From: Acidimicrobiales bacterium
GTDB taxonomy: Bacteria; Actinomycetota; Acidimicrobiia; Acidimicrobiales; Palsa-688
Direction: 5' to 3'
DNA length: 64,000 bases
Assembly (NCBI GenBank): GCA_036378675.1
Contig: DASUWA010000009.1
Location: 1 to 64,000 of the forward strand
The notes beneath the pieces were generated by a model. It saw nothing but the letters and a program-made list of their open reading frames with translations. It did not search any database and had not been told where the DNA came from. Both the position numbers and the translations under genes were made by a program. Positions 1 to 64,000 of the stretch are shown here, piece after piece; position 1 is the first letter of the stretch, and every line of letters starts with the position of its first letter.

Positions 1-1877
1 GACAGATCGACGTGGTACCACCCGTAGATCGCCCCGTAGTGCGCGCTGGGCCGCCCGAGCAGCCAGATGAGGAACTGCATCGCCTGATCGGGATACGGGC
101 AGCCTGTCGGGTCGGCGAGCACCGACTGCAGATGCCAGGAGGTCCATTCGGTCGCCAGGGTCGACCTGGTCGCTTGGGTCTCGTCGGGGATATGCCCCGC
201 CGCGAGCTGAGTGAACGCCTCACCCGTTTGAGAGTCGAAGGTGTAGCCGAGAAGTCCGCCGTACGCGACCTTGTGGGCCGGCCCCTGGGGGACGAAGAAG
301 GATCCGCCGGGCATCTTGAAGCGGATCTCGGTGTCCGCCTGCCACATGGTGGGGTTAGGGAACGTTCCTGACGGGAACGGGAACACTGCCGCGACGCTCC
401 CGTTCGGAAGTCCTGAGGCGACTCGGTCGAAGCCCCTCGGAGTGTTGTTGCGGTCGACGCCAGGCAGAAGCCCGATCGGCAGCAGTGGTACCAGGGCGAT
501 GACCGCGACGGCGACAGGAACGCCGACCGGCACGACAAAAGAGCGCGACCGGCCCTCCAGACGGCGGTTCAAGCGTTCCAGAAGCAACGCTCCGGTAATC
601 GCCGCAAACAGAGCAACCTGCAGCGCGATACGTGCGGGCTCGAGGTTCTCCAGCAATGGCAGCTTCGCAAGAAGCGCCTCAGGCAAGGGGATCCGGCCGA
701 CCGCGTGACCTGCGGCGTTGAGCGACGGCGACGACCGGATGGTCATCGCCCCACCCATAGAGAGGATGAATGCTGCGATGCCGGTCAGGCCGGCCAGGAG
801 GATCAGCTTGTCCCTTCGCTTCCACACGATCCCGGCAAGCAGAAGGGCAATCAGAGGTATGCCGAGGTACGAGCCGTTCTCGATGACGCTGCTGGCGAAG
901 TGATCCGCGGTGGCGAGCTGGCTCGAGACCTTGATCAGCTGGAGGCTGTCGGGGACAACCGGAGACAGAAGGTTCGCCCGATACGCCTGGGCGACCAGCT
1001 GAACCGGACCGGAGATGTGGCCGGGGCCCTTGGCCAGGAACCACGCAGGCCACACCAGCAGGACTGCGGCGGTGATGACTCCGACCCCCAACGCTCGGAG
1101 CGCGTACGGCGCGACCGCCGCGATCTGGCGACGCCAAAACAACGCTCCGATGATCAGCGCGATCGCCGACACGAGCACGGTTTCGAAGAGGATCTCGGTC
1201 GAGACGAAGAACTGCGCGGTTACCGCCAGCCCGAGCAGGATGCCGACGACCCAAAAGCGCCACCGTTGGCGCACAACTGCTTCGTATATGAATAGGACGA
1301 TGAGGGGGACGAAGGGCGCGAAGGCAATGTTCACGTGCCCGCCGACACCGTGGACGACCTCCTGGGGGCAGAACCCGTAGAGCAGTCCTCCGAAGAACGC
1401 GGCCGGTTTCCACGAGACGATTCGCCGGATCAGCAAGTACGCCGTCATCGCCGAAAGAGGCAGAGCGAGTGTCGACGCCACGTTGAACGTCGCGATCGGA
1501 CCCCAGATGACGGTAACCGGACTGAACAGAACCCCGAGCAGCGGTGCGCCTGCATTGATGAGAACGTTGACGCCGCCCGGGTAGTTGGCCGCATTCGAAA
1601 ACAACGGATTGTGTCCGTGGGCAAGCGAATTCAGCGTCCATTGCGCGAACCAAACGTTGCGCCACTGGTCGCCGCCGACCTGCATGTGGGTGGCCGCGCC
1701 GGCGCGCCACACCGGCCAGAACAGGACGACGCCGATCACCAGATAGACGAAGACGGCTAGGGCATCGGGCACCCACCCTGGCAACGCAGGCCATGCCCTC
1801 CGCCGCGCATGAGCGACGCGATAGCCGACCCGGTCCCCCAAGTGCGGGGCCGGCGAAGGTGCGACCTTCTCAGCCAA
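1..1877 (-). CDS. Multi-pass membrane glycosyltransferase-like protein (partial, C-terminus outside window)
   Basis: One uninterrupted minus-strand frame runs from about 1877 to the window edge (about 625 residues seen), so the stop codon is missing. After a basic, Pro-rich N-terminus comes a first membrane segment (ALAVFVYLVIGVVLFW), an acidic outer loop (GGDQWRNVWF), many further hydrophobic segments, and a final stretch without membrane segments. This is the plan of GT-C membrane glycosyltransferases, where an acidic first loop is catalytic; the exact family is not recognised. The only start before an upstream in-frame stop is TTG at 1877, overlapping the end of the penicillin-binding protein gene by 8 bp; TTG at 1841 and GTG at 1772 are alternatives. 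The overlap suggests co-transcription. Donor and acceptor cannot be read from the sequence. Confidence 0.72.
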   Translation of the reverse strand, partial: MAEKVAPSPAPHLGDRVGYRVAHARRRAWPALPGWVPDALAVFVYLVIGVVLFWPVWRAGAATHMQVGGDQWRNVWFAQWTLNSLAHGHNPLFSNAANYPGGVNVLINAGAPLLGVLFSPVTVIWGPIATFNVASTLALPLSAMTAYLLIRRIVSWKPAAFFGGLLYGFCPQEVVHGVGGHVNIAFAPFVPLIVLFIYEAVVRQRWRFWVVGILLGLAVTAQFFVSTEILFETVLVSAIALIIGALFWRRQIAAVAPYALRALGVGVITAAVLLVWPAWFLAKGPGHISGPVQLVAQAYRANLLSPVVPDSLQLIKVSSQLATADHFASSVIENGSYLGIPLIALLLAGIVWKRRDKLILLAGLTGIAAFILSMGGAMTIRSSPSLNAAGHAVGRIPLPEALLAKLPLLENLEPARIALQVALFAAITGALLLERLNRRLEGRSRSFVVPVGVPVAVAVIALVPLLPIGLLPGVDRNNTPRGFDRVASGLPNGSVAAVFPFPSGTFPNPTMWQADTEIRFKMPGGSFFVPQGPAHKVAYGGLLGYTFDSQTGEAFTQLAAGHIPDETQATRSTLATEWTSWHLQSVLADPTGCPYPDQAMQFLIWLLGRPSAHYGAIYGWYHVDL

Positions 1878-3762
1878 GGGCCTTCAGAAAACGAGCCACC
1901 ACTGGCCCGTCCGTAGGCCCCCCATTTCCCGTGCCCTGCTCCACCATGGCGAAGGCGATGTCGCCGCGATAACCGATCAACCAGGCGTCGGTCGGCTGAG
2001 GCGTTCCGCTGCCGTACTCGGCCGTGCCCGTCTTGGCGTGCGTGCCCGCCGGCAGTCCCGTTCCAGCGGCAGTACCGCTCACCACCACGTCGGTCATCAT
2101 CGACTGGAGGTCGGCCACCACGTCAGCGGGTAACGGCTTCGGCGTCGCGGTGTCGTCGCCCGCGCCGGCGATCAAGCGGGGCGCTCGCACGGAGCCTGTA
2201 TCGATTGCTGCGGCGACTGTCGCCATGTCGAGCGGCGACACGACCACGCCGGCCTGTCCGATCGCCGTCGCAGCCAACGCAGCCTTGTCCGATGGAACCG
2301 GTACCGAGCCCGCAAACGCGTCCAGCCCGGGCTGGATGAGGCTTCCCAGCCCGAACTGCGCGGCCACCGTCGGGAGGCTCGCCGCCTGCAGGTGGTCGAC
2401 GGCAAGGTTGATGAAGGCAGTGTTGCACGACTCGGCGAACGCGGCGCGGACTGTTGGCGCCGGCGAGTCCCCTTCGGCGTTGTGGAACGGTTTTCCGTCG
2501 ATCGTCACGTTCGGCGGGCAGCTGGCGGGTGACGCCGGCGTCAAACCACTCTCGAACAACGCCGACGCGGTGATCACCTTGAACGTCGACCCCGGCGGGT
2601 AGCGGCCCTGCAACGCCGCATCGAACTGGCTGCTCGCCGGCGTGCCGACCGCGGCCAGGACCTCGCCCGTCGACGCCCTCATGGCGACGAAAGCGCCGGG
2701 CTGCGTGATTCCGCCGAGCGCCTGCTCCGCCGCCGCTTGCACCTTGGGGTCGATGCTCGTCGTCACCGCTGTCCCGGGCTTCGAGGAAAAAGATGCCAAC
2801 GTCGCGCCGTCCGATCCGTCCTTGTGCACCACTCGGATCGTGGCCCCCGGGCTACCGGCAAGCTGCTTCTCGTAAGCCTGCTCGATCCCGGTCTGCCCGA
2901 CCGTGCTGTCCGACCCGTACGCGGGCCCGAGTCGCGCCAGCTCCTCGGCAGTTACCGGACCAACCGATCCCACCAGCTGTGCGCCCAGCGCCGGCGTGAT
3001 CGCCGCCCGCTGAGTCGTCCGCTTGAAAACACTCCCCGCCGTCTTATACAGCGCGCTCCCGTTCCCTCCCATCTGGTCGTACTGCGCCTGGGTCAGGGTC
3101 AGCACCGGTTCGAAGAAGTTCGGGTGCGCGCTCGCCGCGCCCAAAGCCGCGGACACCGTCTGCTGGCTGGCACCTGCCGCGACCAATGCCGACGTCAGGG
3201 CCACCGGATCCTTGACCCGCGACCCCTCGATCCCGACTTCGACCACCGGGGCGTCACTGACCAACTGCGCGCCGCCGGCACCCAGGATCGCCGCCCGCGG
3301 CGCCCACGATCGCGACATCACCACGCGATCGCCTTCGACCAGTCCCGAAGCAACGGTGGAGGGCGACCAGTCGACCAGCCACCGCCCGGACTTGTTGACG
3401 AGGCTGATGGTCGAGGATGTCTGCCACGTTCCTATGCCACCCGGGAGTGTGTAGATGCTGGATAGACCAGTCGACGCCGTCGAACCTTTTTCAAGAGGGC
3501 GGTCGGCCGCGCGCGTAACTGAGCTTGCCGGAACACCCTCCAGGATCGACCGGGGTGAGTCCGCGGCCTCCGGAGGCCTGACCATTAGCTTGTACATCGA
3601 CGCCCAATCGGACCGGTTCCAGGCCGCCAGGAACTCCGAAACCGTCGCCTGCGGCGTGCTCGACGAACCCCCGCAAGCCGCAACACCCACGGACATGGTG
3701 AGGGTGGTGACGGCGAGAAGGACCGGCCGCCGGGCACGGTAGGAAGCACCGACGACGGGCAT
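1870..3762 (-). CDS. Lipoprotein class B penicillin-binding protein (D,D-transpeptidase)
   Basis: This 630-residue protein should cross-link peptidoglycan outside the membrane. Its N-terminus is a lipoprotein signal ending in VAAC-G. An NTF2-like (MecA_N-type) domain follows, beginning about residue 38 (ATVSEFLAAWNRSDW), then a dimerisation region and a C-terminal transpeptidase domain. All three active-site motifs are present: STFK with nucleophile S392, SCN at 445-447, and KTG at 577-579 within KTGTAEY. The organisation resembles PbpA/MecA-type class B enzymes with a lipid anchor in place of a membrane helix. The ATG at 3762 gives the complete signal. It overlaps the downstream membrane glycosyltransferase gene, hinting at a shared envelope operon. 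Confidence 0.93.
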   Translation of the reverse strand: MPVVGASYRARRPVLLAVTTLTMSVGVAACGGSSSTPQATVSEFLAAWNRSDWASMYKLMVRPPEAADSPRSILEGVPASSVTRAADRPLEKGSTASTGLSSIYTLPGGIGTWQTSSTISLVNKSGRWLVDWSPSTVASGLVEGDRVVMSRSWAPRAAILGAGGAQLVSDAPVVEVGIEGSRVKDPVALTSALVAAGASQQTVSAALGAASAHPNFFEPVLTLTQAQYDQMGGNGSALYKTAGSVFKRTTQRAAITPALGAQLVGSVGPVTAEELARLGPAYGSDSTVGQTGIEQAYEKQLAGSPGATIRVVHKDGSDGATLASFSSKPGTAVTTSIDPKVQAAAEQALGGITQPGAFVAMRASTGEVLAAVGTPASSQFDAALQGRYPPGSTFKVITASALFESGLTPASPASCPPNVTIDGKPFHNAEGDSPAPTVRAAFAESCNTAFINLAVDHLQAASLPTVAAQFGLGSLIQPGLDAFAGSVPVPSDKAALAATAIGQAGVVVSPLDMATVAAAIDTGSVRAPRLIAGAGDDTATPKPLPADVVADLQSMMTDVVVSGTAAGTGLPAGTHAKTGTAEYGSGTPQPTDAWLIGYRGDIAFAMVEQGTGNGGPTDGPVVARFLKALG

Positions 3763-3813
3763 CCGATTAACCGTAGAGGATCCGCGGTTGGCCCGGGGTG
3801 CGTCGGGCAGGCT

Positions 3814-4950
3814 GTGTTGGTGGCCAGCTCAACTCAGGACGGCGCCGTCCCTGCGGCCAGCTGGCGCAACCTGCCTGGTCCGCTACTGCGCACGGCGGGC
3901 GATTACGCCTGGCGGCTGATTGCGGTTGGCTTCGTCTTCTATTGGGCGGTAATCCTCGCCCACCGGCTGACCCTGGTGGTGGTCCCGTTCCTGATCTCGT
4001 TGATGGTCGCCGCGCTGTTGAGACCGGGCTTCAACTTCTTGCGGAGGCGGGGCATCGGACGGGGACTCGCGACGCTGGCGACAGTTGTCGGGGCGTTCGT
4101 CATCCTCGGCGGTCTGATCACCCTCGTCGTGGTCCGCGCAGCCGAGCAGGCGCCTCAGCTCGGCAACGAGATCAACAACCTCCTTCCGCACATCAAACGC
4201 TGGCTCATCAGGGGCCCGCTGCACCTCAACGCCAAGTCGGTCAACAACCTCTCGACGACGATCACCAACTCGGTCACCAAGAACAGCTCGAAGATCGCGT
4301 CGACCGCTCTGTCGACGGGCAAGGAAGCCCTCAACTTCGTGGGCGGGTTCCTTCTGGTGGTCTTTTCGACGATCTTCCTTCAATACGACGGGGAAAAAGT
4401 ATGGGACTACGCGCTTAAGGCCGTCCCTGCAGTCGGGCGTGATCGTGTCGACGTGGCAGGCAAGGCGGCGTGGACCACCCTCAGCCACTACGTGCGCGGG
4501 ACGCTGGTCGTCGCCGCCTTCCACGGCATCGTCATGGCGATCACCCTCACGTTGCTGGGCGTTCCGCTCGCCTTCCCTCTCGCAGTGGTAATCGCGCTCG
4601 GGAGCTTCATCCCTCTCGTCGGGGCGATCGTCACCGGCGTCCTCGCCGTGGGCGTGGCCGGGTTGAGCCAGGGGCTGGTGGCCGCGGTGATCGTCGTCGC
4701 GGTGCTGATCGTGGACGGGCAGATCGAGGGCCATCTTCTGCAGCCGTTCGTGGTCGGCCGGTACGTCCGGATACACCCGCTCGGCGTGGTCCTGTCCCTG
4801 GCCGCGGGCGGGCTCCTGTTCGGGATATTCGGTGCGTTCGCGGCCGTGCCGACCGTCGCGTGTATCAACAGCGGGATCCGCGCGGCCAAGAGCTACACCC
4901 GCGCTCCTACGCCCCACGAAGGAGGCGAGATTCCAACCGCAGGTGGATGA
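3814..4950 (+). CDS. AI-2E family transporter (UPF0118/PerM-like)
   Basis: A 378-residue polytopic membrane protein with the usual arrangement of this family: two N-terminal helices (RLIAVGFVFYWAVIL and VVVPFLISLMVAALL), a further helix near residue 85, a soluble central region, then closely packed C-terminal helices containing GSFIPLVGAIVTGV and the conserved GQIEGHLLQPFVVG segment. Members export autoinducer-2 or act as Na+/H+ antiporters; substrate cannot be inferred here. GTG at 3814 is used, with GTG at 3820 as alternative. Its TGA overlaps the next gene's ATG (ATGA at 4947-4950), so it is translationally coupled to the LiaF-like protein and kinase that follow. Confidence 0.9.
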   Translation: MLVASSTQDGAVPAASWRNLPGPLLRTAGDYAWRLIAVGFVFYWAVILAHRLTLVVVPFLISLMVAALLRPGFNFLRRRGIGRGLATLATVVGAFVILGGLITLVVVRAAEQAPQLGNEINNLLPHIKRWLIRGPLHLNAKSVNNLSTTITNSVTKNSSKIASTALSTGKEALNFVGGFLLVVFSTIFLQYDGEKVWDYALKAVPAVGRDRVDVAGKAAWTTLSHYVRGTLVVAAFHGIVMAITLTLLGVPLAFPLAVVIALGSFIPLVGAIVTGVLAVGVAGLSQGLVAAVIVVAVLIVDGQIEGHLLQPFVVGRYVRIHPLGVVLSLAAGGLLFGIFGAFAAVPTVACINSGIRAAKSYTRAPTPHEGGEIPTAGG

Positions 4951-6053
4951 CCCGCGGGTACGTCCCGCCGTACCCTCGAAGCGTGGCCCGGGATGACGAA
5001 CTGCGGAAGGTCGCTGAGGACATCCGGGCCCTCGCGCGGTCCCTTGCGCGTGACTTCCGCGAGGCCGTCGACCAGCAGCGGGCCGGCGGCCACCCGCCCG
5101 GCGAGGCGGTCAAGCGTGGCCTGAAAGACGTCGCCCACGAGGCAAAGCGCGGGGTAAAGGACACCTGGGCCGACCTAGGACCCTCCAACGACCCGCACTG
5201 GCACAAGCACTGGCAGCGGGAATGGGCCCGCCACAACCGTTACAAGGCCCGCTACGGGAAGTACTCCGACTATTGGGTCCCCCCGGCTCCACCGCCCGGC
5301 GTCCCCGGTTCGCCCCCCGGGGAGCCGGCCGGTGGGGTTCCCCAGCAGGGCGCGCCTCCGCCGGCTCCTCCATGGAACCGGCCTCCGCACCGCCGCCACC
5401 GCGGATCCTCGCTGCCCCCCATCAGGAAGAAGTGGGACGGGACGACCGTGCTCGGGATCCTGGCGGTCCTTTTCGGGTTCGCCTGGCTCCTGTCCGCGGT
5501 TCACGCCATCCACGTTTCCTTCGAGGGGGTCGTGGCCGTCGGGCTCATGCTTCTGGGGGCGGCGATGATCGTCACCGGCCGAACCGACTGGAGCCTCAGC
5601 CGGCGCTCCTGGCCGGTGTGGCTGGGGCTTGGGCTGGTGCTTTTGCTGATCGCCACCTCGAGCTCGTTCGGAATCGGCTCGGGCGTCCACGACGTTTCCT
5701 TCGGCGACAAGACCGTCTTGGCACACGATGGCCAGAACATCAACGGCGGTTTCGGCACCCTCACCGTTGACGCGCACAACCTGACTAACGGCGGGCATCT
5801 GAAGGTGGCGAACGTCGCCGGCACCGTTCGGATCATCAACCTCCCCTCGAACGTCCAGACCAACCTCGACGCGAACATGGCCGCCGGCCAGATTTGCGCG
5901 GCTGGACGCCATCGGAGCGACGGGGTCAGCGCTTCCACCCACGTTCAGATCCCCCCTAACCCGCCCGGCACCGCCACACCCCCTGTCCTCTTCCTCAACG
6001 TGCACGAATCCTTCGGCCAGATCACCGTCGGCGACCCGGGGTGCGCACGATGA
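4947..6053 (+). CDS. LiaF-like membrane protein with Pro-rich linker, partner of the adjacent histidine kinase
   Basis: A 368-residue protein with three parts. Residues 13-95 are charged and probably helical (DELRKVAEDIRALARSLARD). A Pro/Gly/Arg-rich linker leads to four short hydrophobic segments (about residues 170-245, starting VLGILAVLFGFAWLL), and a C-terminal beta-rich extracytoplasmic domain (about 250-368) resembles the adhesin-like domain of LiaF/DUF4097 proteins. Such proteins modulate a neighbouring envelope-stress histidine kinase. It starts in an ATGA overlap with the transporter gene and ends in an ATGA overlap with the kinase gene, so all three are coupled. GTG at 4983 is an alternative start. 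The LiaF assignment rests on layout and context more than on diagnostic motifs. Confidence 0.7.
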   Translation: MTRGYVPPYPRSVARDDELRKVAEDIRALARSLARDFREAVDQQRAGGHPPGEAVKRGLKDVAHEAKRGVKDTWADLGPSNDPHWHKHWQREWARHNRYKARYGKYSDYWVPPAPPPGVPGSPPGEPAGGVPQQGAPPPAPPWNRPPHRRHRGSSLPPIRKKWDGTTVLGILAVLFGFAWLLSAVHAIHVSFEGVVAVGLMLLGAAMIVTGRTDWSLSRRSWPVWLGLGLVLLLIATSSSFGIGSGVHDVSFGDKTVLAHDGQNINGGFGTLTVDAHNLTNGGHLKVANVAGTVRIINLPSNVQTNLDANMAAGQICAAGRHRSDGVSASTHVQIPPNPPGTATPPVLFLNVHESFGQITVGDPGCAR

Positions 6054-6973
6054 CGACGCCCATGACTGTTCAAGCGGCACCGATGGCCACCTACCAGTAC
6101 CGGACCAAGCGCGTCGCGTTCGGGATGTTCTTCCTGCTGCTAGGAGCGGCGTTCCTGGCGGACAGCATGGGCATTTTCCGGGTGACAGCGGCGCTGTTCT
6201 GGCCTTTGCTGATCATCTCGGTCGGGAGCGGGATGCTGCTCCACCGGGCGCGCCGTTTGCAGGTGGAAGAGGACCGGAGCGCGCAGCTCGCGGTAGCCGA
6301 AGAGCGGGTCAGGATCGCCCGAGAACTGCACGACATCGTCGCCCACGGCGTGTCCCTGATGACCATTCAGATCGCGGCCGCCCGCAGGGTCGGCGCAACC
6401 AAACCAGATTCGGCCACCGAATCCCTGGAAGCCGCCGAGCAGACCGGACGCCAGACGCTCAGCGAGCTCGAGGGCATGCTCGCCGCGCTGCGCGGAGCCG
6501 ACGCGTCCATCGGCGCGGCCGCCGGCGGACCCGGCGAGCTCGCCCTAGGCGCGTCCCGTAGCCCGCTTCCGCGGATCGCCGACATCGAGCCGCTCGTCGA
6601 TGCGATCCGCCAGGCAGGCAGGACCGTCACCTTCAACGTCCTCGGGGACGCCTCCCACCTCCCTGCGAGCGTCGAGATGGTCGTCTACCGGGTCGCTCAG
6701 GAGGCGCTGACCAACGCGGTCCGTTACGCCGGCGACGCCCCGATCGACGTGCAGCTGATCGTCGGCCCCACCTCGGTCACCGTCTTCGTCGACGACGAAG
6801 GACCCGGCACCGGGGCACCATCCCGACAGTCGGTGGGCGGTAGCGGTCACGGGATCGCCGGCATGCGGGAGCGCCTGGCCACCGCCGGCGGCACCCTCGA
6901 GGCGGGCCCCCGCAACCCTGGCCCCGGATGGCGGGTGTACGCCACGATCCCCGTGCTCCCCGCCGTCTCATAG
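6050..6973 (+). CDS. NarL/LiaS-type sensor histidine kinase
   Basis: A 307-residue membrane kinase. Residues about 20-65 hold two hydrophobic segments (GMFFLLLGAAFLADS, LFWPLLIISVGSGML) like the DUF5668/LiaF membrane unit. A HisKA_3 dimerisation domain has its phosphoacceptor in ELHDIVAHG (H94). The C-terminal HATPase has an N-box VAQEALTNAVRYA and a G-box GHGIAGMRERL. The kinase would phosphorylate a NarL-type regulator, but none lies next to it; the nearest on this strand is at 11884-12552. ATG at 6050 is preferred over GTG at 6041 because it gives the ATGA overlap repeated throughout this operon. With only short external segments it probably senses the membrane or its LiaF-like partner. 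Confidence 0.93.
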   Translation: MTTPMTVQAAPMATYQYRTKRVAFGMFFLLLGAAFLADSMGIFRVTAALFWPLLIISVGSGMLLHRARRLQVEEDRSAQLAVAEERVRIARELHDIVAHGVSLMTIQIAAARRVGATKPDSATESLEAAEQTGRQTLSELEGMLAALRGADASIGAAAGGPGELALGASRSPLPRIADIEPLVDAIRQAGRTVTFNVLGDASHLPASVEMVVYRVAQEALTNAVRYAGDAPIDVQLIVGPTSVTVFVDDEGPGTGAPSRQSVGGSGHGIAGMRERLATAGGTLEAGPRNPGPGWRVYATIPVLPAVS

Positions 6974-7080
6974 GCCAGGAATCGCCCCTATGTATCCAAA
7001 CATTGCACCATCCGACAAAGAGTGCAATCTAATTCACTGATATATACACACAGGCTATCGTTGGTGTAGTATCAAGTTCG
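6974..7080. other. Low-GC spacer with hairpin after the kinase gene
   Basis: This spacer is about 44% GC, whereas flanking genes are well above 60%. It holds a perfect 7-bp inverted repeat, ATTGCAC (7002-7008) and GTGCAAT (7022-7028), which could end kinase-operon transcription, and further on the -10 element of the small gene at 7081. The composition break marks the left edge of the accessory block reaching to about 11880. Confidence 0.6.
7067..7072 (+). promoter_or_regulatory. Putative -10 element TAGTAT, leaderless arrangement
   Basis: TAGTAT fits the actinobacterial -10 consensus TANNNT and lies 8 nt before the ATG at 7081, the spacing expected when transcription starts at the start codon. 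No Shine-Dalgarno sequence is visible. There is no good -35 hexamer at the normal distance. Confidence 0.45.
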
Positions 7081-7320
7081 ATGGGTAATGGTCCTTATCT
7101 GCTGCAACACCAGAACCTTGGAGCCGGATCCCCCGCCGCCTGGTCCACGAGCTACTCGACGTTCGACGAGGCCCGCCGCGTCGCCGACGAGCAAATGTGG
7201 ACCGCCGGCCCTAGAGCCATCCGGCAATCGATCTCGGACACTTCAACCGGCGAAGAGTTCGTTCGCCGCTCGGACGGTGCTTGGATAAGCGCCGGCCGTC
7301 CGGCTCACTCCTGGAGGTAG
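7081..7320 (+). CDS. Small hypothetical protein (79 aa)
   Basis: No family recognised. The protein starts MGNGPYLLQHQNLG, has no signal peptide or membrane segment, and is rich in Ser, Ala and Arg. Third-position GC in its first codons is lower than in neighbours, in keeping with the low-GC spacer before it. The case for a real gene is the well-placed TAGTAT element before its ATG and its position alone between the kinase and the DUF222 gene. It could instead be a remnant or a non-coding stretch. Confidence 0.45.
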   Translation: MGNGPYLLQHQNLGAGSPAAWSTSYSTFDEARRVADEQMWTAGPRAIRQSISDTSTGEEFVRRSDGAWISAGRPAHSWR

Positions 7321-7378
7321 CTTCTCCAGGTCCATTCAAGCATTTCCATCATTTTCGGGTACTGTCACACCCTCTTTG

Positions 7379-7384
7379 TAGGGT
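7379..7384 (+). promoter_or_regulatory. Putative -10 element TAGGGT, leaderless start of the DUF222 gene
   Basis: TAGGGT (TANNNT type) lies 7 nt before ATG 7392, ideal for a leaderless transcript. It supports ATG 7392 over the longer frame opening at 7281, which would overlap the preceding small gene. Confidence 0.5.
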
Positions 7385-7391
7385 TGATGCC

Positions 7392-8711
7392 ATGCAGTTG
7401 TCCGAGGTGATCGAGCGCTTGGCCGAGGCGGTGGACGGGCTCGAACCCGGCCGCCTCACCGGCGCTGACGCCTCGAAGCTGCTCGAACTGTTCGAGCGCG
7501 GCTCGAGGCTGTGCGACGCCGGCAAGACGCTGGTCGCCGGCCGCGCCGCGGAGTGCCGGGAGTGGGCTCGTACGGGTGCCCGCTCGCCCCGGGATTGGCT
7601 GTCCGGCGTTTCGGGGACGAGCCCCGGCCAAGCTCAGCGCACACTCGACACCGCCGGCCGGCTCGGCGACCAACCCGAGTTGGCCGACGCCCTCAAATCC
7701 GGTGAGATCTCATCCGACCAAGCCGACGAGATCTCCCGGGTCACCACTGAGCATCCGGATGCGACTCGATTCCTCATCGACCAGGCCAAGCAGCGCGGCC
7801 ACAAAGGTTTCAAGCGCGCCTGCAGGCAGGTAGCCCTCTCGTCCCACAGCCGCGAGGAGGATCAGGCAAAGGCCCGCCGCCAGCGCGAGTCCCAGTACTG
7901 CCGCGACTGGATCGACCAGGACGGGATGGGGCACATCGACGCGCGCCTCGCGCCGATCGAGTTCGCCACTTGGAAGTCCTTCTTCCATCCGTTCGAACAA
8001 GAGGCCTTCGACAAGGCCCGCAAGGCCGGCCTGCGCGATAACCCAGACCGCTACCGCGCCGACGCGCTCGTGGCCATGACCCAAGCCGCGCGCCACACCA
8101 CCGATACCCCAGCCGGCGATCCGCTGGACCAGCTCCTTCAAGATCCCGACGACAGCGCCGGCGACACACCCAAACGGAAGCTTCCAGTGATGGTGATCGC
8201 CGTAGTCGACCACGCCGTCTTCCAACGTGGCTACGCGCTCCCCGGCGAACGTCATTACATCGAAGGAATCGGGCCCGTTCCGGTATCCCATCTGGAAGAG
8301 CTGATGAAGGACGCTTTAATCGCCGCGATCGTGATGAAAGGAAGCGATGTTGGCAGAGCGGTCCACCTGGGCAGATACCCCACTGCCCTCCAGAAAACGG
8401 CCCTTCACATCCGAGATCCCGAATGCGTGGTTCCCGGCTGCGAACAGGACCAGCATCTAGAGGTAGACCACCTTCCGGAGTTCAATCAGACCCACCACAC
8501 CACCCTGCCCGAGCTCGCCCGCGAGTGCCCCGATCACCACGACGACCGCACGTACAAAGGCGCGGTCCTCACAGGCGGGCCCGGCAACTGGCAGTGGCAA
8601 CCACCGCCGTTCGAAGGCCAGTTCGATAAACCGCCCCCCGGCTGGGTCGGCGGACCTTTCGACGACCAACCCGGAGCGGCACTGCGTCCGTCGCCCGACC
8701 CCGACCCATAG
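7392..8711 (+). CDS. DUF222 domain HNH endonuclease (13E12 repeat family)
   Basis: A 439-residue protein with an N-terminal DUF222 helical domain (from LSEVIERLAEAVDGLEPGRL to about residue 300) and a C-terminal HNH nuclease domain. The HNH part shows a zinc knuckle CVVPGC followed by HLEVDHLPEF and a late CPDHHDDRTYKG, giving the His/Asn/His metal site. This family (REP13E12-like) is multicopy and mobile in actinobacteria, especially Mycobacterium and Acidimicrobiia; its role is uncertain, possibly homing or phage defence. The gene sits in the accessory block that separates the kinase at 6050 from the regulator at 11884. Start choice rests on the leaderless -10 at 7379. Confidence 0.9.
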   Translation: MQLSEVIERLAEAVDGLEPGRLTGADASKLLELFERGSRLCDAGKTLVAGRAAECREWARTGARSPRDWLSGVSGTSPGQAQRTLDTAGRLGDQPELADALKSGEISSDQADEISRVTTEHPDATRFLIDQAKQRGHKGFKRACRQVALSSHSREEDQAKARRQRESQYCRDWIDQDGMGHIDARLAPIEFATWKSFFHPFEQEAFDKARKAGLRDNPDRYRADALVAMTQAARHTTDTPAGDPLDQLLQDPDDSAGDTPKRKLPVMVIAVVDHAVFQRGYALPGERHYIEGIGPVPVSHLEELMKDALIAAIVMKGSDVGRAVHLGRYPTALQKTALHIRDPECVVPGCEQDQHLEVDHLPEFNQTHHTTLPELARECPDHHDDRTYKGAVLTGGPGNWQWQPPPFEGQFDKPPPGWVGGPFDDQPGAALRPSPDPDP

Positions 8712-8738
8712 CCATCGGGCCCCCCGGAACTGGGCGGG

Positions 8739-8969
8739 CTACACCTTGGCGGCTTGGCCGTGCAGCATTTCCTTCACGCCCTCGGCAGTGATGACGTCGC
8801 CGCCCATGGTCCACTGGCCGCTCGAGACGTCCTGGATGACCACCCACGTAACCGGCCGGGCCGCAGCGCCGACCACATCGGCGAACACATCTGTGATCCC
8901 TTTGGCGATCGTCTGCTTCTGCTCGGTGGAGAGCACCTCTTCCATTACCTTCACATCGATGAACGGCAT
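8739..8969 (-). CDS. 4-oxalocrotonate tautomerase family enzyme
   Basis: A 76-residue protein starting Met-Pro (MPFIDVKVMEEVLSTEQKQ). In this superfamily the Pro exposed after Met removal is the catalytic general base, so the start at 8969 is required although the frame is open further upstream. A strong AAGGAG 9 nt before this ATG confirms it. The sequence TEQKQTIAKGITDVFADVV is the usual first helix. The enzyme probably tautomerises an enol/keto acid or another small carbonyl compound. It stands alone, divergent from the TIGR03086 gene at 9316. Confidence 0.88.
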   Translation of the reverse strand: MPFIDVKVMEEVLSTEQKQTIAKGITDVFADVVGAAARPVTWVVIQDVSSGQWTMGGDVITAEGVKEMLHGQAAKV

Positions 8970-9315
8970 CGTCCTGGCTCCTTCCACCGCGGGTCTGTCC
9001 CCCGGTAGAAGCTCATCGTCGGTGATGCTGGGCCGACGTTGCATCGGGCGGAAACCGCATTGCTGATCCAGGCGGCCCAGTGCCGAGTGGGGTATTTGCC
9101 CCATCGCATCAAAGCGCGGCTGGGGCGAACGTCCGATTTCATGAGGACCATCGATCGGTGAAGATGACGCCATGCAGCAATCGCGTCGGTCGGACAACAC
9201 CTCGAGTCGCGTCGCCGAGCTCATCGAGATGGGCCGCGACCGCGAAGCAGCCGAACTCGCCGTCGCTCGGAGCCGCTCGATCGACGAAACTCGATCCATG
9301 ACCCAAGGAGGGGCG
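8970..9315. other. Divergent intergenic region, 346 bp
   Basis: Contains the AAGGAG site of the minus-strand tautomerase at its left end and a GGAGGGG site just before ATG 9316 at its right end. The frame of the 9316 gene is open back to an ATG at 9172, which would add 48 charged residues (AELIEMGRDREAAELAVARS). That extension has no ribosome-binding site or TANNNT element and exceeds the usual family length, so it is not adopted, but it could be a short separate coding sequence. Nothing else was seen. Confidence 0.4.
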
Positions 9316-9864
9316 ATGGATGTCCTAGACCAGTTTGACCAGCTCGGCCCGCTGCTCGGCGAAGTCGTCGGCGGGATTCGACCCGATCAGCTCGACAATC
9401 CGACGCCGTGTGCCAAGTTCACGGTCCGCGGCATACTCGAGCACATGATTGGTGGGGCAACCGTTTTCACGGCCGCGTTTCGTGGTGTCGAGCCAAACCA
9501 GCCCGACACGAGCGATGTTTTGGTCAGCTTTGGCCCGACTCTGCAGGGCCTTGCCGATTCCGTTCACAGCGCCGGCGCCCTCGAGCGCACCATCCAAGCC
9601 CCGTTCGGCGAGCTGCCCGGGACTACGTTCGCACGGTTCGTGGTCCTGGACGGCCTGATCCACGGCTGGGATCTGGCCACCTCCACCGGCCAGACCTACC
9701 AACCAGCGGACCCGCTAGTCCTGGAGGTCGAAGCCTTCGCCCGCGACGCCGTCGAACCGATGCGCGACGGCGACACCTTCGCAGCGGCTGTTGTGCCGCC
9801 GCCATCGGCCACACCAATCCAGCGACTCGCGGCCTTCACCGGACGACAGCTGGAGGGCGGCTGA
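9316..9864 (+). CDS. TIGR03086 family protein (DinB/mycothiol maleylpyruvate isomerase-like fold)
   Basis: A 182-residue cytoplasmic protein. The N-terminal signature DQLDNPTPCAKFTVRGILEHMIGG matches the family's 'TPC..W.VR.L..H..GG' start, with a His in the first helix that usually binds metal, and GLIHGWDLATSTGQ supplies the second conserved His region (H-x-W-D). Many members are thiol-dependent or metal-binding enzymes of unknown substrate. The start is set by GGAGGGG immediately upstream. A TPR-LuxR regulator follows in the same orientation about 100 bp downstream. Confidence 0.85.
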   Translation: MDVLDQFDQLGPLLGEVVGGIRPDQLDNPTPCAKFTVRGILEHMIGGATVFTAAFRGVEPNQPDTSDVLVSFGPTLQGLADSVHSAGALERTIQAPFGELPGTTFARFVVLDGLIHGWDLATSTGQTYQPADPLVLEVEAFARDAVEPMRDGDTFAAAVVPPPSATPIQRLAAFTGRQLEGG

Positions 9865-9962
9865 GCGACCGCGCGGTCGGATAAGACAGTTCAGGCGGAG
9901 GCTGGCTCGGGCGTCGCTAGCCTCCAGGCCGTGGCTGACGCGGGTCGCAGGAGGGGCACTGG

Positions 9963-11615
9963 ATGATCGCCGCACTCGCCACACTGACCGCGGCTCGTGA
10001 CGCGCTCGCCCGCCACGACTGGGAAGCCTGCCATGACCTCGTCAAGGAACTGTCCCTTGAGGAACCAATGGCCGAAGCGGAGCGCCTCGACCTTCTGGCG
10101 GACGCATCGTGGTGGCTGGGGCGGCTGGAGGAGAGCATCGAAGCTCGGCAAGCCGCCCACCGGATCTTCGAATCGCTCGGAGATCACCGCCGAGCCGGCA
10201 TGTGCGCGGTCTGGCTGTACCAGGATCATTGCCTGCGGGCCCGCCCCGCCGCAGCTTCAGCGTGGCTCCAGCGGGCACGGCGCAGTCTCGACGGTGACAT
10301 CAACTGCGTCGAGTACGGCTCCCTGCTGTTGCGTGAGGCTGAGGCCGCTCACGGCGGACTGCGCCTCGATCACGCCGCCGAGCTAGCCGAAGAGGCCCGC
10401 GCACTCGGCCGGCAACTGACCTCGGCCGACCTCGAAGCCGAGGCTCTGCAGACCCTCGGCCGCGTCCTGATCGACGCCGGCAAGCCCACCGCTGGTGTCG
10501 CCCATCTCGACGAAGCCATGCTCCTTGCCGTCGAAGGGAGGCTCAGCCCGTACGCGACCGGCAAGGTCTACTGCAGCCTCATCAGCGCCTGCGAAGAGCT
10601 CGGAGACTTGCGCAGAGCAGCTGAATGGACAGAGGCCACCGCGACCTGGGCGGCGCAATATCCGTTCGCGATCTTCCCCGGGATCTGCCGGGTTCATCAC
10701 GCCGTAGTTCTCGAGCGCCAAGGCGCTCTGGAAGACGCCGAGCGGGAGGCGACCCGTGCGTGCACCGAGCTGCTCGGTAGTCACCTCCCCAATGCAGCGG
10801 CCGCTTATGCCGAAGTCGGCGACATCCGCCGCCGCCTCGGGCAGCTGGAGCGAGCCGAGGAGGCATTCTCCCAAGCGAAGGAACTGTGCGGGCGGGCCTG
10901 CGCCGGCGCTGCTCTTCTCCGGCTTGCCCAAGGTCGCCCGGAGGAGGCGCGCACGATCATCGCCGGCTGCCTGGCGGACGAGCCCGCTGGTCGGCTCGGC
11001 CGAGCGCGACTCCTCCCCGCCGCCGTACAAGTCGCGGTGGCGGCCGACGATATGGTCCGGGCCCATGCGGGCGTAGAAGAACTGGAGTCGATCGCCGACC
11101 GGTTCGACACCCCCATGCTTCACGCTCAAGCTGCTCTGGCCCGAGGCCGGGTTCAGCTTGCCGAGGGCGACCCGGCCGGCGCCGGCGAGACCCTCCAGGG
11201 GGCCCTACGTCGATGGCAGGAACTCGAGGTGCCCTACGAGGTCGCCACCGCCAGCACCCTCCTCGGCGAAGCGCAACGAGAGGCCGGAGACGAGGACGCA
11301 GCGATTGCGTCCTTCGCAAAAGCCCGAGCACTCTTCGAACAGATCGGTGCACACCTGGACGCGCGCGGAATCGACGCGGCACCGCGAACCCCTCGACCGG
11401 CCGGGCTCACCGAACGTGAAGTCGAGGTGCTGTGCCTTGTCGCCGCGGGCCGGTCCAACAAGGAGATAGCAGCCCGGCTGCACCTGAGCGTCAAAACCGT
11501 TTCCCGGCACCTGACCAACATCTTCAACAAGACCGATGTGTCCTCACGAGCTGCCGCCACGGCGTTCGCTTTCGAGCACCGCCTGATCGCAAAAGTGAGA
11601 AGAAACGAACTCTGA
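9963..11615 (+). CDS. LuxR-family transcriptional regulator with TPR-like repeats
   Basis: A 550-residue regulator. Residues 1-470 are all-helical with recurring TPR-like pairs (DLLADASWWLGRLEESIEAR, EAEALQTLGRVLIDAGKPTA, AAYAEVGDIRRRLGQLERAE). The last 65 residues form a LuxR helix-turn-helix (LTEREVEVLCLVAAGRSNKE, then LHLSVKTVSRHLTNIFNK). It lacks the P-loop NTPase domain of MalT/LAL regulators and a receiver domain, so the TPR part probably senses a ligand or protein. GGAGGGG lies 8 nt before the ATG. It is the last gene of the accessory block; targets are unknown. Confidence 0.9.
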   Translation: MIAALATLTAARDALARHDWEACHDLVKELSLEEPMAEAERLDLLADASWWLGRLEESIEARQAAHRIFESLGDHRRAGMCAVWLYQDHCLRARPAAASAWLQRARRSLDGDINCVEYGSLLLREAEAAHGGLRLDHAAELAEEARALGRQLTSADLEAEALQTLGRVLIDAGKPTAGVAHLDEAMLLAVEGRLSPYATGKVYCSLISACEELGDLRRAAEWTEATATWAAQYPFAIFPGICRVHHAVVLERQGALEDAEREATRACTELLGSHLPNAAAAYAEVGDIRRRLGQLERAEEAFSQAKELCGRACAGAALLRLAQGRPEEARTIIAGCLADEPAGRLGRARLLPAAVQVAVAADDMVRAHAGVEELESIADRFDTPMLHAQAALARGRVQLAEGDPAGAGETLQGALRRWQELEVPYEVATASTLLGEAQREAGDEDAAIASFAKARALFEQIGAHLDARGIDAAPRTPRPAGLTEREVEVLCLVAAGRSNKEIAARLHLSVKTVSRHLTNIFNKTDVSSRAAATAFAFEHRLIAKVRRNEL

Positions 11616-11648
11616 AGAGGATCGCTGCCGGAATTGAGCACACCGCCC

Positions 11649-11814
11649 CCTGGCCTTCCTGACCGCCAAGAACTTGCCGGGGAAGGGCCTGGGGTCAAGG
11701 GACGGCCCGGAGGGGCCGAGCGAGGACACGTAGCGAGCGGAGCGAGCGAAGGCCCGCAGCGACCCTTGTACGCCGGCCCTTCCCCGGCTTACCATCCCGG
11801 CGGCGAAGGCCAGG
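11649..11814. repeat. 166-bp nested inverted-repeat element
   Basis: Outer arms CCTGGCCTTC (11649-11658) and GAAGGCCAGG (11805-11814) are perfect. Inner arms GCCGGGGAAGGGCC (11676-11689) and GGCCCTTCCCCGGC (11775-11788) are also perfect at 14 bp. The spacers between outer and inner arms are 17 and 16 nt, so the whole can fold as one long interrupted hairpin. The central region carries the GC-rich GAGCGGAGCGAGCGAAGG type of sequence. It lies between the TPR-LuxR gene and the response regulator, at the right edge of the accessory block. It could be a bidirectional terminator, a MITE-like insertion or a structured RNA. Confidence 0.7.
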
Positions 11815-11883
11815 AGCCCGACCTCTTCCACGAACGACGGTCCGATCCCTGCATCGGATGGCGATACCGGAGAGACTGTTCAG

Positions 11884-12552
11884 GTGATTCGCCTGCTGAT
11901 CGCCGACGACGAAGCGATGGTTCGCAAGGGGCTCCGCCTCGTGCTCGAGACGGAGGACGATCTGCAGGTCATCGGCGAGGCGGCCGATGGGTACGAAGCC
12001 ATCGAGGAGACGAAGCGCCTCCGCCCCGACGTGGTCCTCATGGACGTGCGGATGCCCCGGCTGGACGGGGTCGAGGCCTGCCGCCAGATCGTCGAGGACA
12101 GCGAAACCAAGGTGGTGGTGCTGACCACCTTCGACCTCGACGAGCACCTGTTCGCGGCGATCCGGGCCGGCGCGAGTGGCTTCCTCCTCAAGGCCTCGCC
12201 CCCCGAGGAGCTCGTGTCAGCGATCAGGGCAGCCCAGGCGGGCAACGCGCTGGTCGAGCCCAAAATGACCAAGCGGCTCCTCGACGAGTTCGCCCGCCGG
12301 CCCGGCACCCCAACGACCGGAGAGATTCCCGATCGGTTCGCCGAGCTCACCGACCGGGAGGTTGACGTCCTCAGGGAGGTCGTCCGAGGGGCGAGCAACG
12401 CCGAGATCGCCGAACGCCTCTACATCAGCGAGACCACCGTCAAGACCCACGTGAACCACATCCTCACCAAGCTCGGGGTCCGCGACCGGATCCAGGCGGT
12501 CGTGCTCGCCTACGACTACGGCCTCGTGGAGCCCGGCGGCACCCGCACCTGA
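11884..12552 (+). CDS. NarL/FixJ-type response regulator
   Basis: A 222-residue two-domain regulator: a receiver domain with acidic pocket (IADDE) and phosphoacceptor D54 in VVLMDVRMP, the conserved T in VVVLTTFD, K in GFLLK, then a LuxR-type helix-turn-helix (ELTDREVDVLREVVRG, LYISETTVKTHVNHIL). GTG 11884 follows a GGAGA motif. No kinase is adjacent; the kinase at 6050-6973, 4.9 kb upstream on the same strand, is of the class that pairs with NarL regulators. The stop codon is the first of a series of nine TGA triplets in a tandem repeat. The next gene encodes a small membrane protein that may be a target. Confidence 0.93.
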   Translation: MIRLLIADDEAMVRKGLRLVLETEDDLQVIGEAADGYEAIEETKRLRPDVVLMDVRMPRLDGVEACRQIVEDSETKVVVLTTFDLDEHLFAAIRAGASGFLLKASPPEELVSAIRAAQAGNALVEPKMTKRLLDEFARRPGTPTTGEIPDRFAELTDREVDVLREVVRGASNAEIAERLYISETTVKTHVNHILTKLGVRDRIQAVVLAYDYGLVEPGGTRT

Positions 12553-12667
12553 CCCGCACCTGACCCCCCACCCTGACCCCCCACCCTGACCCGCACCTGA
12601 CCGGCATTATCTGACCGGCGCAATCTGACCGGCGCAATCTGACCGGCGCAATCTGACCCGCCGTATC
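12550..12667. repeat. Tandem repeat array starting at the response-regulator stop codon
   Basis: Nine units each contain TGACC; TGA triplets start at 12550, 12561, 12574, 12587, 12598, 12612, 12626, 12640 and 12654, giving unit lengths 11, 13, 13, 11, 14, 14, 14 and 14. The 14-bp CTGACCGGCGCAAT unit is repeated exactly three times. The first TGA is the gene's own stop codon. Because lengths are not multiples of three, TGA occurs in all frames. Confidence 0.9.
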
Positions 12668-12787
12668 TCGAGACCGACTGTGAAATCTCGAAGGGAAATC
12701 AGCCGGAGGGTGGAGACCCAAATCGCCCCCTCGGACGATGCCCCGGGAGCACCGACTTCGTACCCTGATTCTTGAAGGAGGAAGACG

Positions 12788-13063
12788 ATGCACAGCTATG
12801 AGACCGGCCCTTACGGAGCCGGCCCCACATATCGAGTGGTCGGGAACGACGAGGACGAGCACAGGCGCCCAAGCGTGTTCAGCCTGGTAGCCCTAATTGC
12901 CGTGATTGCGATCGCGGCGGCTCTGGTTCTGGGCCTGGTGTTCTTGATCCTCGGGACTCTTTTCAGCCTCGCCGGGGCGATCCTGAAGGTGGCGATCCTG
13001 GTCGCCGTGGCCGCCTTGATCTGGCGACGGGTGATGCGCCGGCGCTGCTCCAACCGCATCTAG
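12788..13063 (+). CDS. Small two-helix membrane protein
   Basis: A 91-residue protein with a soluble Tyr/Gly-rich N-terminus (about 30 residues) and two long hydrophobic helices (SLVALIAVIAIAAALVLGLV, and the segment around ILKVAILVAVAALIW) ending in a basic tail (RRVMRRRCSNRI). A very good GAAGGAGG site precedes the ATG. No family recognised. Its position after the NarL-type regulator fits a small envelope-stress effector of the LiaH/PspC-neighbour kind, but that is inference from context. Confidence 0.75.
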   Translation: MHSYETGPYGAGPTYRVVGNDEDEHRRPSVFSLVALIAVIAIAAALVLGLVFLILGTLFSLAGAILKVAILVAVAALIWRRVMRRRCSNRI

Positions 13064-13105
13064 CGATTAGTCCGGAAGGACCAGAAATAAAGCCGCGTGA
13101 GACCC

Positions 13106-13142
13106 TTGACACACCTCTGCGCAGCGCCGTTGAATGTGTCAA
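13106..13142 (+). promoter_or_regulatory. Putative promoter with overlapping 8-bp operator-like inverted repeat
   Basis: A perfect -35 hexamer TTGACA (13106-13111) is followed after 18 bp by TTGAAT (13130-13135), 4 of 6 matches to TATAAT. The same bases form a perfect inverted repeat, TTGACACA (13106-13113) and TGTGTCAA (13135-13142), suggesting repressor control. Transcription from here would give the gene at 13503 a leader of about 360 nt. Confidence 0.45.
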
Positions 13143-13502
13143 CGCATCAACGGGTGCCGGCGCCGTGACGTGGCCGGCGGCACAGGAAAGGAGGGCCCGT
13201 GGGAACATGGAGCTCGCCCGAGGAGGACGGTCCGCCCCGTTAGGACCGGGCTCACGCCGGCAACCGGCCTGAGCCCCAAGTGGTCCGTAGCGGCTGTGGA
13301 CCCTCGAACTGGCCGGCCCTATGGCCGGGTGTCGTCGCGACGCCACCCGGGACGAGGCGGTCCCAAAACAGAGAGCGGCAACCGCAGTCACTGACGGAAC
13401 GGAAGCAGGCGCAGGGAGAGCTCAAGGTGGGCTTCTCTGCGCCGCTTTCGCGTCTGGGCCGCGCATGGCCCACCGACGGTGCGCCGTGCGACGATTGAGA
13501 CC
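13143..13502 (+). promoter_or_regulatory. Long structured 5' leader upstream of the gene at 13503
   Basis: No gene is seen in this stretch. Hairpin 1 spans 13243-13286: nested stems GGACC/GGTCC, GGGCTCA/TGAGCCC and GCCGG/CCGGC around a CAA loop. The segment GGACGGTCC just before it (13226-13234) can pair with the same GGACC, so two exclusive pairings exist. Hairpin 2 spans 13400-13450: a long stem with matching blocks AAGC and GGCGCAG on one arm and CTGCGCC and GCTTTC on the other. It resembles a cis-regulatory RNA but matches no riboswitch class that I know. Confidence 0.4.
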
Positions 13503-14201
13503 GTGACCGATCCAGCCGGCTACCCGCCCGAACCCGCCGGCTACCTTCAACCCCCCGTCCCGAACGGCGACCTCCATTCGAACGGCGACGTCCATTCGAA
13601 CGGCGCCGGTTCAGGACTCGAACGCCGCCGCCCCGCGGAGCTCACCCCCGCCGAACGAGTGCAGCGGAGACGCAACCGCCGCATCCTGTTGACGGTCGCG
13701 TTGCCGGCTCTGCTGCTCGGCGCCGCGGCACTCCTTGCGTCGATCCTCGCCGACAAGGGGACTCCGAGCGCCCACCCACTGTTCGTTCCGCCCGGCTACC
13801 ACGGGGTGACCGACGGAGTCTTCTCCTACGCGGTCCCGAACTCGTGGTCGAAGAACGACGCCTTCTCCGATGACGCAGGAGACCTCGAGACATCCGGCGT
13901 CAGCGGATGGGTCGGCGACCATCTGACCGCCCGGCCGGCAGCGCCGGCGGCCGGGGAGACGCCCCCGCAGGTCTTCCAGTCCTTCGGCATCGGGCGCCCC
14001 ACCCCATTCGACACGAGCACGGCGATCAACGTCGCGGTGCGAAACGCGACCGTCGCCTACCGCTATCAGATCACCCGGCCCGGCGGGTTCAGCGCGACGG
14101 CTATCGACGCGTGGGAATCGTCCTCCGGCGCGGAGCTTTGGCTGATGATCAACGCCAACCCCGAGACCACTGCCGAGATCATCTCGACCCTCAACGGCTA
14201 G
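13503..14201 (+). CDS. Hypothetical membrane-anchored protein
   Basis: A 232-residue protein of unrecognised family. A Pro-rich cytosolic start (TDPAGYPPEPAGYLQPP) includes a short repeat (NGDLHSNGDVHSNG), then basic RRRNRR and one membrane helix (ILLTVALPALLLGAAALLAS, about residues 60-80). The 150-residue extracytoplasmic remainder (SYAVPNSWSKNDAF... through ATAIDAWESSSGAELWLMIN) looks like a small alpha/beta domain, in keeping with LpqN/LpqT-type or PsbP-like surface domains, though I cannot assign it. GTG 13503 is chosen because it opens the TDPAGY start; GTG 13479 is also possible. It follows the long structured leader and converges on the CHAP hydrolase gene. Confidence 0.75.
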   Translation: MTDPAGYPPEPAGYLQPPVPNGDLHSNGDVHSNGAGSGLERRRPAELTPAERVQRRRNRRILLTVALPALLLGAAALLASILADKGTPSAHPLFVPPGYHGVTDGVFSYAVPNSWSKNDAFSDDAGDLETSGVSGWVGDHLTARPAAPAAGETPPQVFQSFGIGRPTPFDTSTAINVAVRNATVAYRYQITRPGGFSATAIDAWESSSGAELWLMINANPETTAEIISTLNG

Positions 14202-14219
14202 AACGCCGGCGCGCCCTCG

Positions 14220-15590
14220 TCACGGGACGGCGAACCCGAAAATCGGCATGCCGTTGTACTCCATCGAATGGCTCGGGAGGAACGGCCCGTTGATGATCAC
14301 GTTGAAATAACCCGAGGGGCCCGGGCCGGCATCGCCCTCGATCGTGTCGATCGATCCGTCCGGCCAGACCTGGGCGACGATGCCAGTGTGCACGGCGGTG
14401 TAGATGCTCTGCGGCCCGGTGCCGTAAAGGATGATGTCACCCGGCGCGGGCCTGCCCGTCGGCGGGATGACCCGGGTGAACCGTGCCGCCCAGTTGTAGA
14501 TGTCGCCGACGAACGCAAAACGGGGAATCGGGATGCCTGCGTTCTCCCACGCCCAGGTGGCAAACAGCGCGCACCACGCCTCGCACGGGCCGTACGGGTT
14601 GCAGAAGTACCCGCTGACCGGGTCCCCCTGGATCTGGCTCGCCGCGCCCTTGACGATCGCTCCCCCGCCGCCCGGATGAGAGAACGCCGTCTCGAACGCG
14701 TCGGGCTCGAGAAGGAAGTACCCCTTTCCACTGTTGGTCCGGGCGATCGCGGCGATCGGCTCGGTCCGCGGGGTGTCGAGGTTGTTGCCGTAGGTGATGG
14801 CGTCGCCTTCGTAGTAGACCGCGCCGTTCGCATTCGAGATCCAGTAACCCTTGCCGTCCTTGGTCGCGGCCATGCCGCTCGCCCAGGCGGCGATCCCGTG
14901 AGAGGCGGGGGTCCCGAAGAATCCTGCGTCGCCGAAGTTGAATATGCCGGCGTCACCGGCGACCATCCAGTAGCCCTTCCCCGTCGGCGAGGCTGCTATC
15001 CCGACGACGGGCGAGTTGAGCTTGATAGCCCCCATCGACCCGTAGAAGGGGGCGTCACCGAAGGTAAAAATGCCTCCGTCGGCGGCTGCCAGCCAGTACC
15101 CATGACCGCTCGGCGTCGCGGCCATCCCGACCACCGGCGAGTTGAGCTTCGTAGCCCCCATCGATCCGTAGAACGGGGCGTCACCGAACGTGAAAACCCC
15201 GCCGTCCGCGGCGACCAACCAGTAACCTCGGCCATCGGGCGTTGCTGCCATCCCGACCACGGGCGAGTACAGGTTGATCGAGCCGCCGGATCCGTAATAG
15301 GGGGCTCCGCCGTAAGTGAACACTCCCCCGTCAGCCGCCACTACCCAGTAGCCGTTGTTCACCGGATCGACTGCCATGCCGACGACCGGAGATGAGAGAG
15401 AAGGCGAAGGTGCCCCGCCGGCGAAGACCGCGTCACCCAATGCGATGACACCAGGGTCGGAATACGCGGCGAGCGATGCCTTCAGTGCGACACGGTTTGT
15501 CGACACCGTGGTCATGAGCGCGGCCGCGCAGGCGACGACCATTGCCCCGCCGATCAAACGTCGCCACCCCGCCCTACTACCTGCCGCCAC
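14220..15590 (-). CDS. Secreted CHAP-domain peptidoglycan hydrolase with 'GYW..A.DGG' repeats
   Basis: A 456-residue exported protein. A signal-type N-terminus (basic, then GGAMVVACAAALMTTVS) is followed by about six tandem 40-45 residue repeats (about residues 65-300) of the form VVGMAATPxGxGYWLVAADG then GVFTFGDAPFYGSMG, likely beta-propeller blades that bind wall or surface polymer. The C-terminal CHAP domain (about 315-456) has catalytic C340 in EAWCALFATWAWE and H401 in VHTGIV, so it should be an amidase or endopeptidase on peptidoglycan. These repeats are common in Acidimicrobiia. Start GTG 15590; TAATGT lies 9 nt upstream, a possible leaderless promoter. Confidence 0.88.
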   Translation of the reverse strand: MAAGSRAGWRRLIGGAMVVACAAALMTTVSTNRVALKASLAAYSDPGVIALGDAVFAGGAPSPSLSSPVVGMAVDPVNNGYWVVAADGGVFTYGGAPYYGSGGSINLYSPVVGMAATPDGRGYWLVAADGGVFTFGDAPFYGSMGATKLNSPVVGMAATPSGHGYWLAAADGGIFTFGDAPFYGSMGAIKLNSPVVGIAASPTGKGYWMVAGDAGIFNFGDAGFFGTPASHGIAAWASGMAATKDGKGYWISNANGAVYYEGDAITYGNNLDTPRTEPIAAIARTNSGKGYFLLEPDAFETAFSHPGGGGAIVKGAASQIQGDPVSGYFCNPYGPCEAWCALFATWAWENAGIPIPRFAFVGDIYNWAARFTRVIPPTGRPAPGDIILYGTGPQSIYTAVHTGIVAQVWPDGSIDTIEGDAGPGPSGYFNVIINGPFLPSHSMEYNGMPIFGFAVP

Positions 15591-15721
15591 CGGGCGGGGA
15601 CATTAGCCGTGCGATATCAGCAATAGTCGGGTTCAAACACTATGGTTCCCCAATTTCTCCTGTGAGCAGTGCTAGTGCTCGCTACCGTCGATGGCAAAGA
15701 CTGCATCCATCGGGAGTGGAT

Positions 15722-16087
15722 ATGGCGAAGCTCGATCATCTCGGCCTGTTCGTCACTGATCTCGGAGCGTGCCGCGACTGGTATACCTCAGTGATCGGGA
15801 TGACCGTCGAGTTCGAGAGTGCAGATCCGCCGGCGATCGGCCTCCAAGACGACAACGACTTCACCCTGATCCTCTCCGCAGCGGGCACGGAGAAGTCGAG
15901 CTGCAGCATTTTCTTTCAGGTCGACGACGTGATGAAGACCTGCGACGACCTTCGTTCGCGTGGAGTCGAGTTCCTCCATCAACCTCAGAGAAACGCCTGG
16001 GGGTTCGGCGCAGAACTCCTCGATCCCGACAGCCGTCTTGTGGGGTTGTGGGACGAGAAGTCGATGAAGGAGAACGCCCCGCAGTAG
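15722..16087 (+). CDS. VOC superfamily (glyoxalase/bleomycin-resistance fold) protein
   Basis: A 121-residue protein formed by two beta-alpha-beta-beta-beta modules: KLDHLGLFVTDLGACRDWYT then GMTVEFE in the first, and CSIFFQVDDVMKTCDDLRSRG with WGFGAELLDPDSRLVGLWD in the second. The metal-ligand pattern H (residue 5) and a late E/D is partly kept. Family members include glyoxalase, dioxygenases and resistance proteins; substrate unknown. A GGGAG motif lies 6 nt before ATG 15722. It is divergent from the CHAP gene and convergent with the methyltransferase gene 1 nt away. Confidence 0.88.
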   Translation: MAKLDHLGLFVTDLGACRDWYTSVIGMTVEFESADPPAIGLQDDNDFTLILSAAGTEKSSCSIFFQVDDVMKTCDDLRSRGVEFLHQPQRNAWGFGAELLDPDSRLVGLWDEKSMKENAPQ

Positions 16088-16088
16088 C

Positions 16089-16829
16089 TCACCGCGTGAG
16101 CACTGCTGCGATGTGCAAGAACATCGGGATGCGCGCCCACCGATCGTTCGGGTCATCGACCGTGACCTCTCGGATGTCGTCGATCGAGAAGCCCGCCGTA
16201 CGCGACGCGGCGATGTAGGACTCGAGGGGACGGTGCTCGCTGTGAAACGTCATCGGCATGCCGTCGCGTTCGATGTCCTCAACGACGCGGTACTGAACGA
16301 GGTACGAGTCGCGGATCACAAACGGGGCTTCGCGATCGTCGCGCTCACCCTCGAAGGTGCCGGCGGAGTTGATCGGGTGAACGATCGCGATAAGGAAGCG
16401 GCCGCCAGGAATGAGGAGTCGCGCTGCCTCCCCGATCGCGCCTTCCCAGTCGTCGACGTCCTGGAGCGACATGAACGCGACGACAAGGTCGGCGCAACCG
16501 GCCCGGAACGGCGTCGCTGCCGCGTCGGCCAGCAAAGTGGGAATCGCCTCGGGTGAGGCAGCGCAGGCACGAGCCAGGCTTGGTGAGGCGTCGAGCGCGA
16601 TGACTCGGTGGCCGAGCGCTACCAGGTCCCGGGCGAGCCGACCCTCGCCTGCTCCCAGGTCGATCGTCAGCCGGCCCGGCGCGGGCACGATCCCGAGAAA
16701 ACGCCTGCCGTGAAACTGGTGATAAGAGTCGAACCCCGGCCGGCGAGCCCAGCCGATCCATTTCTCGGCATTGGACTCCCACGCCTCGCGCATCGACACG
16801 GCGCACATTTTCATCGCCCTAGCGGGCAC
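16089..16829 (-). CDS. Class I SAM-dependent methyltransferase
   Basis: A 246-residue enzyme. SAM-binding motif I is LTIDLGAGEGRLARDL, motif II IALDAS, then DAAATPFRAGCADLVVAFMS and the LLIPGGRFLIAIVHP segment typical of Methyltransf_11 proteins. Substrate unknown. GTG 16829 is the longest start; internal ATGs at 16811 and 16793 are alternatives, and the last (MREAWESNAEKWIGWAR) begins like other members and may be the true start. No clear ribosome-binding site precedes any of them. It is divergent from the 60-codon gene at 16876. Confidence 0.87.
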   Translation of the reverse strand: MPARAMKMCAVSMREAWESNAEKWIGWARRPGFDSYHQFHGRRFLGIVPAPGRLTIDLGAGEGRLARDLVALGHRVIALDASPSLARACAASPEAIPTLLADAAATPFRAGCADLVVAFMSLQDVDDWEGAIGEAARLLIPGGRFLIAIVHPINSAGTFEGERDDREAPFVIRDSYLVQYRVVEDIERDGMPMTFHSEHRPLESYIAASRTAGFSIDDIREVTVDDPNDRWARIPMFLHIAAVLTR

Positions 16830-16875
16830 TGACCATTGCGAGTATCGTCAGCGGGTCTCGACGAAACGGGATGCC

Positions 16876-17058
16876 ATGACCGCCGACGATCTCCACGACT
16901 CACTTCTCGCGTCTGATTCGGACCAGCGAAGCCGGGCGCTGAACCTGCTCCGCGAAGCGACGTTCCTCGTCGATTGGCTCCTCTCTCACGAGACGGCCCT
17001 CGACCTGGCAGAGGCGAGCCAGGCAATGCACCGGGCGATGGTGGCGCTGACGGCCTGA
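16876..17058 (+). CDS. Small helical hypothetical protein (60 aa)
   Basis: Starts MTADDLHDSLLASDSDQRS and appears entirely alpha-helical and amphipathic (ALNLLREATFLVDWLLSHET), with no membrane segment or known motif. Codon use is ordinary for the window. The frame is open further back, but ATG 16876 avoids overlap with the divergent methyltransferase gene. Function unknown. Confidence 0.55.
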   Translation: MTADDLHDSLLASDSDQRSRALNLLREATFLVDWLLSHETALDLAEASQAMHRAMVALTA

Positions 17059-17152
17059 CGAGCACACTCCGGTATCGCCTTTTTCATGAGTTTTCATGGT
17101 GTGAGTCCTGAACCGACCGGGTGCTGGTGTCCGGTTACGCTCAGGTTCGGCG

Positions 17153-17959
17153 ATGGAGATGACGTTGAGGTCAGCGCTCGCGGACTACGAGCTCGTCGAG
17201 GCGGTCGGCCCCGGCTGTTTCCGGGCGACCGCACCTAAGCGGCTGGGGCTCCCCCTCGAAACCACCGTCCTCGTGTGGGAGCTGCTCGTCGACGCCGCAG
17301 GTTGGCCGGAACTGAGCGCCGACCTGTCCCTGTTCGCCGCGGTCGGCTCTCCCGACCTGCTGCGCCTCTTCGAGACCGGGCCGGATCTCGATCGGGCCGG
17401 CACCGGCGGCTACCTGGTCTCGGAGGACCCTGACGGCGGCAGCCTCGAGTCCCCCACCCGATCGTTGCGGATGGGCAAGAAGGTCCTAGCCGTAGCCGGC
17501 GCAGCCCGCGGTGCCCACGCTCTCCATGAGACGGGACTCGCCCACGGCTCCATCCAGCCCGCCTCAATCTTCATCGCCGACGGCGGCGGTTTGCTGGGCC
17601 CTCCGAGGCCCGCGGGTCCGTCCGGGGCGATCGCTCGCCCGGACGGCTGGCAGAGCGTCGATGTCCTCGATCCGGAGTTGCTGCGCGGCGGTGAGCCGAA
17701 CCGAGGCTCGGATGTGTGGGCCCTTGCGGCAACCCTTCATCGGGCCTGCTCCCGCGCCTCTCTGTACCCGGGCCTCGACAACGAGTCACCGGTAACCGCG
17801 GTGCAGAAAGTGCTCTTCGGCACGCCGGTAGTTCACGAATCGATTCCGAGCGATGTCGCAGAGATCCTCGATGCCTGCTTCGACCGCGATCCCTCTAATC
17901 GCCCGGCAACGGCCCTCGAACTGGCCGAACGGCTCGAGTCGGCCGAGGTGCGATCGTGA
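17153..17959 (+). CDS. Protein kinase-like protein, probable pseudokinase
   Basis: A 268-residue protein with the C-lobe layout of Ser/Thr kinases but degenerate active sites. The catalytic loop reads HETGLAHGSIQPASIFI where active kinases have HRDLKPxN; the DFG region (DGGGLLGPP) is absent; the glycine loop is poor (AVGPGCFRATAP) and no VAIK lysine is evident. The later elements GSDVWALAATLHRACS and DRDPSNRPAT (subdomains IX-XI) are well kept, which marks the fold. It probably binds ligand or partner rather than phosphorylating. Its stop overlaps the next start (GTGA at 17956-17959), coupling it to the FHA protein. ATG 17159 is an alternative start. Confidence 0.75.
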   Translation: MEMTLRSALADYELVEAVGPGCFRATAPKRLGLPLETTVLVWELLVDAAGWPELSADLSLFAAVGSPDLLRLFETGPDLDRAGTGGYLVSEDPDGGSLESPTRSLRMGKKVLAVAGAARGAHALHETGLAHGSIQPASIFIADGGGLLGPPRPAGPSGAIARPDGWQSVDVLDPELLRGGEPNRGSDVWALAATLHRACSRASLYPGLDNESPVTAVQKVLFGTPVVHESIPSDVAEILDACFDRDPSNRPATALELAERLESAEVRS

Positions 17960-19278
17960 TCGAAAGGGTGGAGGTTGTCACCGGTCCGGGGACGGTGATC
18001 CGTTACGGGGCGGTCGTGGGCTGGGCGGCGCCATCTGCGTCACCCGCGCTGATCAGTTTCCTCGCTCAATCTGCACGGAACCTTTCGGGCTCTGCACGCG
18101 GAGGACGGCAGATGGCCGACCACATCGCCGGAGTCTTGCGAGAGCGCGATCCGGAACCGCACGTTGCGTTCGCGGTGGTGGGGCCGGATTCGCTGGGGTG
18201 GGCGTCGTTGTTGCACGGCCCGGTGCAGGCGTGGGACGGGCAACGTTGGCTCGCGCCGAGCCCTTCGCCCGGCTGGCTTCAAGCGATCATCACGCCGCAG
18301 CCGTCGGTGATGGTGAACGCTGCGGGGAGCCCCCTCCCCGTGGTGACGCCGGACAGCATGTGGGACCTGGAGGCAGGGGTGGTACCGGGATCTGGGTTGG
18401 TGCTGTTCCCGTCCCCCATGCGGAAGCCGGACAGCGGTCTGGGGACCGTCTCCGTACCGTCGGCGTCGGTGGAGCCCGGGAGCTTCGACGGCGAGGAAAC
18501 CGCCACTCTCGAATCGTCGCCGCCGACCGAAGTGCTCGAAGCACCCGAAGCCGAGATGTCCTCCGAGGCTGCGCTCGACCCGACCCTTTCTTCAAATGCC
18601 GCGCTAGGGGAAGCCCCCGAGACTCTGGTGCTCGAGACGCCTGCAGAGATCCCGCCGGAACCGGCAGAACCGCCACGAACCCCCGGGCCTCCCGGCTCGA
18701 TCGATCTTCGCCGCCCTTCCGCGACGGACCCGCGCCCTCCGCTTCCGGGGGTCGGCGGGCCCGACCGTTCCGTACCGGGAGCGCCGGTCGTCGGCGGCCT
18801 CCTCTGCGAACATCAGCACCTCAACCGGCCGGGTATGAGGACGTGCGCCCGGTGCGGAGCCCCGGTCAGAAACGATGCCACCTACACGGTCAGCGGCACC
18901 CGTCCGCCCCTCGGGTGCCTGGTCGGCGACGACGGCATCATCTGGCGGCTCGACAGCAGTTACCTCGCCGGCTCCAACCCGGGCGGCGATCCCACCGTCA
19001 GGGGCGGACTGGCCAGACCGCTCGCTCTCGAAGGAACGGAGATGGCGGCCGCCCACGCGGAGATCCGTCTGGCCGGCTGGGACGTGGAGGTCCTCGACCG
19101 TTCCTCCCCCGCCGGAACTTTTATCTTCGAGCCCGGGTCGAGGGACTGGATGCGACTCAGGCCGTACGAGCCGCGGGCGCTTCGCCCAGGAACGCACGTG
19201 GCCTTCGCTCAGCGCGTCCTCACGTTCATCACGCCGTGGATTGTCCCGTCGGACACCACCGCGGCTACGGGGTCTTAG
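17956..19278 (+). CDS. FHA-domain protein with zinc ribbon
   Basis: A 440-residue protein. Residues 1-140 form a compact domain with no family recognised (VEVVTGPGTVIRYGAVVGWA). A low-complexity Pro/Glu-rich linker (about 150-275) leads to a zinc ribbon CEHQHLNRPGMRTCARCG, and the C-terminal 130 residues look like an FHA phosphopeptide-binding domain (LDSSYLAGSNP, AAAHAEIRLAGWDVEVLD, SPAGTFI). Zinc ribbon plus FHA in one chain is typical of signalling adaptors. It is translated from a GTG inside the pseudokinase stop, so both should be made together. Whether a kinase elsewhere phosphorylates its ligand is unknown. Confidence 0.75.
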   Translation: MIERVEVVTGPGTVIRYGAVVGWAAPSASPALISFLAQSARNLSGSARGGRQMADHIAGVLRERDPEPHVAFAVVGPDSLGWASLLHGPVQAWDGQRWLAPSPSPGWLQAIITPQPSVMVNAAGSPLPVVTPDSMWDLEAGVVPGSGLVLFPSPMRKPDSGLGTVSVPSASVEPGSFDGEETATLESSPPTEVLEAPEAEMSSEAALDPTLSSNAALGEAPETLVLETPAEIPPEPAEPPRTPGPPGSIDLRRPSATDPRPPLPGVGGPDRSVPGAPVVGGLLCEHQHLNRPGMRTCARCGAPVRNDATYTVSGTRPPLGCLVGDDGIIWRLDSSYLAGSNPGGDPTVRGGLARPLALEGTEMAAAHAEIRLAGWDVEVLDRSSPAGTFIFEPGSRDWMRLRPYEPRALRPGTHVAFAQRVLTFITPWIVPSDTTAATGS

Positions 19279-19284
19279 GTTTCC

Positions 19285-19671
19285 TTAGACGCGCGAGCGG
19301 AACTGTGGGCAGTAGGCGTCTACCGCCGAAGTCACGACAACACCGAAATCCTGCGACGGCAAAGGATTTCTTCCTTCAAGCAGGCTCATCCGATCGGCGA
19401 GCTGCTCGTACGAGGCGCCCGCCCTGAAACCGTCGCATGCAGCGTGTCCTAAGCGGATCAGCTGCATGTTGCTCCGGAACGACGCGATGCCCGGGGCGCC
19501 GAGGTGAACCGCGGCGACGAAGGCCTGGTCCGCGGTGCTGTTCCCGCCGCCTCGCGAGCCGCACGCGCCGAGAAGCCCGGCCGCCGCTAGGACGGCAGCG
19601 ACGATCCCAGCAGGCCACGCTGTGACCGCCGAGCATTCCGCAACCACTCCGCCGGAGCGAACCGCTCTCAC
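19285..19671 (-). CDS. DUF732-like lipoprotein
   Basis: A 128-residue exported protein with a lipobox (GLLGAC-G) after a hydrophobic stretch. The mature part, QAFVAAVHLGAPG then LIRLGHAACDGFRAGASYEQLADRM and VVVTSAVDAYCPQF, has the paired Cys and helical spacing of DUF732 proteins common in mycobacteria and relatives. Function unknown. It converges on the FHA gene 6 nt away. The start could be a downstream codon closer to the hydrophobic segment. Confidence 0.78.
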   Translation of the reverse strand: MRAVRSGGVVAECSAVTAWPAGIVAAVLAAAGLLGACGSRGGGNSTADQAFVAAVHLGAPGIASFRSNMQLIRLGHAACDGFRAGASYEQLADRMSLLEGRNPLPSQDFGVVVTSAVDAYCPQFRSRV

Positions 19672-19757
19672 CGATCCGAGTGTACGAAGCTCGCGCCGTC
19701 ACCCGAGTGATGTCCCGGCTTGCCGGTTCCCCGCCCTGATCGACCAAGCTGGCGACG

Positions 19758-20144
19758 ATGACCGCCGGATCCACCATGTACGAGCGCGTCGGAGGGGAGG
19801 CCTTTTTCGAAGACCTGACCGTCCGCTTCTACAGCGCAGTCAAGGACGATGCGGTCCTGCGTCGCGTATATCCCAAGGACGATGAGAGCTTCGAGCAGGC
19901 TCGACGCCACCTGCGCGACTTCCTCGTGCAGTACTGGGGCGGACCCGACACCTACAACCAGACCAGGGGAGCTCCCCGCCTCAGGCAACGGCATTTTCCG
20001 TTCGCCATTGGCCCGGCCGAACGAGACGCATGGCTCGCCCACATGACCGAAGCAGTGCGCGCCTCGAATCTGCGCCCTCTCGACGAGGCCCAGATGATCG
20101 GTTACTTCAATTCGGCCGCCGCCGCTCTGACCAACCAGCCATGA
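19758..20144 (+). CDS. glbO: Group II truncated haemoglobin (trHbO)
   Basis: A 128-residue 2-on-2 globin: MYERVGGEAFFEDLTVRFY start, the FLVQYWGGPDTYNQTRG block and RLRQRHFPFAIG with proximal haem ligand H79. The E-to-F region and the late Trp in RDAWLAHM are those of GlbO/trHbII, which bind O2 tightly and take part in O2, peroxide and NO chemistry. The gene ends in an ATGA overlap with an alpha/beta hydrolase gene (20141), so the two are coupled. Confidence 0.93.
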   Translation: MTAGSTMYERVGGEAFFEDLTVRFYSAVKDDAVLRRVYPKDDESFEQARRHLRDFLVQYWGGPDTYNQTRGAPRLRQRHFPFAIGPAERDAWLAHMTEAVRASNLRPLDEAQMIGYFNSAAAALTNQP

Positions 20145-20971
20145 TCGTTCCGGAAGGGGCACGGGACTCAGCGACGCCTCTGGCGGTTGACACCTGCGGA
20201 TCCGGGCCGGCAGTCGTGCTCCTTCACGGCCAGCCTGGTTCGGGGGGCGACTGGAGCCGGGTGGTTCCGTTGTTGAGCGGCGACCACCGGGTTATCGTCC
20301 CGGACCGCCCCGGTTACGGGCGAACCGCCGGCGCCGCGACCGGATTCGCCGGCAACGCCGCCGCTATCGCTCAATTGCTCGACCAGCTTGGCGAAGCCGA
20401 TGCGGTGCTCGTCGGGCACAGCTGGGCGGGAGGCGTCGCCCTCGCCGCGGCGGTCCAAAGCCCAAGTCTGGTGCGGGGTTTGGTGCTCGTCGCGTCCGTC
20501 CGGCCGGGTGAACAGCTCGGCTGGGTGGACCGCATGCTGGCTGCGCGAGGCATCGGGGACGCCCTCTCAGCGACAACGATAGGCGCGACCGGTCTGGTAC
20601 TCCGAACCCGGAAGGTTCGCGAATTGGTGGAACGCCGGCTCAACGGCCGGGCGCGGGACGTAGTGCGCGCGCTCGAAGCAGTGACCGGAGCTCGCACGAA
20701 GGCTCCGGTATGGCGGTCGTTCGTGTCGGAGCAGCGGCGTCTCTTCGACGAGCTGGGCGAACTGGCGCCGGCGTTGAACACGATCTCAGTCCCGACCGTC
20801 GTCCTGTCGGGCGGCTCGGATCGCATCGTGCCGGCGCCGGTCGGCGAACGCCTCGCGGCAGAGATTCCCGGCGCCGTCCACAAGGTCATTCCGGGCGCAC
20901 GACATCTCTTGCCCATCGATCAACCCGAAGTAATCGCGGGAGCCGTGCGAGACGTGGAAGGTTGGGCGTAG
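20141..20971 (+). CDS. Alpha/beta hydrolase
   Basis: A 276-residue hydrolase with oxyanion loop LLHGQPGSGGDW, nucleophile S94 in GHSWAGG, the acid in LSGGSDRIV and the His in GARHLLPID, a complete catalytic triad. A lid-type helical region lies between about residues 125 and 210. Substrate unknown; epoxide hydrolases, esterases and haloperoxidase-like enzymes share this layout. The start is fixed by the ATGA overlap with glbO. Confidence 0.9.
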   Translation: MIVPEGARDSATPLAVDTCGSGPAVVLLHGQPGSGGDWSRVVPLLSGDHRVIVPDRPGYGRTAGAATGFAGNAAAIAQLLDQLGEADAVLVGHSWAGGVALAAAVQSPSLVRGLVLVASVRPGEQLGWVDRMLAARGIGDALSATTIGATGLVLRTRKVRELVERRLNGRARDVVRALEAVTGARTKAPVWRSFVSEQRRLFDELGELAPALNTISVPTVVLSGGSDRIVPAPVGERLAAEIPGAVHKVIPGARHLLPIDQPEVIAGAVRDVEGWA

Positions 20972-20979
20972 TTGGTTCC

Positions 20980-21588
20980 CTAGGCCTCAATCGACCCTTG
21001 GGTCGCCTCTGATTCTTCTGATTCTTCTCGGACATAAGGGATCGCGTACCGGGACAGCGTCGCAGCCAAGCCATTGACCATCACTGCGGCCAAGCCAGCC
21101 GCCACATTCAAGCTGTCCACAGGGTTTCGCTGTGGTGGCCCCCAGATAGCGTTTCCGATCCCCACCAGCGCAGCGACCGTCGCCAGAGAAGCCACGCCAC
21201 ATATGCCAACCGCAACTTTGGCTGCTACACCTGGCCATTTATCGCTCGGCGGGACGTCCCAAACGATGCGCGGAAGCGCCAAAACTGCGAGCGCGGCCAG
21301 CAAAAGCAAAGCCGTTGTGAGGTTGGCCCAGACGGTGGCCGAGAAAAGCCGCGAGTACAGCGGTATTGAAGTTGGACCGGCGAAGTCGGACGAAGGGAAC
21401 CCCGCGCCCGAGATTGCGCTGCCAACTATCTCAACCACGACGGATGCGAGCAGCACAATAGCCACCAGGTCGAACAGCTTGATTAGCGGCCAGCGCTCTC
21501 CGGAGCTATCCGCTTCTTGAGTTGCGTCATCGCTCGATTCCACGCCCGAATCATCCCACGCCGCCGGCGCGCTTCCGGGGACAAGCAC
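20980..21588 (-). CDS. Hypothetical four-helix membrane protein
   Basis: A 202-residue protein with an acidic N-terminus (SSDDATQEADSSGE) followed by four hydrophobic segments beginning LFDLVAIVLLASVVVEIVGS, LTTALLLLAALAVLALP, AVGICGVASLATVAALVGI and LNVAAGLAAVMVNGLAATLS, then an acidic tail (REESEESEATQ). No family recognised. GTG 21588 is the longest start; GTG about 45 nt downstream (VESSDD) is possible. AT content at both ends is a little above the local average. It converges on the hydrolase gene. Confidence 0.72.
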   Translation of the reverse strand: MLVPGSAPAAWDDSGVESSDDATQEADSSGERWPLIKLFDLVAIVLLASVVVEIVGSAISGAGFPSSDFAGPTSIPLYSRLFSATVWANLTTALLLLAALAVLALPRIVWDVPPSDKWPGVAAKVAVGICGVASLATVAALVGIGNAIWGPPQRNPVDSLNVAAGLAAVMVNGLAATLSRYAIPYVREESEESEATQGSIEA

Positions 21589-21636
21589 CGGGGTTCATTT
21601 CCCGTCAAGCCCGTAGCGATTCCGGCGAGGCGAAGT

Positions 21637-21642
21637 CATACT
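21637..21642 (+). promoter_or_regulatory. Putative -10 element CATACT, leaderless arrangement
   Basis: CATACT (one change from TATACT) lies exactly 6 nt before the GTG at 21649. There is no ribosome-binding site, so leaderless translation is the simplest reading if the gene is real. Confidence 0.35.
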
Positions 21643-21648
21643 TAATTC

Positions 21649-21966
21649 GTGCAGGAGGTCAGGACTCGCAGCTTGGTGGTGCCAGACATCCGAGGCGAGG
21701 ATCGTTATTTGCGCATCACGTGGCACCCTACGACTTCGACAGTCGTGTTCAGCCACTGGACCGGTTCGGTTTGTACGGCTTCAACACCAGTCAGCCTTCC
21801 GGAGGCGTCCCGAGTGATCGACCTCCTGGTGGGCGCGCTTCGAGGCTCGGCCTCAGATGCATCTCCAAAGCGGGTAACAGGTCAAGCCGACGGAACTCGG
21901 GTTTCCCGTCTTTTCGAACTGCGCCGGCGGCTGCAGGACGAGTGGCGGCGTCGACTAGCCCGCTAA
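21649..21966 (+). CDS. Hypothetical small protein (105 aa)
   Basis: No family recognised. The sequence begins with beta-strand-like segments (SLVVPDIRGEDRYLRITWHP then TVVFSHWTG) and ends with a highly charged helix (LFELRRRLQDEWRRRLAR). No signal or membrane segment. It converges on ftsX, 13 bp away, in the place where smpB usually follows ftsX in actinobacteria; it does not resemble SmpB. Confidence 0.55.
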   Translation: MQEVRTRSLVVPDIRGEDRYLRITWHPTTSTVVFSHWTGSVCTASTPVSLPEASRVIDLLVGALRGSASDASPKRVTGQADGTRVSRLFELRRRLQDEWRRRLAR

Positions 21967-21979
21967 ACGAAGGAGACGG

Positions 21980-22867
21980 CTAAACCGCCAAGAACCGGCG
22001 GATTGCGAACGCGGATCCGAGCGCGCCCACGCCGGCGCCGATCACCAGCAGCAATATCCCGGTGATCACCGCCTCATGCGGTGTAACGAACAGCGTCCGT
22101 GTGCCCAGGACCGTCTCATTGCCGACAAAGGACGCGATCGTGTTGCGCACCCCATACGTGACGCCGAACGCGATGATGCCGCCAGCGACCCCGTGCAGAA
22201 GTCCTTCGAACATGAACGGGAGCCTGATGAACCAGTTGGTAGCACCGACCAGCTTCATGACCGCGACCTCACGGCGTCGAGCGAAGATCGCTAGCTGGAT
22301 CGTGTTCACGATAAGAGCGACCGCTCCGATCATCACGCCGACCGCGAGGAAGAGTCCCAACGCCCTCAACTGCTTGAACTGATGAAGCAGCTGGTCGATC
22401 TCCTGCTTTGCGTACGACACCTGTAGAACACCCGGTTGGCCGACGAACTGCTTCCCTAACTGAGAGATGTCCTGCGCCCTGCTCGGAACGACCCTGTATG
22501 AGGGTGGCATGTCGTTGACACTGAGGACGCTGACGATGTCGTTGTTGCCGCCGAAGATCTGCCGGAACTCCTGGTACGCCTGCGGCTTGTCGACGAAGTG
22601 GTATTTCTTGACGCCGGGCATCGTTGCGAGCTCCCGCTCGATCGCCTGGGTCTCGTTGTTGGTGACCCCCGGCTGAAGAAAGATCGCCATCTCCACTCCG
22701 CCGCGCCACTGGATCGACGCCTTGTTGATCGCCTGGCGCATGATCAGCACCCCGCCGAGCGCCGACAACGACACCGCCATCGTCAGCACCGCCGACAGTG
22801 TCATGACTAGGTTCCGTCGCAGGTTGCTCGCGGTCTCGCGCGCGACATAACCGGTGGACATCGCCAT
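21980..22867 (-). CDS. ftsX: Cell division protein FtsX
   Basis: A 295-residue permease subunit of the FtsEX complex, which couples ATP hydrolysis to activation of peptidoglycan hydrolases at the division site. The short cytosolic N-terminus (YVARETASNLRRNL) is typical, then TM1 (MTLSAVLTMAVSLSALGGVL), a roughly 120-residue extracytoplasmic domain (through LGKQFVGQPGVLQVSYAK), then three TM helices with the FtsX/MacB motif VAVMKLVGATNWFIRLPF. It starts 6 nt after ftsE ends, so the two form one operon with prfB and secA. Confidence 0.95.
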   Translation of the reverse strand: MAMSTGYVARETASNLRRNLVMTLSAVLTMAVSLSALGGVLIMRQAINKASIQWRGGVEMAIFLQPGVTNNETQAIERELATMPGVKKYHFVDKPQAYQEFRQIFGGNNDIVSVLSVNDMPPSYRVVPSRAQDISQLGKQFVGQPGVLQVSYAKQEIDQLLHQFKQLRALGLFLAVGVMIGAVALIVNTIQLAIFARRREVAVMKLVGATNWFIRLPFMFEGLLHGVAGGIIAFGVTYGVRNTIASFVGNETVLGTRTLFVTPHEAVITGILLLVIGAGVGALGSAFAIRRFLAV

Positions 22868-22873
22868 CCGGTG

Positions 22874-23560
22874 CTAAGCCCCCATTCCGTAGACGCCGCG
22901 AGCCTGGTCCCTGATGACCGTTCCCCGGTCGAGCTCGATGACCCGCCGGCGCATCGAGTCGACTATCCCGTTGTCGTGGGTGGCCATGAGAACCGTCGTG
23001 CCCGTCCGGTTGATCCGGTCGAGGAGCCGCATGATGCCGGCGGTGGTGGACGGGTCGAGGTTTCCGGTCGGCTCGTCGGCAAGGAGGATAAGAGGACGGT
23101 TCACGAACGCGCGGGCGATTGCCACGCGTTGCTGCTCGCCGCCGGAGAGCTCGTGGGGGAGGTTCTGCAGCTTCTTACCGAGGCCGACCAGGTCGAGGAT
23201 CTGCGGCACCTGCTGGCGCACCACCGTGCGCGGCCGCCCGATCACCTCCAACGCGAACGCGACGTTCTCGTAAACCGACTTGGTCGGCAGGAGCCGGAAG
23301 TCCTGGAACACGCACCCGATGTTCCGTCGCAGGTAAGGAACCTTCCAGGACGAGAGCGCTCCTACTTCCTTGCCCGCGACCCACACCCTGCCGTTCTCGG
23401 CCTGCTCCTCCTTGGTGACCAGCCGCAGAAAGGTCGACTTACCAGAGCCGGACGGTCCGACCAGAAAGACGAACTCACCCTTCTGGATGTCGACGCTGAC
23501 GTCTCGAAGTGCGACGGTGGTGCCCTTGTAGGCCTTGGTTACGTTCTCGAGCTTGATCAT
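22874..23560 (-). CDS. ftsE: Cell division ATP-binding protein FtsE
   Basis: A 228-residue ABC ATPase, partner of FtsX. Walker A is GPSGSGKS at 35-42, the Q-loop lies in CVFQDFRLL, the signature is LSGGEQQR, Walker [12 protein letters not shown] and the switch His is in ATHD. The sequence [12 protein letters not shown] at the start is characteristic of FtsE, so ATG 23560 is used rather than the upstream start at 23599. Length matches other FtsE proteins. Confidence 0.96.
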
Positions 23561-23641
23561 GCGGAAAGGTGACGGGACTCGTCCGCGCGGCAGTCCCACC
23601 CGTGCGAAATCCCGGTTTGCGAGCGTACTAGACGAGCCCGA

Positions 23642-24766
23642 TCAGCTGGCGTCAGCAGGCTTCAACGAGTTCTCCCGGCGCCAGCGGAGGTAGGCCTCCA
23701 TGAACTGGTCGAGGTCCCCGTCGAGCACCGCTTGGACGTTGCCGGTCTCGTAGTCGGTCCTCAGGTCCTTGACCTGCTGGTATGGCGCCAGGACGTACGA
23801 GCGGATCTGGGCGCCCCACCCGACCTGCGCCTTCGGACCGGCCAGCGCGGACAGCTGAGCCTCGCGCTCCTCGCGCTGCTGTTCGGCAAGTTTGGAAGCG
23901 AGGATTTGCATCGCCTTTGCCCTGTTCTGGTGCTGGGATCTCTCGTTCTGGACGGCGACGACCGTTCCGGTCGGTATGTGCGTTATGCGGACAGCGGAAT
24001 CGGTGACGTTGACGTGCTGACCGCCCGCGCCGGACGAGCGGTACGTGTCGATACGGAGGTCTTTTTCGTCGATTTCGACCTCGTCCGAGCTGTCCTCCAG
24101 AAACGGCACCACGGTCATCGACGCGAAGCTGGTGTGCCGGCGTGCCTGCGAATCGAACGGCGAGATCCGAACCAGCCGGTGGACGCCGCGCTCGGAGGTT
24201 AAGAGTCCCATGGCGTAGCGACCGCGGATGATGAAGCTTGCCGAGAGGATCCCGGCTTCCTGACCGGGGCTGACGTCCTCGATCTCCAACTCGAACCCGC
24301 GCCGCTCCGCCCATCGCTGGTACATGCGCACCATCATCTCCGCCCAGTCCTGGGCGTCGGTGCCGCCGTCCTTGGCGTGGATTTCGCAGGCCGCGTCCAA
24401 CTCGTCGTGCTCGCCGGTGAACAAGGATCTCAATTCGAGCTCGTCGAGTTGGCTGGCGAGGGTTGTCACCTGCTGGGTCAGTTCAGGTTCGACGCTGTCA
24501 TCGCCTTCCTCGACCGCGAGCTCATAGAGCGTCTCCGCGTCCGACAGGCGCCGGTCGAGGCCGCCCAGCAGGTCGACGTCGGCCTTCGTCCTGCCGTACT
24601 CCCTGGTTACCTTCTGCCCCACCTCGGTGTCGTCCCACAGGTCCGGACGGCTGAGCTCGGCCTCGAGCTCAGCGAGGCGGGTTCGAAGCCGGTCGAGGCC
24701 CAAGTACTTGTTGGCCTCGTCGAGCCTTCGTCTCAGCGCGGAGAGATCGTCCTTGAAGTCGCGCAT
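23642..24766 (-). CDS. prfB: Peptide chain release factor 2
   Basis: A 374-residue class I release factor that terminates at UGA and UAA. The tripeptide anticodon SPF is present in VRISPFDSQ and the catalytic GGQ lies at residues 248-250 (SGAGGQHVNVTDSAVRI). The N-terminal coiled helices are complete. The reading frame is continuous, with no in-frame TGA near codon 26, so the autoregulatory +1 frameshift of many bacteria is absent, as in other actinobacteria. It sits between secA and ftsE in one operon. Confidence 0.96.
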   Translation of the reverse strand: MRDFKDDLSALRRRLDEANKYLGLDRLRTRLAELEAELSRPDLWDDTEVGQKVTREYGRTKADVDLLGGLDRRLSDAETLYELAVEEGDDSVEPELTQQVTTLASQLDELELRSLFTGEHDELDAACEIHAKDGGTDAQDWAEMMVRMYQRWAERRGFELEIEDVSPGQEAGILSASFIIRGRYAMGLLTSERGVHRLVRISPFDSQARRHTSFASMTVVPFLEDSSDEVEIDEKDLRIDTYRSSGAGGQHVNVTDSAVRITHIPTGTVVAVQNERSQHQNRAKAMQILASKLAEQQREEREAQLSALAGPKAQVGWGAQIRSYVLAPYQQVKDLRTDYETGNVQAVLDGDLDQFMEAYLRWRRENSLKPADAS

Positions 24767-24781
24767 CGCGATGGAGGGCGT

Positions 24782-27586
24782 TCAGCGCCCGTGGCAGAAC
24801 TTGAACTTCTTGCCGCTTCCGCAGGGGCAGGGATCGTTGCGCCCCGCGCGCTCGAAGTCCGAGTCCCTGACGATCGGCTTCTCGATCTCAGGAGCAGCGC
24901 CTCCCATCTGCTGGGCTGCCGCGGCGGCGGCTTGATCGTTACCGGCGCCTGCGGGCTCCGGCGCGAACACGACTTCCTCACCCGGGGCCGGTCCTGTCCT
25001 CGCCGCCTGCCACATGGCTCCGGTGCCTTGCACCGGGTCCTCTGCGGCCTCGTACTGCGCGCCTGCGAGCGAAGGCTGCTCCGGCTGCTGCTCGAGAACC
25101 TGGACCTGCGCGTGCATGACGATCTTCACGTAGTCGTCGTCGATGCTGGCCATCATCTGGCCGAACATCTCGAAGCCATCGCGTTGCCATTCGACCAGGG
25201 GATCCTTCTGGCCCATCGCCCGCAGGTTGATTCCCTCTCTGAGGTAGTCCATCTCCGAGAGGTGCTCGCGCCACTTCTGGTCGATCAGCTGCAGCATCAC
25301 CTCGCGCTCGAGGGCTCGCATCGTTTCGGCCGCCTCGCCGCCTTCAGGTGCCGGCATCGAAGCTTCGCGCTGCTCGTAGTAGGCGATCGCCTCGCCGGCG
25401 AGCAGCTCGTAGACCTCGTTCGAGTCCGGGAGCGCGGCGATCTGCTCCTTCGTGGCCTCGGTCGGGAAGTACTGGCGAGTCTCGCTGAGCAGACCTTCGA
25501 TGTTCCAGTCCTCGGCGAACTCGGAGTTTCCGCAGTTGGCGGTGACGATGCTGTCGATGGCGGACGAGATGACCTCGATCGTGCGGGATCGGAGATCCTC
25601 CCCTTCGAGGATCTGCAAGCGCCGCGCGTAGATCACCTTGCGCTGCTCGTTCATCACCTCGTCGTACTTGAGGACGTCCTTGCGGATCTCGGCGTTGCGC
25701 GCTTCGACCGTGTTCTGCGCCCTCTCGATCGCGCGGGACACCATGCGCGACTCGATCGGCACGTCCTCGGGGAGCGCCTGGCCCATCACCCAGTTCATCG
25801 CGCCGGTCGCGAACAGGCGCATCAGCTCGTCTTCGAGCGACAGGAAGAAGCGTGACTCCCCGGGGTCACCCTGACGTCCGGAGCGGCCGCGGAGCTGGTT
25901 GTCGATTCGGCGCGACTCGTGCCGTTCGGAGCCGAGCACGTAGAGGCCACCAAGTTCGACGACCTTGACGCCTTCGGTGCGGCACTCCTCCTCATACTTG
26001 GCGAGCAGCTCCTTGTAACGGGCCTCGCCGTCCTCGGCCTCAGGGTCGAGACCGCTCGCCCTCACCTCCTGAGCGGCGAGGAGCTCCGGATTCCCTCCGA
26101 GGAGGATGTCGACTCCGCGGCCCGCCATATTGGTCGCGACGGTGACCGCGTGCAGGCGACCGGCCTGCGCGACTATCTGCGCCTCACGGGTGTGCTGCTT
26201 CGCGTTCAGGACGTGATGAGCGATGCCCTTCTTGGCGAGCAGGCCCGACAACACTTCGGACTTCTCCACCGAAGCCGTGCCGACCAGCACCGGCTGCCCT
26301 TTGTCGAACCGATCGATGATGTCCTCGACGACCGCATTGAACTTGGCCTGCTCGGTCTTGTAGATCAGGTCCTGCTGGTCGTCGCGGACCATCGGCATGT
26401 TCGTCGGGATCGGCACGACGGGCAGGTCGTAGGTGCTGGCAAACTCGGACGCTTCCGTCTCGGCGGTTCCGGTCATGCCGGCGAGCTTCTCGTAGAGCCG
26501 GAAGTAGTTCTGCAGTGTGACGGTCGCCCAGGTGTGGTTCTCCTCTTTGATCCGCACCCGTTCCTTCGCCTCGACCGCTTGGTGCAAGCCGTCGGACCAG
26601 CGCCGGCCTTCGAGGATGCGGCCGGTGAACTCGTCGACGATCTTCACCTCGCCGTCGGAGACGATGTAGTCCTTGTCGCGCTTGTAGAGCTCCTTGCCCT
26701 TGAGAGCCTGGGTGAGCTGGTGGACGTAGTTGGAGGAGACCAGGTCGTAGAGGTTGTCGATCCCGAGGGCCCTCTCGACCTTTTCGATTCCCTCCTCGGT
26801 GGGGGCGACGGTGCGCTTCTCCTCGTCGACCTCGTAGTCGACACCAGCGGTGAGGGACCTCGCGATACCGGCGAACTGGTAATAGAGCCGGGCGGACTCG
26901 CTCGACGGACCCGAGATGATCAGCGGGGTCCTCGCCTCGTCGATGAGGATCGAGTCCACCTCGTCGACGATCCCGTAGTGATGGCCGCGCTGGACCATGT
27001 GCTCGAGAGCGCGCGCCATGTTGTCGCGGAGGTAGTCGAAACCGAACTCCGTGTTGGTGCCGTAGGTGACGTCGCAGTTGTAGGCATCCTTCTTCGCCTG
27101 CCAGTCGTCGATGTCTGGAGACACCCGGCCGACGGTGATCCCGAGGAATCGGTGGATCTGGCCCATCCACTCGGCGTCGCGCTTGGCCAGGTAGTCGTTG
27201 ACCGTGACCACGTGCACGCCGTTGCCGGCGAGAGCGTTCAGATAGACCGGCAGGGTCGAAACGAGCGTCTTGCCCTCACCGGTCTTCATCTCGGCGATCC
27301 AGCCGAAGTGGAGTGCGGCGCCGCCCATCAGCTGGACGTCGAAATGCCTCTGGCCGATCGTCCGGCGGGCCGCCTCCCGAACCGTGGCGAACGCCTCGAT
27401 CAGGAGGTCGTTGAGGTCCTCACCGTTGGCGAGCCGCTCCCTGAACTGGACGGTCCGGTGGGCGAGCTGCTCGTCCGTCAGCGCCTTCGTATCGTCCTCG
27501 AGCGCGTTGATGTCGGGCACCAGCGCCTGAAGGGCGCGCACCTTCTTCCCTTCGCCGGCGCGCAGGATCTTCGAGAACACGCTCAT
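24782..27586 (-). CDS. secA: Preprotein translocase ATPase SecA
   Basis: A 934-residue motor that drives preproteins through SecYEG. Walker A is KTGEGKT at 101-107; the DEAD-type Walker [20 protein letters not shown], the preprotein cross-linking domain, the second helicase lobe ([36 protein letters not shown]) and helical scaffold follow. The C-terminus ends in a SEC-C zinc site, [18 protein letters not shown]. Length and motifs are standard. The ATG at 27586 is divergent from the DUF2079 gene at 27744. Confidence 0.97.
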
Positions 27587-27743
27587 GGATCACCCATGCT
27601 ACCGGTACCCCCCGGCGCCCGGGGACTGCCACACAGGCCCGCTCGGGGCCCCAACGCCAAGCCCCTCCAGAGGGTGGGGCCCCTGCCCCACCCCTGTCCG
27701 TAGCCCGCGCCGGGGCGCGGACGCCGCACGTCACTACCCTGGT

Positions 27744-29255
27744 GTGCCGGTGGCTCAGGTAATTGGGGTAGAAGCGCCTCGGGCTGTCGACCTTGCCGCT
27801 GTCCGACAGGGCGCGCTCCGGATCGCGCCTCACCTGCCCGTGCTCGGCCTGGTCATTGCGTACGCGATGCGCTTCAGCCTCCTATCGGTGGCGGTGCACG
27901 ACGGTTACGACACTCCGGCCTACGACATGGGCCTGTTCGACCAGGGCATCTGGCTGCTGAGCCGGTTCCATGCACCATTCGTGACCGTCATGGGGCGCAA
28001 CCTGTTCGGCGACCACACCTGCTTCATCCTCCTGCTCGTCGTCCCTTTGTTCTGGGTCTACCCGCACGCCCAGGCACTGCTCGTGCTGCAGTCCTGGGCG
28101 CTGGCCGCGGCAGCCATCCCGATCTACCTGCTGGGCCGTCGGCTGCTCGGCCGCGGCGCCCTGGGCACGACGCTGGCGACGGCCCTGGCTGCCTCCTACC
28201 TGCTGAACCCCGCGCTTCAGAACGGGAACCTGGAGCAGTTCCACCCCGAGTGCCTCATGGTGCTCGCGCTCGCGATCGCCGTCTACGCCGCGGTCGACTG
28301 GCACCCGCGCTTGCTCGTCGTCGCGGCGGTCGCGGCACTGCTGTGCAAGCAGGACACCGCGTTGATGGTCATCCCGCTCGGCCTTTGGGTCGCCTGGCGA
28401 CGGGACCGCAAGCTCGGGCTGATAATCGCCGGCGGTGCAGCAGCGTGGATGGCGATCGCCTTCCTCGTCATCATCAACCTGCTCCTCGGAACGACGTCGT
28501 TCAACATGGCCAGGGTTCCGTTCGGAGGATTCACCGGGTTCGTCTCGTCCATCTTCACCAAGCCCCGCCAGGTCTGGGACTACGTGACCAGCCAGGGCCG
28601 GCCGTTCTACCTGTGGCAGATGGGCTCGTCCGTCGGATGGATGTTCCTGCTGGCTCCGTCCGTTGCTGCGATCGCAGCGCTGACCTTCCTCGAAAACGAG
28701 CTAGCCGACTTCGGCTACATGCACGAGATCCAGTACCACTACTCGATGCCGCTCGTTCCGGTTCTGGTGATCGGGACGGTTTGGGCGGTCAGCCGGATCC
28801 AGCCTGTCCGTTTACGTGCCGCGGCAGTCGGCGTGGCTACCTTTTCCGCTTTCGCCGGCTGCGTCGTATGGGGGTTGGCCCCCTTCTCCATTCACGACTA
28901 TCCGCATCAAAGCTCTTCCGCGCCGGCGGTGCGCGACGCCAACCAGGTGATCAAGGCGCTGCCGCCGAACGCCGTCGTGTCGGCCTGGTATCCGTACATC
29001 TCCCACATCGACCACCGGACCCGCGTGTACATGTGGCCGACGCCGTTTTCCGCGCAGTACTGGGGGACCTACCACACCGAAGGTCAGCGACTCCCGTTCG
29101 CCGACCAGATCCAGTACATACTGTTGCCCACCGGCCTCGCCCCCGACGACAAGCCGGTGTTCGATTCGATCGAGTCGCAATACCGCGCCGTCGACCAGGT
29201 AGGCAGCGTGGTCCTCTACGAGAAGCTCTCCTTCCTACAGTCGACAAACGGCTAG
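27744..29255 (+). CDS. DUF2079 membrane protein
   Basis: A 503-residue membrane protein with about ten hydrophobic segments. It has the DUF2079 hallmark DTPAYDMGLFDQGIWLLSR in the first outer loop followed by GDHTCFILLLVVPLFW, and NGNLEQFHPECLMV. The C-terminal part (from about residue 395, FSIHDYPHQSSSAPAVRDAN) is outside the membrane. DUF2079 proteins are distant GT-C relatives of unknown substrate. Start uncertain: GTG 27744 or GTG 27750, both shortly after a TACCCT element (27735-27740). The upstream 157 bp shared with secA are very GC-rich with several self-complementary runs. Confidence 0.87.
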   Translation: MPVAQVIGVEAPRAVDLAAVRQGALRIAPHLPVLGLVIAYAMRFSLLSVAVHDGYDTPAYDMGLFDQGIWLLSRFHAPFVTVMGRNLFGDHTCFILLLVVPLFWVYPHAQALLVLQSWALAAAAIPIYLLGRRLLGRGALGTTLATALAASYLLNPALQNGNLEQFHPECLMVLALAIAVYAAVDWHPRLLVVAAVAALLCKQDTALMVIPLGLWVAWRRDRKLGLIIAGGAAAWMAIAFLVIINLLLGTTSFNMARVPFGGFTGFVSSIFTKPRQVWDYVTSQGRPFYLWQMGSSVGWMFLLAPSVAAIAALTFLENELADFGYMHEIQYHYSMPLVPVLVIGTVWAVSRIQPVRLRAAAVGVATFSAFAGCVVWGLAPFSIHDYPHQSSSAPAVRDANQVIKALPPNAVVSAWYPYISHIDHRTRVYMWPTPFSAQYWGTYHTEGQRLPFADQIQYILLPTGLAPDDKPVFDSIESQYRAVDQVGSVVLYEKLSFLQSTNG

Positions 29256-29278
29256 AAGGGTGAAAGGGTCAGCAGCCC

Positions 29279-29977
29279 TCAGCCTTCGCTGTGAGGATCG
29301 AGCAAGCGCTTCCGAACCGCGTACATGACCGCCTCCATGCGGGAGTGCAGGTGCAGCTTCTCGAGAATGTTTCGGACGTGGTTCTTCACGGTGTTCTCCG
29401 AGATGTACAGCTGGTCGGCCACGTCTCGGTTGCTCATGCCCCGGGCGACCAGCTTGAGGACCTCGAGCTCACGGGCGGTCAACACCGGCGCCGGCAGCTG
29501 CTCGCGACGGTCCGCCGCCTGGCGGGCCAGCGAGTTGAATTCGTTGAGAAGCTTCGAGGCCATCGACGGAGAGATCAGGCTCTGGCCCTGGACCACGGCC
29601 CGGATCGCGCTGGCCACCTCCTCCACCGAGATCTCCTTGAGCAGGTAGCCGTTGGCCCCGGCTTTGATCGCCTCGTAGAGGTCGTCCTCCTCGTCCGAGA
29701 CGGTGAGCATGAGGATCTTCGTCGACGGGAGGGTCTCGCGGATCCGGCTTGCCGCCTCGATCCCGTTGACGCGGGGCATCCGGACGTCCATGAGAACCAC
29801 GTCGGGGGCCATCTCTTCCGCCTTGAGGATCGCCTGCTCCCCGTCCTCGGCCTCGGCGACCACTTCGATGTTCTCCTCGGTGCCGAGAACCACGTAGAGC
29901 CCCCGGCGGAACAACGCCTGGTCGTCGGCTATGAGAACCCGAATGACCTCGTCCTCGAGGGTGGCCTGATCACTCAT
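29279..29977 (-). CDS. Orphan NarL-type response regulator
   Basis: A 232-residue regulator with receiver domain ([14 protein letters not shown], phosphoacceptor D64 in [10 protein letters not shown] in LMLTVSD, K in GYLLKE) and LuxR-type HTH ([36 protein letters not shown]). No kinase is near. Its ATG overlaps the TGA of a 29-codon upstream ORF (ATGA at 29974-29977), and the first codons MSDQ are a tandem duplicate of the last codons of that ORF. The long structured leader and coupled peptide suggest post-transcriptional control, unusual for this family. Confidence 0.93.
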
Positions 29978-30063
29978 TTCTGATCACTCATTAAAGGGGT
30001 TCCCGAAACTAGCTGCAAAGAAAGGCCCCGGCCGTTCCGTCGCGGTCTAGCCCTCTTAGGCAT
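29974..30063 (-). CDS. 29-codon leader peptide coupled to the response regulator
   Basis: The ORF begins with ATG 30063, preceded at 5 nt by AAGGAG (30069-30074), a better ribosome-binding site than most genes here have. The peptide is very basic at its start ([13 protein letters not shown]), then [16 protein letters not shown], and its TGA overlaps the regulator ATG. The last 15 nt (ATGAGTGATCAG plus AAA) are repeated in tandem at the regulator start. The ribosome-binding site and ATG lie in the apical loop of the hairpin 29993-30126, while the ORF body runs through the 3' side of that stem, so translating ribosomes would open it. No conserved regulatory-codon run is obvious. Confidence 0.6.
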
Positions 30064-30126
30064 TCTGTCTCCTTGGGAACGGAACGGGCCGGCGCCTTTC
30101 ACGCCGCGGGTTTCGGGAAACCCTTT
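29993..30126 (-). promoter_or_regulatory. Hairpin enclosing the leader-peptide start
   Basis: Outer 17-nt arms at 29993-30009 and 30110-30126 match at 16 of 17 positions (AAAGGGTTTCCCGAAAC type). An inner stem pairs 30024-30038 with 30081-30096, with one mismatch and one bulge. The apical loop of about 42 nt presents AAGGAG and the leader ATG. Confidence 0.6.
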
Positions 30127-30163
30127 AGCTAACGACACGGTAGTAGACCGCGACGTCCAATCT

Positions 30164-30357
30164 GGGTTAGACCTCAGCGGCTGACCTGGTCTTTGACCCC
30201 ACACTTGCCTGGTCACCCCGGCACCCCGGTGGTCCCGACGGCTCCCAGGACTTACTCCTAAGCCGCACCATGATCAGCAGCCGCAGCTGCCTTACGTGGG
30301 TCGTTTTGCCTGCGACTGGCATCGACTTTCAACCACAGACCCGCTGAGGTCTGATCC
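30164..30357. ncRNA. Candidate 194-nt structured RNA
   Basis: Seventeen bases at 30164-30180 pair with 30341-30357; the inner 12 bp (AGACCTCAGCGG and CCGCTGAGGTCT) are perfect. If read from the plus strand, the five outer pairs are kept by two G-U wobbles, whereas on the minus strand they become A-C mismatches; this slightly favours a plus-strand RNA. A second stem joins GACCCCAC (30195-30202) to GTGGGTC (30296-30302), and small hairpins lie inside, for example GCAGC/GCTGC. No match to 6S, SRP, tmRNA or RNase P signature sequences was seen. It could alternatively be part of the leader of the regulator at 29977. Confidence 0.45.
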
Positions 30358-30402
30358 AAACAGTAGCTAGAAGAGTGGTCCGGCCGGGGGCCGCCGTTGG
30401 GA

Positions 30403-31437
30403 CTAGGACCCAAGCTTCTGCTTCAGCTCCACGAGCGCTGGCACCGGGCCTGGGTCGATGCCCGCGAACGCCGCCATCCATAGTGATACGTAGTCCCCGA
30501 AGATGATCAGGTCGAGCAGCTGGGCGAGGTCGCCGTCGCCCTGCGCCTGGATCTCGATCTCGCAGGCGACGACCTCCTGCATCAACTCGCCGACCAGCTC
30601 GAACCGCCTGCCGATCTGTGGATGCTCGCCGTCGTGGCGAAGGAAGACGGCGGTGATCAGCTGGCGGGTCACGTCGCCGAGCTGACCCCACCCGGCGATC
30701 TCGTTGTGGCAGAGCTCGGGTTGCACCGACCAGAACGCCGGTGCCTTGGCGTTCTCGTTGATCTGGGTCTTCAACCTCTGCGCCGCCGCCGCCCCCAGCA
30801 GGCCCCCGCCGTGCACGAGCGCGATGGTCGAACCGATCCTTCTGGCTATGTCCGCGGCTGCGCTCGACTCGCCGGCGCCGGCCAGCTCGTCGCGCCGACG
30901 CGACAACTGATCCACCGCGTCGTCGATCCACCTCTGCGCGCCCCGGTACAGGCCCAGCTCGTCAAGGACGACCAGAGGCGGGATCGACATCGCGCCGAGC
31001 GCGGCCCGGGGTTGCGGGATGTCGGAAGGAACATCGACCACCGGGACGTCCCAGCCGCGTGCCAGTTCGCCGAGCTTGCCGCCCCCGCTTACGACGACCA
31101 GATGCGCCCCCGCGACTGCAGCGTCGGTCGCCGCCTGCACGGTCTCCTCGGTGTTGCCCGACGCCGAGATCGCGAACACGAGCGTTCCGCTCCCCACGAA
31201 CGCCGGGCACTCGTACGACTTGCTGATCACCAGTGGAAGCGGGAGCAGGGGACCGGCCGCGGCGGCGACCACCTCGCCCGCCATGCCGCTCCCGCCCATG
31301 CCCAGGATCACGACCTGCTCGATTCGCGAGGGATCGGGTAGCCGGTCGAGCCCCTTCGAACGGAGCGCGGCGTCGCGTACTTGGTCCGGCAGCGCGGCCG
31401 CGGCTTCGAACATTCCTTGACTGTCAAGAACGGCCAC
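30403..31437 (-). CDS. SIS-domain bifunctional phosphoglucose/phosphomannose isomerase-like protein (TobH type)
   Basis: A 344-residue protein with two SIS lobes: VVILGMGGSGMAGEV in the first with VFAISASGNTEETVQA, and IALVHGGGLLGAAAAQRLKTQINENAKAPAF in the second. These bind sugar phosphates and interconvert fructose-6-phosphate with glucose- or mannose-6-phosphate. In actinobacteria this gene is commonly next to manB, as here, feeding GDP-mannose synthesis. GTG 31437 starts MAVLDSQGMFEAAAALP, 10 bp after the Trm112 gene; the frame is open further upstream. The same-strand order manB-trm112-isomerase suggests one operon. Confidence 0.87.
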   Translation of the reverse strand: MAVLDSQGMFEAAAALPDQVRDAALRSKGLDRLPDPSRIEQVVILGMGGSGMAGEVVAAAAGPLLPLPLVISKSYECPAFVGSGTLVFAISASGNTEETVQAATDAAVAGAHLVVVSGGGKLGELARGWDVPVVDVPSDIPQPRAALGAMSIPPLVVLDELGLYRGAQRWIDDAVDQLSRRRDELAGAGESSAAADIARRIGSTIALVHGGGLLGAAAAQRLKTQINENAKAPAFWSVQPELCHNEIAGWGQLGDVTRQLITAVFLRHDGEHPQIGRRFELVGELMQEVVACEIEIQAQGDGDLAQLLDLIIFGDYVSLWMAAFAGIDPGPVPALVELKQKLGS

Positions 31438-31447
31438 GAGCCGAGCC

Positions 31448-31693
31448 TTATCCAGCGTCCGGATCGAACGTCGGTTTGATCCCGTCAGCCTTCGCTTTCG
31501 CGATGAGCCGCTCGTGCTCGGCATCGTCGACCGTCTCGGCCTCGTCGATGAGCATCACCGGAATGCCTTCGGTGATCCGGTAACGCATGTGCAGCCTCGG
31601 GTTGTAAAGCGAGTCCTCGGTTTCGAAGTAGAGGAGCGGTCCTTTGTCCTTTGGACAAGCGAGGATCTCCAGCAGCCTCGGGTCTAACGCCAC
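31448..31693 (-). CDS. Trm112 family zinc-ribbon-like protein
   Basis: An 81-residue protein (LDPRLLEILACPKDKGPLLYF then YRITEGIPVMLIDEA) with the Trm112/YcaR fold: first strand-turn ACPKDKGPL, the conserved EGIPVML strand and an acidic tail. Only one Cys remains of the usual zinc knuckle, as in many bacterial members. Eukaryotic Trm112 activates methyltransferases; the bacterial role is unclear. It lies between manB and the SIS isomerase in a conserved actinobacterial arrangement. Confidence 0.88.
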   Translation of the reverse strand: MALDPRLLEILACPKDKGPLLYFETEDSLYNPRLHMRYRITEGIPVMLIDEAETVDDAEHERLIAKAKADGIKPTFDPDAG

Positions 31694-31705
31694 GTTCGTC
31701 TCCTC

Positions 31706-34700
31706 TCAGCGACTGGCGCCGGCCAGCTCTTTGATGATGGCAAGAACCTCGGCCGTGTGAGCTTCGCTGCTTGCCCGGTCGCGAGCCTCCAGGTTGAGCC
31801 GCAACAGAGGCTCGGTATTCGACGGGCGCAGGTTGAACCACCAGTCGCCCAAGTCGACGGTCAATCCGTCCAAGCGGTCCTGCTTGTAACCGGCGAAACG
31901 TTCGGCGACACCGTCGATCACCGCGTTCGGGTCCGAAACCTCGGTGTTTATCTCGCCGGAGTCCGAGTAGCGCTCGAACCGTTTCCGGATCTCCGACAAC
32001 GGACGCCCCGCCTTGCTCAACACCTCGAGCACAACCAGCGCGGCGACCGTTCCGGAGTCCGCCCGGTAATTTTCCCGGAAGTAGTAGTGACCCGAGTGCT
32101 CGCCTCCGAAGAGCGCGTCGGTGTCGGCCATCACCGCCTTTATGTACGAGTGGCCGACGCGCGTGCGAACAGGCACACCGCCCAGCTCACGGACGATCTC
32201 GGGAACCGCCTTGGAGCAGATCAGGTTGTGCAGGATCGTCGCGCCGGGGTGTTTGTCGAGAAGCGCGGCGGCGACCAGCGCGGTGGTGGTCGAACCGGAG
32301 ACCGGCTCTCCGCGGTCGTCAACAAGGAAGCACCTGTCGGCGTCCCCGTCGAACGCCAGCCCGACGTCGGCGCCGGTTTCGAGGATGCGTCGCTGCAACG
32401 ACACGAGGTTCTCCGCCTGGATCGGGTCGGCCGGGTGGTTCGGGAAGGTTCCGTCGAGCTCTCCGAAGAGCACTTCAAGGGAAAAAGGAAGGCCGTCGAA
32501 GACAGCAGGCACCACCAGCCCGCCCATGCCGTTCGCGGTGTCGGCGACAACCTTCAGCGGGCGGAGGGCCGAGAGGTCAACAAAGGAGCGCACCTTCGCG
32601 ACGTAGTCGGCCAGAACGTCGCGGCTGGTGACCTTCCCCGGCGCCGCGCCGTTGCCGTCGAAGAAGTCGCCGCGCGCCACAGCCAGCTTGATCTCCCTCA
32701 GACCGGTGTCGGCTCCGACCGGTCGCGCGCCGGCGAGGCAGAGCTTGATGCCGTTGTAATTGGCGGGGTTGTGTGAGGCGGTGAACATCGCACCCGGTGC
32801 GTTCAACGACCCGGACGCGAAGTAGAGCTCGTCCGTGGAAGTCAGCCCGAGGTCGATCACGTCGCTCCCGACCGACGTGGCCCCCTCGGCAAACGCGTGC
32901 GCGAGCTCGACACCAGATGGTCTCATGTCCCGCGCGACCAGTACCGTTCGGGCCTCGGCGAACCGGGCGAACGAAGCTCCGACGGCCCTTGCGAGAGCGG
33001 GGTTCATCTGGTTGGGAACGGTGCCCCTTATGTCGTACGCCTTGAAAACGGTGTCGAGTATCTCGGTATCGGTCGGCGCCATTCCGTCTCGCACCTTACC
33101 CGGCGGGCCGAACAGCCCCCGAGCCGAGGCGAACCGGCCGCCGAGGTAGTGACGCGGCACCGGGTAGTCGACCGGACGCATCCGCCACAGGACTACAACA
33201 GCCGCGACCCCGAGGAGCGACAGGATGAACCCGAACCAGTCGAGACCTGTGTATCCGTAGTTGAGGGTGACGTGATTGGAGGTCGGTATAACGACCATCA
33301 GGTTGGGCGTCGCCCGGTAGGGGCCCTTGCCCCCGCTGACTTGCCAGTTCGGGAAGTAGGAGGTCCTCACCACGACGGGGACGCCGGTCTGGTCGACGTC
33401 GAAGGAGATCGACTCGTTGCTCTGATGGATGTTGGACACCTCGACCGGCGGGAGGGTGATCAACGGGGGGGAGGTGTCGTTCGGCGTCACCCGGGTCCAG
33501 CTCTTTGGGCCGGACGCGGCTTCGTAGACGTTCCAGCGGTTGGGGTCGAGGTACCAAGCCTGGGAGGCGTTGAGCCACGTCTTGCCGGCGCTCGAAACGC
33601 CGGTCATCACCGCCGGTTGGTAAAGCAGCGGGCTCACCAGGTCGGAGTTGGCGACCTCGTAGATCTTCCATGTGCGCTGCTGAACCGACGAGCTCCCGCC
33701 GCTCGTGTAGGTGACCGGGTACGGGCCGACGGTGGCGACGAGTTGCAAGTTGCTGTCCTGATCCGCCTGGGACTGAACGTCGGGCGTCAATGCCATGAAG
33801 TACTTGACCCCGAGTATCTGGAGATGCTGCACGCCTTCGGCGACGTTCGGCGCGGCGGGGTAGTTGAGTCCCCGGACGGGATTGGAAGGATGGTCGGACA
33901 GCTCCGCCGCGTTGAGGAAGTGGTAAGGGGTGGTCGCCGACGACTCGTAATAGAGGCCCTCTTGCGAACCGATGCATCCGTGGGTCCAGAACGGAAGCAA
34001 CATCAGCGCGTCGGGCGTTCCCATCTGGTCGAGTTCCGGTTCGTACTCCCACATCGCGCGGCCGCATCCGTACGAGGGGTCCTGGCCGAGCTTCTTCATC
34101 TGGTCGACGACCGCGAAGTACTCGTTCCGGCGCGCCTTGCCGGGCGACTGGTAGCCGGAGTAGTTCCAGTAGACCCAGTCCGGGTCGTAGGACGTGTCGG
34201 CGCTGGTGATGCCGAGCCAGCTGTACTTGCCCGACGCCGTGGTGTGCCCGAAAGGCAGGTTGTGCAACGGGAAGTTGACCCAAGTGAGCGCCACGAGGAA
34301 GGTGACGATCGCGACCCCGATCGTCCCTCCGGTGCTCGCCTTCGGTCGGTCGTACGAGCGAAGCGCGTCGACGATGCTCAACCCGATTTCGAGGAACGCG
34401 ATCGCGGCGAGGAAGTAGAGGCACAGGTACCAGAAGGGAAGTACGCGCGCGTTCCAAAGTCGGTACTGAGGCGCGACCCGGAAGATCAGGGCGGAGAGGA
34501 CCGCCATGATCGTGAAGAACACGCCGGCGCGGTTGCGCCGGGCGATGGAGAGCAGCGCGCCTGTCCCGGCGAGAAGGAAGAGCCACAGGTCCTTTGCCGG
34601 GAACAAAGTCGATATGTAGTTGGTGACCTTCTCGTAGCCCATGTCCGTCGCGTAGGGGAGGCGAAGCTCGAACGGCAGGGCCCAGAAGGCGATCAGCGCT

Positions 34701-35488
34701 GCCCCGACGACGAGCACGGGGAGGATCCACTTCAGCCGGTGGCGGTCGAACCGCATGATGGTGAGGACGATCGCACCGAGGACCGCGAAGAGAAGGGGGA
34801 GGATGTGGCTGACTCCGACGGCGGCGAGGACGACGGCGGCGAGCGCGCGGTGGCGTCCGTTTTCGAGACCTCTGGCGACCAGGCCCAGGAACACGAGCGC
34901 GAGGGCGAGCGCGATCGAGAAGGCGAACTCCCCCGCCATGGTCGACGCGATGTTGCCCCCGTAGATCGTGTAGTCGCGGGCGAACAAGTAAGGGAGTGCC
35001 GCCACCGCGAGGATCACCGCCCCCGGATAGCGCATGCGGGCCAGCCGCCCGAACGCCCACGCCGCGACAGGAAGAGCGATCAAGCCGACGACGGTGACCA
35101 GCTTGAAGGCGATGTTGTACGGGAGGACGTAGGAGATGAGCGCGATCGCGACGATCGGGCCGGGGAAGTAATAGGTGAGCGCGGGGAATCCGTCGTACCA
35201 GTCGGGCGTCCAGCCGGTGATTCGCAGATGCGGGAGAAGGCCCCTCTTCACGAAGTCGGGCAGCCAGACGTGCGCGCCCATGTCCCCGCCGGCGGGTGTC
35301 GTGTTTCGCAGCACCTGTGACGGTTGCAGCTGGGTGACCACAAAAGCGACCGACGCGGCGACGATGAAGAACCCGGCTATGGCTTCGGGCCGGCGGAGAT
35401 TGTCCAGGACCCTGCGCCAGCGAGGATCCTCGGGAACGACGACCGGATACTCGGCCCGGGCGCGTTCGGTCGTGTCGGTCGCGGTCAT
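31706..35488 (-). CDS. manB: In-frame fusion of a polytopic membrane protein (PTPS_related/GT-C type) and phosphomannomutase/phosphoglucomutase
   Basis: One 1260-codon frame without a stop. Residues 1-802: a membrane protein with an outer-loop start GGDMGAHVWLPDFVKRGLLP, about twelve hydrophobic segments up to residue 430, a large extracytoplasmic domain, and a last helix (DWFGFILSLLGVAAVVVLW). Residues 803-1260: a complete hexose-phosphate mutase starting MAPTDTEILDTVFKAYDIRG, with phosphoserine S905 in TASHNP (S103 of the mutase part), metal loop DGDADR, GGEHSGH and the C-terminal RPSNTEP phosphate site. The mutase makes mannose-1-phosphate for GDP-mannose. ATG 33082 would give a 458-residue free enzyme of normal family length, with only a weak AAGGTG upstream. 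Whether the product is one chain or two is open. Confidence 0.85.
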   Translation of the reverse strand: MTATDTTERARAEYPVVVPEDPRWRRVLDNLRRPEAIAGFFIVAASVAFVVTQLQPSQVLRNTTPAGGDMGAHVWLPDFVKRGLLPHLRITGWTPDWYDGFPALTYYFPGPIVAIALISYVLPYNIAFKLVTVVGLIALPVAAWAFGRLARMRYPGAVILAVAALPYLFARDYTIYGGNIASTMAGEFAFSIALALALVFLGLVARGLENGRHRALAAVVLAAVGVSHILPLLFAVLGAIVLTIMRFDRHRLKWILPVLVVGAALIAFWALPFELRLPYATDMGYEKVTNYISTLFPAKDLWLFLLAGTGALLSIARRNRAGVFFTIMAVLSALIFRVAPQYRLWNARVLPFWYLCLYFLAAIAFLEIGLSIVDALRSYDRPKASTGGTIGVAIVTFLVALTWVNFPLHNLPFGHTTASGKYSWLGITSADTSYDPDWVYWNYSGYQSPGKARRNEYFAVVDQMKKLGQDPSYGCGRAMWEYEPELDQMGTPDALMLLPFWTHGCIGSQEGLYYESSATTPYHFLNAAELSDHPSNPVRGLNYPAAPNVAEGVQHLQILGVKYFMALTPDVQSQADQDSNLQLVATVGPYPVTYTSGGSSSVQQRTWKIYEVANSDLVSPLLYQPAVMTGVSSAGKTWLNASQAWYLDPNRWNVYEAASGPKSWTRVTPNDTSPPLITLPPVEVSNIHQSNESISFDVDQTGVPVVVRTSYFPNWQVSGGKGPYRATPNLMVVIPTSNHVTLNYGYTGLDWFGFILSLLGVAAVVVLWRMRPVDYPVPRHYLGGRFASARGLFGPPGKVRDGMAPTDTEILDTVFKAYDIRGTVPNQMNPALARAVGASFARFAEARTVLVARDMRPSGVELAHAFAEGATSVGSDVIDLGLTSTDELYFASGSLNAPGAMFTASHNPANYNGIKLCLAGARPVGADTGLREIKLAVARGDFFDGNGAAPGKVTSRDVLADYVAKVRSFVDLSALRPLKVVADTANGMGGLVVPAVFDGLPFSLEVLFGELDGTFPNHPADPIQAENLVSLQRRILETGADVGLAFDGDADRCFLVDDRGEPVSGSTTTALVAAALLDKHPGATILHNLICSKAVPEIVRELGGVPVRTRVGHSYIKAVMADTDALFGGEHSGHYYFRENYRADSGTVAALVVLEVLSKAGRPLSEIRKRFERYSDSGEINTEVSDPNAVIDGVAERFAGYKQDRLDGLTVDLGDWWFNLRPSNTEPLLRLNLEARDRASSEAHTAEVLAIIKELAGASR

Positions 35489-35708
35489 CAGATCGCGTGT
35501 GTCCCCGTCATTCGGTCCCTATGTTGCCTGTCTGGACGGCGCGAATGGGGTCAACTCCGCCTGGGGAGGGGTTCTGCGTCTCCAGCGCTTGTGGCTCGGC
35601 GACGAATCCACGTGCGGGACGTCGAGGGCGGCCGCTAAATCGCGTTCAGTCCGAGCAGGGGCTTAGGCCCGACCGGCCGGTTCGGCCCAGTCGGCCCGGT
35701 GGGCTCAG

Positions 35709-35876
35709 CTAGTTGGAGCCGGCGAGGCTGAGAACGGACCCGAGCGTTAGCATCCCGTCGAGTCCCTCCCACCAACGCTGATCGCAGTGGGAGCAGCTGT
35801 GCATCCTGACCGGCTCTCCACCGACGCGGATCTCGATCACCACCAGTTCACGGGTTCGGCAGGTAGGGCACTTCAT
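35709..35876 (-). CDS. Small zinc-ribbon protein (55 aa)
   Basis: Starts MKCPTCRTRELVVIEIRVGG and continues with HSCSHCDQRWWEGLDGML. The two CxxC knuckles 25 residues apart, followed by a Trp pair, form a typical rubredoxin-like zinc ribbon of the kind found in small regulatory or RNA-polymerase-associated proteins. No closer family is recognised. It lies between the CPBP gene and the membrane-ManB gene on the same strand. No strong ribosome-binding site is visible, but zinc-ligand spacing and size argue for a real gene. Confidence 0.72.
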   Translation of the reverse strand: MKCPTCRTRELVVIEIRVGGEPVRMHSCSHCDQRWWEGLDGMLTLGSVLSLAGSN

Positions 35877-35966
35877 CACTGAGAGTGTCGGCTCGCGCGG
35901 TAGGCGTCTTTAGTTTTCCGTGCTGTCCGGTTGGTCCGGCCCGTGACGAGTGTCCATCGAAGAGTG

Positions 35967-36788
35967 TCAATGGAAGTGGACGACGGAGAGGACGGCGGCC
36001 GCGTTGAACGCGATGTGCGCCCCTATCGAGGGGCCCAGCCTCCCGGTTCTCCACGCCAGGTAACCGAGCACCGCCCCGAACACGGCCAGGCCGGCGAACT
36101 GGACGGCCTCGAAATGGGCCAGCGCGAAAAGAAGGGAGCTGATGACGATCGCTCCGGCGGCGGGTATCCGGCCGAGAAGGGAGCGGAGCAGGAGTCCACG
36201 GAAGAACAGCTCTTCGACCAGCGGTGCGCCGGCGGCGAGAACGAGAAGCACCACTATCGCGGCCGCGGCGGTGTGGACCGAGCCGGTGTCCTGATGAACC
36301 GGTTTGCTCAACTGCTGGCTGAGGGACCGGTCGAATCTCTGGAACGGCAGGTACAAGGCCGGTATCAACCCGTACTGGCAGGCCAGGCCGACCGCCGCCC
36401 CGAGGGGCAGGTCCCACCAGGTCGCGACCCGGAAACCGAAGTCCTTGCTGACGTCGCCGGTCCCGTGCCGCCGGCTGGCGAGCACCGCGGCGCCCACCAG
36501 CCCTATCCACAGTCCGCCGACGTTGGCGGCGATGACCGCCACCGGTATCGGTCCGCTCGACCCGACCCGGTACCCGGTCGCCGACTCCGCTATTCCCGCG
36601 GTCAGAAGGGAGATGATCAGGCCGGCGGCGAACCCGATGATCGCTTCGGGGAGCCCCCAACCGTTGCCACGCGCCCGTTTCGGACGTGCGGACCGGGACG
36701 CGGGCGGGCGGTTGGAAGGTTCAGCCGGCGGGCCCTGTGCCGGTCGATGACGTGCCGTTGGATGTTGTGGTGTCGACTCCGGGTTCAG
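35967..36788 (-). CDS. CPBP family intramembrane metalloprotease, probable CTG start
   Basis: A 273-residue membrane protein with the Abi/CPBP motifs EELFFRG (metal-binding EExxxR), FALAHF and GAHIAFN (HxxxN). The first membrane helix (EAIIGFAAGLIISLLTAGI) and a Pro-rich cytosolic start read through without a stop from an in-frame stop near 36838. That stretch contains no ATG, GTG or TTG until GTG 36542, which would cut off the first helix. The CTG at 36788 overlaps the TGA of the DUF3499 gene (CTGA), the same arrangement as the many ATGA/GTGA overlaps in this window, and gives MNPESTPQHPTARHRP. Such proteases process or modify membrane or prenylated substrates; the target is unknown. Confidence 0.75.
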   Translation of the reverse strand: MNPESTPQHPTARHRPAQGPPAEPSNRPPASRSARPKRARGNGWGLPEAIIGFAAGLIISLLTAGIAESATGYRVGSSGPIPVAVIAANVGGLWIGLVGAAVLASRRHGTGDVSKDFGFRVATWWDLPLGAAVGLACQYGLIPALYLPFQRFDRSLSQQLSKPVHQDTGSVHTAAAAIVVLLVLAAGAPLVEELFFRGLLLRSLLGRIPAAGAIVISSLLFALAHFEAVQFAGLAVFGAVLGYLAWRTGRLGPSIGAHIAFNAAAVLSVVHFH

Positions 36789-37027
36789 GACACCAGAGTG
36801 GCAGGTGGCTCGTACCGAGACGGACGGGTCACCCTGCGGTCAACCTGGGTCCAGCCCTGCGGAACCCGCAGTCGGCCCGCGTGGCCGGCGCACAGCGCCC
36901 ACTGATCGCCGCCGTCAGGCGCGGGAGAGTCGTCCAGCCAGACTCGCTGCCCTTGGTAGTCGTAGGTAAGCCAGGCTGCGGTGCTGCCTTGGCATCCAGG
37001 CCTGGCACATAGGGGGCGGCGGTCCAT
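36785..37027 (-). CDS. DUF3499 family protein
   Basis: An 80-residue protein: MDRRPLCARPGCQGSTAAWL, TYDYQGQRVWLDD, then ALCAGHAGRLRVPQGW. The CARPGC and LCAGHAxRLxVPxGW motifs define actinobacterial DUF3499, probably zinc-binding (two Cys early, Cys-His late). Function unknown, but it sits beside manB in many actinobacteria (for example near Rv3257c in M. tuberculosis), as here. It is shorter than many members because the C-terminal extension is lacking. Divergent from ftsH with only 35 bp between. Confidence 0.9.
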   Translation of the reverse strand: MDRRPLCARPGCQGSTAAWLTYDYQGQRVWLDDSPAPDGGDQWALCAGHAGRLRVPQGWTQVDRRVTRPSRYEPPATLVS

Positions 37028-37071
37028 GGGAGACCAGCGTAATCGTAGGCCACCGGCCTACCATGGACCCC
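37028..37071. promoter_or_regulatory. Compact bidirectional promoter between DUF3499 and ftsH
   Basis: Only 35 bp separate the two start codons. The spacer contains a perfect inverted repeat GTAGGCC-ACC-GGCCTAC. On the minus strand TACGCT lies 8 nt before the DUF3499 ATG. On the plus strand TACCAT (37059-37064) lies 7 nt before ATG 37072, which would make ftsH leaderless from that codon. Overlapping promoters would compete. Confidence 0.45.
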
Positions 37072-39015
37072 ATGAGCAGGCAACCCGGCGACATGCGGCC
37101 CGGGGGTGGCCCTGGGCTTCCCGGGGGGTCTAACCAGGTAAACAGCAACTGGCGGTGGGTGGCCGTGGTCCTCGTGACCGTGGTGATCCTCGCGGTTGTG
37201 CTGTCCAACATGCGGACCAACAGCAACCCGCCAACCCAGAGCTACGGCGCCTTCTACCAGACGTTGACCTCCGGGCAGGTGAAGTCGGCCACCATCAACA
37301 AGGACTCTGGTCACATCACCTACACCAACACCAATGGCCAGGAGTTCTCCGTCCAGGGGCCCAGCGTCAACACCAACTCCCAGGCCCTGCTGGACTACCA
37401 GAAGAACATCAAGGACCTGAAGTTCAACAATTCGACCACCAGCGCCTGGGCGGTGGTCATCCCATACCTGCTGTACGGGGCCGTGATCATCCTGCTGTTC
37501 GTCTGGCTGTCGCGGCGCGCCCAAGGGCAGATGAGCGGGATCATGTCGATCGGCCGCTCCAAAGCCAAGGTGTACACGACCGAACGCCCGAGGACCACGT
37601 TCGCTGACGTCGCCGGCTACGAGGGCGTCAAGCTGGAGATCCGCGAGGTCGTCGACTTCCTCAGGTCCGCCAACCGCTTCAAGGAGATCGGGGCGAAGAT
37701 CCCCAAGGGCGTGCTTCTCGTCGGCCCGCCGGGTACCGGCAAGACGCTGCTGGCCCGGGCCGTCGCCGGCGAGGCCGGCGTACCGTTCCTGTCGGTTACC
37801 GGTTCCGACTTCATGGAGATGTTCGTCGGAGTGGGTGCGTCGCGGGTGCGGGATCTGTTCCAGACGGCCCGGAAGCAGGCGCCGGCGATCATTTTCATTG
37901 ACGAGATCGACTCGATCGGCCGCAAGCGCGGCGCCGGTCTGGGCGGCGGTCACGACGAGCGCGAGCAGACCCTCAACCAGATGCTCGCCGAGATGGACGG
38001 GTTCGAGACGACCGAGGGCGTCGTCATGATGGCCGCGACCAACCGGCCGGACATCCTCGATCCCGCCCTGCTCCGACCCGGACGCTTCGACCGCCAGATC
38101 GTGGTGCCTCTCCCCGACCTCGAGGAACGTCTGCCGATCCTCCAGGTGCACTGCAAAGACAAGCGGATCGCGCCCGACGTCGATCTCCACGTGGTCGCTC
38201 GTGGGACACCGGGCATGAGCGGCGCCGACCTGGCGAACCTGGTCAACGAGGCCGCGCTTCACGCCGTTCGCCGCGGTGCGACTGCGATCGCGATGGAGGA
38301 CTTCGAAGCCGCGCGCGACCGGGTGCTGATGGGCCAAAGGCGCGAAACGACCGTGCTCTCCGACAAGGAGAAGGAAGCGACCGCCTACCACGAGGGCGGC
38401 CACGCGGTCCTCGCCTATGTGCTGCCCGACGCCGACCCCGTCCACAAGGTGACCATCCTCCCCACCGGCATGGCTCTCGGCGTCACCCAGCAGCTGCCGA
38501 TCGAGGAGCGCCACACGTATTGGCGGGAGTACATCGAGGACGCGATCTGCGTGATGATGGGCGGCCGTTGCGCCGAGCAGACGATCCTCGGGAGCATCTC
38601 GACCGGTGGTTCCAACGACCTGCAGAGGGCGACCGAGATGGCCCGGAAGATGGTCCGCGAGTTCGGCATGAGCGAGCGGATCGGGCCGATGGCATGGGGC
38701 CAGGAAGGGCAGGTCTTCCTCGGTGAGGACCTCATGCACGCCGCCCGTGACTACAGCGACGTGACCTCCCGGGTCATCGACGAGGAGGTCGAGCGGATCC
38801 TGCGTGAACAAGAGGCCCGCGCGGTCCGCCTGCTGCAGGAGCACCGCCGCGGCCTCGCCGCAGTCGCCGCCTCCCTCCTCGAGAAGGAGACCATCGACGG
38901 CGCCGAGGTCGGCCGCCTGGTCGACCAGGCCTTCGGGCGGCCGGTTCACGAGATCGGGGCGCCGGTGGTTCCCAGGTTCTCGGAGGTCGGTGCCGCCGGC
39001 GACGGAGGGGCCTAG
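37063..39015 (+). CDS. ftsH: ATP-dependent zinc metalloprotease FtsH
   Basis: A 650-residue membrane AAA+ protease that degrades misfolded and regulatory membrane proteins. Two membrane helices ([39 protein letters not shown]) flank a small outer domain. The AAA module has Walker A GPPGTGKT from residue 221, Walker [12 protein letters not shown], pore loop FMEMFVGVG and the SRH ([20 protein letters not shown]). The zinc site is HEGGH at 443-447. ATG 37063 is the annotated start; ATG 37072 (MSRQPGD) fits a leaderless TANNNT promoter better. Confidence 0.97.
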
Positions 39016-39122
39016 GCGCCTTCCGCCGGCGGGTTGGGGCGGCGGCGGGTTGAGGTGGCGTACATGAGGGTCTTTTGGCCGCCCATTTCTGGGCGGCGCC
39101 GGCGTCTGGGCAGAGCCCGGCC

Positions 39123-39191
39123 AGTTTGGGCGTGAGAATCGACCGTCCGCCGTCGAATTCCACTCCCGAACGCGAAACTTACGCCCAAACT
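39123..39191 (-). repeat. Dispersed intergenic element, copy A
   Basis: Ends are a perfect 11-bp inverted repeat, AGTTTGGGCGT (39123-39133) and ACGCCCAAACT (39181-39191). Read on the minus strand it aligns without gaps to 58041-58105 through GGGCGTAA, 45 internal bases and ACGCCCAAAC, with blocks GCGTTCGGG, GTG and CGATT conserved. It lies in the 299-bp convergent gap after ftsH; the rest of that gap is GGCGGGTT-rich repeats and C-rich sequence without coding signals. Confidence 0.7.
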
Positions 39192-39314
39192 CTCCTGCTG
39201 GCCGCCCCGCCCACGCCCTGCCCTCGCCACCCCGCGCCCATCCGGCCCCCCACGCCCCTCGATGTCGTAACCCAACAGGGCAGAGTTATCGGTCGGAACG
39301 AGCGGGGAACCCGC

Positions 39315-40919
39315 CTAGGAAAGCGGCACACCCGACCCCAAGCCGACACCAGGGGTGCCGATTCCGTAGATGTCGTACTCGGCATAGATCGGCATCGGAG
39401 ATTTCACGACGAGCGCTACTTCCAGCGCCGAACGTCCCTGGTTGATGTGCACCGCCACTCGCCGGCCGGGAGCAAGCGAAACGGGTGTCTGGCCGGCGAG
39501 CGCCACTTCGGATCCGCTGCTGAGCATGTCGATGGTCACTTGAACCGCCTGGTTGGTCGGGTTGTAGAGGACGACCCAACCGTCGTGGCTCGAGTCGGCG
39601 TAGCTCGCCCCGAGCAGCCAGCGCTGCGCGGGAACGCGCGCTCCGAGCATGTCGCCGAGTCCGCTCCAAGACGACGGGCTGGAGGCGGCCACGACCCTTT
39701 CCGCCACAACCGCGACTCCGTTGGTCGACTGCAATACGGCGGCGTGGGTGACACCGGCCGGTATCCGGGCCTGCTGGTCCGACTCGATCGGGATCACCTG
39801 GTCCGGCGGCACCGAGAGCTCGAAGGGCTCGGCGATTCCCTGGTCGAGCTGGACGGAAAGGCGGACGTCGGCAGTGACCGGGCCGGGGTTGTAGATGACG
39901 TACTGCTCGCCGACGCCGTTGCCGGCCTGACCGTCGGCCCAGACCCAGTTCGTGGACGGGGACGGCGCCCCGAGGGTGACGGTGACCCCAGGGATCGGGG
40001 TCGCCGGGTCGGCCAGGGGGTTCGAGGCTGCCGGCGTCCCGAGGATGGCGGCGCCAGAGGGAGGAGAGGTCACCCACTGGGTCTTCCATGCGACGACTCG
40101 GCCGGTGCGCGCGGTGACCGTAGTAGCGATCTCCTGGCGCCGGCGGAGGTGATCGCCGAGGTTGACGGCAAGCATGCCGCCGCGGGGCACGATCAGGCCC
40201 TGGTCCTCGACCGGCATCTCGATCCCCTGGTCCGTCGTGAAGGACAGGTCGACCACGCTGTCCGAGGGATACGGGTTGACGAGGGTGAGCTCGACCCCGG
40301 CATTCACGAGGGTCTGGCCGGCGGCGAAATACCAGTGCGACGAGCCAGAAGTCCCGCACGGGGTTGCGGTGACTCCTCCCGGCCCGTTGACGAACTGTTC
40401 GACGGAGGTGGCTCCCGAGTCGACATCGACGCTCGCGCCGATCCAGGGGGCGCCCCCGGGAACGTCTTCTGTGACTGCCTGCCGGGACTTCGGGCCGACG
40501 GTGACGGTCACCTGGTGGCGCTGGCCGTTGCTCGTAATCAGGTCCACGACGGCATTCGTGGCCGTGTTCCCGCTGTTGGCGATGACCACAGAAGCTGGGG
40601 CGTAACCGCCCGACGTGTCGGTTGCGCCGCCGCAGAACCACGACGAGGAGAGCGCCTTCGCCGGCGCGGCCACGGGCACCTGCTGAGCTGCTGGCACGCT
40701 GGCCGGCGAGGCGGTCGTCTGCGGGGACGCCGCCTTGTCGATCAGGGCCCCGGCGACGAGAGCGGCGACGACTGCGCCGACGATCGGCGCGCGTGCCACC
40801 CCGCCTCCGAGACGGTGTCGTCCGGTCGGGCGATCTGCGCTCTCCGGGCCGTCAGCGTTTGCCGAGGCGACCCCTTCATGGCGTGCCCCGGGCGAGTGCG
40901 GCGGCACCTGGTCAGACAT
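39315..40919 (-). CDS. DUF5719 family extracytoplasmic protein
   Basis: A 534-residue protein with a soluble N-terminus, one signal-anchor helix (APIVGAVVAALVAGALI, residues about 44-60), a low-complexity Ala/Pro linker, then a large beta-rich domain made of repeated Ig-like strands (SVVIANSGNTATNAVVDLIT; GVELTLVNPYPSDSVVDLSF; EQYVIYNPGPVTADVRLSV; GWVVLYNPTNQAVQVTIDM). This is the DUF5719 layout; in actinobacteria it is usually encoded next to a large GT2 membrane glycosyltransferase, as here (8-bp overlap with that gene). It is probably an accessory to envelope polysaccharide assembly. Confidence 0.85.
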   Translation of the reverse strand: MSDQVPPHSPGARHEGVASANADGPESADRPTGRHRLGGGVARAPIVGAVVAALVAGALIDKAASPQTTASPASVPAAQQVPVAAPAKALSSSWFCGGATDTSGGYAPASVVIANSGNTATNAVVDLITSNGQRHQVTVTVGPKSRQAVTEDVPGGAPWIGASVDVDSGATSVEQFVNGPGGVTATPCGTSGSSHWYFAAGQTLVNAGVELTLVNPYPSDSVVDLSFTTDQGIEMPVEDQGLIVPRGGMLAVNLGDHLRRRQEIATTVTARTGRVVAWKTQWVTSPPSGAAILGTPAASNPLADPATPIPGVTVTLGAPSPSTNWVWADGQAGNGVGEQYVIYNPGPVTADVRLSVQLDQGIAEPFELSVPPDQVIPIESDQQARIPAGVTHAAVLQSTNGVAVVAERVVAASSPSSWSGLGDMLGARVPAQRWLLGASYADSSHDGWVVLYNPTNQAVQVTIDMLSSGSEVALAGQTPVSLAPGRRVAVHINQGRSALEVALVVKSPMPIYAEYDIYGIGTPGVGLGSGVPLS

Positions 40920-43900
40920 CGGCCCACACCTCGTCGCCCTTCATGTCCTCGGCCCCCAGGCTCGACGATGACGGCCCCGACCGCCAGTTCCTTCTGTCGG
41001 CAGCCGGGCTCACCGGGACGAACCATTCGGGCCGGACGACCTCGGGGTCGACGTCCTCGTTGCGGCGCTTGCGGATGTCGAGCGTGACGAATCCCAGTGC
41101 GAGCAGCCATAACGCGATCTCGACCACTTGGGCGGCACGGATCCCCAACGGGGACGGCGCGTGCAGGGTCGCCCGGACCAGACGGGGCGCTCCGCCCGAC
41201 GCCGCCGTTCCCGCGCCACCGCCGCCCGCACTCCCACCGCCCGGGCTCCCACCACCACCCGGCACCTTGAAGCGCATGCCCCACCCGAAGCCCGGCCTGG
41301 GCGACAACGAGGACGACCCGACCTGGAGGTTCCAACCCCCGTCGCGGGTCGACGCCACGTACACCGTGGAGCCCGCCGCGACCCGACCGCTAGTCACGTT
41401 CCCGGGGCCGGTAAGCACGGGAACGGCACCACTTAGATCCAGCTGCTGCAGCTCGACCCTTCCGGCGGCGCCGGCACGTGCCACCGCGAGAGCCGACTCG
41501 GGCAGGGCGGCCTTGACGGGCATCCACGCCGCGTTTCGGTAGACCGTGTAGTTGGAGTCGACCTGGTCGACTACCTGCATGTCTGTCTGCAGCGACAGTC
41601 CCTGCAAAAGCGAAGCGGGAGGCGGGGTGGCAAACCCGCCGGCGCCGGCGGGCGCGGTGTGGTTGGGAACGACCACGAACAGGACCCCGGCGGGAGCGAG
41701 AAGGTGCCCGAGCTTGGTGGTCAGCCTTCCTTCCACCAGGCGGACGTCGGAGGCAAGTTGACCGGCCGCACCGCGCCGTCCGGTGACCCACAGGTCCCCG
41801 AGGTTCGGCGGGCCGTCGTAAGAGGTTCCGTAGGCAACCCCGGTCGAAAGCTGGTAGCCAGCCAACGGGAGGGCATCTGGAGAACCGACCCACAGAACCC
41901 GGTAGTCGCCATGGGCGGTGTCGGGAAGGAAGGGCAGCTCCGAGGCCGGATCAGCCGACGGGACTTGCCAGCGACCGGTTTTCGTCGCAGCCAAGAGCGG
42001 GACCGCGGCGAGGGCCACGGCGACGGCCGCGATCCCGGCGGCCAGCTGCCGCCAACCGAACCGGTAGCCGGGAAGGTCGAGCTCGAACGCCGCCGCCCCC
42101 AGCGCCGCGGAGCCTGCCAGAGCGGCCGCTGCAGGCGCCAGCACCACGTCGGGGGGCAACGCCGGCACCCACCCTCGCGACCCGGCCCACGCCGCCGCGA
42201 AACAGAGCACCGCCACCGACCACAGCCGGGCGGCCCAAGCGAGACGCCACCCTCGCCCTATGAAAAGCGGGAGCGCCGCCACGACCAAGAGCGCCCATCC
42301 CAGGACCCCGTGGCCGAACGGACCGGTCTGGAACCGGAGCACCGCGCCGAACCCGAGCCGCCCTCCCGCACCCAGGGACGGCCCCGCAGTCGACACCCTG
42401 CTGCCCAGAACCGTTCCCGACCAGGGCAGCAAAAGCACCACCGCGCCGAACGCCGTCGCCAACCCGAGCAGGAACATCCGGAGCCCCCCGCCCGGCATTC
42501 CTGCCAGGGCCGACCCGGCGAGTAATCCGAGTGCCACCAGCGGAACCACGAACAACCACGACGGGGCGACCGCCCCGACCACCGCCACCAGGACCGCTAG
42601 AGCAGCCGCCCTCGCGTAGATCCTCGAGACGGGGGTAACCGGGAACGGAACCTGCCCGGACAGCCGGCCCAACCACCCGATCACCCACGGCGCTGCCCCG
42701 AAGGCGAGCAGGGCACCCCAGTGCCCTCGGGCCAGGGCGTTGTACGGAAGGGGACAAACCGCGTACACCACGGCCGCTGCCACCTTGCCTCTTCGCGACC
42801 CCCACCATCTCGCCGCCCGGTAGGCGCCGAGCGGTCCGAGCACCAGCGGCCCCAGGACCACGACGTGCTGCAGCACGCCGACCGCGCCGAACAGCACGGT
42901 TCCGAGGAGCGCGAGGAGACCCACGGCCGGAGCGCTCGGTGTAGCCGCTCCGAGCCCGGCCGTCTGCCAGGTGGACCACCACTGGCTCCACATCGGGCCG
43001 ATCCCCGTCGACGTGTTCGGAATGTGGCCGACCGCCGGGATCTCCCGTCCGAGGAGGCTTCGAGAGCCGACCAGCAACACGATCGCCACGACCAGCAGGA
43101 TCAGCATCGCAAGCCGCCGGTCGGCCGAAACGGGCGTCGTCTCCGGGTCGGTTTCCGGCGTCGCGTAGACCGGCACCTCGGTGGGCTCCTCGTAGCCCGT
43201 CGGCTGGACCCGCTTGACCACTGGCGCGGGCGGGAGGCCCTCCCGGACCCCTTCGATCCTGGCTCTGATGAAGCCGCGCAGGCGGGCGTTTCCGCGGCTC
43301 TGCAGCTTGCGGATGGCAGCGTCGCCAACCCGACGGTGCCGTTGCAGCGCATGCCTCGCCTTCCAAAGCCTCCCAGGCTCCCGCAACCCGCCGAAGAACG
43401 ATGAAAGCGTCCGACCCGCCTCACCCGGGCGCCCCTGCACCAGGCGGGTGGCGGCTTCACCGAGGATCCATGCCACCGACAGCGGGAAGATCCACGCGAC
43501 GTCGAACCACCGGTAACAGGTGAGGAGGGTCCTCAAGCGGTTGCCTTCGGCGGCCGCCGCGGCCCGCCGGCGCCCCTGCAGGGTCCCCCATCCCGCCCGG
43601 ACGCCGCGCTTCACCGCCTGAAGGTGCATGACTCGGGCGGCCGGAACCACCGTGATCCTGCCGCCGACCACCCGTGCCCTCCAGCACAGGTCCAGGTCCT
43701 CGCCGAACTGGTCGATGGTCTCGTCGAATCCACCCAGGGCTTCGAACAGGTCGGCACGGACGAGGCTCACCCCCGCCGGAGCGACCAGCACTTCCCGGAC
43801 GCCATCGTGCTGCGCCTGATCCAACTCGCCCGGATCAACCAGGTCCTGCAACACCCCGACCTTGTCCGCGGTCGCGCCGACGGCGAGCAGGCGCTCGGGG

Positions 43901-44289
43901 TCCTCCCACTCGAGGTACTTGGGGGAGGTGATCGCCGAGTTGGACCTGAACGCCTCCTCCAAAAGGAGTCGGACCGCGTCGGGGGCGAGTATGACATCGT
44001 CGTGGCAGAAGAGGTAGTGCGACGCCCCCTCCACGAGTTGGCGCACCTGGTTCGCGGCGCGTCCGAACCCGACCCGCTTCTCGAGTCGCCAAACGAAGGC
44101 GCCCGGAAGCACGGAGTCCACCAGCGGGGTCGGGTCGACGGCGCTTGCGGAGTCGACCACGACGACCGACACGTTGGGGTAATCCTGAGCCGCCAGCGAC
44201 GAGAGCGCCTGCTCGAGCCAGGGCCCTGAATCGCATGTAACAACGACCGCCACCACGGCTGGTGCGGGCGGCTGAGAATCCGGCTGCAT
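40912..44289 (-). CDS. Large GT2 family glycosyltransferase with polytopic membrane C-terminus
   Basis: A 1125-residue protein. Residues 10-260 form a GT-A (GT2) domain: VVAVVVTCDSGPWLEQALSS, acidic CHDDVIL in place of DxD, and FGEDLDLCWRARVVGGRITV. After an amphipathic region there are about twelve membrane helices (residues about 390-760, starting LAMLILLVVAIVLLVGS), then a soluble outer domain and a last helix (EIALWLLALGFVTLDI). A Gly/Ala-rich loop (about residues 1010-1035) precedes the last helix. Related large GT2 proteins in actinobacteria accompany DUF5719 and act in cell-wall polysaccharide synthesis; sugar unknown. It heads a two-gene operon. Confidence 0.88.
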   Translation of the reverse strand: MQPDSQPPAPAVVAVVVTCDSGPWLEQALSSLAAQDYPNVSVVVVDSASAVDPTPLVDSVLPGAFVWRLEKRVGFGRAANQVRQLVEGASHYLFCHDDVILAPDAVRLLLEEAFRSNSAITSPKYLEWEDPERLLAVGATADKVGVLQDLVDPGELDQAQHDGVREVLVAPAGVSLVRADLFEALGGFDETIDQFGEDLDLCWRARVVGGRITVVPAARVMHLQAVKRGVRAGWGTLQGRRRAAAAAEGNRLRTLLTCYRWFDVAWIFPLSVAWILGEAATRLVQGRPGEAGRTLSSFFGGLREPGRLWKARHALQRHRRVGDAAIRKLQSRGNARLRGFIRARIEGVREGLPPAPVVKRVQPTGYEEPTEVPVYATPETDPETTPVSADRRLAMLILLVVAIVLLVGSRSLLGREIPAVGHIPNTSTGIGPMWSQWWSTWQTAGLGAATPSAPAVGLLALLGTVLFGAVGVLQHVVVLGPLVLGPLGAYRAARWWGSRRGKVAAAVVYAVCPLPYNALARGHWGALLAFGAAPWVIGWLGRLSGQVPFPVTPVSRIYARAAALAVLVAVVGAVAPSWLFVVPLVALGLLAGSALAGMPGGGLRMFLLGLATAFGAVVLLLPWSGTVLGSRVSTAGPSLGAGGRLGFGAVLRFQTGPFGHGVLGWALLVVAALPLFIGRGWRLAWAARLWSVAVLCFAAAWAGSRGWVPALPPDVVLAPAAAALAGSAALGAAAFELDLPGYRFGWRQLAAGIAAVAVALAAVPLLAATKTGRWQVPSADPASELPFLPDTAHGDYRVLWVGSPDALPLAGYQLSTGVAYGTSYDGPPNLGDLWVTGRRGAAGQLASDVRLVEGRLTTKLGHLLAPAGVLFVVVPNHTAPAGAGGFATPPPASLLQGLSLQTDMQVVDQVDSNYTVYRNAAWMPVKAALPESALAVARAGAAGRVELQQLDLSGAVPVLTGPGNVTSGRVAAGSTVYVASTRDGGWNLQVGSSSLSPRPGFGWGMRFKVPGGGGSPGGGSAGGGGAGTAASGGAPRLVRATLHAPSPLGIRAAQVVEIALWLLALGFVTLDIRKRRNEDVDPEVVRPEWFVPVSPAADRRNWRSGPSSSSLGAEDMKGDEVWADV

Positions 44290-44395
44290 TTTGGCGGGCC
44301 AGCCTAGTTGGCGGGTATATGACTATGGCTGCAGGCGAGGGCGGTATCACGCCCGCTACACCGCCGCAGTCTGTGACAAACGACACGACGTTGGG

Positions 44396-44466
44396 TGCTT
44401 GCAGAGTGCTTGCAACTGTTATACATTCGGTACTGACAGCAAGCATTAGCAAGCCGCCAGCAAGCA
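44396..44466. promoter_or_regulatory. Phased operator cluster around the phasin-like gene promoter
   Basis: Five 6-7 bp motifs: TGCTTGC at 44396-44402 and 44407-44413, and their reverse complement GCAAGC(A) at 44439-44445, 44449-44454 and 44460-44466. Spacing within each group is 10-11 bp, one helical turn, so all sites face one side of the DNA. Between the groups lies TATACA (44420-44425), a plausible -10, with TTGCAG (44399-44404) as a weak -35. A regulator binding here would cover -35 and the early transcribed region. Confidence 0.6.
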
Positions 44467-44511
44467 TCCGCCCCCCGGCGAGAATGCCGAGGTGGCAGCC
44501 CAGGAGGACGA

Positions 44512-45042
44512 ATGCCTGACATCACCTTCCCGACCTTCCCGCAAGTCGACATCAACAAGGCCGCGACCGACGTGAACAACGCGTTGAAGGACACCGCGTA
44601 CGTTGCCGTCGGGCTCGGGGTTCTCGGCTTCCAGCGGGCGCAGGTCCGCCGGGTCGAGCTGACCAAGCAGATCGACGAGTTCGGCAAGCAGTTCGAAGCT
44701 CAGCTCGCCAACATCGGCGACCTGCCCACCACCATCAGCAAGCAGATCGAGACCTACCGCAAGCAGGCGATCAGCCAGTACGGGCAGTTCGGCGAGCAGG
44801 TCAGCGAGAACTTCTCGTCCGCCGGCAAGGTCCTCGAAGGACAGGCGGAAGCAATCCGCCTGCAACTGACCGGGCTGGTGAAGACCCTCGACGAGCGGCT
44901 CCAGCCGGTCCGTCGCCAGGTCGACGAGCAGTTCGACCGCCTCGAGGAGCGCCTGCCCGAGAGCGCCAAGTCGGTCGTCCAGACCGTCCGGGCCGCGGCT
45001 ACTACGCCGGAGCAGCTCTTCCGCACCGCCGTCGGCCTGTAA
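44512..45042 (+). CDS. Phasin / HbhA-like coiled-coil protein
   Basis: A 176-residue, almost entirely helical protein. MPDITFPTFPQVDINKAATD leads to a semi-hydrophobic helix (DTAYVAVGLGVLGFQRAQVR) and a long amphipathic coiled coil (VELTKQIDEFGKQFEAQLAN, AEAIRLQLTGLVKTLDERLQ). This resembles phasins, which coat polyhydroxyalkanoate granules, and the heparin-binding haemagglutinin of mycobacteria, which binds lipid bodies and membranes; the two are not separable here, and the strong basic Lys-rich C-terminal repeat of HbhA is missing. AGGAGG lies 5 nt before the ATG. It stands alone behind a promoter with a phased operator cluster. Confidence 0.7.
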   Translation: MPDITFPTFPQVDINKAATDVNNALKDTAYVAVGLGVLGFQRAQVRRVELTKQIDEFGKQFEAQLANIGDLPTTISKQIETYRKQAISQYGQFGEQVSENFSSAGKVLEGQAEAIRLQLTGLVKTLDERLQPVRRQVDEQFDRLEERLPESAKSVVQTVRAAATTPEQLFRTAVGL

Positions 45043-45132
45043 CACCGGCCCGGCTGGGGCCCCAACCCCAGCCTCCTCCGGAGCACGGGGACCCCAACCC
45101 CGTCCCCGGCCGTAACAACCGGCACGGCTGGG
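45040..45132. repeat. Duplicated stop-codon segment after the phasin-like gene
   Basis: TAACACCGGCCCGGCTGGG (45040-45058), beginning with the gene's TAA stop, recurs as TAACAACCGGCACGGCTGG (45113-45131). Between the copies CCCCAACCCC occurs twice. The rest of the gap to 45164 shows nothing else. Confidence 0.6.
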
Positions 45133-45164
45133 CCCCGGCCCAGTCCCGCTTATCCCCCCGCTGG

Positions 45165-46076
45165 CTAGCGGCCGGCCGCCGAAGCGGCCGGCCGTTTCCA
45201 GTACCCGACAACATCGGCGAGGGTCTGATCCAGGTCGACCTCGGGTCTCCACCCGGTGGCGGCGTGCAGCTTGGAAGGATCCCCGCGCAGTTCCGGGATC
45301 TCCACCGGACGGACCCGCTCCTGGTCGACGATGACCGGGAGATCGAGACCGGCGACGCGCAGCAATCGCCCCGCCACCTCCCGGATGCTCACCGCTGTCC
45401 CGCTGCAAACGTTGTAGGCCTGGCCCGGCTCGCCCGCATCGAGGAGCATCCGGTAGGCGCGCACCACGTCCCGCACATCGGTGATGTCCCTTCGGGCATC
45501 GAGGTTCCCGGTATAGAGAGCGTCCGCACCCGATGCCATGGCTTCGGCGACCTGCTTGGCCAGCGCCGGCACGACGAAGTCGGGCCTCTGCCCGGGCCCG
45601 GTGTGGTTAAACGGACGCACCCTCACGACCTCCAGCCCCTCCCCCAACCAGGCCTGGATGCCGGCCAGCTCCGCCGCCGCCTTGCTCGCCGCGTAAGGGC
45701 TTACCGGGGCGAAGGGCGCATCCTCTCCGACCGGAAGCTCGGAAGGGCGCACCCGCCCGTAAACCTCGGAGGAGCTCACCAGCAGCACCCGGGGGCGCCG
45801 GGCACAGCCGAGGGCTGCCGCCATCACATTGACCGCCCCGATCGTGTTGACCGTGTAAGTCGCAGGCTGGTCGACCCACGACGCCGAAACGCTCGCCTGC
45901 GCCGCCAGGTGGCAGATCGCGTCTGGTTCGGCCCGCACGACGGCCCTGGCTATAGCGGGTGCGTCGGTGACGTCGGCTTCGACGTCGAGCCCCACGGCCT
46001 CGTCGCCGTTCGACTCGAGATGGTCGAGAAGCCAGTGGCCGACAAAGCCCTTGCTGCCGGTGACGAGTACCCGCAC
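45165..46076 (-). CDS. NAD(P)-dependent sugar epimerase/reductase, GDP-6-deoxy-D-mannose reductase-like
   Basis: A 303-residue extended SDR: nucleotide loop VTGSKGFVGHWL, catalytic SSSEVYG and YAASKAAAE (Tyr-x-x-x-Lys), ARRDITDVRDVVRAYRML. The C-terminal ELRGDPSKLHAATGWRPEVD then LDQTLADVVGYW is characteristic of GDP-4-keto-6-deoxymannose reductases (Rmd), which yield GDP-D-rhamnose. No GDP-mannose 4,6-dehydratase is in the window. GTG 46076 is chosen because the Rossmann start (VVRVLVTG) falls there. It follows the GT4 gene by 11 bp. Confidence 0.82.
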   Translation of the reverse strand: MRVLVTGSKGFVGHWLLDHLESNGDEAVGLDVEADVTDAPAIARAVVRAEPDAICHLAAQASVSASWVDQPATYTVNTIGAVNVMAAALGCARRPRVLLVSSSEVYGRVRPSELPVGEDAPFAPVSPYAASKAAAELAGIQAWLGEGLEVVRVRPFNHTGPGQRPDFVVPALAKQVAEAMASGADALYTGNLDARRDITDVRDVVRAYRMLLDAGEPGQAYNVCSGTAVSIREVAGRLLRVAGLDLPVIVDQERVRPVEIPELRGDPSKLHAATGWRPEVDLDQTLADVVGYWKRPAASAAGR

Positions 46077-46087
46077 GACAACCGACG

Positions 46088-47239
46088 CTAGTGCCCCGCG
46101 ACTTCCGCGTAGACGGCCCGGATACCGCGAAGGGTGCTTTCGAGGGTGAGCTCTCGGCTGCGCGCCACACCCGCCTGGGCGAGACGCGTGCGCGCACCGT
46201 CGTCGTCGAGCAGCTCCTCGATGGCGTCCACCCAGGCTTGCGGCGAGGACGGCGACACCAACTTGGCTGCCCCGGCGGACACCTCGCGCATCGCCGGGAT
46301 GTCCGAGGCGACTACGGGGGTTCCCTGGCTCATCGCCTCCACCACCGGAAGGCCGAAACCCTCGTACCTGCTGGGAAACGTGAACAGCGCGGCGCCGCCG
46401 TAAAGCGCCCACAGCTCCTCCTCGTTGACCCGGCCGATCTGGCGCAGCGAGTCCCCGAGCGCGGCCCGGTCGGCCGGGTCCACCAACCCGTCCTCCAGCC
46501 AACCCGCATACCCGGCCACAACCAGATGCACATCAGGGTTGGCCCGTCTTCGGCGCAGCTCGGCCATCGCGGCGAGGATCGTGCCGACGCCCTTCCTGGG
46601 CTCGAAACTCCCCAACCACAGGACGTACATGCGGTCGGTCAGCCCGAGCGCACGCAGGATTCGGGCCCGGTGCTCCTGTTCGAGTGGCATCGGCTCGACA
46701 CCGTTGTGAACCACGCGGATCCGCTCCGGCTCGATCGACGTGTGCTCGGCGATGTCGGCCGCCGAGGCGTCGCTGACCGTGAGGACGATGTCCGCCCTCC
46801 GCTCCGCGGCGCGCAACCCGAGACGGTGGAAGTGCCGCCCGCGCCGAGGAAAGCTCTCCGGAAAAAGCTCCGAGGCGACGTCGTGAACGGTCACCACGAG
46901 AGGAACCTGGGGATGCGGCGGAACCGCGACGGACGGTGCGTGCACGAGGTCGGTATCCAACGAGCTCGGCAGGCGCGGGCGCCCAAAACGCAGCCAGCTC
47001 TCGTACAGGACCGGTCTGGTGAGACCAAGAATTGTCGCCGGGCCGGCCGTCGCCTGATCGCTGACACCCGCGGCCCGCAGAGCTGCGTTGACCGTTCGGC
47101 GAGGGTGCCGCGCGGTGAACGCGACTACCTGATCGTCAGGGAACAGCCGCGGAAGGCCGCTCAGGATCTGGGCGGTGTAGCGACCTATCCCTCCTGGAGA
47201 GTGGTAAAGCAGCTGCTCGGCGTTGACCGCGACTTTCAC
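46088..47239 (-). CDS. Glycosyltransferase family 4
   Basis: A 383-residue GT-B enzyme: N-terminal VKVAVNAEQLLYHSPGGIGR, acceptor loop VVTVHDVASELFPESF, then VLWLGSFEPRKGVGTILAAM and the donor-binding E-x7-E signature SRYEGFGLPVVEAMSQGTPV. It resembles mannosyl- and rhamnosyltransferases of the GT4 group. Its GTG overlaps the TGA of the neighbouring GT4 gene (GTGA, 47236-47239), so the two are coupled. Acceptor unknown, probably an envelope oligosaccharide. Confidence 0.9.
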   Translation of the reverse strand: MKVAVNAEQLLYHSPGGIGRYTAQILSGLPRLFPDDQVVAFTARHPRRTVNAALRAAGVSDQATAGPATILGLTRPVLYESWLRFGRPRLPSSLDTDLVHAPSVAVPPHPQVPLVVTVHDVASELFPESFPRRGRHFHRLGLRAAERRADIVLTVSDASAADIAEHTSIEPERIRVVHNGVEPMPLEQEHRARILRALGLTDRMYVLWLGSFEPRKGVGTILAAMAELRRRRANPDVHLVVAGYAGWLEDGLVDPADRAALGDSLRQIGRVNEEELWALYGGAALFTFPSRYEGFGLPVVEAMSQGTPVVASDIPAMREVSAGAAKLVSPSSPQAWVDAIEELLDDDGARTRLAQAGVARSRELTLESTLRGIRAVYAEVAGH

Positions 47240-48330
47240 CGGGAGCCCGCGATCTCTTCGTAAAGCGCGCGAGTTGCACTCGCTGCCGCGTCCCACGTGA
47301 AGCGCGCGACCCTGTTCTTCCCCTTCTCGACGAGTTGTTGCCGCAGCCCCTCGTCACCGAGAACCCGAGCGAGCGCGCCCGCCAAAGCATCGGTATCTCC
47401 CGGCTCGACCATGACTACTGCGTCGCCGGCGACCTCCGGCAAGGCGCCCGCTGAAGTCGCAACGACAGGGACGCCGAACGACATCGCTTCGAGCGGCGGG
47501 TAGCCGAAACCCTCGTATATCGACGGGTATGCGAAGACCTCCGCTCGGGAGACAAGAGTGCTCGCATCGCTCACCCAGCCGAGGCGTTTGATCTTCGCGC
47601 GGTTTGGGGATGATCGGATCGCCGCGTCGAGGTCATCCTCGCCCCACCCCGCGGGACCGGCGATCCACAGCTGTAGATCCGGATGGGACGACGCGATCCG
47701 GTCGAACGCGGAGACCAGGCCGGGGAAGTCCTTCCTCGGCTCCGTCCTACCAAGGCCGAGTATGTACGGCGGGCCGCCTTGGCCGCCCGTCGAGACAGCG
47801 GCGGGCGGGTCGAGCCCGGGCGGGATCACCCGGACTCTCGACGGCTCGACACCGAAATGGTCGACGATCTCCCGCGCGACCGAGCAGGCCCCGGTATGAA
47901 CCCACGCGCCTTGCCCGATCGCCCGCTCCACCAGCTGGGGATACCGACGGCTGGTGGCGGTGCAGAGCTCCGGATAGCGCACCGCGGTCAGGTCCCACAC
48001 GCTCACCAGCCGGGCGGCGTTCCGGGCTGGCGGCACGACATAGTTCGTGCCGTGCACCACGTCGATGTCGCCGGTCCACAACTCGACGGGTGGCATGTCA
48101 GCCCGGGCCCAGACCCGGAGAAGCGCCGCGGCGGGCATCGGCCCACGCGCGGGCTTGGACCCTTCGGGCAGGGCTTCGCGAACGCGGTGCCAGCCGCCGG
48201 CGGTGAGCCCGTAGCCGACGAGGGTCAGGTCGTCCCGTGCCGCGAGCTTGCGAACCAGCCCGCTGACTGCTCGTCCGATGCCGGTTCGGTCGCCGGCAAG
48301 CGGCGTGGCGTCGACGGCGACGGTCAACAC
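47236..48330 (-). CDS. Glycosyltransferase family 4
   Basis: A 364-residue GT-B enzyme similar in plan to the next gene: LTVAVDATPLAGDRTGIGRA start, VVHGTNYVVPP, YILGLGRTEPRKDFPGLV, and the donor motif SIYEGFGYPPLEAMSFGVPV. It lacks the clear acceptor-domain VHD motif of its partner. GTG 48330 puts the first beta-strand at the N-terminus and leaves 54 bp to the divergent cofD start. Together with the second GT4 gene and the GDP-sugar reductase it forms a three-gene glycan operon. Confidence 0.9.
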   Translation of the reverse strand: MLTVAVDATPLAGDRTGIGRAVSGLVRKLAARDDLTLVGYGLTAGGWHRVREALPEGSKPARGPMPAAALLRVWARADMPPVELWTGDIDVVHGTNYVVPPARNAARLVSVWDLTAVRYPELCTATSRRYPQLVERAIGQGAWVHTGACSVAREIVDHFGVEPSRVRVIPPGLDPPAAVSTGGQGGPPYILGLGRTEPRKDFPGLVSAFDRIASSHPDLQLWIAGPAGWGEDDLDAAIRSSPNRAKIKRLGWVSDASTLVSRAEVFAYPSIYEGFGYPPLEAMSFGVPVVATSAGALPEVAGDAVVMVEPGDTDALAGALARVLGDEGLRQQLVEKGKNRVARFTWDAAASATRALYEEIAGSR

Positions 48331-48372
48331 GGCCCCGAAAACTAGCCCGCCGGCGCAGCCTGACCGTCGGGA

Positions 48373-48378
48373 TAGGGT
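48373..48378 (+). promoter_or_regulatory. Putative -10 element TAGGGT, leaderless start of cofD
   Basis: TAGGGT is 6 nt before the GTG start at 48385, matching leaderless actinobacterial promoters. No ribosome-binding site is present, which supports the reading. Confidence 0.5.
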
Positions 48379-48384
48379 TTCCCG

Positions 48385-49353
48385 GTGATAGTGGCGCTGG
48401 CCGGAGGTGTTGGTGCAGCCCGGATGCTGCGGGGCCTGGTGTCGGTTGTCGAGCCCGGGAGCGTCACCGCGATCGTGAATACGGGCGACGACACGGTGAT
48501 GCACGGCCTGCACGTCAGCCCTGACCTCGACACGGTGACATACACCCTCGCCGGCATGATCAACCCGGATACGGGCTGGGGTCTGGTAGGGGAGACCTGG
48601 TCGGCGATGGAGCAGCTTCGGGCCTATAGCGCCGGACGGCTGAGCTGGTTCAACCTCGGCGACAACGATCTCGGTACCCACCTTTACCGCACCGCCAGGC
48701 TGGCCGAGGGCGCCACGCTCTCGCAGGTCACGAGCGAGATCGCCCGGCGCTGGGGTGTGGAGGTACGGCTGGTTCCGATGTCCGACGACAGGGTCGAGAC
48801 CCGAGTCGTCGTCGCTGACGGCGATGCTGAAGGGGAATCAGAGAGCGAGATCGGGTTCCAGGAGTACTTCGTGGGCCGCCGCCATGACGTGCCGGTCAGG
48901 TCGATTCGCCTGGCCGGCGTCGAAACCGCGTCAGCCGCACCCGGCGTTCTCGACGCGATCGCCGAAGCCAGCCTGCTGGTCATCTGCCCTTCCAACCCGA
49001 TCGTGTCCATCGGTCCGGTGCTCGCCACGGGAGGCATCGGGGACGCGGTGAGGGCGAGACGCGAAGCCTGCGTCGCCGTCTCGCCGATCATCGCAGGGCG
49101 GGCGTTGAAGGGCCCGGCCGACCGGATGCTCGAGGAGCTCGGCCATGAAGCCTCCGTGGTGGGAGTGGCCCGCGTGTGGGCGCCGTACGCGTCGACGTTG
49201 GTGATCGACGAAGCGGACTCGCATCTGGCAGACGGCGTGGAAAGTGCGGGGATGCGAGTCGTCGTCACCCCGACGGTCATGACCGGTCCGAGCGAAGCGG
49301 CAGCTCTGGCTCGAGTCGTCGTCGGTGAGGCACTCGCCAGTGGCGGTCGCTGA
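48385..49353 (+). CDS. cofD: 2-phospho-L-lactate / phosphoenolpyruvate transferase of F420 synthesis
   Basis: A 322-residue CofD (FbiA) enzyme that joins a phospho-lactyl or phosphoenolpyruvyl moiety from its GDP-activated form to the deazaflavin Fo. The N-terminal GGVGAARMLRGL, then VNTGDDTVMHGLHVSPDLDT, the GDNDLGTHLYRT metal/substrate site, and ICPSNPIVSIGPVL are all conserved. It overlaps cofE by 29 bp with the start used. Having both genes shows that the organism makes F420, in line with its actinobacterial nature. The symbol fbiA is used in mycobacteria. Confidence 0.94.
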   Translation: MIVALAGGVGAARMLRGLVSVVEPGSVTAIVNTGDDTVMHGLHVSPDLDTVTYTLAGMINPDTGWGLVGETWSAMEQLRAYSAGRLSWFNLGDNDLGTHLYRTARLAEGATLSQVTSEIARRWGVEVRLVPMSDDRVETRVVVADGDAEGESESEIGFQEYFVGRRHDVPVRSIRLAGVETASAAPGVLDAIAEASLLVICPSNPIVSIGPVLATGGIGDAVRARREACVAVSPIIAGRALKGPADRMLEELGHEASVVGVARVWAPYASTLVIDEADSHLADGVESAGMRVVVTPTVMTGPSEAAALARVVVGEALASGGR

Positions 49354-50074
49354 CTTGCTTCAAGAAGGGCGGACGCCTCGGGGCTTGACGATCACGCCTG
49401 TTGCCGGGCTCCCCGAGATTCGCCCGGGGGATGAGCTGGCGGCGCTCATCCTCGAAGCCGTCAGGCTCGAATCAGGTGACGTCGTGGTCGTCACCCAAAA
49501 AGTGGTGTCCAAGGCCGAGGGTCGCCTCGTCGGGATCGACCCCGACGACCCGGTGGCTCACAAGGACCTGGTACGCAAAGAAGCGGTGAGAATCCTCCGC
49601 CAGCGCGGGGACCTTCTCGTGACCGAGACCAAGCAGGGCTTCGTGTGCGCCAACTCGGGCGTCGATCTGTCCAACGTCGAGCGAGGCTGGGCGGCCCTCC
49701 TGCCGGTCGATCCCGATCGTTCGGCCCGGCGGATCAGAGACGGGATACGCGCCCGCTCGGGCGTGGAGGTCGGCGTGATCGTTTCCGACACGTTCGGCCG
49801 CACGTGGCGGCAGGGCCTGACGGACGTTGCTATCGGCACCGCCGGAGTCGCGGCAGTCGTCGATTTACGCGGCAGTCCCGACGCGCTGGGCAGGGAGCTC
49901 GCCGTGACCGAGGTATGCGTCGCGGACGAGCTGGCCGGTGCCGCGGAGCTGGTGATGGGGAAGTCGAGCGGCGTGCCCGTGGCAGTGGTACGGGGGGTCG
50001 ACCCTGCCTGGCTGCGCGAATCGTCGGTTCGCGCCGAGATCGTGCGCCCGTACAGCGAGGACCTGTTCCGTTAG
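49325..50074 (+). CDS. cofE: Coenzyme F420-0:L-glutamate ligase
   Basis: A 249-residue CofE-type ligase that adds gamma-linked glutamates to F420-0. Conserved blocks: TQKVVSKAEGRLV, TKQGFVCANSGVDLSNV, VIVSDTFGRTWRQGLTDVAIG and ELAGAAELVMGKSSGVPVAV. Mycobacterial FbiB carries an additional C-terminal FMN/nitroreductase domain; here it is absent, so dehydro-F420-0 reduction must be done by another protein. Start GTG 49325 overlaps the end of cofD; GTG 49340 is an alternative. Confidence 0.94.
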   Translation: MRHSPVAVADLLQEGRTPRGLTITPVAGLPEIRPGDELAALILEAVRLESGDVVVVTQKVVSKAEGRLVGIDPDDPVAHKDLVRKEAVRILRQRGDLLVTETKQGFVCANSGVDLSNVERGWAALLPVDPDRSARRIRDGIRARSGVEVGVIVSDTFGRTWRQGLTDVAIGTAGVAAVVDLRGSPDALGRELAVTEVCVADELAGAAELVMGKSSGVPVAVVRGVDPAWLRESSVRAEIVRPYSEDLFR

Positions 50075-50080
50075 GGCGCC

Positions 50081-50122
50081 GGCCGAGTCAGTCCGGCCGA
50101 GTCAGCCCGGCCGAGTCAGTCC
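50081..50122. repeat. 14-bp tandem repeat across the epimerase stop codon
   Basis: Three exact-length units of GGCCGAGTCAGTCC (second unit has one substitution) at 50081, 50095 and 50109. The last unit contains the minus-strand TGA stop at 50116-50118 of the epimerase gene; the earlier units carry the same TGA beyond the stop. It fills the convergent gap with cofE. Confidence 0.85.
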
Positions 50123-51066
50123 GGCTGCGCTCGGAACCAATCGATCACCGACGCTGCGCCTTCTTCGAGAGACGTCCACGGCGACCACCCGAGATGGATC
50201 CGCGCGCGCGAAGGATCGAGGCAGCTGCGCTCGAGCTCACCGGGTCGGGCTGGAGCACGGACAGGAGCCGAAGTGACTCCGGCGTAAGAAGCCATCGCTT
50301 GGTACAAACGGTTGACGCTTGTTTCGGAGCCGGTTCCGATGTTGAGGACAAGCCCACCGCCGCGTTCGGCGGCACGGGCGAAAGCGTCGACGACATCGTC
50401 GACATAAACGAAGTCGCGCGTCTGCTTCCCGTCGCCGTAGATGGTGCAGGGATGTCCTGACAGCATCCGGCCGGCGAAGATCGCGACAACGCCGGCCTCG
50501 CCGTGAGGATCCTGTCGGGGTCCGTAAACGTTGGCGAGAGCCAGCGAGGTGAACTCGAGATTGTGCAGCTCCCGGTACGCGTAGAGATAGTCGCTGACCG
50601 CCTTTTTCGCCACGCCGTAGGGGGAGATCGGGGTCTGCGCATGGGACTCTTTGACAGGGAGATCCGACGGGTCGGGATCGCCATAGATCGTCCCACCGCT
50701 CGACGCGAACACGACCTTCTGCGCACCCGAGGAGCGCGCTCCTTCGAGCATCCGCAGCGATCCGATGATGTTCACGTCGGCATCGAACGCTGGATCCGCA
50801 ACCGAAACCCGAACGTCCGCTTGAGCGGCGAGGTGAAACACGACGTCCGGGCGGCACCGGTTCATGAGCTCGATCAGATCGGGCGAGCGAACGTCGAGCT
50901 GATGAAAGCTCAACCGGCCGAGCTTGGCTTTGCGCGCGTCCGAGAGGTTGGCGAGCGAACCGGTCGAAAGGTTGTCGACGACATCGACGGTGTTGCCCTC
51001 GGCGAGCAACCTGTCCACCAAGTTGGACCCGATGAACCCGGCCCCGCCGGTAACCAAAGCTCTCAT
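50116..51066 (-). CDS. NAD-dependent epimerase/dehydratase, UDP-glucose 4-epimerase-like
   Basis: A 316-residue extended SDR: VTGGAGFIGSNLVDRLLAEG, VFHLAAQADVRVSV, ASSGGTIYGDP and YGVAKKAVSDYL (Tyr-x-x-x-Lys), ALANVYGPRQDPHGEAGVVA, DFVYVDDVVDAF. This fits the GalE-like group that works on UDP-hexoses. The exact sugar cannot be given. Its ATG overlaps the TGA of the nucleotidyltransferase gene (ATGA at 51063-51066). It is the last gene of the long glycan series. Confidence 0.87.
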   Translation of the reverse strand: MRALVTGGAGFIGSNLVDRLLAEGNTVDVVDNLSTGSLANLSDARKAKLGRLSFHQLDVRSPDLIELMNRCRPDVVFHLAAQADVRVSVADPAFDADVNIIGSLRMLEGARSSGAQKVVFASSGGTIYGDPDPSDLPVKESHAQTPISPYGVAKKAVSDYLYAYRELHNLEFTSLALANVYGPRQDPHGEAGVVAIFAGRMLSGHPCTIYGDGKQTRDFVYVDDVVDAFARAAERGGGLVLNIGTGSETSVNRLYQAMASYAGVTSAPVRAPARPGELERSCLDPSRARIHLGWSPWTSLEEGAASVIDWFRAQPD

Positions 51067-52046
51067 TCGTTTGAAGAAGGCAGGCGACCACCGACGATCT
51101 GATCGTTCGCCGGCACGACCGCTTCGTCTCCGATGACGGACAGGTCGGCGACAACGGCGTCTTTTTCCACCACAGCGCCTCGACCGAGGATCGACGACGT
51201 TACCTCGGCGCCCGCGCCCACGACCGCTCGATCGAACAGGACCGATTCGTGCACCACGGCGCCGGCTCCGACCTTCACGCCGTCGCCGATCACGCTCGAG
51301 GTGACCTTCGCTCCGTCTTCGATGTCGACGGCCGGACCCGGAGGGGCCACGTAGCGCAGATTCGCAGCCAGGTACGTCGCAGGCGTCCCCGCGTCGACCC
51401 AGTAGGCGTCGGACGCCAGGGCGTACAGGGCGCCGTCCTTGGCGATCGCCGGGAACGTCTCCCTCTCGATCGAAACCCGCCGCCCGGTCGGAATGCGCTC
51501 GATGACCGAGGGCTCGAGGACGTAGGTGCCGGCGTTGATCAGGTTGGTGGGTGCCTCGTCGCGAGCGGGTTTCTCGATGAACTCGATGACCCGCCCCTCG
51601 CGGTCGGTGGGCACCACCCCAAACCTGGAGGGGTCCTCGACCGGGGTGAGCGCGATCGTGGCTTCGGCTTCCCGGTCCTTGTGGAACCGGATCAGCTCAC
51701 CGACGTCGAGGCAGGTAAGAACGTCGCCGTTCAGGACGGCGAACGTATCGTCGATGCCTGCTTCGCGCGCGGCGAACGCGATGGCTCCTGCGGTGTCGAG
51801 CGGCTCCGCTTCGACGGCGTACTCGATCGCGAGGCCGGCGCATCGGCCGTCGGGATAGGCCTTCAGGAACGCGTCCGGCTTGTAGCCGAGCGAAAGGACC
51901 ACGCCGGTGATCCCGTACGACCCGAGCCTGCCGATGACCCGCTCGATCATCGGCTTCCCGCCGACCGGCAGCATTTGCTTGGGCGTGGTGAAGGTGAGGG
52001 GTCGGAGACGGGTGCCCTCGCCCCCTACGAGGACTACGGCCTTCAC
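51063..52046 (-). CDS. Sugar-phosphate nucleotidyltransferase, mannose-1-phosphate guanylyltransferase-like
   Basis: A 327-residue enzyme with the NTP-transferase signature VLVGGEGTRLRPLTFTTPKQ, LPVGGKPMIERVI, a metal Asp in VLNGDVL, EFIEKP and INAGTYVLEP. The C-terminal 80 residues are left-handed beta-helix hexapeptides (VDIEDGAKVTSSVIGDGVKV). In M. tuberculosis a similar GDP-mannose pyrophosphorylase gene (Rv3264c) lies next to wbbL and rmlD, matching this neighbourhood. Substrate preference (mannose-1-P/GTP versus glucose-1-P/dTTP) is inferred from this context. GTG 52046 overlaps the stop of the membrane-protein gene (GTGA). Confidence 0.85.
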   Translation of the reverse strand: MKAVVLVGGEGTRLRPLTFTTPKQMLPVGGKPMIERVIGRLGSYGITGVVLSLGYKPDAFLKAYPDGRCAGLAIEYAVEAEPLDTAGAIAFAAREAGIDDTFAVLNGDVLTCLDVGELIRFHKDREAEATIALTPVEDPSRFGVVPTDREGRVIEFIEKPARDEAPTNLINAGTYVLEPSVIERIPTGRRVSIERETFPAIAKDGALYALASDAYWVDAGTPATYLAANLRYVAPPGPAVDIEDGAKVTSSVIGDGVKVGAGAVVHESVLFDRAVVGAGAEVTSSILGRGAVVEKDAVVADLSVIGDEAVVPANDQIVGGRLPSSNE

Positions 52047-52774
52047 TTCTTCGTGGTGGTCGGCGTCGTAGTGGTTGCCGGGGTGGTCGACGACGAGGAG
52101 GCCGAGTTGTTCAGGTTGGTGTTGACGTAATCCGGCGGCGGCGGGATCTTCGACGCGTCCGCAGCAGGAACGAACGCGATCGTGATCAGGATCTGATCGT
52201 TGAGGGGAACGTCGCGCGGGTCGAGCTTCGGCAGCTGTCCCTTTTTACCGTTGTAGAGCTGCCCCACCGTCGCGCCGGCGTAGGCAAACTGCTTTACGTA
52301 CACGTGCCCGGGCTGGGCACCGCACTTGCTGCCGTCCTGGTAGAGGGTTCCGCCGGGCACCTGGAGCTCGGCTGCGTTGAGCCTCATACCGACTGCCGAA
52401 GCGAACTTGCCCAGGGTTGCGTTCTTCCCGGCGGCCGCCTTGACCTTCGGCTGGATGAGGATCACGCCCGGTGCGGAAGGCGCGGTCGTGATCCCTTGCG
52501 GGTTACCGGTCCTGGTTATCGCGTCGACGAACTTCCCGCATTCGTAGACGCCGTAACCCTCGTGCCAGGTGGTGCCGACGGTAGGCGGAGTCCCTCCCTT
52601 CTGGTTGATTTGGGAGAGGCGCCGGTCACGGCTGGTGACGGTGCCGACCACGCCGAGGACGACGATCAGGGCGATCACCCCGAAGTAGGTCCAGGGGGTG
52701 CGTCCGCGGTACGTGCGCCCGCCACCGATTCCCGCCGCGCGCGCGACTTTCTTGTTCGAGGAAGCCTTGCCCAT
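52043..52774 (-). CDS. Hypothetical membrane-anchored extracytoplasmic protein
   Basis: A 243-residue protein with a basic cytosolic start (MGKASSNKKVARAAG), a single helix (TYFGVIALIVVLGVVGTVTS, about residues 30-50), and a 190-residue outer domain (GTTWHEGYGVYECGKFVDAI, GVILIQPKVKAAAGKNATLG, YQDGSKCGAQPGHVYVKQFA). It ends in a Ser/Thr-rich tail (SSSTTPATTTTPTTTKK). Two Cys in the outer domain could form a disulfide. No family recognised. Lying between the WbbL-like and nucleotidyltransferase genes, it may serve envelope assembly. Confidence 0.8.
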   Translation of the reverse strand: MGKASSNKKVARAAGIGGGRTYRGRTPWTYFGVIALIVVLGVVGTVTSRDRRLSQINQKGGTPPTVGTTWHEGYGVYECGKFVDAITRTGNPQGITTAPSAPGVILIQPKVKAAAGKNATLGKFASAVGMRLNAAELQVPGGTLYQDGSKCGAQPGHVYVKQFAYAGATVGQLYNGKKGQLPKLDPRDVPLNDQILITIAFVPAADASKIPPPPDYVNTNLNNSASSSSTTPATTTTPTTTKK

Positions 52775-52783
52775 AGCGTCGCG

Positions 52784-53689
52784 TCAGGGTAGCGGCCGCG
52801 GCGCAGCCCCACCGGTCGGCGGAGAAGCAGGGGGTGTGCGGGACGCGGTGGGTCCGCCGACCCGGTGGAGGGCAGCGGCCACCGCCAGCCGGGCCAGCAG
52901 GCCGACCCCTACTGCGGGAAGCGCGACCCGCCTCGACCCCTCGGTGGTCCGCCACGCGAAACGCCAGAGCGAGCGATGGTGGGCAGCGAGCATCCGGTAC
53001 GGGTGACGGTCCGCGGAAACCCCCTGCACGTGGAGCACCTTCGCCGCCGGTTCGTAGGCGACGTCCCAGCCGGCGCGACCGATCCGCCAGCAGAGGTCAA
53101 CGTCTTCCATGTACATGAAGTAGTCGGGATCGAAACCGCCGACCGAATCCCAGGCGGTGTGTCGCACCACGAAGCACGCTCCGGAAACCCAGTCCACCTT
53201 GGCCAGCTCCCGGTGGTCCCAGTCCAGCAGGCGGTAACGGCGGGTGAACCGGTTCCTGGGCGCCACCAGGCCCAGGAGCCCGTGACCGATCGCGTCGACC
53301 ATGTCAGGGAAGGTCCGGGCCGAGGGGTAAAGGGTGCCGTCCGGATTGGTGATCGCCGGACCGACGAGGCCGACGGAGGGGTCGTTCTCGAGGACCTCCA
53401 CCAGCTTTTCAACCGCACCCGGGAAGATCTCGACGTCGGGGTTGCAGATCAGCAGGTACTCCGCTGATTTGGCGACCGGAGACTGGGCTCCCAGGTTGGC
53501 GGCGCGTCCGTACCCGAGGTTCGAGCCGGCCGGCAGCCAAACAGCGTCCTCCGTGTCGACGATGGCGCGAGAGTCGTCGGTCGAGTTGTTGTCTACGACG
53601 ACCGCTTCGCTTATGCCGCTTTCGGCAATTGACCGAAGGCAGCCGGTCAAGTGGCCGGCCGCGTTGTAGTTGACGACGACCGCGGCCAT
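52784..53689 (-). CDS. WbbL-like GT2 rhamnosyltransferase
   Basis: A 301-residue GT-A enzyme: MAAVVVNYNAAGHLTGCLRS, VVVDNNSTDDS, NLGYGRAANLG, ICNPDVEIFPGAVEKLVEVL, the RTFPD segment, DYFMYMEDVDLCWRIGRAGW. This is the pattern of WbbL, which adds rhamnose from dTDP-rhamnose to the lipid-linked GlcNAc that joins peptidoglycan to arabinogalactan-type polymers in mycobacteria. Here the rml genes are in the same operon, supporting the donor. ATG 53689 is chosen because the frame upstream is low-complexity and the catalytic domain starts there. Confidence 0.86.
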   Translation of the reverse strand: MAAVVVNYNAAGHLTGCLRSIAESGISEAVVVDNNSTDDSRAIVDTEDAVWLPAGSNLGYGRAANLGAQSPVAKSAEYLLICNPDVEIFPGAVEKLVEVLENDPSVGLVGPAITNPDGTLYPSARTFPDMVDAIGHGLLGLVAPRNRFTRRYRLLDWDHRELAKVDWVSGACFVVRHTAWDSVGGFDPDYFMYMEDVDLCWRIGRAGWDVAYEPAAKVLHVQGVSADRHPYRMLAAHHRSLWRFAWRTTEGSRRVALPAVGVGLLARLAVAAALHRVGGPTASRTPPASPPTGGAAPRPLP

Positions 53690-53724
53690 CCCGGTTTTGG
53701 GGCCGGCCGGGCCTGGGCCCGGCG

Positions 53725-54672
53725 TCACGACGTAGGGTCGAAGGCGAGCCGGCACTTGAACCAGTCGACGGTTGCGACGAGCCCGTCGCGAACCGGCATG
53801 CTGGGCTTCCATCCGATTTCGCGTTCGGCGATAGTCAGGTCGGGCCGGCGCTGGGCGGGGTCGTTTTCCGGACGCGGGGAATAGGTGATCTCGGACTCGG
53901 AGCCGGTCAGCTCGATCACCAATTCAGCGATCTCCTTCACGGTCCGCTCGTCGTCGCTGCCGACATTCACGGGCGATCCATACCCACTTGCCAGCAGCGC
54001 CAGCAACCCGTCGACCTCGTCTTCGACGAAGCACAGGCTGCGCGTCTGCGAGCCATCCCCGTAAACGGTGAGCGGCATACCGCGCAGGGCCTGGGTGACA
54101 AAGTTCGACACGACCCGCCCGTCGTCCAGTCGCATTCCGGGACCGTAGGTGTTGAAGATCCGGGCGATCCGAACTTCGAGTCCGTACCTCCGGTGGTACG
54201 CCATCGTGAGTGCCTCTCCAAACCGCTTCGCCTCGTCGTACACCGACCTGGGGCCGATCGGGTTGACGTTGCCCCAGTAGCTCTCCGGTTGAGGATGGAT
54301 CGCGGGATCGCCGTACACCTCGCTCGTCGACGCTTGAAGAAACCGCGCATGATGCTGCCGGGCCAGCTCCAAGAGGTTGGCCACCCCGCTGCTGCCGACG
54401 CGGAGGATCTCCAGCGACAGCGGTCCGAAGTCGGCAGGTGAGGCGGGCGACGCGAGGTTGATCACCGCGTCCAATGGACCTGCAATATCCACGCCGGCGC
54501 TGACGTCGGTTTCGATGAACGAGAACGCAGCGTGCACAGACAGTTCCTTGACGTGCTCGGTGGAGCCGGTCACGAGGTTGTCGATGCAGATCACTTCGTC
54601 ACCGCGGTCGAGAAGCTTCAGGCACATCGTCCGCCCGATGAAACCGGCCCCTCCGGCGACAGCTACGCGCAC
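53725..54672 (-). CDS. UDP-glucuronate decarboxylase-like SDR (UDP-xylose synthase)
   Basis: A 315-residue extended SDR: VAGGAGFIGRTMCLKLLDRG, VINLASPASPADF, STSEVYGDPAIHPQPESYWG and YDEAKRFGEALTMAY, ARIFNTYGPGMRLDDGRVVS. The PASP and the EAKR version of Tyr-x-x-x-Lys are typical of UDP-xylose synthases (UXS). It is directly preceded by ugd, which makes the UDP-glucuronate substrate, so the pair would yield UDP-xylose. GTG 54672 shares its G with the last base of the ugd TAG (TAGTG). Confidence 0.88.
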   Translation of the reverse strand: MRVAVAGGAGFIGRTMCLKLLDRGDEVICIDNLVTGSTEHVKELSVHAAFSFIETDVSAGVDIAGPLDAVINLASPASPADFGPLSLEILRVGSSGVANLLELARQHHARFLQASTSEVYGDPAIHPQPESYWGNVNPIGPRSVYDEAKRFGEALTMAYHRRYGLEVRIARIFNTYGPGMRLDDGRVVSNFVTQALRGMPLTVYGDGSQTRSLCFVEDEVDGLLALLASGYGSPVNVGSDDERTVKEIAELVIELTGSESEITYSPRPENDPAQRRPDLTIAEREIGWKPSMPVRDGLVATVDWFKCRLAFDPTS

Positions 54673-55967
54673 TACGAACGTCCCATGCCGGCGTACGAGC
54701 AGCCGGCAGCACGAGCATCGTGCGGTTCGATGACGTTGCGCGCGTCCACGATCGCAGGCGTGGTCATCGCGGCCGCGACCTTTCGAAGATCCATGTCTTT
54801 GAACTCGGGCCACTCAGTAAGCACGACCAGGACTCGCGCGCCTTCGCACGCCGAATAGGGGTCGTCTGTGACGTCGATGCGCAACGACTTGAGGCTGGGG
54901 TTGTCCGGATCGGGCAGGGTCGGATCGTACGCGCGGATCGACGCGCCTTTGGCCGCAACGTGGCGCAGAACAGAAAGCGCCGGCGACTCACGGAGGTCGT
55001 CGGTCGCAGCCTTGAAGGTGAGGCCCCACACCGCGACCGTCGAGCCTTGGAGGTCGCCTCCGGCTGCTTCCTCGACCTTGTTGGCCACCCGTAGGAACTG
55101 CTCGTCGTTGGCGGCGATCGCCTCCTTCAGAAGGCCGAAGTCGTAACCGTGATCCTCCGCGATCCTGATCAGTGCATTCGTGTCCTTCGGGAAGCACGAG
55201 CCCCCCCAGCCGGGACCGGGGGAAAGGTGGTCTGCCCCGATCCGGCGGTCGTAGCTCATCCCCCTGATGACGTCGACTGCATCGGCTCCGACCGCGCCGC
55301 AGAGGTTGGCAATTGCATTCACAAAAGACACCTTCGCGGCGAGGAACGCGTTGCACGCGTACTTGATTGTCTCGGAGGACGCCGCATCGGTGATAAGGAT
55401 CGGGGCGGCGAGCGGCTCGTACAGAGTTGCCACCCGTTCCGCGGCCGCCCGGTCGTCACTGCCGATCACCACCCTGTCGGGGTTCAGCCAGTCGTGAACC
55501 GCGCGGCCTTCGCGCAGAAACTCGGGGTTGGAGACGACGGCCGTATCGGGCCGATTAAGCGCTGCCACGACGACGCCCACCGAACCCACCGGCACGGTCG
55601 ACTTGGTGACCACCACCGCCCCAGGTTTGAGCCGCGGCGCGATCGCCTTGGCGGCGTCCTGGACGAAGCTCAGATCCGCGGAGCCGTCCGCTCCCTGCGG
55701 GGTCGGCACACACAGGAACACGAAGTCTGCTCCGTCAGCCGCTTGGGTGGTGTCGGTCGTGAACGAGAGCCTCCCGGAGCCGACACCCTCCGCGAGGAGC
55801 TCCGGAAGGCCCTCTTCGAGGATCGTCGGCAAGGAGTTGCTAAGCATGTCGACCTTGCGCGGATCGATATCAGAGGCGATAACCCGGTGACCGAGATGCG
55901 CCAGGCACACCGCGGTCGTCAGACCGACGTACCCGGTGCCCACAACAGCGATTCTGGCCGGGCTCAT
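54672..55967 (-). CDS. ugd: UDP-glucose 6-dehydrogenase
   Basis: A 431-residue NAD-dependent enzyme oxidising UDP-glucose to UDP-glucuronate. N-terminal IAVVGTGYVGLTTAVCLAHL, VPTPQGADGSADLS, SNPEFLREGRAVHDWLNPDR, ETIKYACNAFLAAKVSFVN and the catalytic Cys C258 in GPGWGGSCFPKD are intact, followed by the UDP-binding C-terminal domain. The start ATG overlaps the rmlD stop (ATGA at 55964-55967). Confidence 0.95.
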   Translation of the reverse strand: MSPARIAVVGTGYVGLTTAVCLAHLGHRVIASDIDPRKVDMLSNSLPTILEEGLPELLAEGVGSGRLSFTTDTTQAADGADFVFLCVPTPQGADGSADLSFVQDAAKAIAPRLKPGAVVVTKSTVPVGSVGVVVAALNRPDTAVVSNPEFLREGRAVHDWLNPDRVVIGSDDRAAAERVATLYEPLAAPILITDAASSETIKYACNAFLAAKVSFVNAIANLCGAVGADAVDVIRGMSYDRRIGADHLSPGPGWGGSCFPKDTNALIRIAEDHGYDFGLLKEAIAANDEQFLRVANKVEEAAGGDLQGSTVAVWGLTFKAATDDLRESPALSVLRHVAAKGASIRAYDPTLPDPDNPSLKSLRIDVTDDPYSACEGARVLVVLTEWPEFKDMDLRKVAAAMTTPAIVDARNVIEPHDARAAGCSYAGMGRS

Positions 55968-56827
55968 GACGCGACGAGTGCCTTCACTGTCCGCTCGAGC
56001 GGTTCTCGGTAGTCGGGCAGGAGCGGTATACCGCTTGATCGGAGGGCCGTGTTGTCGAGCACGGAGTTCGGTGGTCTCCTCGCGGGTCGTGGCGGATCGA
56101 GCTGGTCGGTCCTGATCGGTTCCACGCGGGAAGCTTCAAGTCCTGCAGCCCGGATCACATCCCGCGCGAACCCGAACCAGGTGGTTGGACCCTGGTTGGT
56201 GACGTGGAAGATCCCCGGCAGCTTGGCGACGCCCAGCCTGGCCAGCATGGTCGCCAGGTCCTCGGTGAAGGTCGGGCAGCCACGCTGGTCGTCGACGAAA
56301 CGCAGCGGGGCTTCGCTGGAGGCTGCAAGCCGAAGGACGGTCTTCAGCATGTTCGAGCCGTTGGCCCCAACCACCCACGAGGTTCGCACGATCGTCGCCC
56401 CTGGGAGGAGCCCTTGTATCTCCTGCTCGCCGCCGAGCTTCGACCGTCCGTACATCGAGATCGGATTGGTCCGGTCCCACTCGGTATACGGGGCCGGCGA
56501 GGTTCCGTCGAACACGTAGTCGGTCGAGACGGCGACGAGATGCGCCCCGGTCAGCGCGGCGGCCTCGGCCACGTGCCGGCAGCCGAGGGCGTTCACCCGC
56601 CACGCCCTGTCGGGATCCGACTCGCAGGCATCGACGGCGGTCCAGGCGGCCGCGTGGATGACGAGTTGAGGGTCCACGGTGGTGACCGCAGAAAGAACCT
56701 GGTCCCGGTCGCCAACGTCGATCATCTGATGGGTCGCGGCGATGACCTCGTGGTGTCGCTGGCTCCCGAGCAGCCGGACCAGCTCGGTCCCGAGTTGCCC
56801 GCCGGCGCCGGTGACCAGGATCCTCAT
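55964..56827 (-). CDS. rmlD: dTDP-4-dehydrorhamnose reductase
   Basis: A 287-residue SDR making the last step to dTDP-L-rhamnose: ILVTGAGGQLGTELVRLLGS, VIHAAAWTAVDACESDPD, STDYVFDG, YGRSKLGGEQ (catalytic Tyr-x-x-x-Lys), RTSWVVGANGSN. Length is normal. It is separated from rmlB by a 114-bp gap that carries a 15-bp tandem repeat. RmlC, the intervening epimerase of the pathway, is not encoded in the window. Confidence 0.94.
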   Translation of the reverse strand: MRILVTGAGGQLGTELVRLLGSQRHHEVIAATHQMIDVGDRDQVLSAVTTVDPQLVIHAAAWTAVDACESDPDRAWRVNALGCRHVAEAAALTGAHLVAVSTDYVFDGTSPAPYTEWDRTNPISMYGRSKLGGEQEIQGLLPGATIVRTSWVVGANGSNMLKTVLRLAASSEAPLRFVDDQRGCPTFTEDLATMLARLGVAKLPGIFHVTNQGPTTWFGFARDVIRAAGLEASRVEPIRTDQLDPPRPARRPPNSVLDNTALRSSGIPLLPDYREPLERTVKALVAS

Positions 56828-56866
56828 TCGAGGTGGCTCGCGTTCGCCCCTGTCGGCGACGGCGTC

Positions 56867-56926
56867 AACTTCAAGGGCTGGAACTTCAAGGGCTGGAACT
56901 TCAAGAGCTGGAACTTCAAAGGTTGG
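56867..56926. repeat. 15-bp tandem repeat between rmlB and rmlD
   Basis: Four adjoining units of AACTTCAAGGGCTGG at 56867, 56882, 56897 and 56912; the first two are identical, the third has one change and the fourth three. On the minus strand each contains CTTGAAGTT. It lies 16-75 bp after the rmlB stop and 40 bp before the rmlD start. Confidence 0.9.
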
Positions 56927-56941
56927 GCCGTCAAGGTGCGG

Positions 56942-57928
56942 TCACGCCCTCGACCCGACCGGAGCGCCGGCGGCCTTGAGCGGCTCCCACCACCACCGGT
57001 TGTCGCGGTACCAGGCGAAGGTCTCCTCGAGGGCGTCGTCGAGCTTGCGGGACGGCTCCCAGCCGAGACCCTGGACCTTGGTGATGTCGACCGAGTACCG
57101 ACGGTCATGTCCCAGCCGGTCCTCGACGTAGAGGATCGACTCCTCGCCGGCGCCGGCCAGGGCGAGCAGCCGCTCGGTGAGCTCGCGGTTGGTCAGCTCG
57201 TTGCCCGCCCCGATGTTGTAGGTCTCGCCGGGTTCGCCGGACCGCAGGACGGCGTCGATCGCGGAGCAGTTGTCGTCCACGAACAGCCAGTCCCGCCTGT
57301 TGAGGCCGTCTCCGTACAGGGGTACCTGCTTCCCGTCGAGGAGGTTGGTGACGAACAGAGGGATGACCTTCTCCGGGTACTGCCAGGGTCCGTAGTTGTT
57401 CGACGAGCGGGTGATGACCACGGGCAGCTCGTAAGTCGAGAAGTACGACCGGGCGATGAGGTCCGAACCGGCCTTCGACGCGCTGTACGGCGAACGGGGG
57501 TCGAGCGGGTCGCTCTCCAGGCTGTGGCCCTCAGGTACCGAGCCGTAGACCTCGTCGGTCGACACGTGAATGACGCGAGATGTGCCGGCGTTCCGGCAGG
57601 CGTACATGACCGCGTTCGTCCCCACGCAGTTGGTGACCACGAAATCCTCGGGCCCGGTGATCGACCGGTCCACGTGGCTCTCGGCGGCGAAGTGGAGGAC
57701 GGCGTCGTGGCCCTCGACGGACCGGGTGAGTGACTCGAGGTCGCAGATGTTGGCGTGGACGAAGCTGAACCGGTCGCCGTAGTCCCGTTCGACGTCGGCC
57801 AGGGTGCTCCGGTTGCCGGCGTAGGTGAGCGCGTCGTAGACCGTGACCTGGTCGTCCGTGTGCGCGAGAACCCACCGGACGTAGTTCGACCCGATGAACC
57901 CGGCGCCGCCGGTGACCAGTAATTTCAC
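56942..57928 (-). CDS. rmlB: dTDP-glucose 4,6-dehydratase
   Basis: A 328-residue SDR: VTGGAGFIGSNYVRWVLAHT, HFAAESHVDRSITGPEDFV, HVSTDEVYGSVPEGHSLESD (the TDE catalytic site), YSASKAGSDLIARSY, ITRSSNNYGPWQYPEKVIPL, RRDWLFVDDNCSAID. All are diagnostic of RmlB. ATG 57928 is preceded by the 329-bp repeat-rich gap shared with the rmlA 3' end. Confidence 0.95.
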   Translation of the reverse strand: MKLLVTGGAGFIGSNYVRWVLAHTDDQVTVYDALTYAGNRSTLADVERDYGDRFSFVHANICDLESLTRSVEGHDAVLHFAAESHVDRSITGPEDFVVTNCVGTNAVMYACRNAGTSRVIHVSTDEVYGSVPEGHSLESDPLDPRSPYSASKAGSDLIARSYFSTYELPVVITRSSNNYGPWQYPEKVIPLFVTNLLDGKQVPLYGDGLNRRDWLFVDDNCSAIDAVLRSGEPGETYNIGAGNELTNRELTERLLALAGAGEESILYVEDRLGHDRRYSVDITKVQGLGWEPSRKLDDALEETFAWYRDNRWWWEPLKAAGAPVGSRA

Positions 57929-58040
57929 CCCACGAGGATAACCGGAGGGCCGCCGGCGCCCCCGGGCGGGCGCTGCGGTGGAGCCCCGCCCGCCTCGCTG
58001 ATGCGTGCTCGATGTTCCGCCGGCACTCCGTCTGGGCTTT

Positions 58041-58105
58041 CTGGGCGTAACTCTTGCGTTCGGGTGTGAAAACTGCGCAGATGATGCCGATTTCTACGCC
58101 CAAAC
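58041..58105 (+). repeat. Dispersed intergenic element, copy B
   Basis: Core GGGCGTAA, 45 bases, then ACGCCCAAAC (58096-58105); the ends form an inverted repeat. It aligns without gaps to the minus strand of 39123-39191, with about 42 of 63 bases shared, concentrated in GCGTTCGGG, GTG, CGATT and both ends. It sits in the rmlA-rmlB gap (57929-58257), which otherwise holds GC-rich sequence and two tandem arrays. Confidence 0.7.
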
Positions 58106-58129
58106 GTGTCTTCACCGACCCAGACCGAC

Positions 58130-58181
58130 TTCGAGACGCGCCTTCGAGACGGGCCTTCGAGACGGGCCTTCGAGACGGGAC
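58130..58181. repeat. 13-bp tandem repeat
   Basis: Four units of TTCGAGACGGGCC starting at 58130, 58143, 58156 and 58169; the first and last have a single change each. It directly precedes the 16-bp array. Confidence 0.9.
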
Positions 58182-58184
58182 GGC

Positions 58185-58243
58185 GTCAGGCCGGCTTCGT
58201 GTTAGGCCGGCTTCGTGTCAGGCCGGCTTCGTGTCAGGCCGGC
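58185..58243. repeat. 16-bp tandem repeat after the rmlA stop
   Basis: Units of GTCAGGCCGGCTTCGT at 58185, 58201, 58217 and a partial one at 58233. Read on the rmlA strand each unit contains TGA, and the one variant unit (GTTAGG) turns it into TAA, still a stop. The array ends 15 bp from the rmlA stop codon. Confidence 0.9.
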
Positions 58244-58257
58244 GAGTCGGGCCCGAC

Positions 58258-59364
58258 TCAGTACAGGTCGATCGTCCCGTGGTCGCCGACCATAAGCCTG
58301 GTCGCCTTGGGGCGGCGGTCGCTCCGGGTCACCTCGACGTGATGGCCGAGCAGTGAGTCCTCGATCCGCCCCGCCCCGAGGACCTGACAGTCGTCGAGGA
58401 TCACCGAGTGCTCCACTTCGCTGCGGTCGATGATGCACCGCCGGCCGATCGCGGTGAAGGGTCCTAGGAAGCTGTCCTGGATGGTCGTGCCGGCGCCGAT
58501 GATGACCGGGCCGCGAACCCGGCTCCGGACAACAACCGCCCCTTTTTCGACCACGACCCTCCCATCCAACTCGGACGCCGGGTCGACCTCCCCCTCCACC
58601 CTCCGCTCGATCGTTTCGAGGATCAACCGGTTCGCTTCGAGCAGCGGGGTGAGCTTCCCTGTATCGATCCACCATCCCTGGAGGACTTCGGCACGAACGC
58701 GGTGTCCGTTGTCGACGAGCCACTGGATGGCGTCGGTGATCTCGAGCTCGCCACGATCCGAGGGGCGAATCGATGCGACCGCGTCGTGGATCGTCGGGTC
58801 GAAGAGGTACACGCCGACCAGAGCGAGATTGGAAGGCGGGTCTTCGGGCTTCTCGAGCAGGCGGACGACCGCCCCGTCGTCGCGGAGCTCGGCAACCCCG
58901 AACCGGTGAGGGTCGGGCACCTCTTTCAACAGGATCTGGGCTCGGGGAACTTCACCGGGGCCGTCGAGAGTCGGCGACAAGGCTCGCCGGCGGTCATCCT
59001 CGAAGTTGTCGACGAAGTCCTTGAGGCTCTGCTTGAGGAGGTTGTCTCCGAGGTACATCACGAAGTCGTCCTCGGCGAGGAACTCCCGGGCGATCAAGAC
59101 CGCGTGGGCGAGGCCGAGCGGCGCCTCCTGCGGCAAGTAGGTGACCGACACTCCCCACGAGGACCCGTCCCCGACGGCGGCCCGAACCTCGGCTGCGGTG
59201 TCGCCGACGACGATCCCGACCTCCTTGATCCCGGCGTCGGCGATCTCCTCCAGGCCGTAGAACAGGATCGGCTTGTTGGCGACCGGGACCAGCTGCTTGG
59301 CCCGAGTGTGGGTTATGGGCCGGAGCCGCGTCCCCGCGCCACCAGCGAGGATCAGCGCCTTCAC
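58258..59364 (-). CDS. rmlA: Glucose-1-phosphate thymidylyltransferase, long form
   Basis: A 368-residue nucleotidyltransferase starting dTDP-rhamnose synthesis: ILAGGAGTRLRPITHTRAKQ, LVPVANKPILFYGLEEI, MYLGDNLL, LLEKPEDPPSNLALVGVYLF, GWWIDTGKLTPLLEANRLIL. The C-terminal 110 residues form a left-handed beta-helix (VVVEKGAVVVRSRVRGPVII), as in the long archaeal/actinobacterial RmlA-like group; classic RmlA is about 290 residues. Context with rmlB and rmlD supports dTTP/glucose-1-P. A 37-bp gap separates it from birA. Confidence 0.9.
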   Translation of the reverse strand: MKALILAGGAGTRLRPITHTRAKQLVPVANKPILFYGLEEIADAGIKEVGIVVGDTAAEVRAAVGDGSSWGVSVTYLPQEAPLGLAHAVLIAREFLAEDDFVMYLGDNLLKQSLKDFVDNFEDDRRRALSPTLDGPGEVPRAQILLKEVPDPHRFGVAELRDDGAVVRLLEKPEDPPSNLALVGVYLFDPTIHDAVASIRPSDRGELEITDAIQWLVDNGHRVRAEVLQGWWIDTGKLTPLLEANRLILETIERRVEGEVDPASELDGRVVVEKGAVVVRSRVRGPVIIGAGTTIQDSFLGPFTAIGRRCIIDRSEVEHSVILDDCQVLGAGRIEDSLLGHHVEVTRSDRRPKATRLMVGDHGTIDLY

Positions 59365-59401
59365 CCCAACGACGATACTGGGGCAGGGTCGTCGCCCTGG
59401 G

Positions 59402-60268
59402 TCACGCCGGCCTCAGGTGAACCACATCGCCGGCAGAGACGGCGACAAGCGCCGGCGCCCCTTCGCCGCCTTTGCCGCCCGGGCCGCCCGAGCCACCCCT
59501 GCCGCCCGAACCAGCCCTGCCGCCCGAACCAGCCGAACCAGCCGAACCAGCCGGCCGGACGATGAGCCTTCCCTCGTCGTCGATGCTCTCGGCGACGCCC
59601 ACGAGCCGCGACCCAACCTCCTCGACCTCGACTTCTCTACCGACGGTCGAGCACTCGCTCCGGTACCGGGCAGCGACAACATCCCAGTCCCCGATCAGCC
59701 CGTCGAATTTTCGCAGCCAGGCGGCAAGGAGGTCGGGCCGCCCGACTCTGCGTCCGGCCAGCTGATCCAGCCACACCGACCCCGGCGGGCCCGAATGCAC
59801 GTTCAATCCCATGCCCACGACCAGGGCGCCGGCGGTCGACTCGGCCAGTATTCCGGCCAGTTTGCGGGGCAGGCCGCCGGGTGGCAGATCGCCTTCCACA
59901 CCTTCGGGCTCGATCAGGTCGTTCGGCCACTTCAATTCCGGACGGACGTCGGCGACCTCGGCGCAGGCGTCGCGGGCAGCCAGTCCCGCCGCTGCCGTGA
60001 CCAGGTGCCACCGGGACAAGGGCAGATCGCTCGGGCGCAGCAGGAGCGAGACGAGAAGCGCATCACCGGGCTCCGCCTCCCACGTGCGATCGAGGCGGCC
60101 ACGGCCCGCGGTCTGAAGATCGGCGGCGACGACCACCCCCTCTTGGGCACCCTCGGCCGCCATGTCCCCTACGACCCGATTCGTCGAATCGGTCACGTCG
60201 AGAAGGCGGATGTCGCCGAATCGGGTGAACGCCGCTAAGTCCGCGCGAACTCGCTCGTCGAGGAACAC
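59402..60268 (-). CDS. birA: Biotin--[acetyl-CoA-carboxylase] ligase, non-repressor type
   Basis: A 288-residue ligase attaching biotin to carboxylase carrier domains: LDVTDSTNRVVGDMA, AADLQTAGRGRLDRTWEAEP (the GRGR biotinyl-AMP loop), LKWPNDLIEPEG, LAGILAES, VVGMGLNVHSG. There is no N-terminal HTH, so it does not act as a repressor. In the C-terminal SH3-like domain about 30 residues of Gly/Ser/Ala (AGSAGSAGSGGRAGSGGRGG) are inserted between strands EGRLIVRP and VAVSAGDVVHL, produced by short repeats in the DNA around 59478-59560. It is divergent from the carboxylase gene, its likely substrate, with 20 bp between starts. Confidence 0.93.
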   Translation of the reverse strand: MFLDERVRADLAAFTRFGDIRLLDVTDSTNRVVGDMAAEGAQEGVVVAADLQTAGRGRLDRTWEAEPGDALLVSLLLRPSDLPLSRWHLVTAAAGLAARDACAEVADVRPELKWPNDLIEPEGVEGDLPPGGLPRKLAGILAESTAGALVVGMGLNVHSGPPGSVWLDQLAGRRVGRPDLLAAWLRKFDGLIGDWDVVAARYRSECSTVGREVEVEEVGSRLVGVAESIDDEGRLIVRPAGSAGSAGSGGRAGSGGRGGSGGPGGKGGEGAPALVAVSAGDVVHLRPA

Positions 60269-60288
60269 GGCTGACAGAATGCCTCCTC

Positions 60289-62070
60289 GTGCTCACAAAG
60301 GTCCTGATAGCCAACCGGGGGGAGATTGCCGTTCGGGTGATCCGCACATGCCGCGAGCTCGGTATTGCGACTGTCGCCATCTACTCCGACCTCGACCGCG
60401 AGGCACTGCATGTCCGCCTCGCCGACGAGGCGTACTCCCTCGGCGGCCAGACCGCCGCTGAGAGCTATCTGGACACCCAGAAGATCCTCGACGTCATCTC
60501 TCGCTCCGGTGCCGATGCTGTCCACCCCGGATACGGCTTCTTCTCCGAGAACGCCGACTTCGCGAGGGCCATCCAAGGGGCTGGAGTCATCTGGATCGGA
60601 CCGCCCCCCGAGGCCATCGAAGTGATGGGAGACAAGATCAGCTCGCGCTTGGCGGCACAGCGGGCCGATGTCGCCGGTGTCCCCGGGACGACCGAGGTCC
60701 TGAAGTCGGCCGACGAGGTGATCGCCTTCGGCGAGGCGCACGGCTGGCCGATCGCGATCAAAGCCGCTTACGGCGGGGGCGGCCGAGGCATGAGGGTCGT
60801 GCGTCAGGCGTCCGAAGCCGCCGACGCGCTCGAATCGGCACAGAGAGAGGCCGAGAAGGCCTTCGGGCGGCCGGAGAGTTACCTCGAGCGCTACCTGACC
60901 TGGCCGCGACACGTCGAGGTGCAGGTGTTCCTCGACAGCAAGGGCAACGCGGTGTACCTCGGCACCCGTGACTGCTCGGCTCAGCGGCGCCATCAGAAGC
61001 TCATCGAGGAGGCGCCGGCGCCGGCGATACCCGAGGCGACGCTTGCGGCGATGGGAGAGGCGGCGGTCAAGGTCGCCAAAGCATGCGGGTACGTGAACGC
61101 CGGGACCGTCGAGTTCATCTACCAGGACGGCGACTTCTACTTCCTCGAGATGAACACCCGGCTCCAGGTCGAGCACCCCGCGACAGAGGCGGTCACTCGC
61201 ATGGACCTGGTCGCCCTCCAGATCCGGATCGCGAACGGCGAGCCCCTCGGATTCGCGCAGAAGGACGTTCGATTGAACGGGCACGCGATCGAGGTTCGGA
61301 TAAACGCTGAGGATCCGGCGGGCGGACGTTTTCTGCCATCTCCCGGCAAGATCACCCGCTTCCGCAGTGCCAACGGCTTCGGCGTCAGGACCGACGCTGG
61401 CTACGAGGAAGGCGACACCGTCAGCCAGTTCTACGACAACCTCATCGGCAAGCTCATCGTGTGGGGAACCGATCGCGAGGACGCCCGCCGGCGGACCCTT
61501 CGGGCTCTCCGGGAGATGGAGATTCAAGGACCGGCGACGACGATCCCGGCAGACATCGCGATCCTCGAGCATCCGGACTTCGTCAAAGTCGAGCACTCCA
61601 CCAACTGGGTCGAGCAAAAGCTCGATCTCTCCGGTGTGTCCGCGCAACCTGCTCAACCCGCGCCGACCGAAGAAGGCGAGCCGGCCCGCGTCCAGCGCGA
61701 CGTCGACGTGGAGGTCGACGGAAAACGCTTCCAGGTGAAGCTGTGGGTCCCGGACGTCGGCCCGGTTTTGGCCGGAGGTGCTTCGGCCGGCGCGGCTGCA
61801 CGGGCTCCCCGCGCTCCGAGGGCCGGAGGGGGCCACGGGCACGGTGGCTCCGGCGGCAGCGGGCAAGTGACCGTCCCCATGCAGGGAACCATCGTCAAGG
61901 TCCTGGTTCAGGTGGGCGACGAGGTCGAAGTCGGTCAGGCCGTAACCGTCCTCGAAGCCATGAAGATGGAGAACAACATCACGGCCGAGGCGTCGGGCAC
62001 CGTCAAGGAGATCAAGGTCAAGCCCGGTGATGCGGTCGGCGCCGGCGACGTCGTCGTCGTTATCGAATGA
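60289..62070 (+). CDS. Acyl-CoA carboxylase alpha subunit (biotin carboxylase plus biotin carrier)
   Basis: A 593-residue two-domain protein of the AccA3/BccA type. Biotin carboxylase: LIANRGEIAVRVIRTCRELG, HPGYGFFSENADFARA, ATP-grasp loop AAYGGGGRGMRVV, EMNTRLQVEHPATEAVTRMD, and INAEDPAGGRFLPSPGKI. After a Pro/Ala/Gly-rich linker (about 470-525) the carrier domain has biotinyl-Lys K559 in EAMKMENN. It carboxylates acetyl- or propionyl-CoA together with a beta subunit not in the window. GTG 60289 lies 8 nt after CAGAAT, a weak leaderless -10. Confidence 0.95.
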   Translation: MLTKVLIANRGEIAVRVIRTCRELGIATVAIYSDLDREALHVRLADEAYSLGGQTAAESYLDTQKILDVISRSGADAVHPGYGFFSENADFARAIQGAGVIWIGPPPEAIEVMGDKISSRLAAQRADVAGVPGTTEVLKSADEVIAFGEAHGWPIAIKAAYGGGGRGMRVVRQASEAADALESAQREAEKAFGRPESYLERYLTWPRHVEVQVFLDSKGNAVYLGTRDCSAQRRHQKLIEEAPAPAIPEATLAAMGEAAVKVAKACGYVNAGTVEFIYQDGDFYFLEMNTRLQVEHPATEAVTRMDLVALQIRIANGEPLGFAQKDVRLNGHAIEVRINAEDPAGGRFLPSPGKITRFRSANGFGVRTDAGYEEGDTVSQFYDNLIGKLIVWGTDREDARRRTLRALREMEIQGPATTIPADIAILEHPDFVKVEHSTNWVEQKLDLSGVSAQPAQPAPTEEGEPARVQRDVDVEVDGKRFQVKLWVPDVGPVLAGGASAGAAARAPRAPRAGGGHGHGGSGGSGQVTVPMQGTIVKVLVQVGDEVEVGQAVTVLEAMKMENNITAEASGTVKEIKVKPGDAVGAGDVVVVIE

Positions 62071-62076
62071 ATCCTG

Positions 62077-62868
62077 TTACTTCAACACGTTGACCGCGCG
62101 AGCGATCACGAACGCGACCGTCAGCAGCGCGACCGCCGACTGAACCAACATAAGCATCTTCGCCCAGCGCGACAACGGCATCGTGTCGGTTGGGCTGAAT
62201 GCTGTCGCGTTCGTGAAGGAGACGTACAGGTAGTCGATGAAGTTCGGCTTCCACTCGGGCGGCGCGAGGCTCGGCTGAGTCATCTGCGGGAACAAGAAGT
62301 CGGGGTACTGGCGGGTCCCGTGCGCGCGAAGAACGGGGCCACCACGATCCCACTCCCAGTACCAGAGCGCGAAAACGATGATGTTGGTGATGTAGACGCT
62401 CGCGCCTCGAGATATCAGAACGGACGCGCTGTCTCCCTCCTTGCCGTTGATCAAACCGTCGATGAGCCTTGCGGTTGCCCACGCGTTCGCGAGGGAGATG
62501 AGAGCGATCAGCGCGACGCTCGCTGCCCTCACCGCGTCCGACGTTCGGTTCAGCCTTCGAGGGTTGTACGTGGTGAGTCCGATGAACAGCAGCCCCTCGA
62601 GAGTCGGCAGCAGCCACCCCGGGCCGATCACGAGTCGTGAAGGCAGAACCAGCTGGAGCGCAATGGCGACAGCTATCGCAGCCGCGATCGGCAGGCGATG
62701 CTCCCCTTCGGTCGCTCGACGCCACGCGGGCACCAGGCCCTGCTCGACCGCCTTGGTCACACCGATGACCTCCGGGGCGGTCTCTTGCTCGATGCGCTTG
62801 AGGTGCTCCTGCAGACTCTCGACGAGCCGGTGCAGAGAATCCTCAGGAGAGACCGGGTCTACTGGCAT
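62077..62868 (-). CDS. Hypothetical membrane protein with ion-channel-like C-terminus
   Basis: A 263-residue protein with a charged helical N-terminus (residues 1-55) and five hydrophobic segments: PIAAAIAVAIALQLVLPS, LPTLEGLLFIGLT, VALIALISLANAWATA, SVYITNIIVFALWYWEW and MLMLVQSAVALLTVAFVIA. The segment YLYVSFTNATAFSPTDTMPL just before the last helix is placed like the pore loop of two-helix K+ channels (normally S-x-T-T-x-G-Y-G-D) but lacks the filter residues. Similar proteins are annotated DUF1345 or unknown. It converges on the carboxylase gene with 6 bp between and is divergent from the ECF41 operon. Confidence 0.78.
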   Translation of the reverse strand: MPVDPVSPEDSLHRLVESLQEHLKRIEQETAPEVIGVTKAVEQGLVPAWRRATEGEHRLPIAAAIAVAIALQLVLPSRLVIGPGWLLPTLEGLLFIGLTTYNPRRLNRTSDAVRAASVALIALISLANAWATARLIDGLINGKEGDSASVLISRGASVYITNIIVFALWYWEWDRGGPVLRAHGTRQYPDFLFPQMTQPSLAPPEWKPNFIDYLYVSFTNATAFSPTDTMPLSRWAKMLMLVQSAVALLTVAFVIARAVNVLK

Positions 62869-62930
62869 CCCGTCACCCCGCTCAACCTACTTGTTCGGCC
62901 TGCGAGTTGCGTTGTCCCTCCGAGTTGCGG

Positions 62931-62957
62931 TGTCACAGCCATGGGTGTTGCCTCGTC
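62931..62957 (+). promoter_or_regulatory. ECF41-type sigma factor promoter
   Basis: TGTCACA (62931-62937), a 16-bp spacer, then CGTC (62954-62957). This equals the ECF41 promoter consensus as I recall it (TGTCACA-N16-CGTC). It lies 38 bp before the first gene of the operon encoding the ECF41-like sigma factor, implying autoregulation. Confidence 0.75.
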
Positions 62958-62994
62958 AGAGAGGTTGAAAACGAGAACTCAGGAGCTGCCCACC

Positions 62995-63555
62995 ATGGCA
63001 ATCATTCCCCTCGTCGAGCAACCGAAAGGACTCATATCGCGTTTCGCCGCAGCGTACGGCCGGCGCCGGTTCGGTAGGGACGTCGAGCCGCTGCAGGCGG
63101 GCTTGCACCACTCGGGCGTTTTGGTCGCCGCCGGCCTGATCGAGACCGCGGCAGAGAAGGGTTGGAAGAAGCTCGACCCGCACCTGGCGCTGCTCGCGAT
63201 CCAGGCATCCTCCGGCGCCATCGGCTGCACCTGGTGCACCGACTTCGGCTACTACGAGAGCCTCCAGAAAGGGCAGGACCCGGAGAAGGTTCGGGACGTA
63301 CCCGTGTGGCGCGACAGCAGTGTCTATTCGGAAAAAGAAAGGGTCGTCCTGGAGTACGCCGAAGCCGCTTCAGCCACGCCGGTCGTGATCAGCGACGATC
63401 TGGCCGCGCGCCTGCACGACCACTTCAGCGACGAGGAGATCGTTGAGTTGGCGGCGTGGGTGGCTCTCGAGAACTATCGCAGCCGCTTCAACGCAGGTCT
63501 CGGTCTGCGAAGCCAGGGCTTCTCGGACAGCTGCATCGTGCCGGCGAGCGCGTGA
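62995..63555 (+). CDS. Carboxymuconolactone decarboxylase/AhpD-like protein
   Basis: A 186-residue protein with the CMD core: LALLAIQASSGAIGCTWCTD carries the redox CxxC (C78 and C81), then FGYYESLQKGQDPEKVRDVP, SEKERVVLEYAEAAS and IVELAAWVALENYRSRFN. AhpD-like CMD proteins have peroxidase or thiol-disulfide activity. ATG 62995 follows GGAG at 9 nt and lies 38 bp after the ECF41 promoter. Its stop overlaps the sigma-factor start (GTGA at 63552-63555). CMD-family genes are the standard partners of ECF41 sigma factors. Confidence 0.92.
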   Translation: MAIIPLVEQPKGLISRFAAAYGRRRFGRDVEPLQAGLHHSGVLVAAGLIETAAEKGWKKLDPHLALLAIQASSGAIGCTWCTDFGYYESLQKGQDPEKVRDVPVWRDSSVYSEKERVVLEYAEAASATPVVISDDLAARLHDHFSDEEIVELAAWVALENYRSRFNAGLGLRSQGFSDSCIVPASA

Positions 63556-64000
63556 CCGAAACCACCGCCTCGGAAGATCTGTTCACGAAGGAGCGTGCGC
63601 GCCTTCTGGGCCTGGCCTACCGGGTCCTCGGGAGCCTGGTCGACGCGGAGGACGTGGTCCAAGAGGCATGGATCCGCTGGTCGGCCGCCGACCGAGAGGT
63701 AATCGAACGGCCGTCTGCGTGGCTGACGACGGTCACTACCCGCATAGCGCTCGACCGCCTGAAGTCGGCGCACCGGCGTCGGGAGAAGTACGTCGGCCCG
63801 TGGCTCCCCGAGCCGATAGTGACGGCGCCGGGGCCGGAGGAGGCGGCCGAGGCGGCCGAGACGCTCACTCTCGGGTTCCTCGCCATGTTGGAACAACTCG
63901 ATCCGGTGTCGAGGGTGGTCTTTCTTCTGACCGACGTGTTCGGTTACTCGTCGACCGAGGTTTCCGAGGCCGTCGGAAAGAGTCCGGCGGCGTGCCGGCA
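63552..64000 (+). CDS. ECF41/SigJ-like RNA polymerase sigma factor (partial, C-terminus outside window)
   Basis: The visible 149 residues cover sigma region 2 (ERARLLGLAYRVLGSLVDAE, DVVQEAWIRWSAAD, AWLTTVTTRIALDRLKSAHR) and the start of region 4 (LEQLDPVSRVVFLLTDVFGY, EVSEAVGKSPAACR). ARLLGLAYRVLGS and KSPAACR are typical of ECF41/SigJ proteins, which carry a fused C-terminal SnoaL-like domain instead of a separate anti-sigma factor; that part is outside the window. Coupling to the CMD gene and the upstream ECF41 promoter support the assignment. Confidence 0.92.
   Translation, partial: MTETTASEDLFTKERARLLGLAYRVLGSLVDAEDVVQEAWIRWSAADREVIERPSAWLTTVTTRIALDRLKSAHRRREKYVGPWLPEPIVTAPGPEEAAEAAETLTLGFLAMLEQLDPVSRVVFLLTDVFGYSSTEVSEAVGKSPAACR

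Follow-up and report, generated by a model that had tools for sequence, protein, structure and literature searches.

A predicted pair of mirrored MLDSR-type operators at the promoter of a phasin-like gene in an Acidimicrobiales genome

The DNA analysed here, referred to as the window, is a 64-kb stretch of an Acidimicrobiales contig. A cluster of short repeats lies in it directly upstream of a gene for a putative lipid-droplet protein (Table 1). Two copies of TGCTTGC (44396-44402 and 44407-44413) are 11 bp apart, and three copies of GCAAGC (44439-44444, 44449-44454 and 44460-44465) follow each other in steps of 10 and 11 bp. The hexamer TATACA (44420-44425) is located between the two groups. 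A sequence-only reading of the locus had listed these sites and spacings, and the sequence bears them out. The same reading placed all sites on one face of the DNA. The successive spacings of 11, 31, 10 and 11 bp add up to 63 bp, which is 6.0 turns at 10.5 bp per turn; the placement thus holds arithmetically. The divergent neighbour of the phasin-like gene is a long gene for a family 2 glycosyltransferase (40912-44289, minus strand). It is also found at L080, L088 and L026, and since the adjacency is kept in several relatives the gene pair is old.

The cluster contains five GC(TT/AA)GC sites within 69 bp. Any other 75-bp stretch of the window contains at most two, and 300 first-order Markov resamples of the window gave at most three per 75 bp. 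Thus, the cluster is real and non-random. Further copies of GCAAGC at 44684, 44738 and 44759 lie outside the cluster in coding sequence, where they are produced by Lys-Gln codons. In a search of the genome for phased sites, as proposed in the sequence-only reading, GYTWGC-N5-GYTWGC-N4-GYTWGC (up to one mismatch) matched once, at the cluster, with one match for the reversed control as well. The pair TGCTTGC-N(3-5)-TGCTTGC is not special (two matches in the genome, two for its reversed control). The block GCTTGCAACTGTTATACA has a single exact match in the genome and two more with three mismatches (reversed control, one). A literature search for the literal TGCTTGC returned unrelated work only.

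Relatives of the target gene are present in 25 of the 32 genomes of the window's family and in 140 of the 248 genomes of the order. Their upstream regions show the same promoter block as the window. The 17-base motif of the family was too narrow for the order, and GCTTGCAANNGYTW was adopted after inspection of the upstream sequences; the counts in 108 loci are therefore based on a motif that was not fixed beforehand. At the order level, phasin matches were sampled as 30 loci plus 60 places further down the E-value list, which excludes a few higher matches and the weaker remainder. L017 and L025 were dropped because of their short upstream DNA (22 and 53 bp). The motif GCTTGCAANNG(C/T)T(A/T) is found exactly in 62 of the 108 phasin-like loci of family and order, and in 70 when one mismatch is allowed. 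Only 0.1% of 4400 shuffled upstream sequences match it at this threshold. The second half-site is a full GTTAGC, GCTAGC or GTTTGC in 24 of the 70 motif-bearing relatives; the window has GTTATA instead. Further downstream, a half-site is present at offset +32 in 39 and at +31 or +32 in 42 of the 70. The half-site at this place reads GCTAGC, GTTAGC or GCAAGC and can thus face either way. Neither of the observations that the earlier reading had named as speaking against an operator was made, as the sites are conserved in relatives and no equal cluster occurs elsewhere in the 64-kb window.

Table 1. Features of the promoter region and the downstream gene (positions in the window).
Feature	Position	Strand	Remarks
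Half-site 1, GCTTGC	44397-44402	+	N5 to half-site 2; XRE genes of L156 and L158 are preceded by the same N5/N4 array
Half-site 2, GCTTGC	44408-44413	+	(Near-)invariant in 70 aligned relatives
Possible -35, TTGCAA	44410-44415	+	Begins inside half-site 2
Possible extended -10, TGTTATACA	44417-44425	+	Includes TATACA
Degenerate half-site 3, GTTATA	44418-44423	+	GTTAGC in many relatives (alignment); overlaps TATACA
Weak alternative -10, TACTGA	44431-44436	+	Near the conserved -10 of other families; fits poorly in the window
Mirrored array of three half-sites, GCTTGC-N5-GCTTGC-N4-GCTTGC	44439-44465	-	Sequence, pattern search
Ribosome-binding site, AGGAGG	44502-44507	+	Sequence
Target gene, 176-residue helical phasin/HBHA-like protein	44512-45042	+	

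The promoter scan detected no sigma-70-like site and a single terminator-like site, which lies outside the cluster. Assignment of TATACA as the -10 element is uncertain because this hexamer occupies the place of a second half-site (GTTAGC altered to GTTATA) and the other families of the order have a conserved -10-like TAnnnT some 11 bp downstream of this place. In 37 of the 70 motif-bearing relatives, the best -10-like hexamer is found at offset 25. The window's family, on the other hand, has a well-conserved GTTATACA and a weak -10 further downstream, so that TATACA may still act as part of an extended -10. Judged from the aligned upstream regions, the common layout begins with a half-site that includes TTGCAA as the -35 element; a second half-site follows within the spacer, then the -10 element and finally a half-site at the start. 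DNA looping, which had been suggested as a possibility, is doubtful and unneeded, since the two arrays are separated by 15 to 25 bp.

An exact scan for GCTTGCAACTGTTATAC in the contigs of named genomes yielded 24 stretches. Matches in archaea, Campylobacter and other unrelated groups were taken as chance. The matches in Actinomycetota lie before phasin-like genes, before genes of XRE-type HTH proteins (L074, L085, L089) or beside another gene (L070, L082, L083). In the latter three loci the operator block adjoins the start of a divergent gene whose product begins with MAS(R/N/S); this gene may be another target of the regulator. In L085 a small HBHA-like gene follows the XRE gene, a gene pair that we take to point to MLDSR of Rhodococcus jostii.

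MLDSR is an XRE protein of R. jostii RHA1 that binds the box GNT(T/A)GCTNNTGCTANC, and its gene overlaps that of MLDS, the major lipid-droplet protein under its control. MLDSR is reported to repress at a high and to activate at a low protein/DNA ratio and to be sequestered by lipid droplets (all PMC5504291). The statement of the sequence-only reading that no regulator is known for the site is therefore wrong. By visual comparison, 11 of the 12 specified positions of the MLDSR box are matched by 44439-44454 (minus strand) and 9 by 44408-44423. An MLDSR box is thus present at the promoter of the candidate droplet-protein gene. The relatives share its N4 spacing and have its G(C/T)TAGC partner.

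The window's genome contains an MLDSR-like gene at G000:C41:28427-28732. Its product is 69% identical to the XRE protein of L089 (E = 2e-37), matches HTH_3 above the cut-off and keeps the HTH segment SNPYLSQIERG common to the family. A search of PDB sequences with the XRE protein returned general HTH regulators only. Regulator and target do not form one operon (contigs C41 and C9, respectively). The box is present upstream of none of the 17 XRE loci of the window's family, the window's genome included; therefore, the regulator gene in this family is not autoregulated through the box. In six of these 17 loci (L097, which is the gene on G000:C41, L091, L093, L101, L102 and L103) the XRE gene overlaps or closely trails a receiver-domain gene. 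Response_reg was the sole match of the adjoining receiver protein in the 74 residues searched.

Strong regulator genes (E ≤ 1e-30) and the box co-occur. Among the 108 loci, 65 have both, 5 the box only, 15 the regulator only and 23 neither (Fisher p = 3e-9, a statistic that ignores kinship). One genome of 97% completeness, G034, has the box and no regulator at E ≤ 1e-15. The box is missing upstream of a short variant of the phasin-like gene (L020, L021, L022, L024, L026, L027), which occurs in genomes of the family that have no strong MLDSR-like gene; operator and regulator thus seem to have been lost together. Five WS/DGAT matches are present in the window's genome. Such matches occur in 15 of 18 genomes of the family with the regulator and in 5 of 14 without it (p = 0.01).

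Among Pfam families, the 176-residue protein matches the apolipoprotein domain best, with E = 6.1e-6 but a score that falls far short of the gathering threshold. The gathering score of the Pfam phasin family PF05597 is not reached either (13.1 versus 28.8 bits, E = 0.1), and a search of PDB sequences with the protein found no relative. An apolipoprotein match is also described for HBHA, a mycobacterial lipid-inclusion protein and homolog of Rhodococcus TadA/MLDS (PMC6176652). In a profile comparison of the target with HBHA-like proteins, 19 N-terminal columns were aligned with a probability of 47%; because of this short alignment, homology to HBHA/MLDS is suggestive and not shown.

Most likely, with a probability of roughly 75%, an XRE-type repressor of the MLDSR family uses the cluster as its operator and thereby controls a lipid-droplet coat-like protein. 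The conserved sites, the box match and the MLDSR-like gene and WS/DGAT matches observed in the genome are best read as two mirrored MLDSR-type operators that would flank the promoter of a phasin-like lipid-droplet gene. From these data we infer the identity of the binding protein, repression and occupancy by dimers. XRE dimers would occupy pairs of half-sites (GCTTGC and G(C/T)TAGC) spaced by roughly one turn of the helix. The array of half-sites 1-3 (44397-44423) would cover the -35 element and spacer, and the mirrored array (44439-44465) the start region, so that bound repressor would block RNA polymerase from both sides. By analogy to Rhodococcus MLDSR, forming droplets presumably pull the regulator off the DNA, upon which the coat protein would be made. 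The sequence-only reading had already proposed that a lipid-body gene is controlled through phased sites by a regulator that binds cooperatively and senses granules, and this view is well supported by both the conservation and the match to the MLDSR box.

A different regulator might bind the cluster, in which case its likeness to the MLDSR box would be secondary. Response regulators of the OmpR/PhoP type bind direct repeats spaced 11 bp apart, which is also the arrangement of the two upstream sites, and the receiver-domain genes beside six of the 17 XRE genes would fit as well. However, both features of the MLDSR box named above (N4 spacing, G(C/T)TAGC partner) are present in the relatives, the box goes along with XRE genes throughout the phylum, and the adjoining receiver protein matched nothing but Response_reg in the residues searched. 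Binding by such a regulator is therefore improbable. It is also unlikely that function is confined to the upstream half-sites and the core promoter, as conserved promoter of a strongly expressed gene, and that the GCAAGC triplet is a local repeat without function. In the window's family no part is better conserved than the block GCTTGCAACTGTTATACA, and the complete downstream triplet occurs, among the upstream regions compared, in the window's genome only. Yet 42 of 70 relatives keep the downstream half-site, and the triplet shares its N5/N4 geometry with arrays before XRE genes. The orientation of this half-site bears on another explanation, in which the GCAAGC repeats function as part of the 5' untranslated RNA instead of as DNA sites. 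Their location between promoter and start codon would permit this, but relatives keep the place occupied in either orientation, as expected for recognition of DNA, which makes a role in RNA very improbable.

The preferred reading, an operator of an MLDSR-type repressor, describes a variant of a known system. The MLDSR-MLDS operon of R. jostii RHA1 (PMC5504291) resembles the window in the XRE family of the regulator, the half-sites and their N4 spacing, a box in the promoter region of a gene for a droplet protein (a putative role in the window) and WS/DGAT genes in the organism. The window's lineage differs by an unlinked regulator without a box, by an operator that appears doubled and mirrored, and by a target that is at most distantly similar to MLDS.

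Repression of a granule coat protein by a regulator that is titrated by the granules is known from the PhaR-phasin systems of PHA granules. The proposed logic is alike; this comparison was made through the Pfam phasin profile, which the window's target does not reach. In mycobacteria, the regulators Rv0474 and MSMEG_0918 are encoded beside HBHA genes. HBHA reportedly occurs at lipid inclusions and has an apolipoprotein-domain match like that of the window's protein, and Rv0474 reportedly acts as repressor of its own gene and responds to copper (PMC10884836, PMC6176652); the likeness to the window's system is drawn from these descriptions.

A more far-reaching and rather doubtful reading is that of a split droplet-sensing circuit. 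The regulator might have left the operon, lost its own operator and come to act in trans on a doubled, mirrored operator. With the adjoining receiver-domain gene of several genomes, droplet content and a phosphorelay signal could then meet at one promoter.

Across the phylum, relatives of the XRE protein (E ≤ 1e-15) are present in 124 of 396 genomes, and in 169 of the 248 genomes of the order. Outside the window's family the box (up to one mismatch) precedes 34 of 49 XRE loci, compared with 0.8% of shuffled sequences. The gene following the XRE gene encodes an HBHA-like motif in 24 of the 49 loci, 21 of which also have the box. These 49 are the loci with readable upstream DNA; L107 and L167 (no recognisable XRE core) were dropped and L119 was left out. 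L156 and L158 contain the published MLDSR box letter for letter. Several XRE loci show the three-half-site array of the window, for example L156 with GCTAGC-AGAGT-GCTTGC-TCTT-GCTAGC. The Rhodococcus observation may thereby be extended to a testable phylum-wide code of one operator, one regulator family and droplet-protein targets. Such a code would predict in which uncultured actinobacteria coat proteins are under droplet-sensing control, and it allows a natural comparison between lineages where the circuit is autoregulated and those where its regulator is unlinked.

In 392 genomes of the phylum GYTWGC-N5-GYTWGC-N4-GYTWGC has 11 matches in 10 genomes. The reversed pattern has 14 (hand count); since 11 does not exceed this, the number of arrays alone proves nothing. 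Five of the 11 arrays lie before XRE genes, two before HBHA-like genes, one before the window's gene and one before a coiled-coil gene. The remaining two (L267 and L268) look unrelated. L267 has four half-sites in a run before the gene for a secreted-looking protein, which is either chance or a further target.
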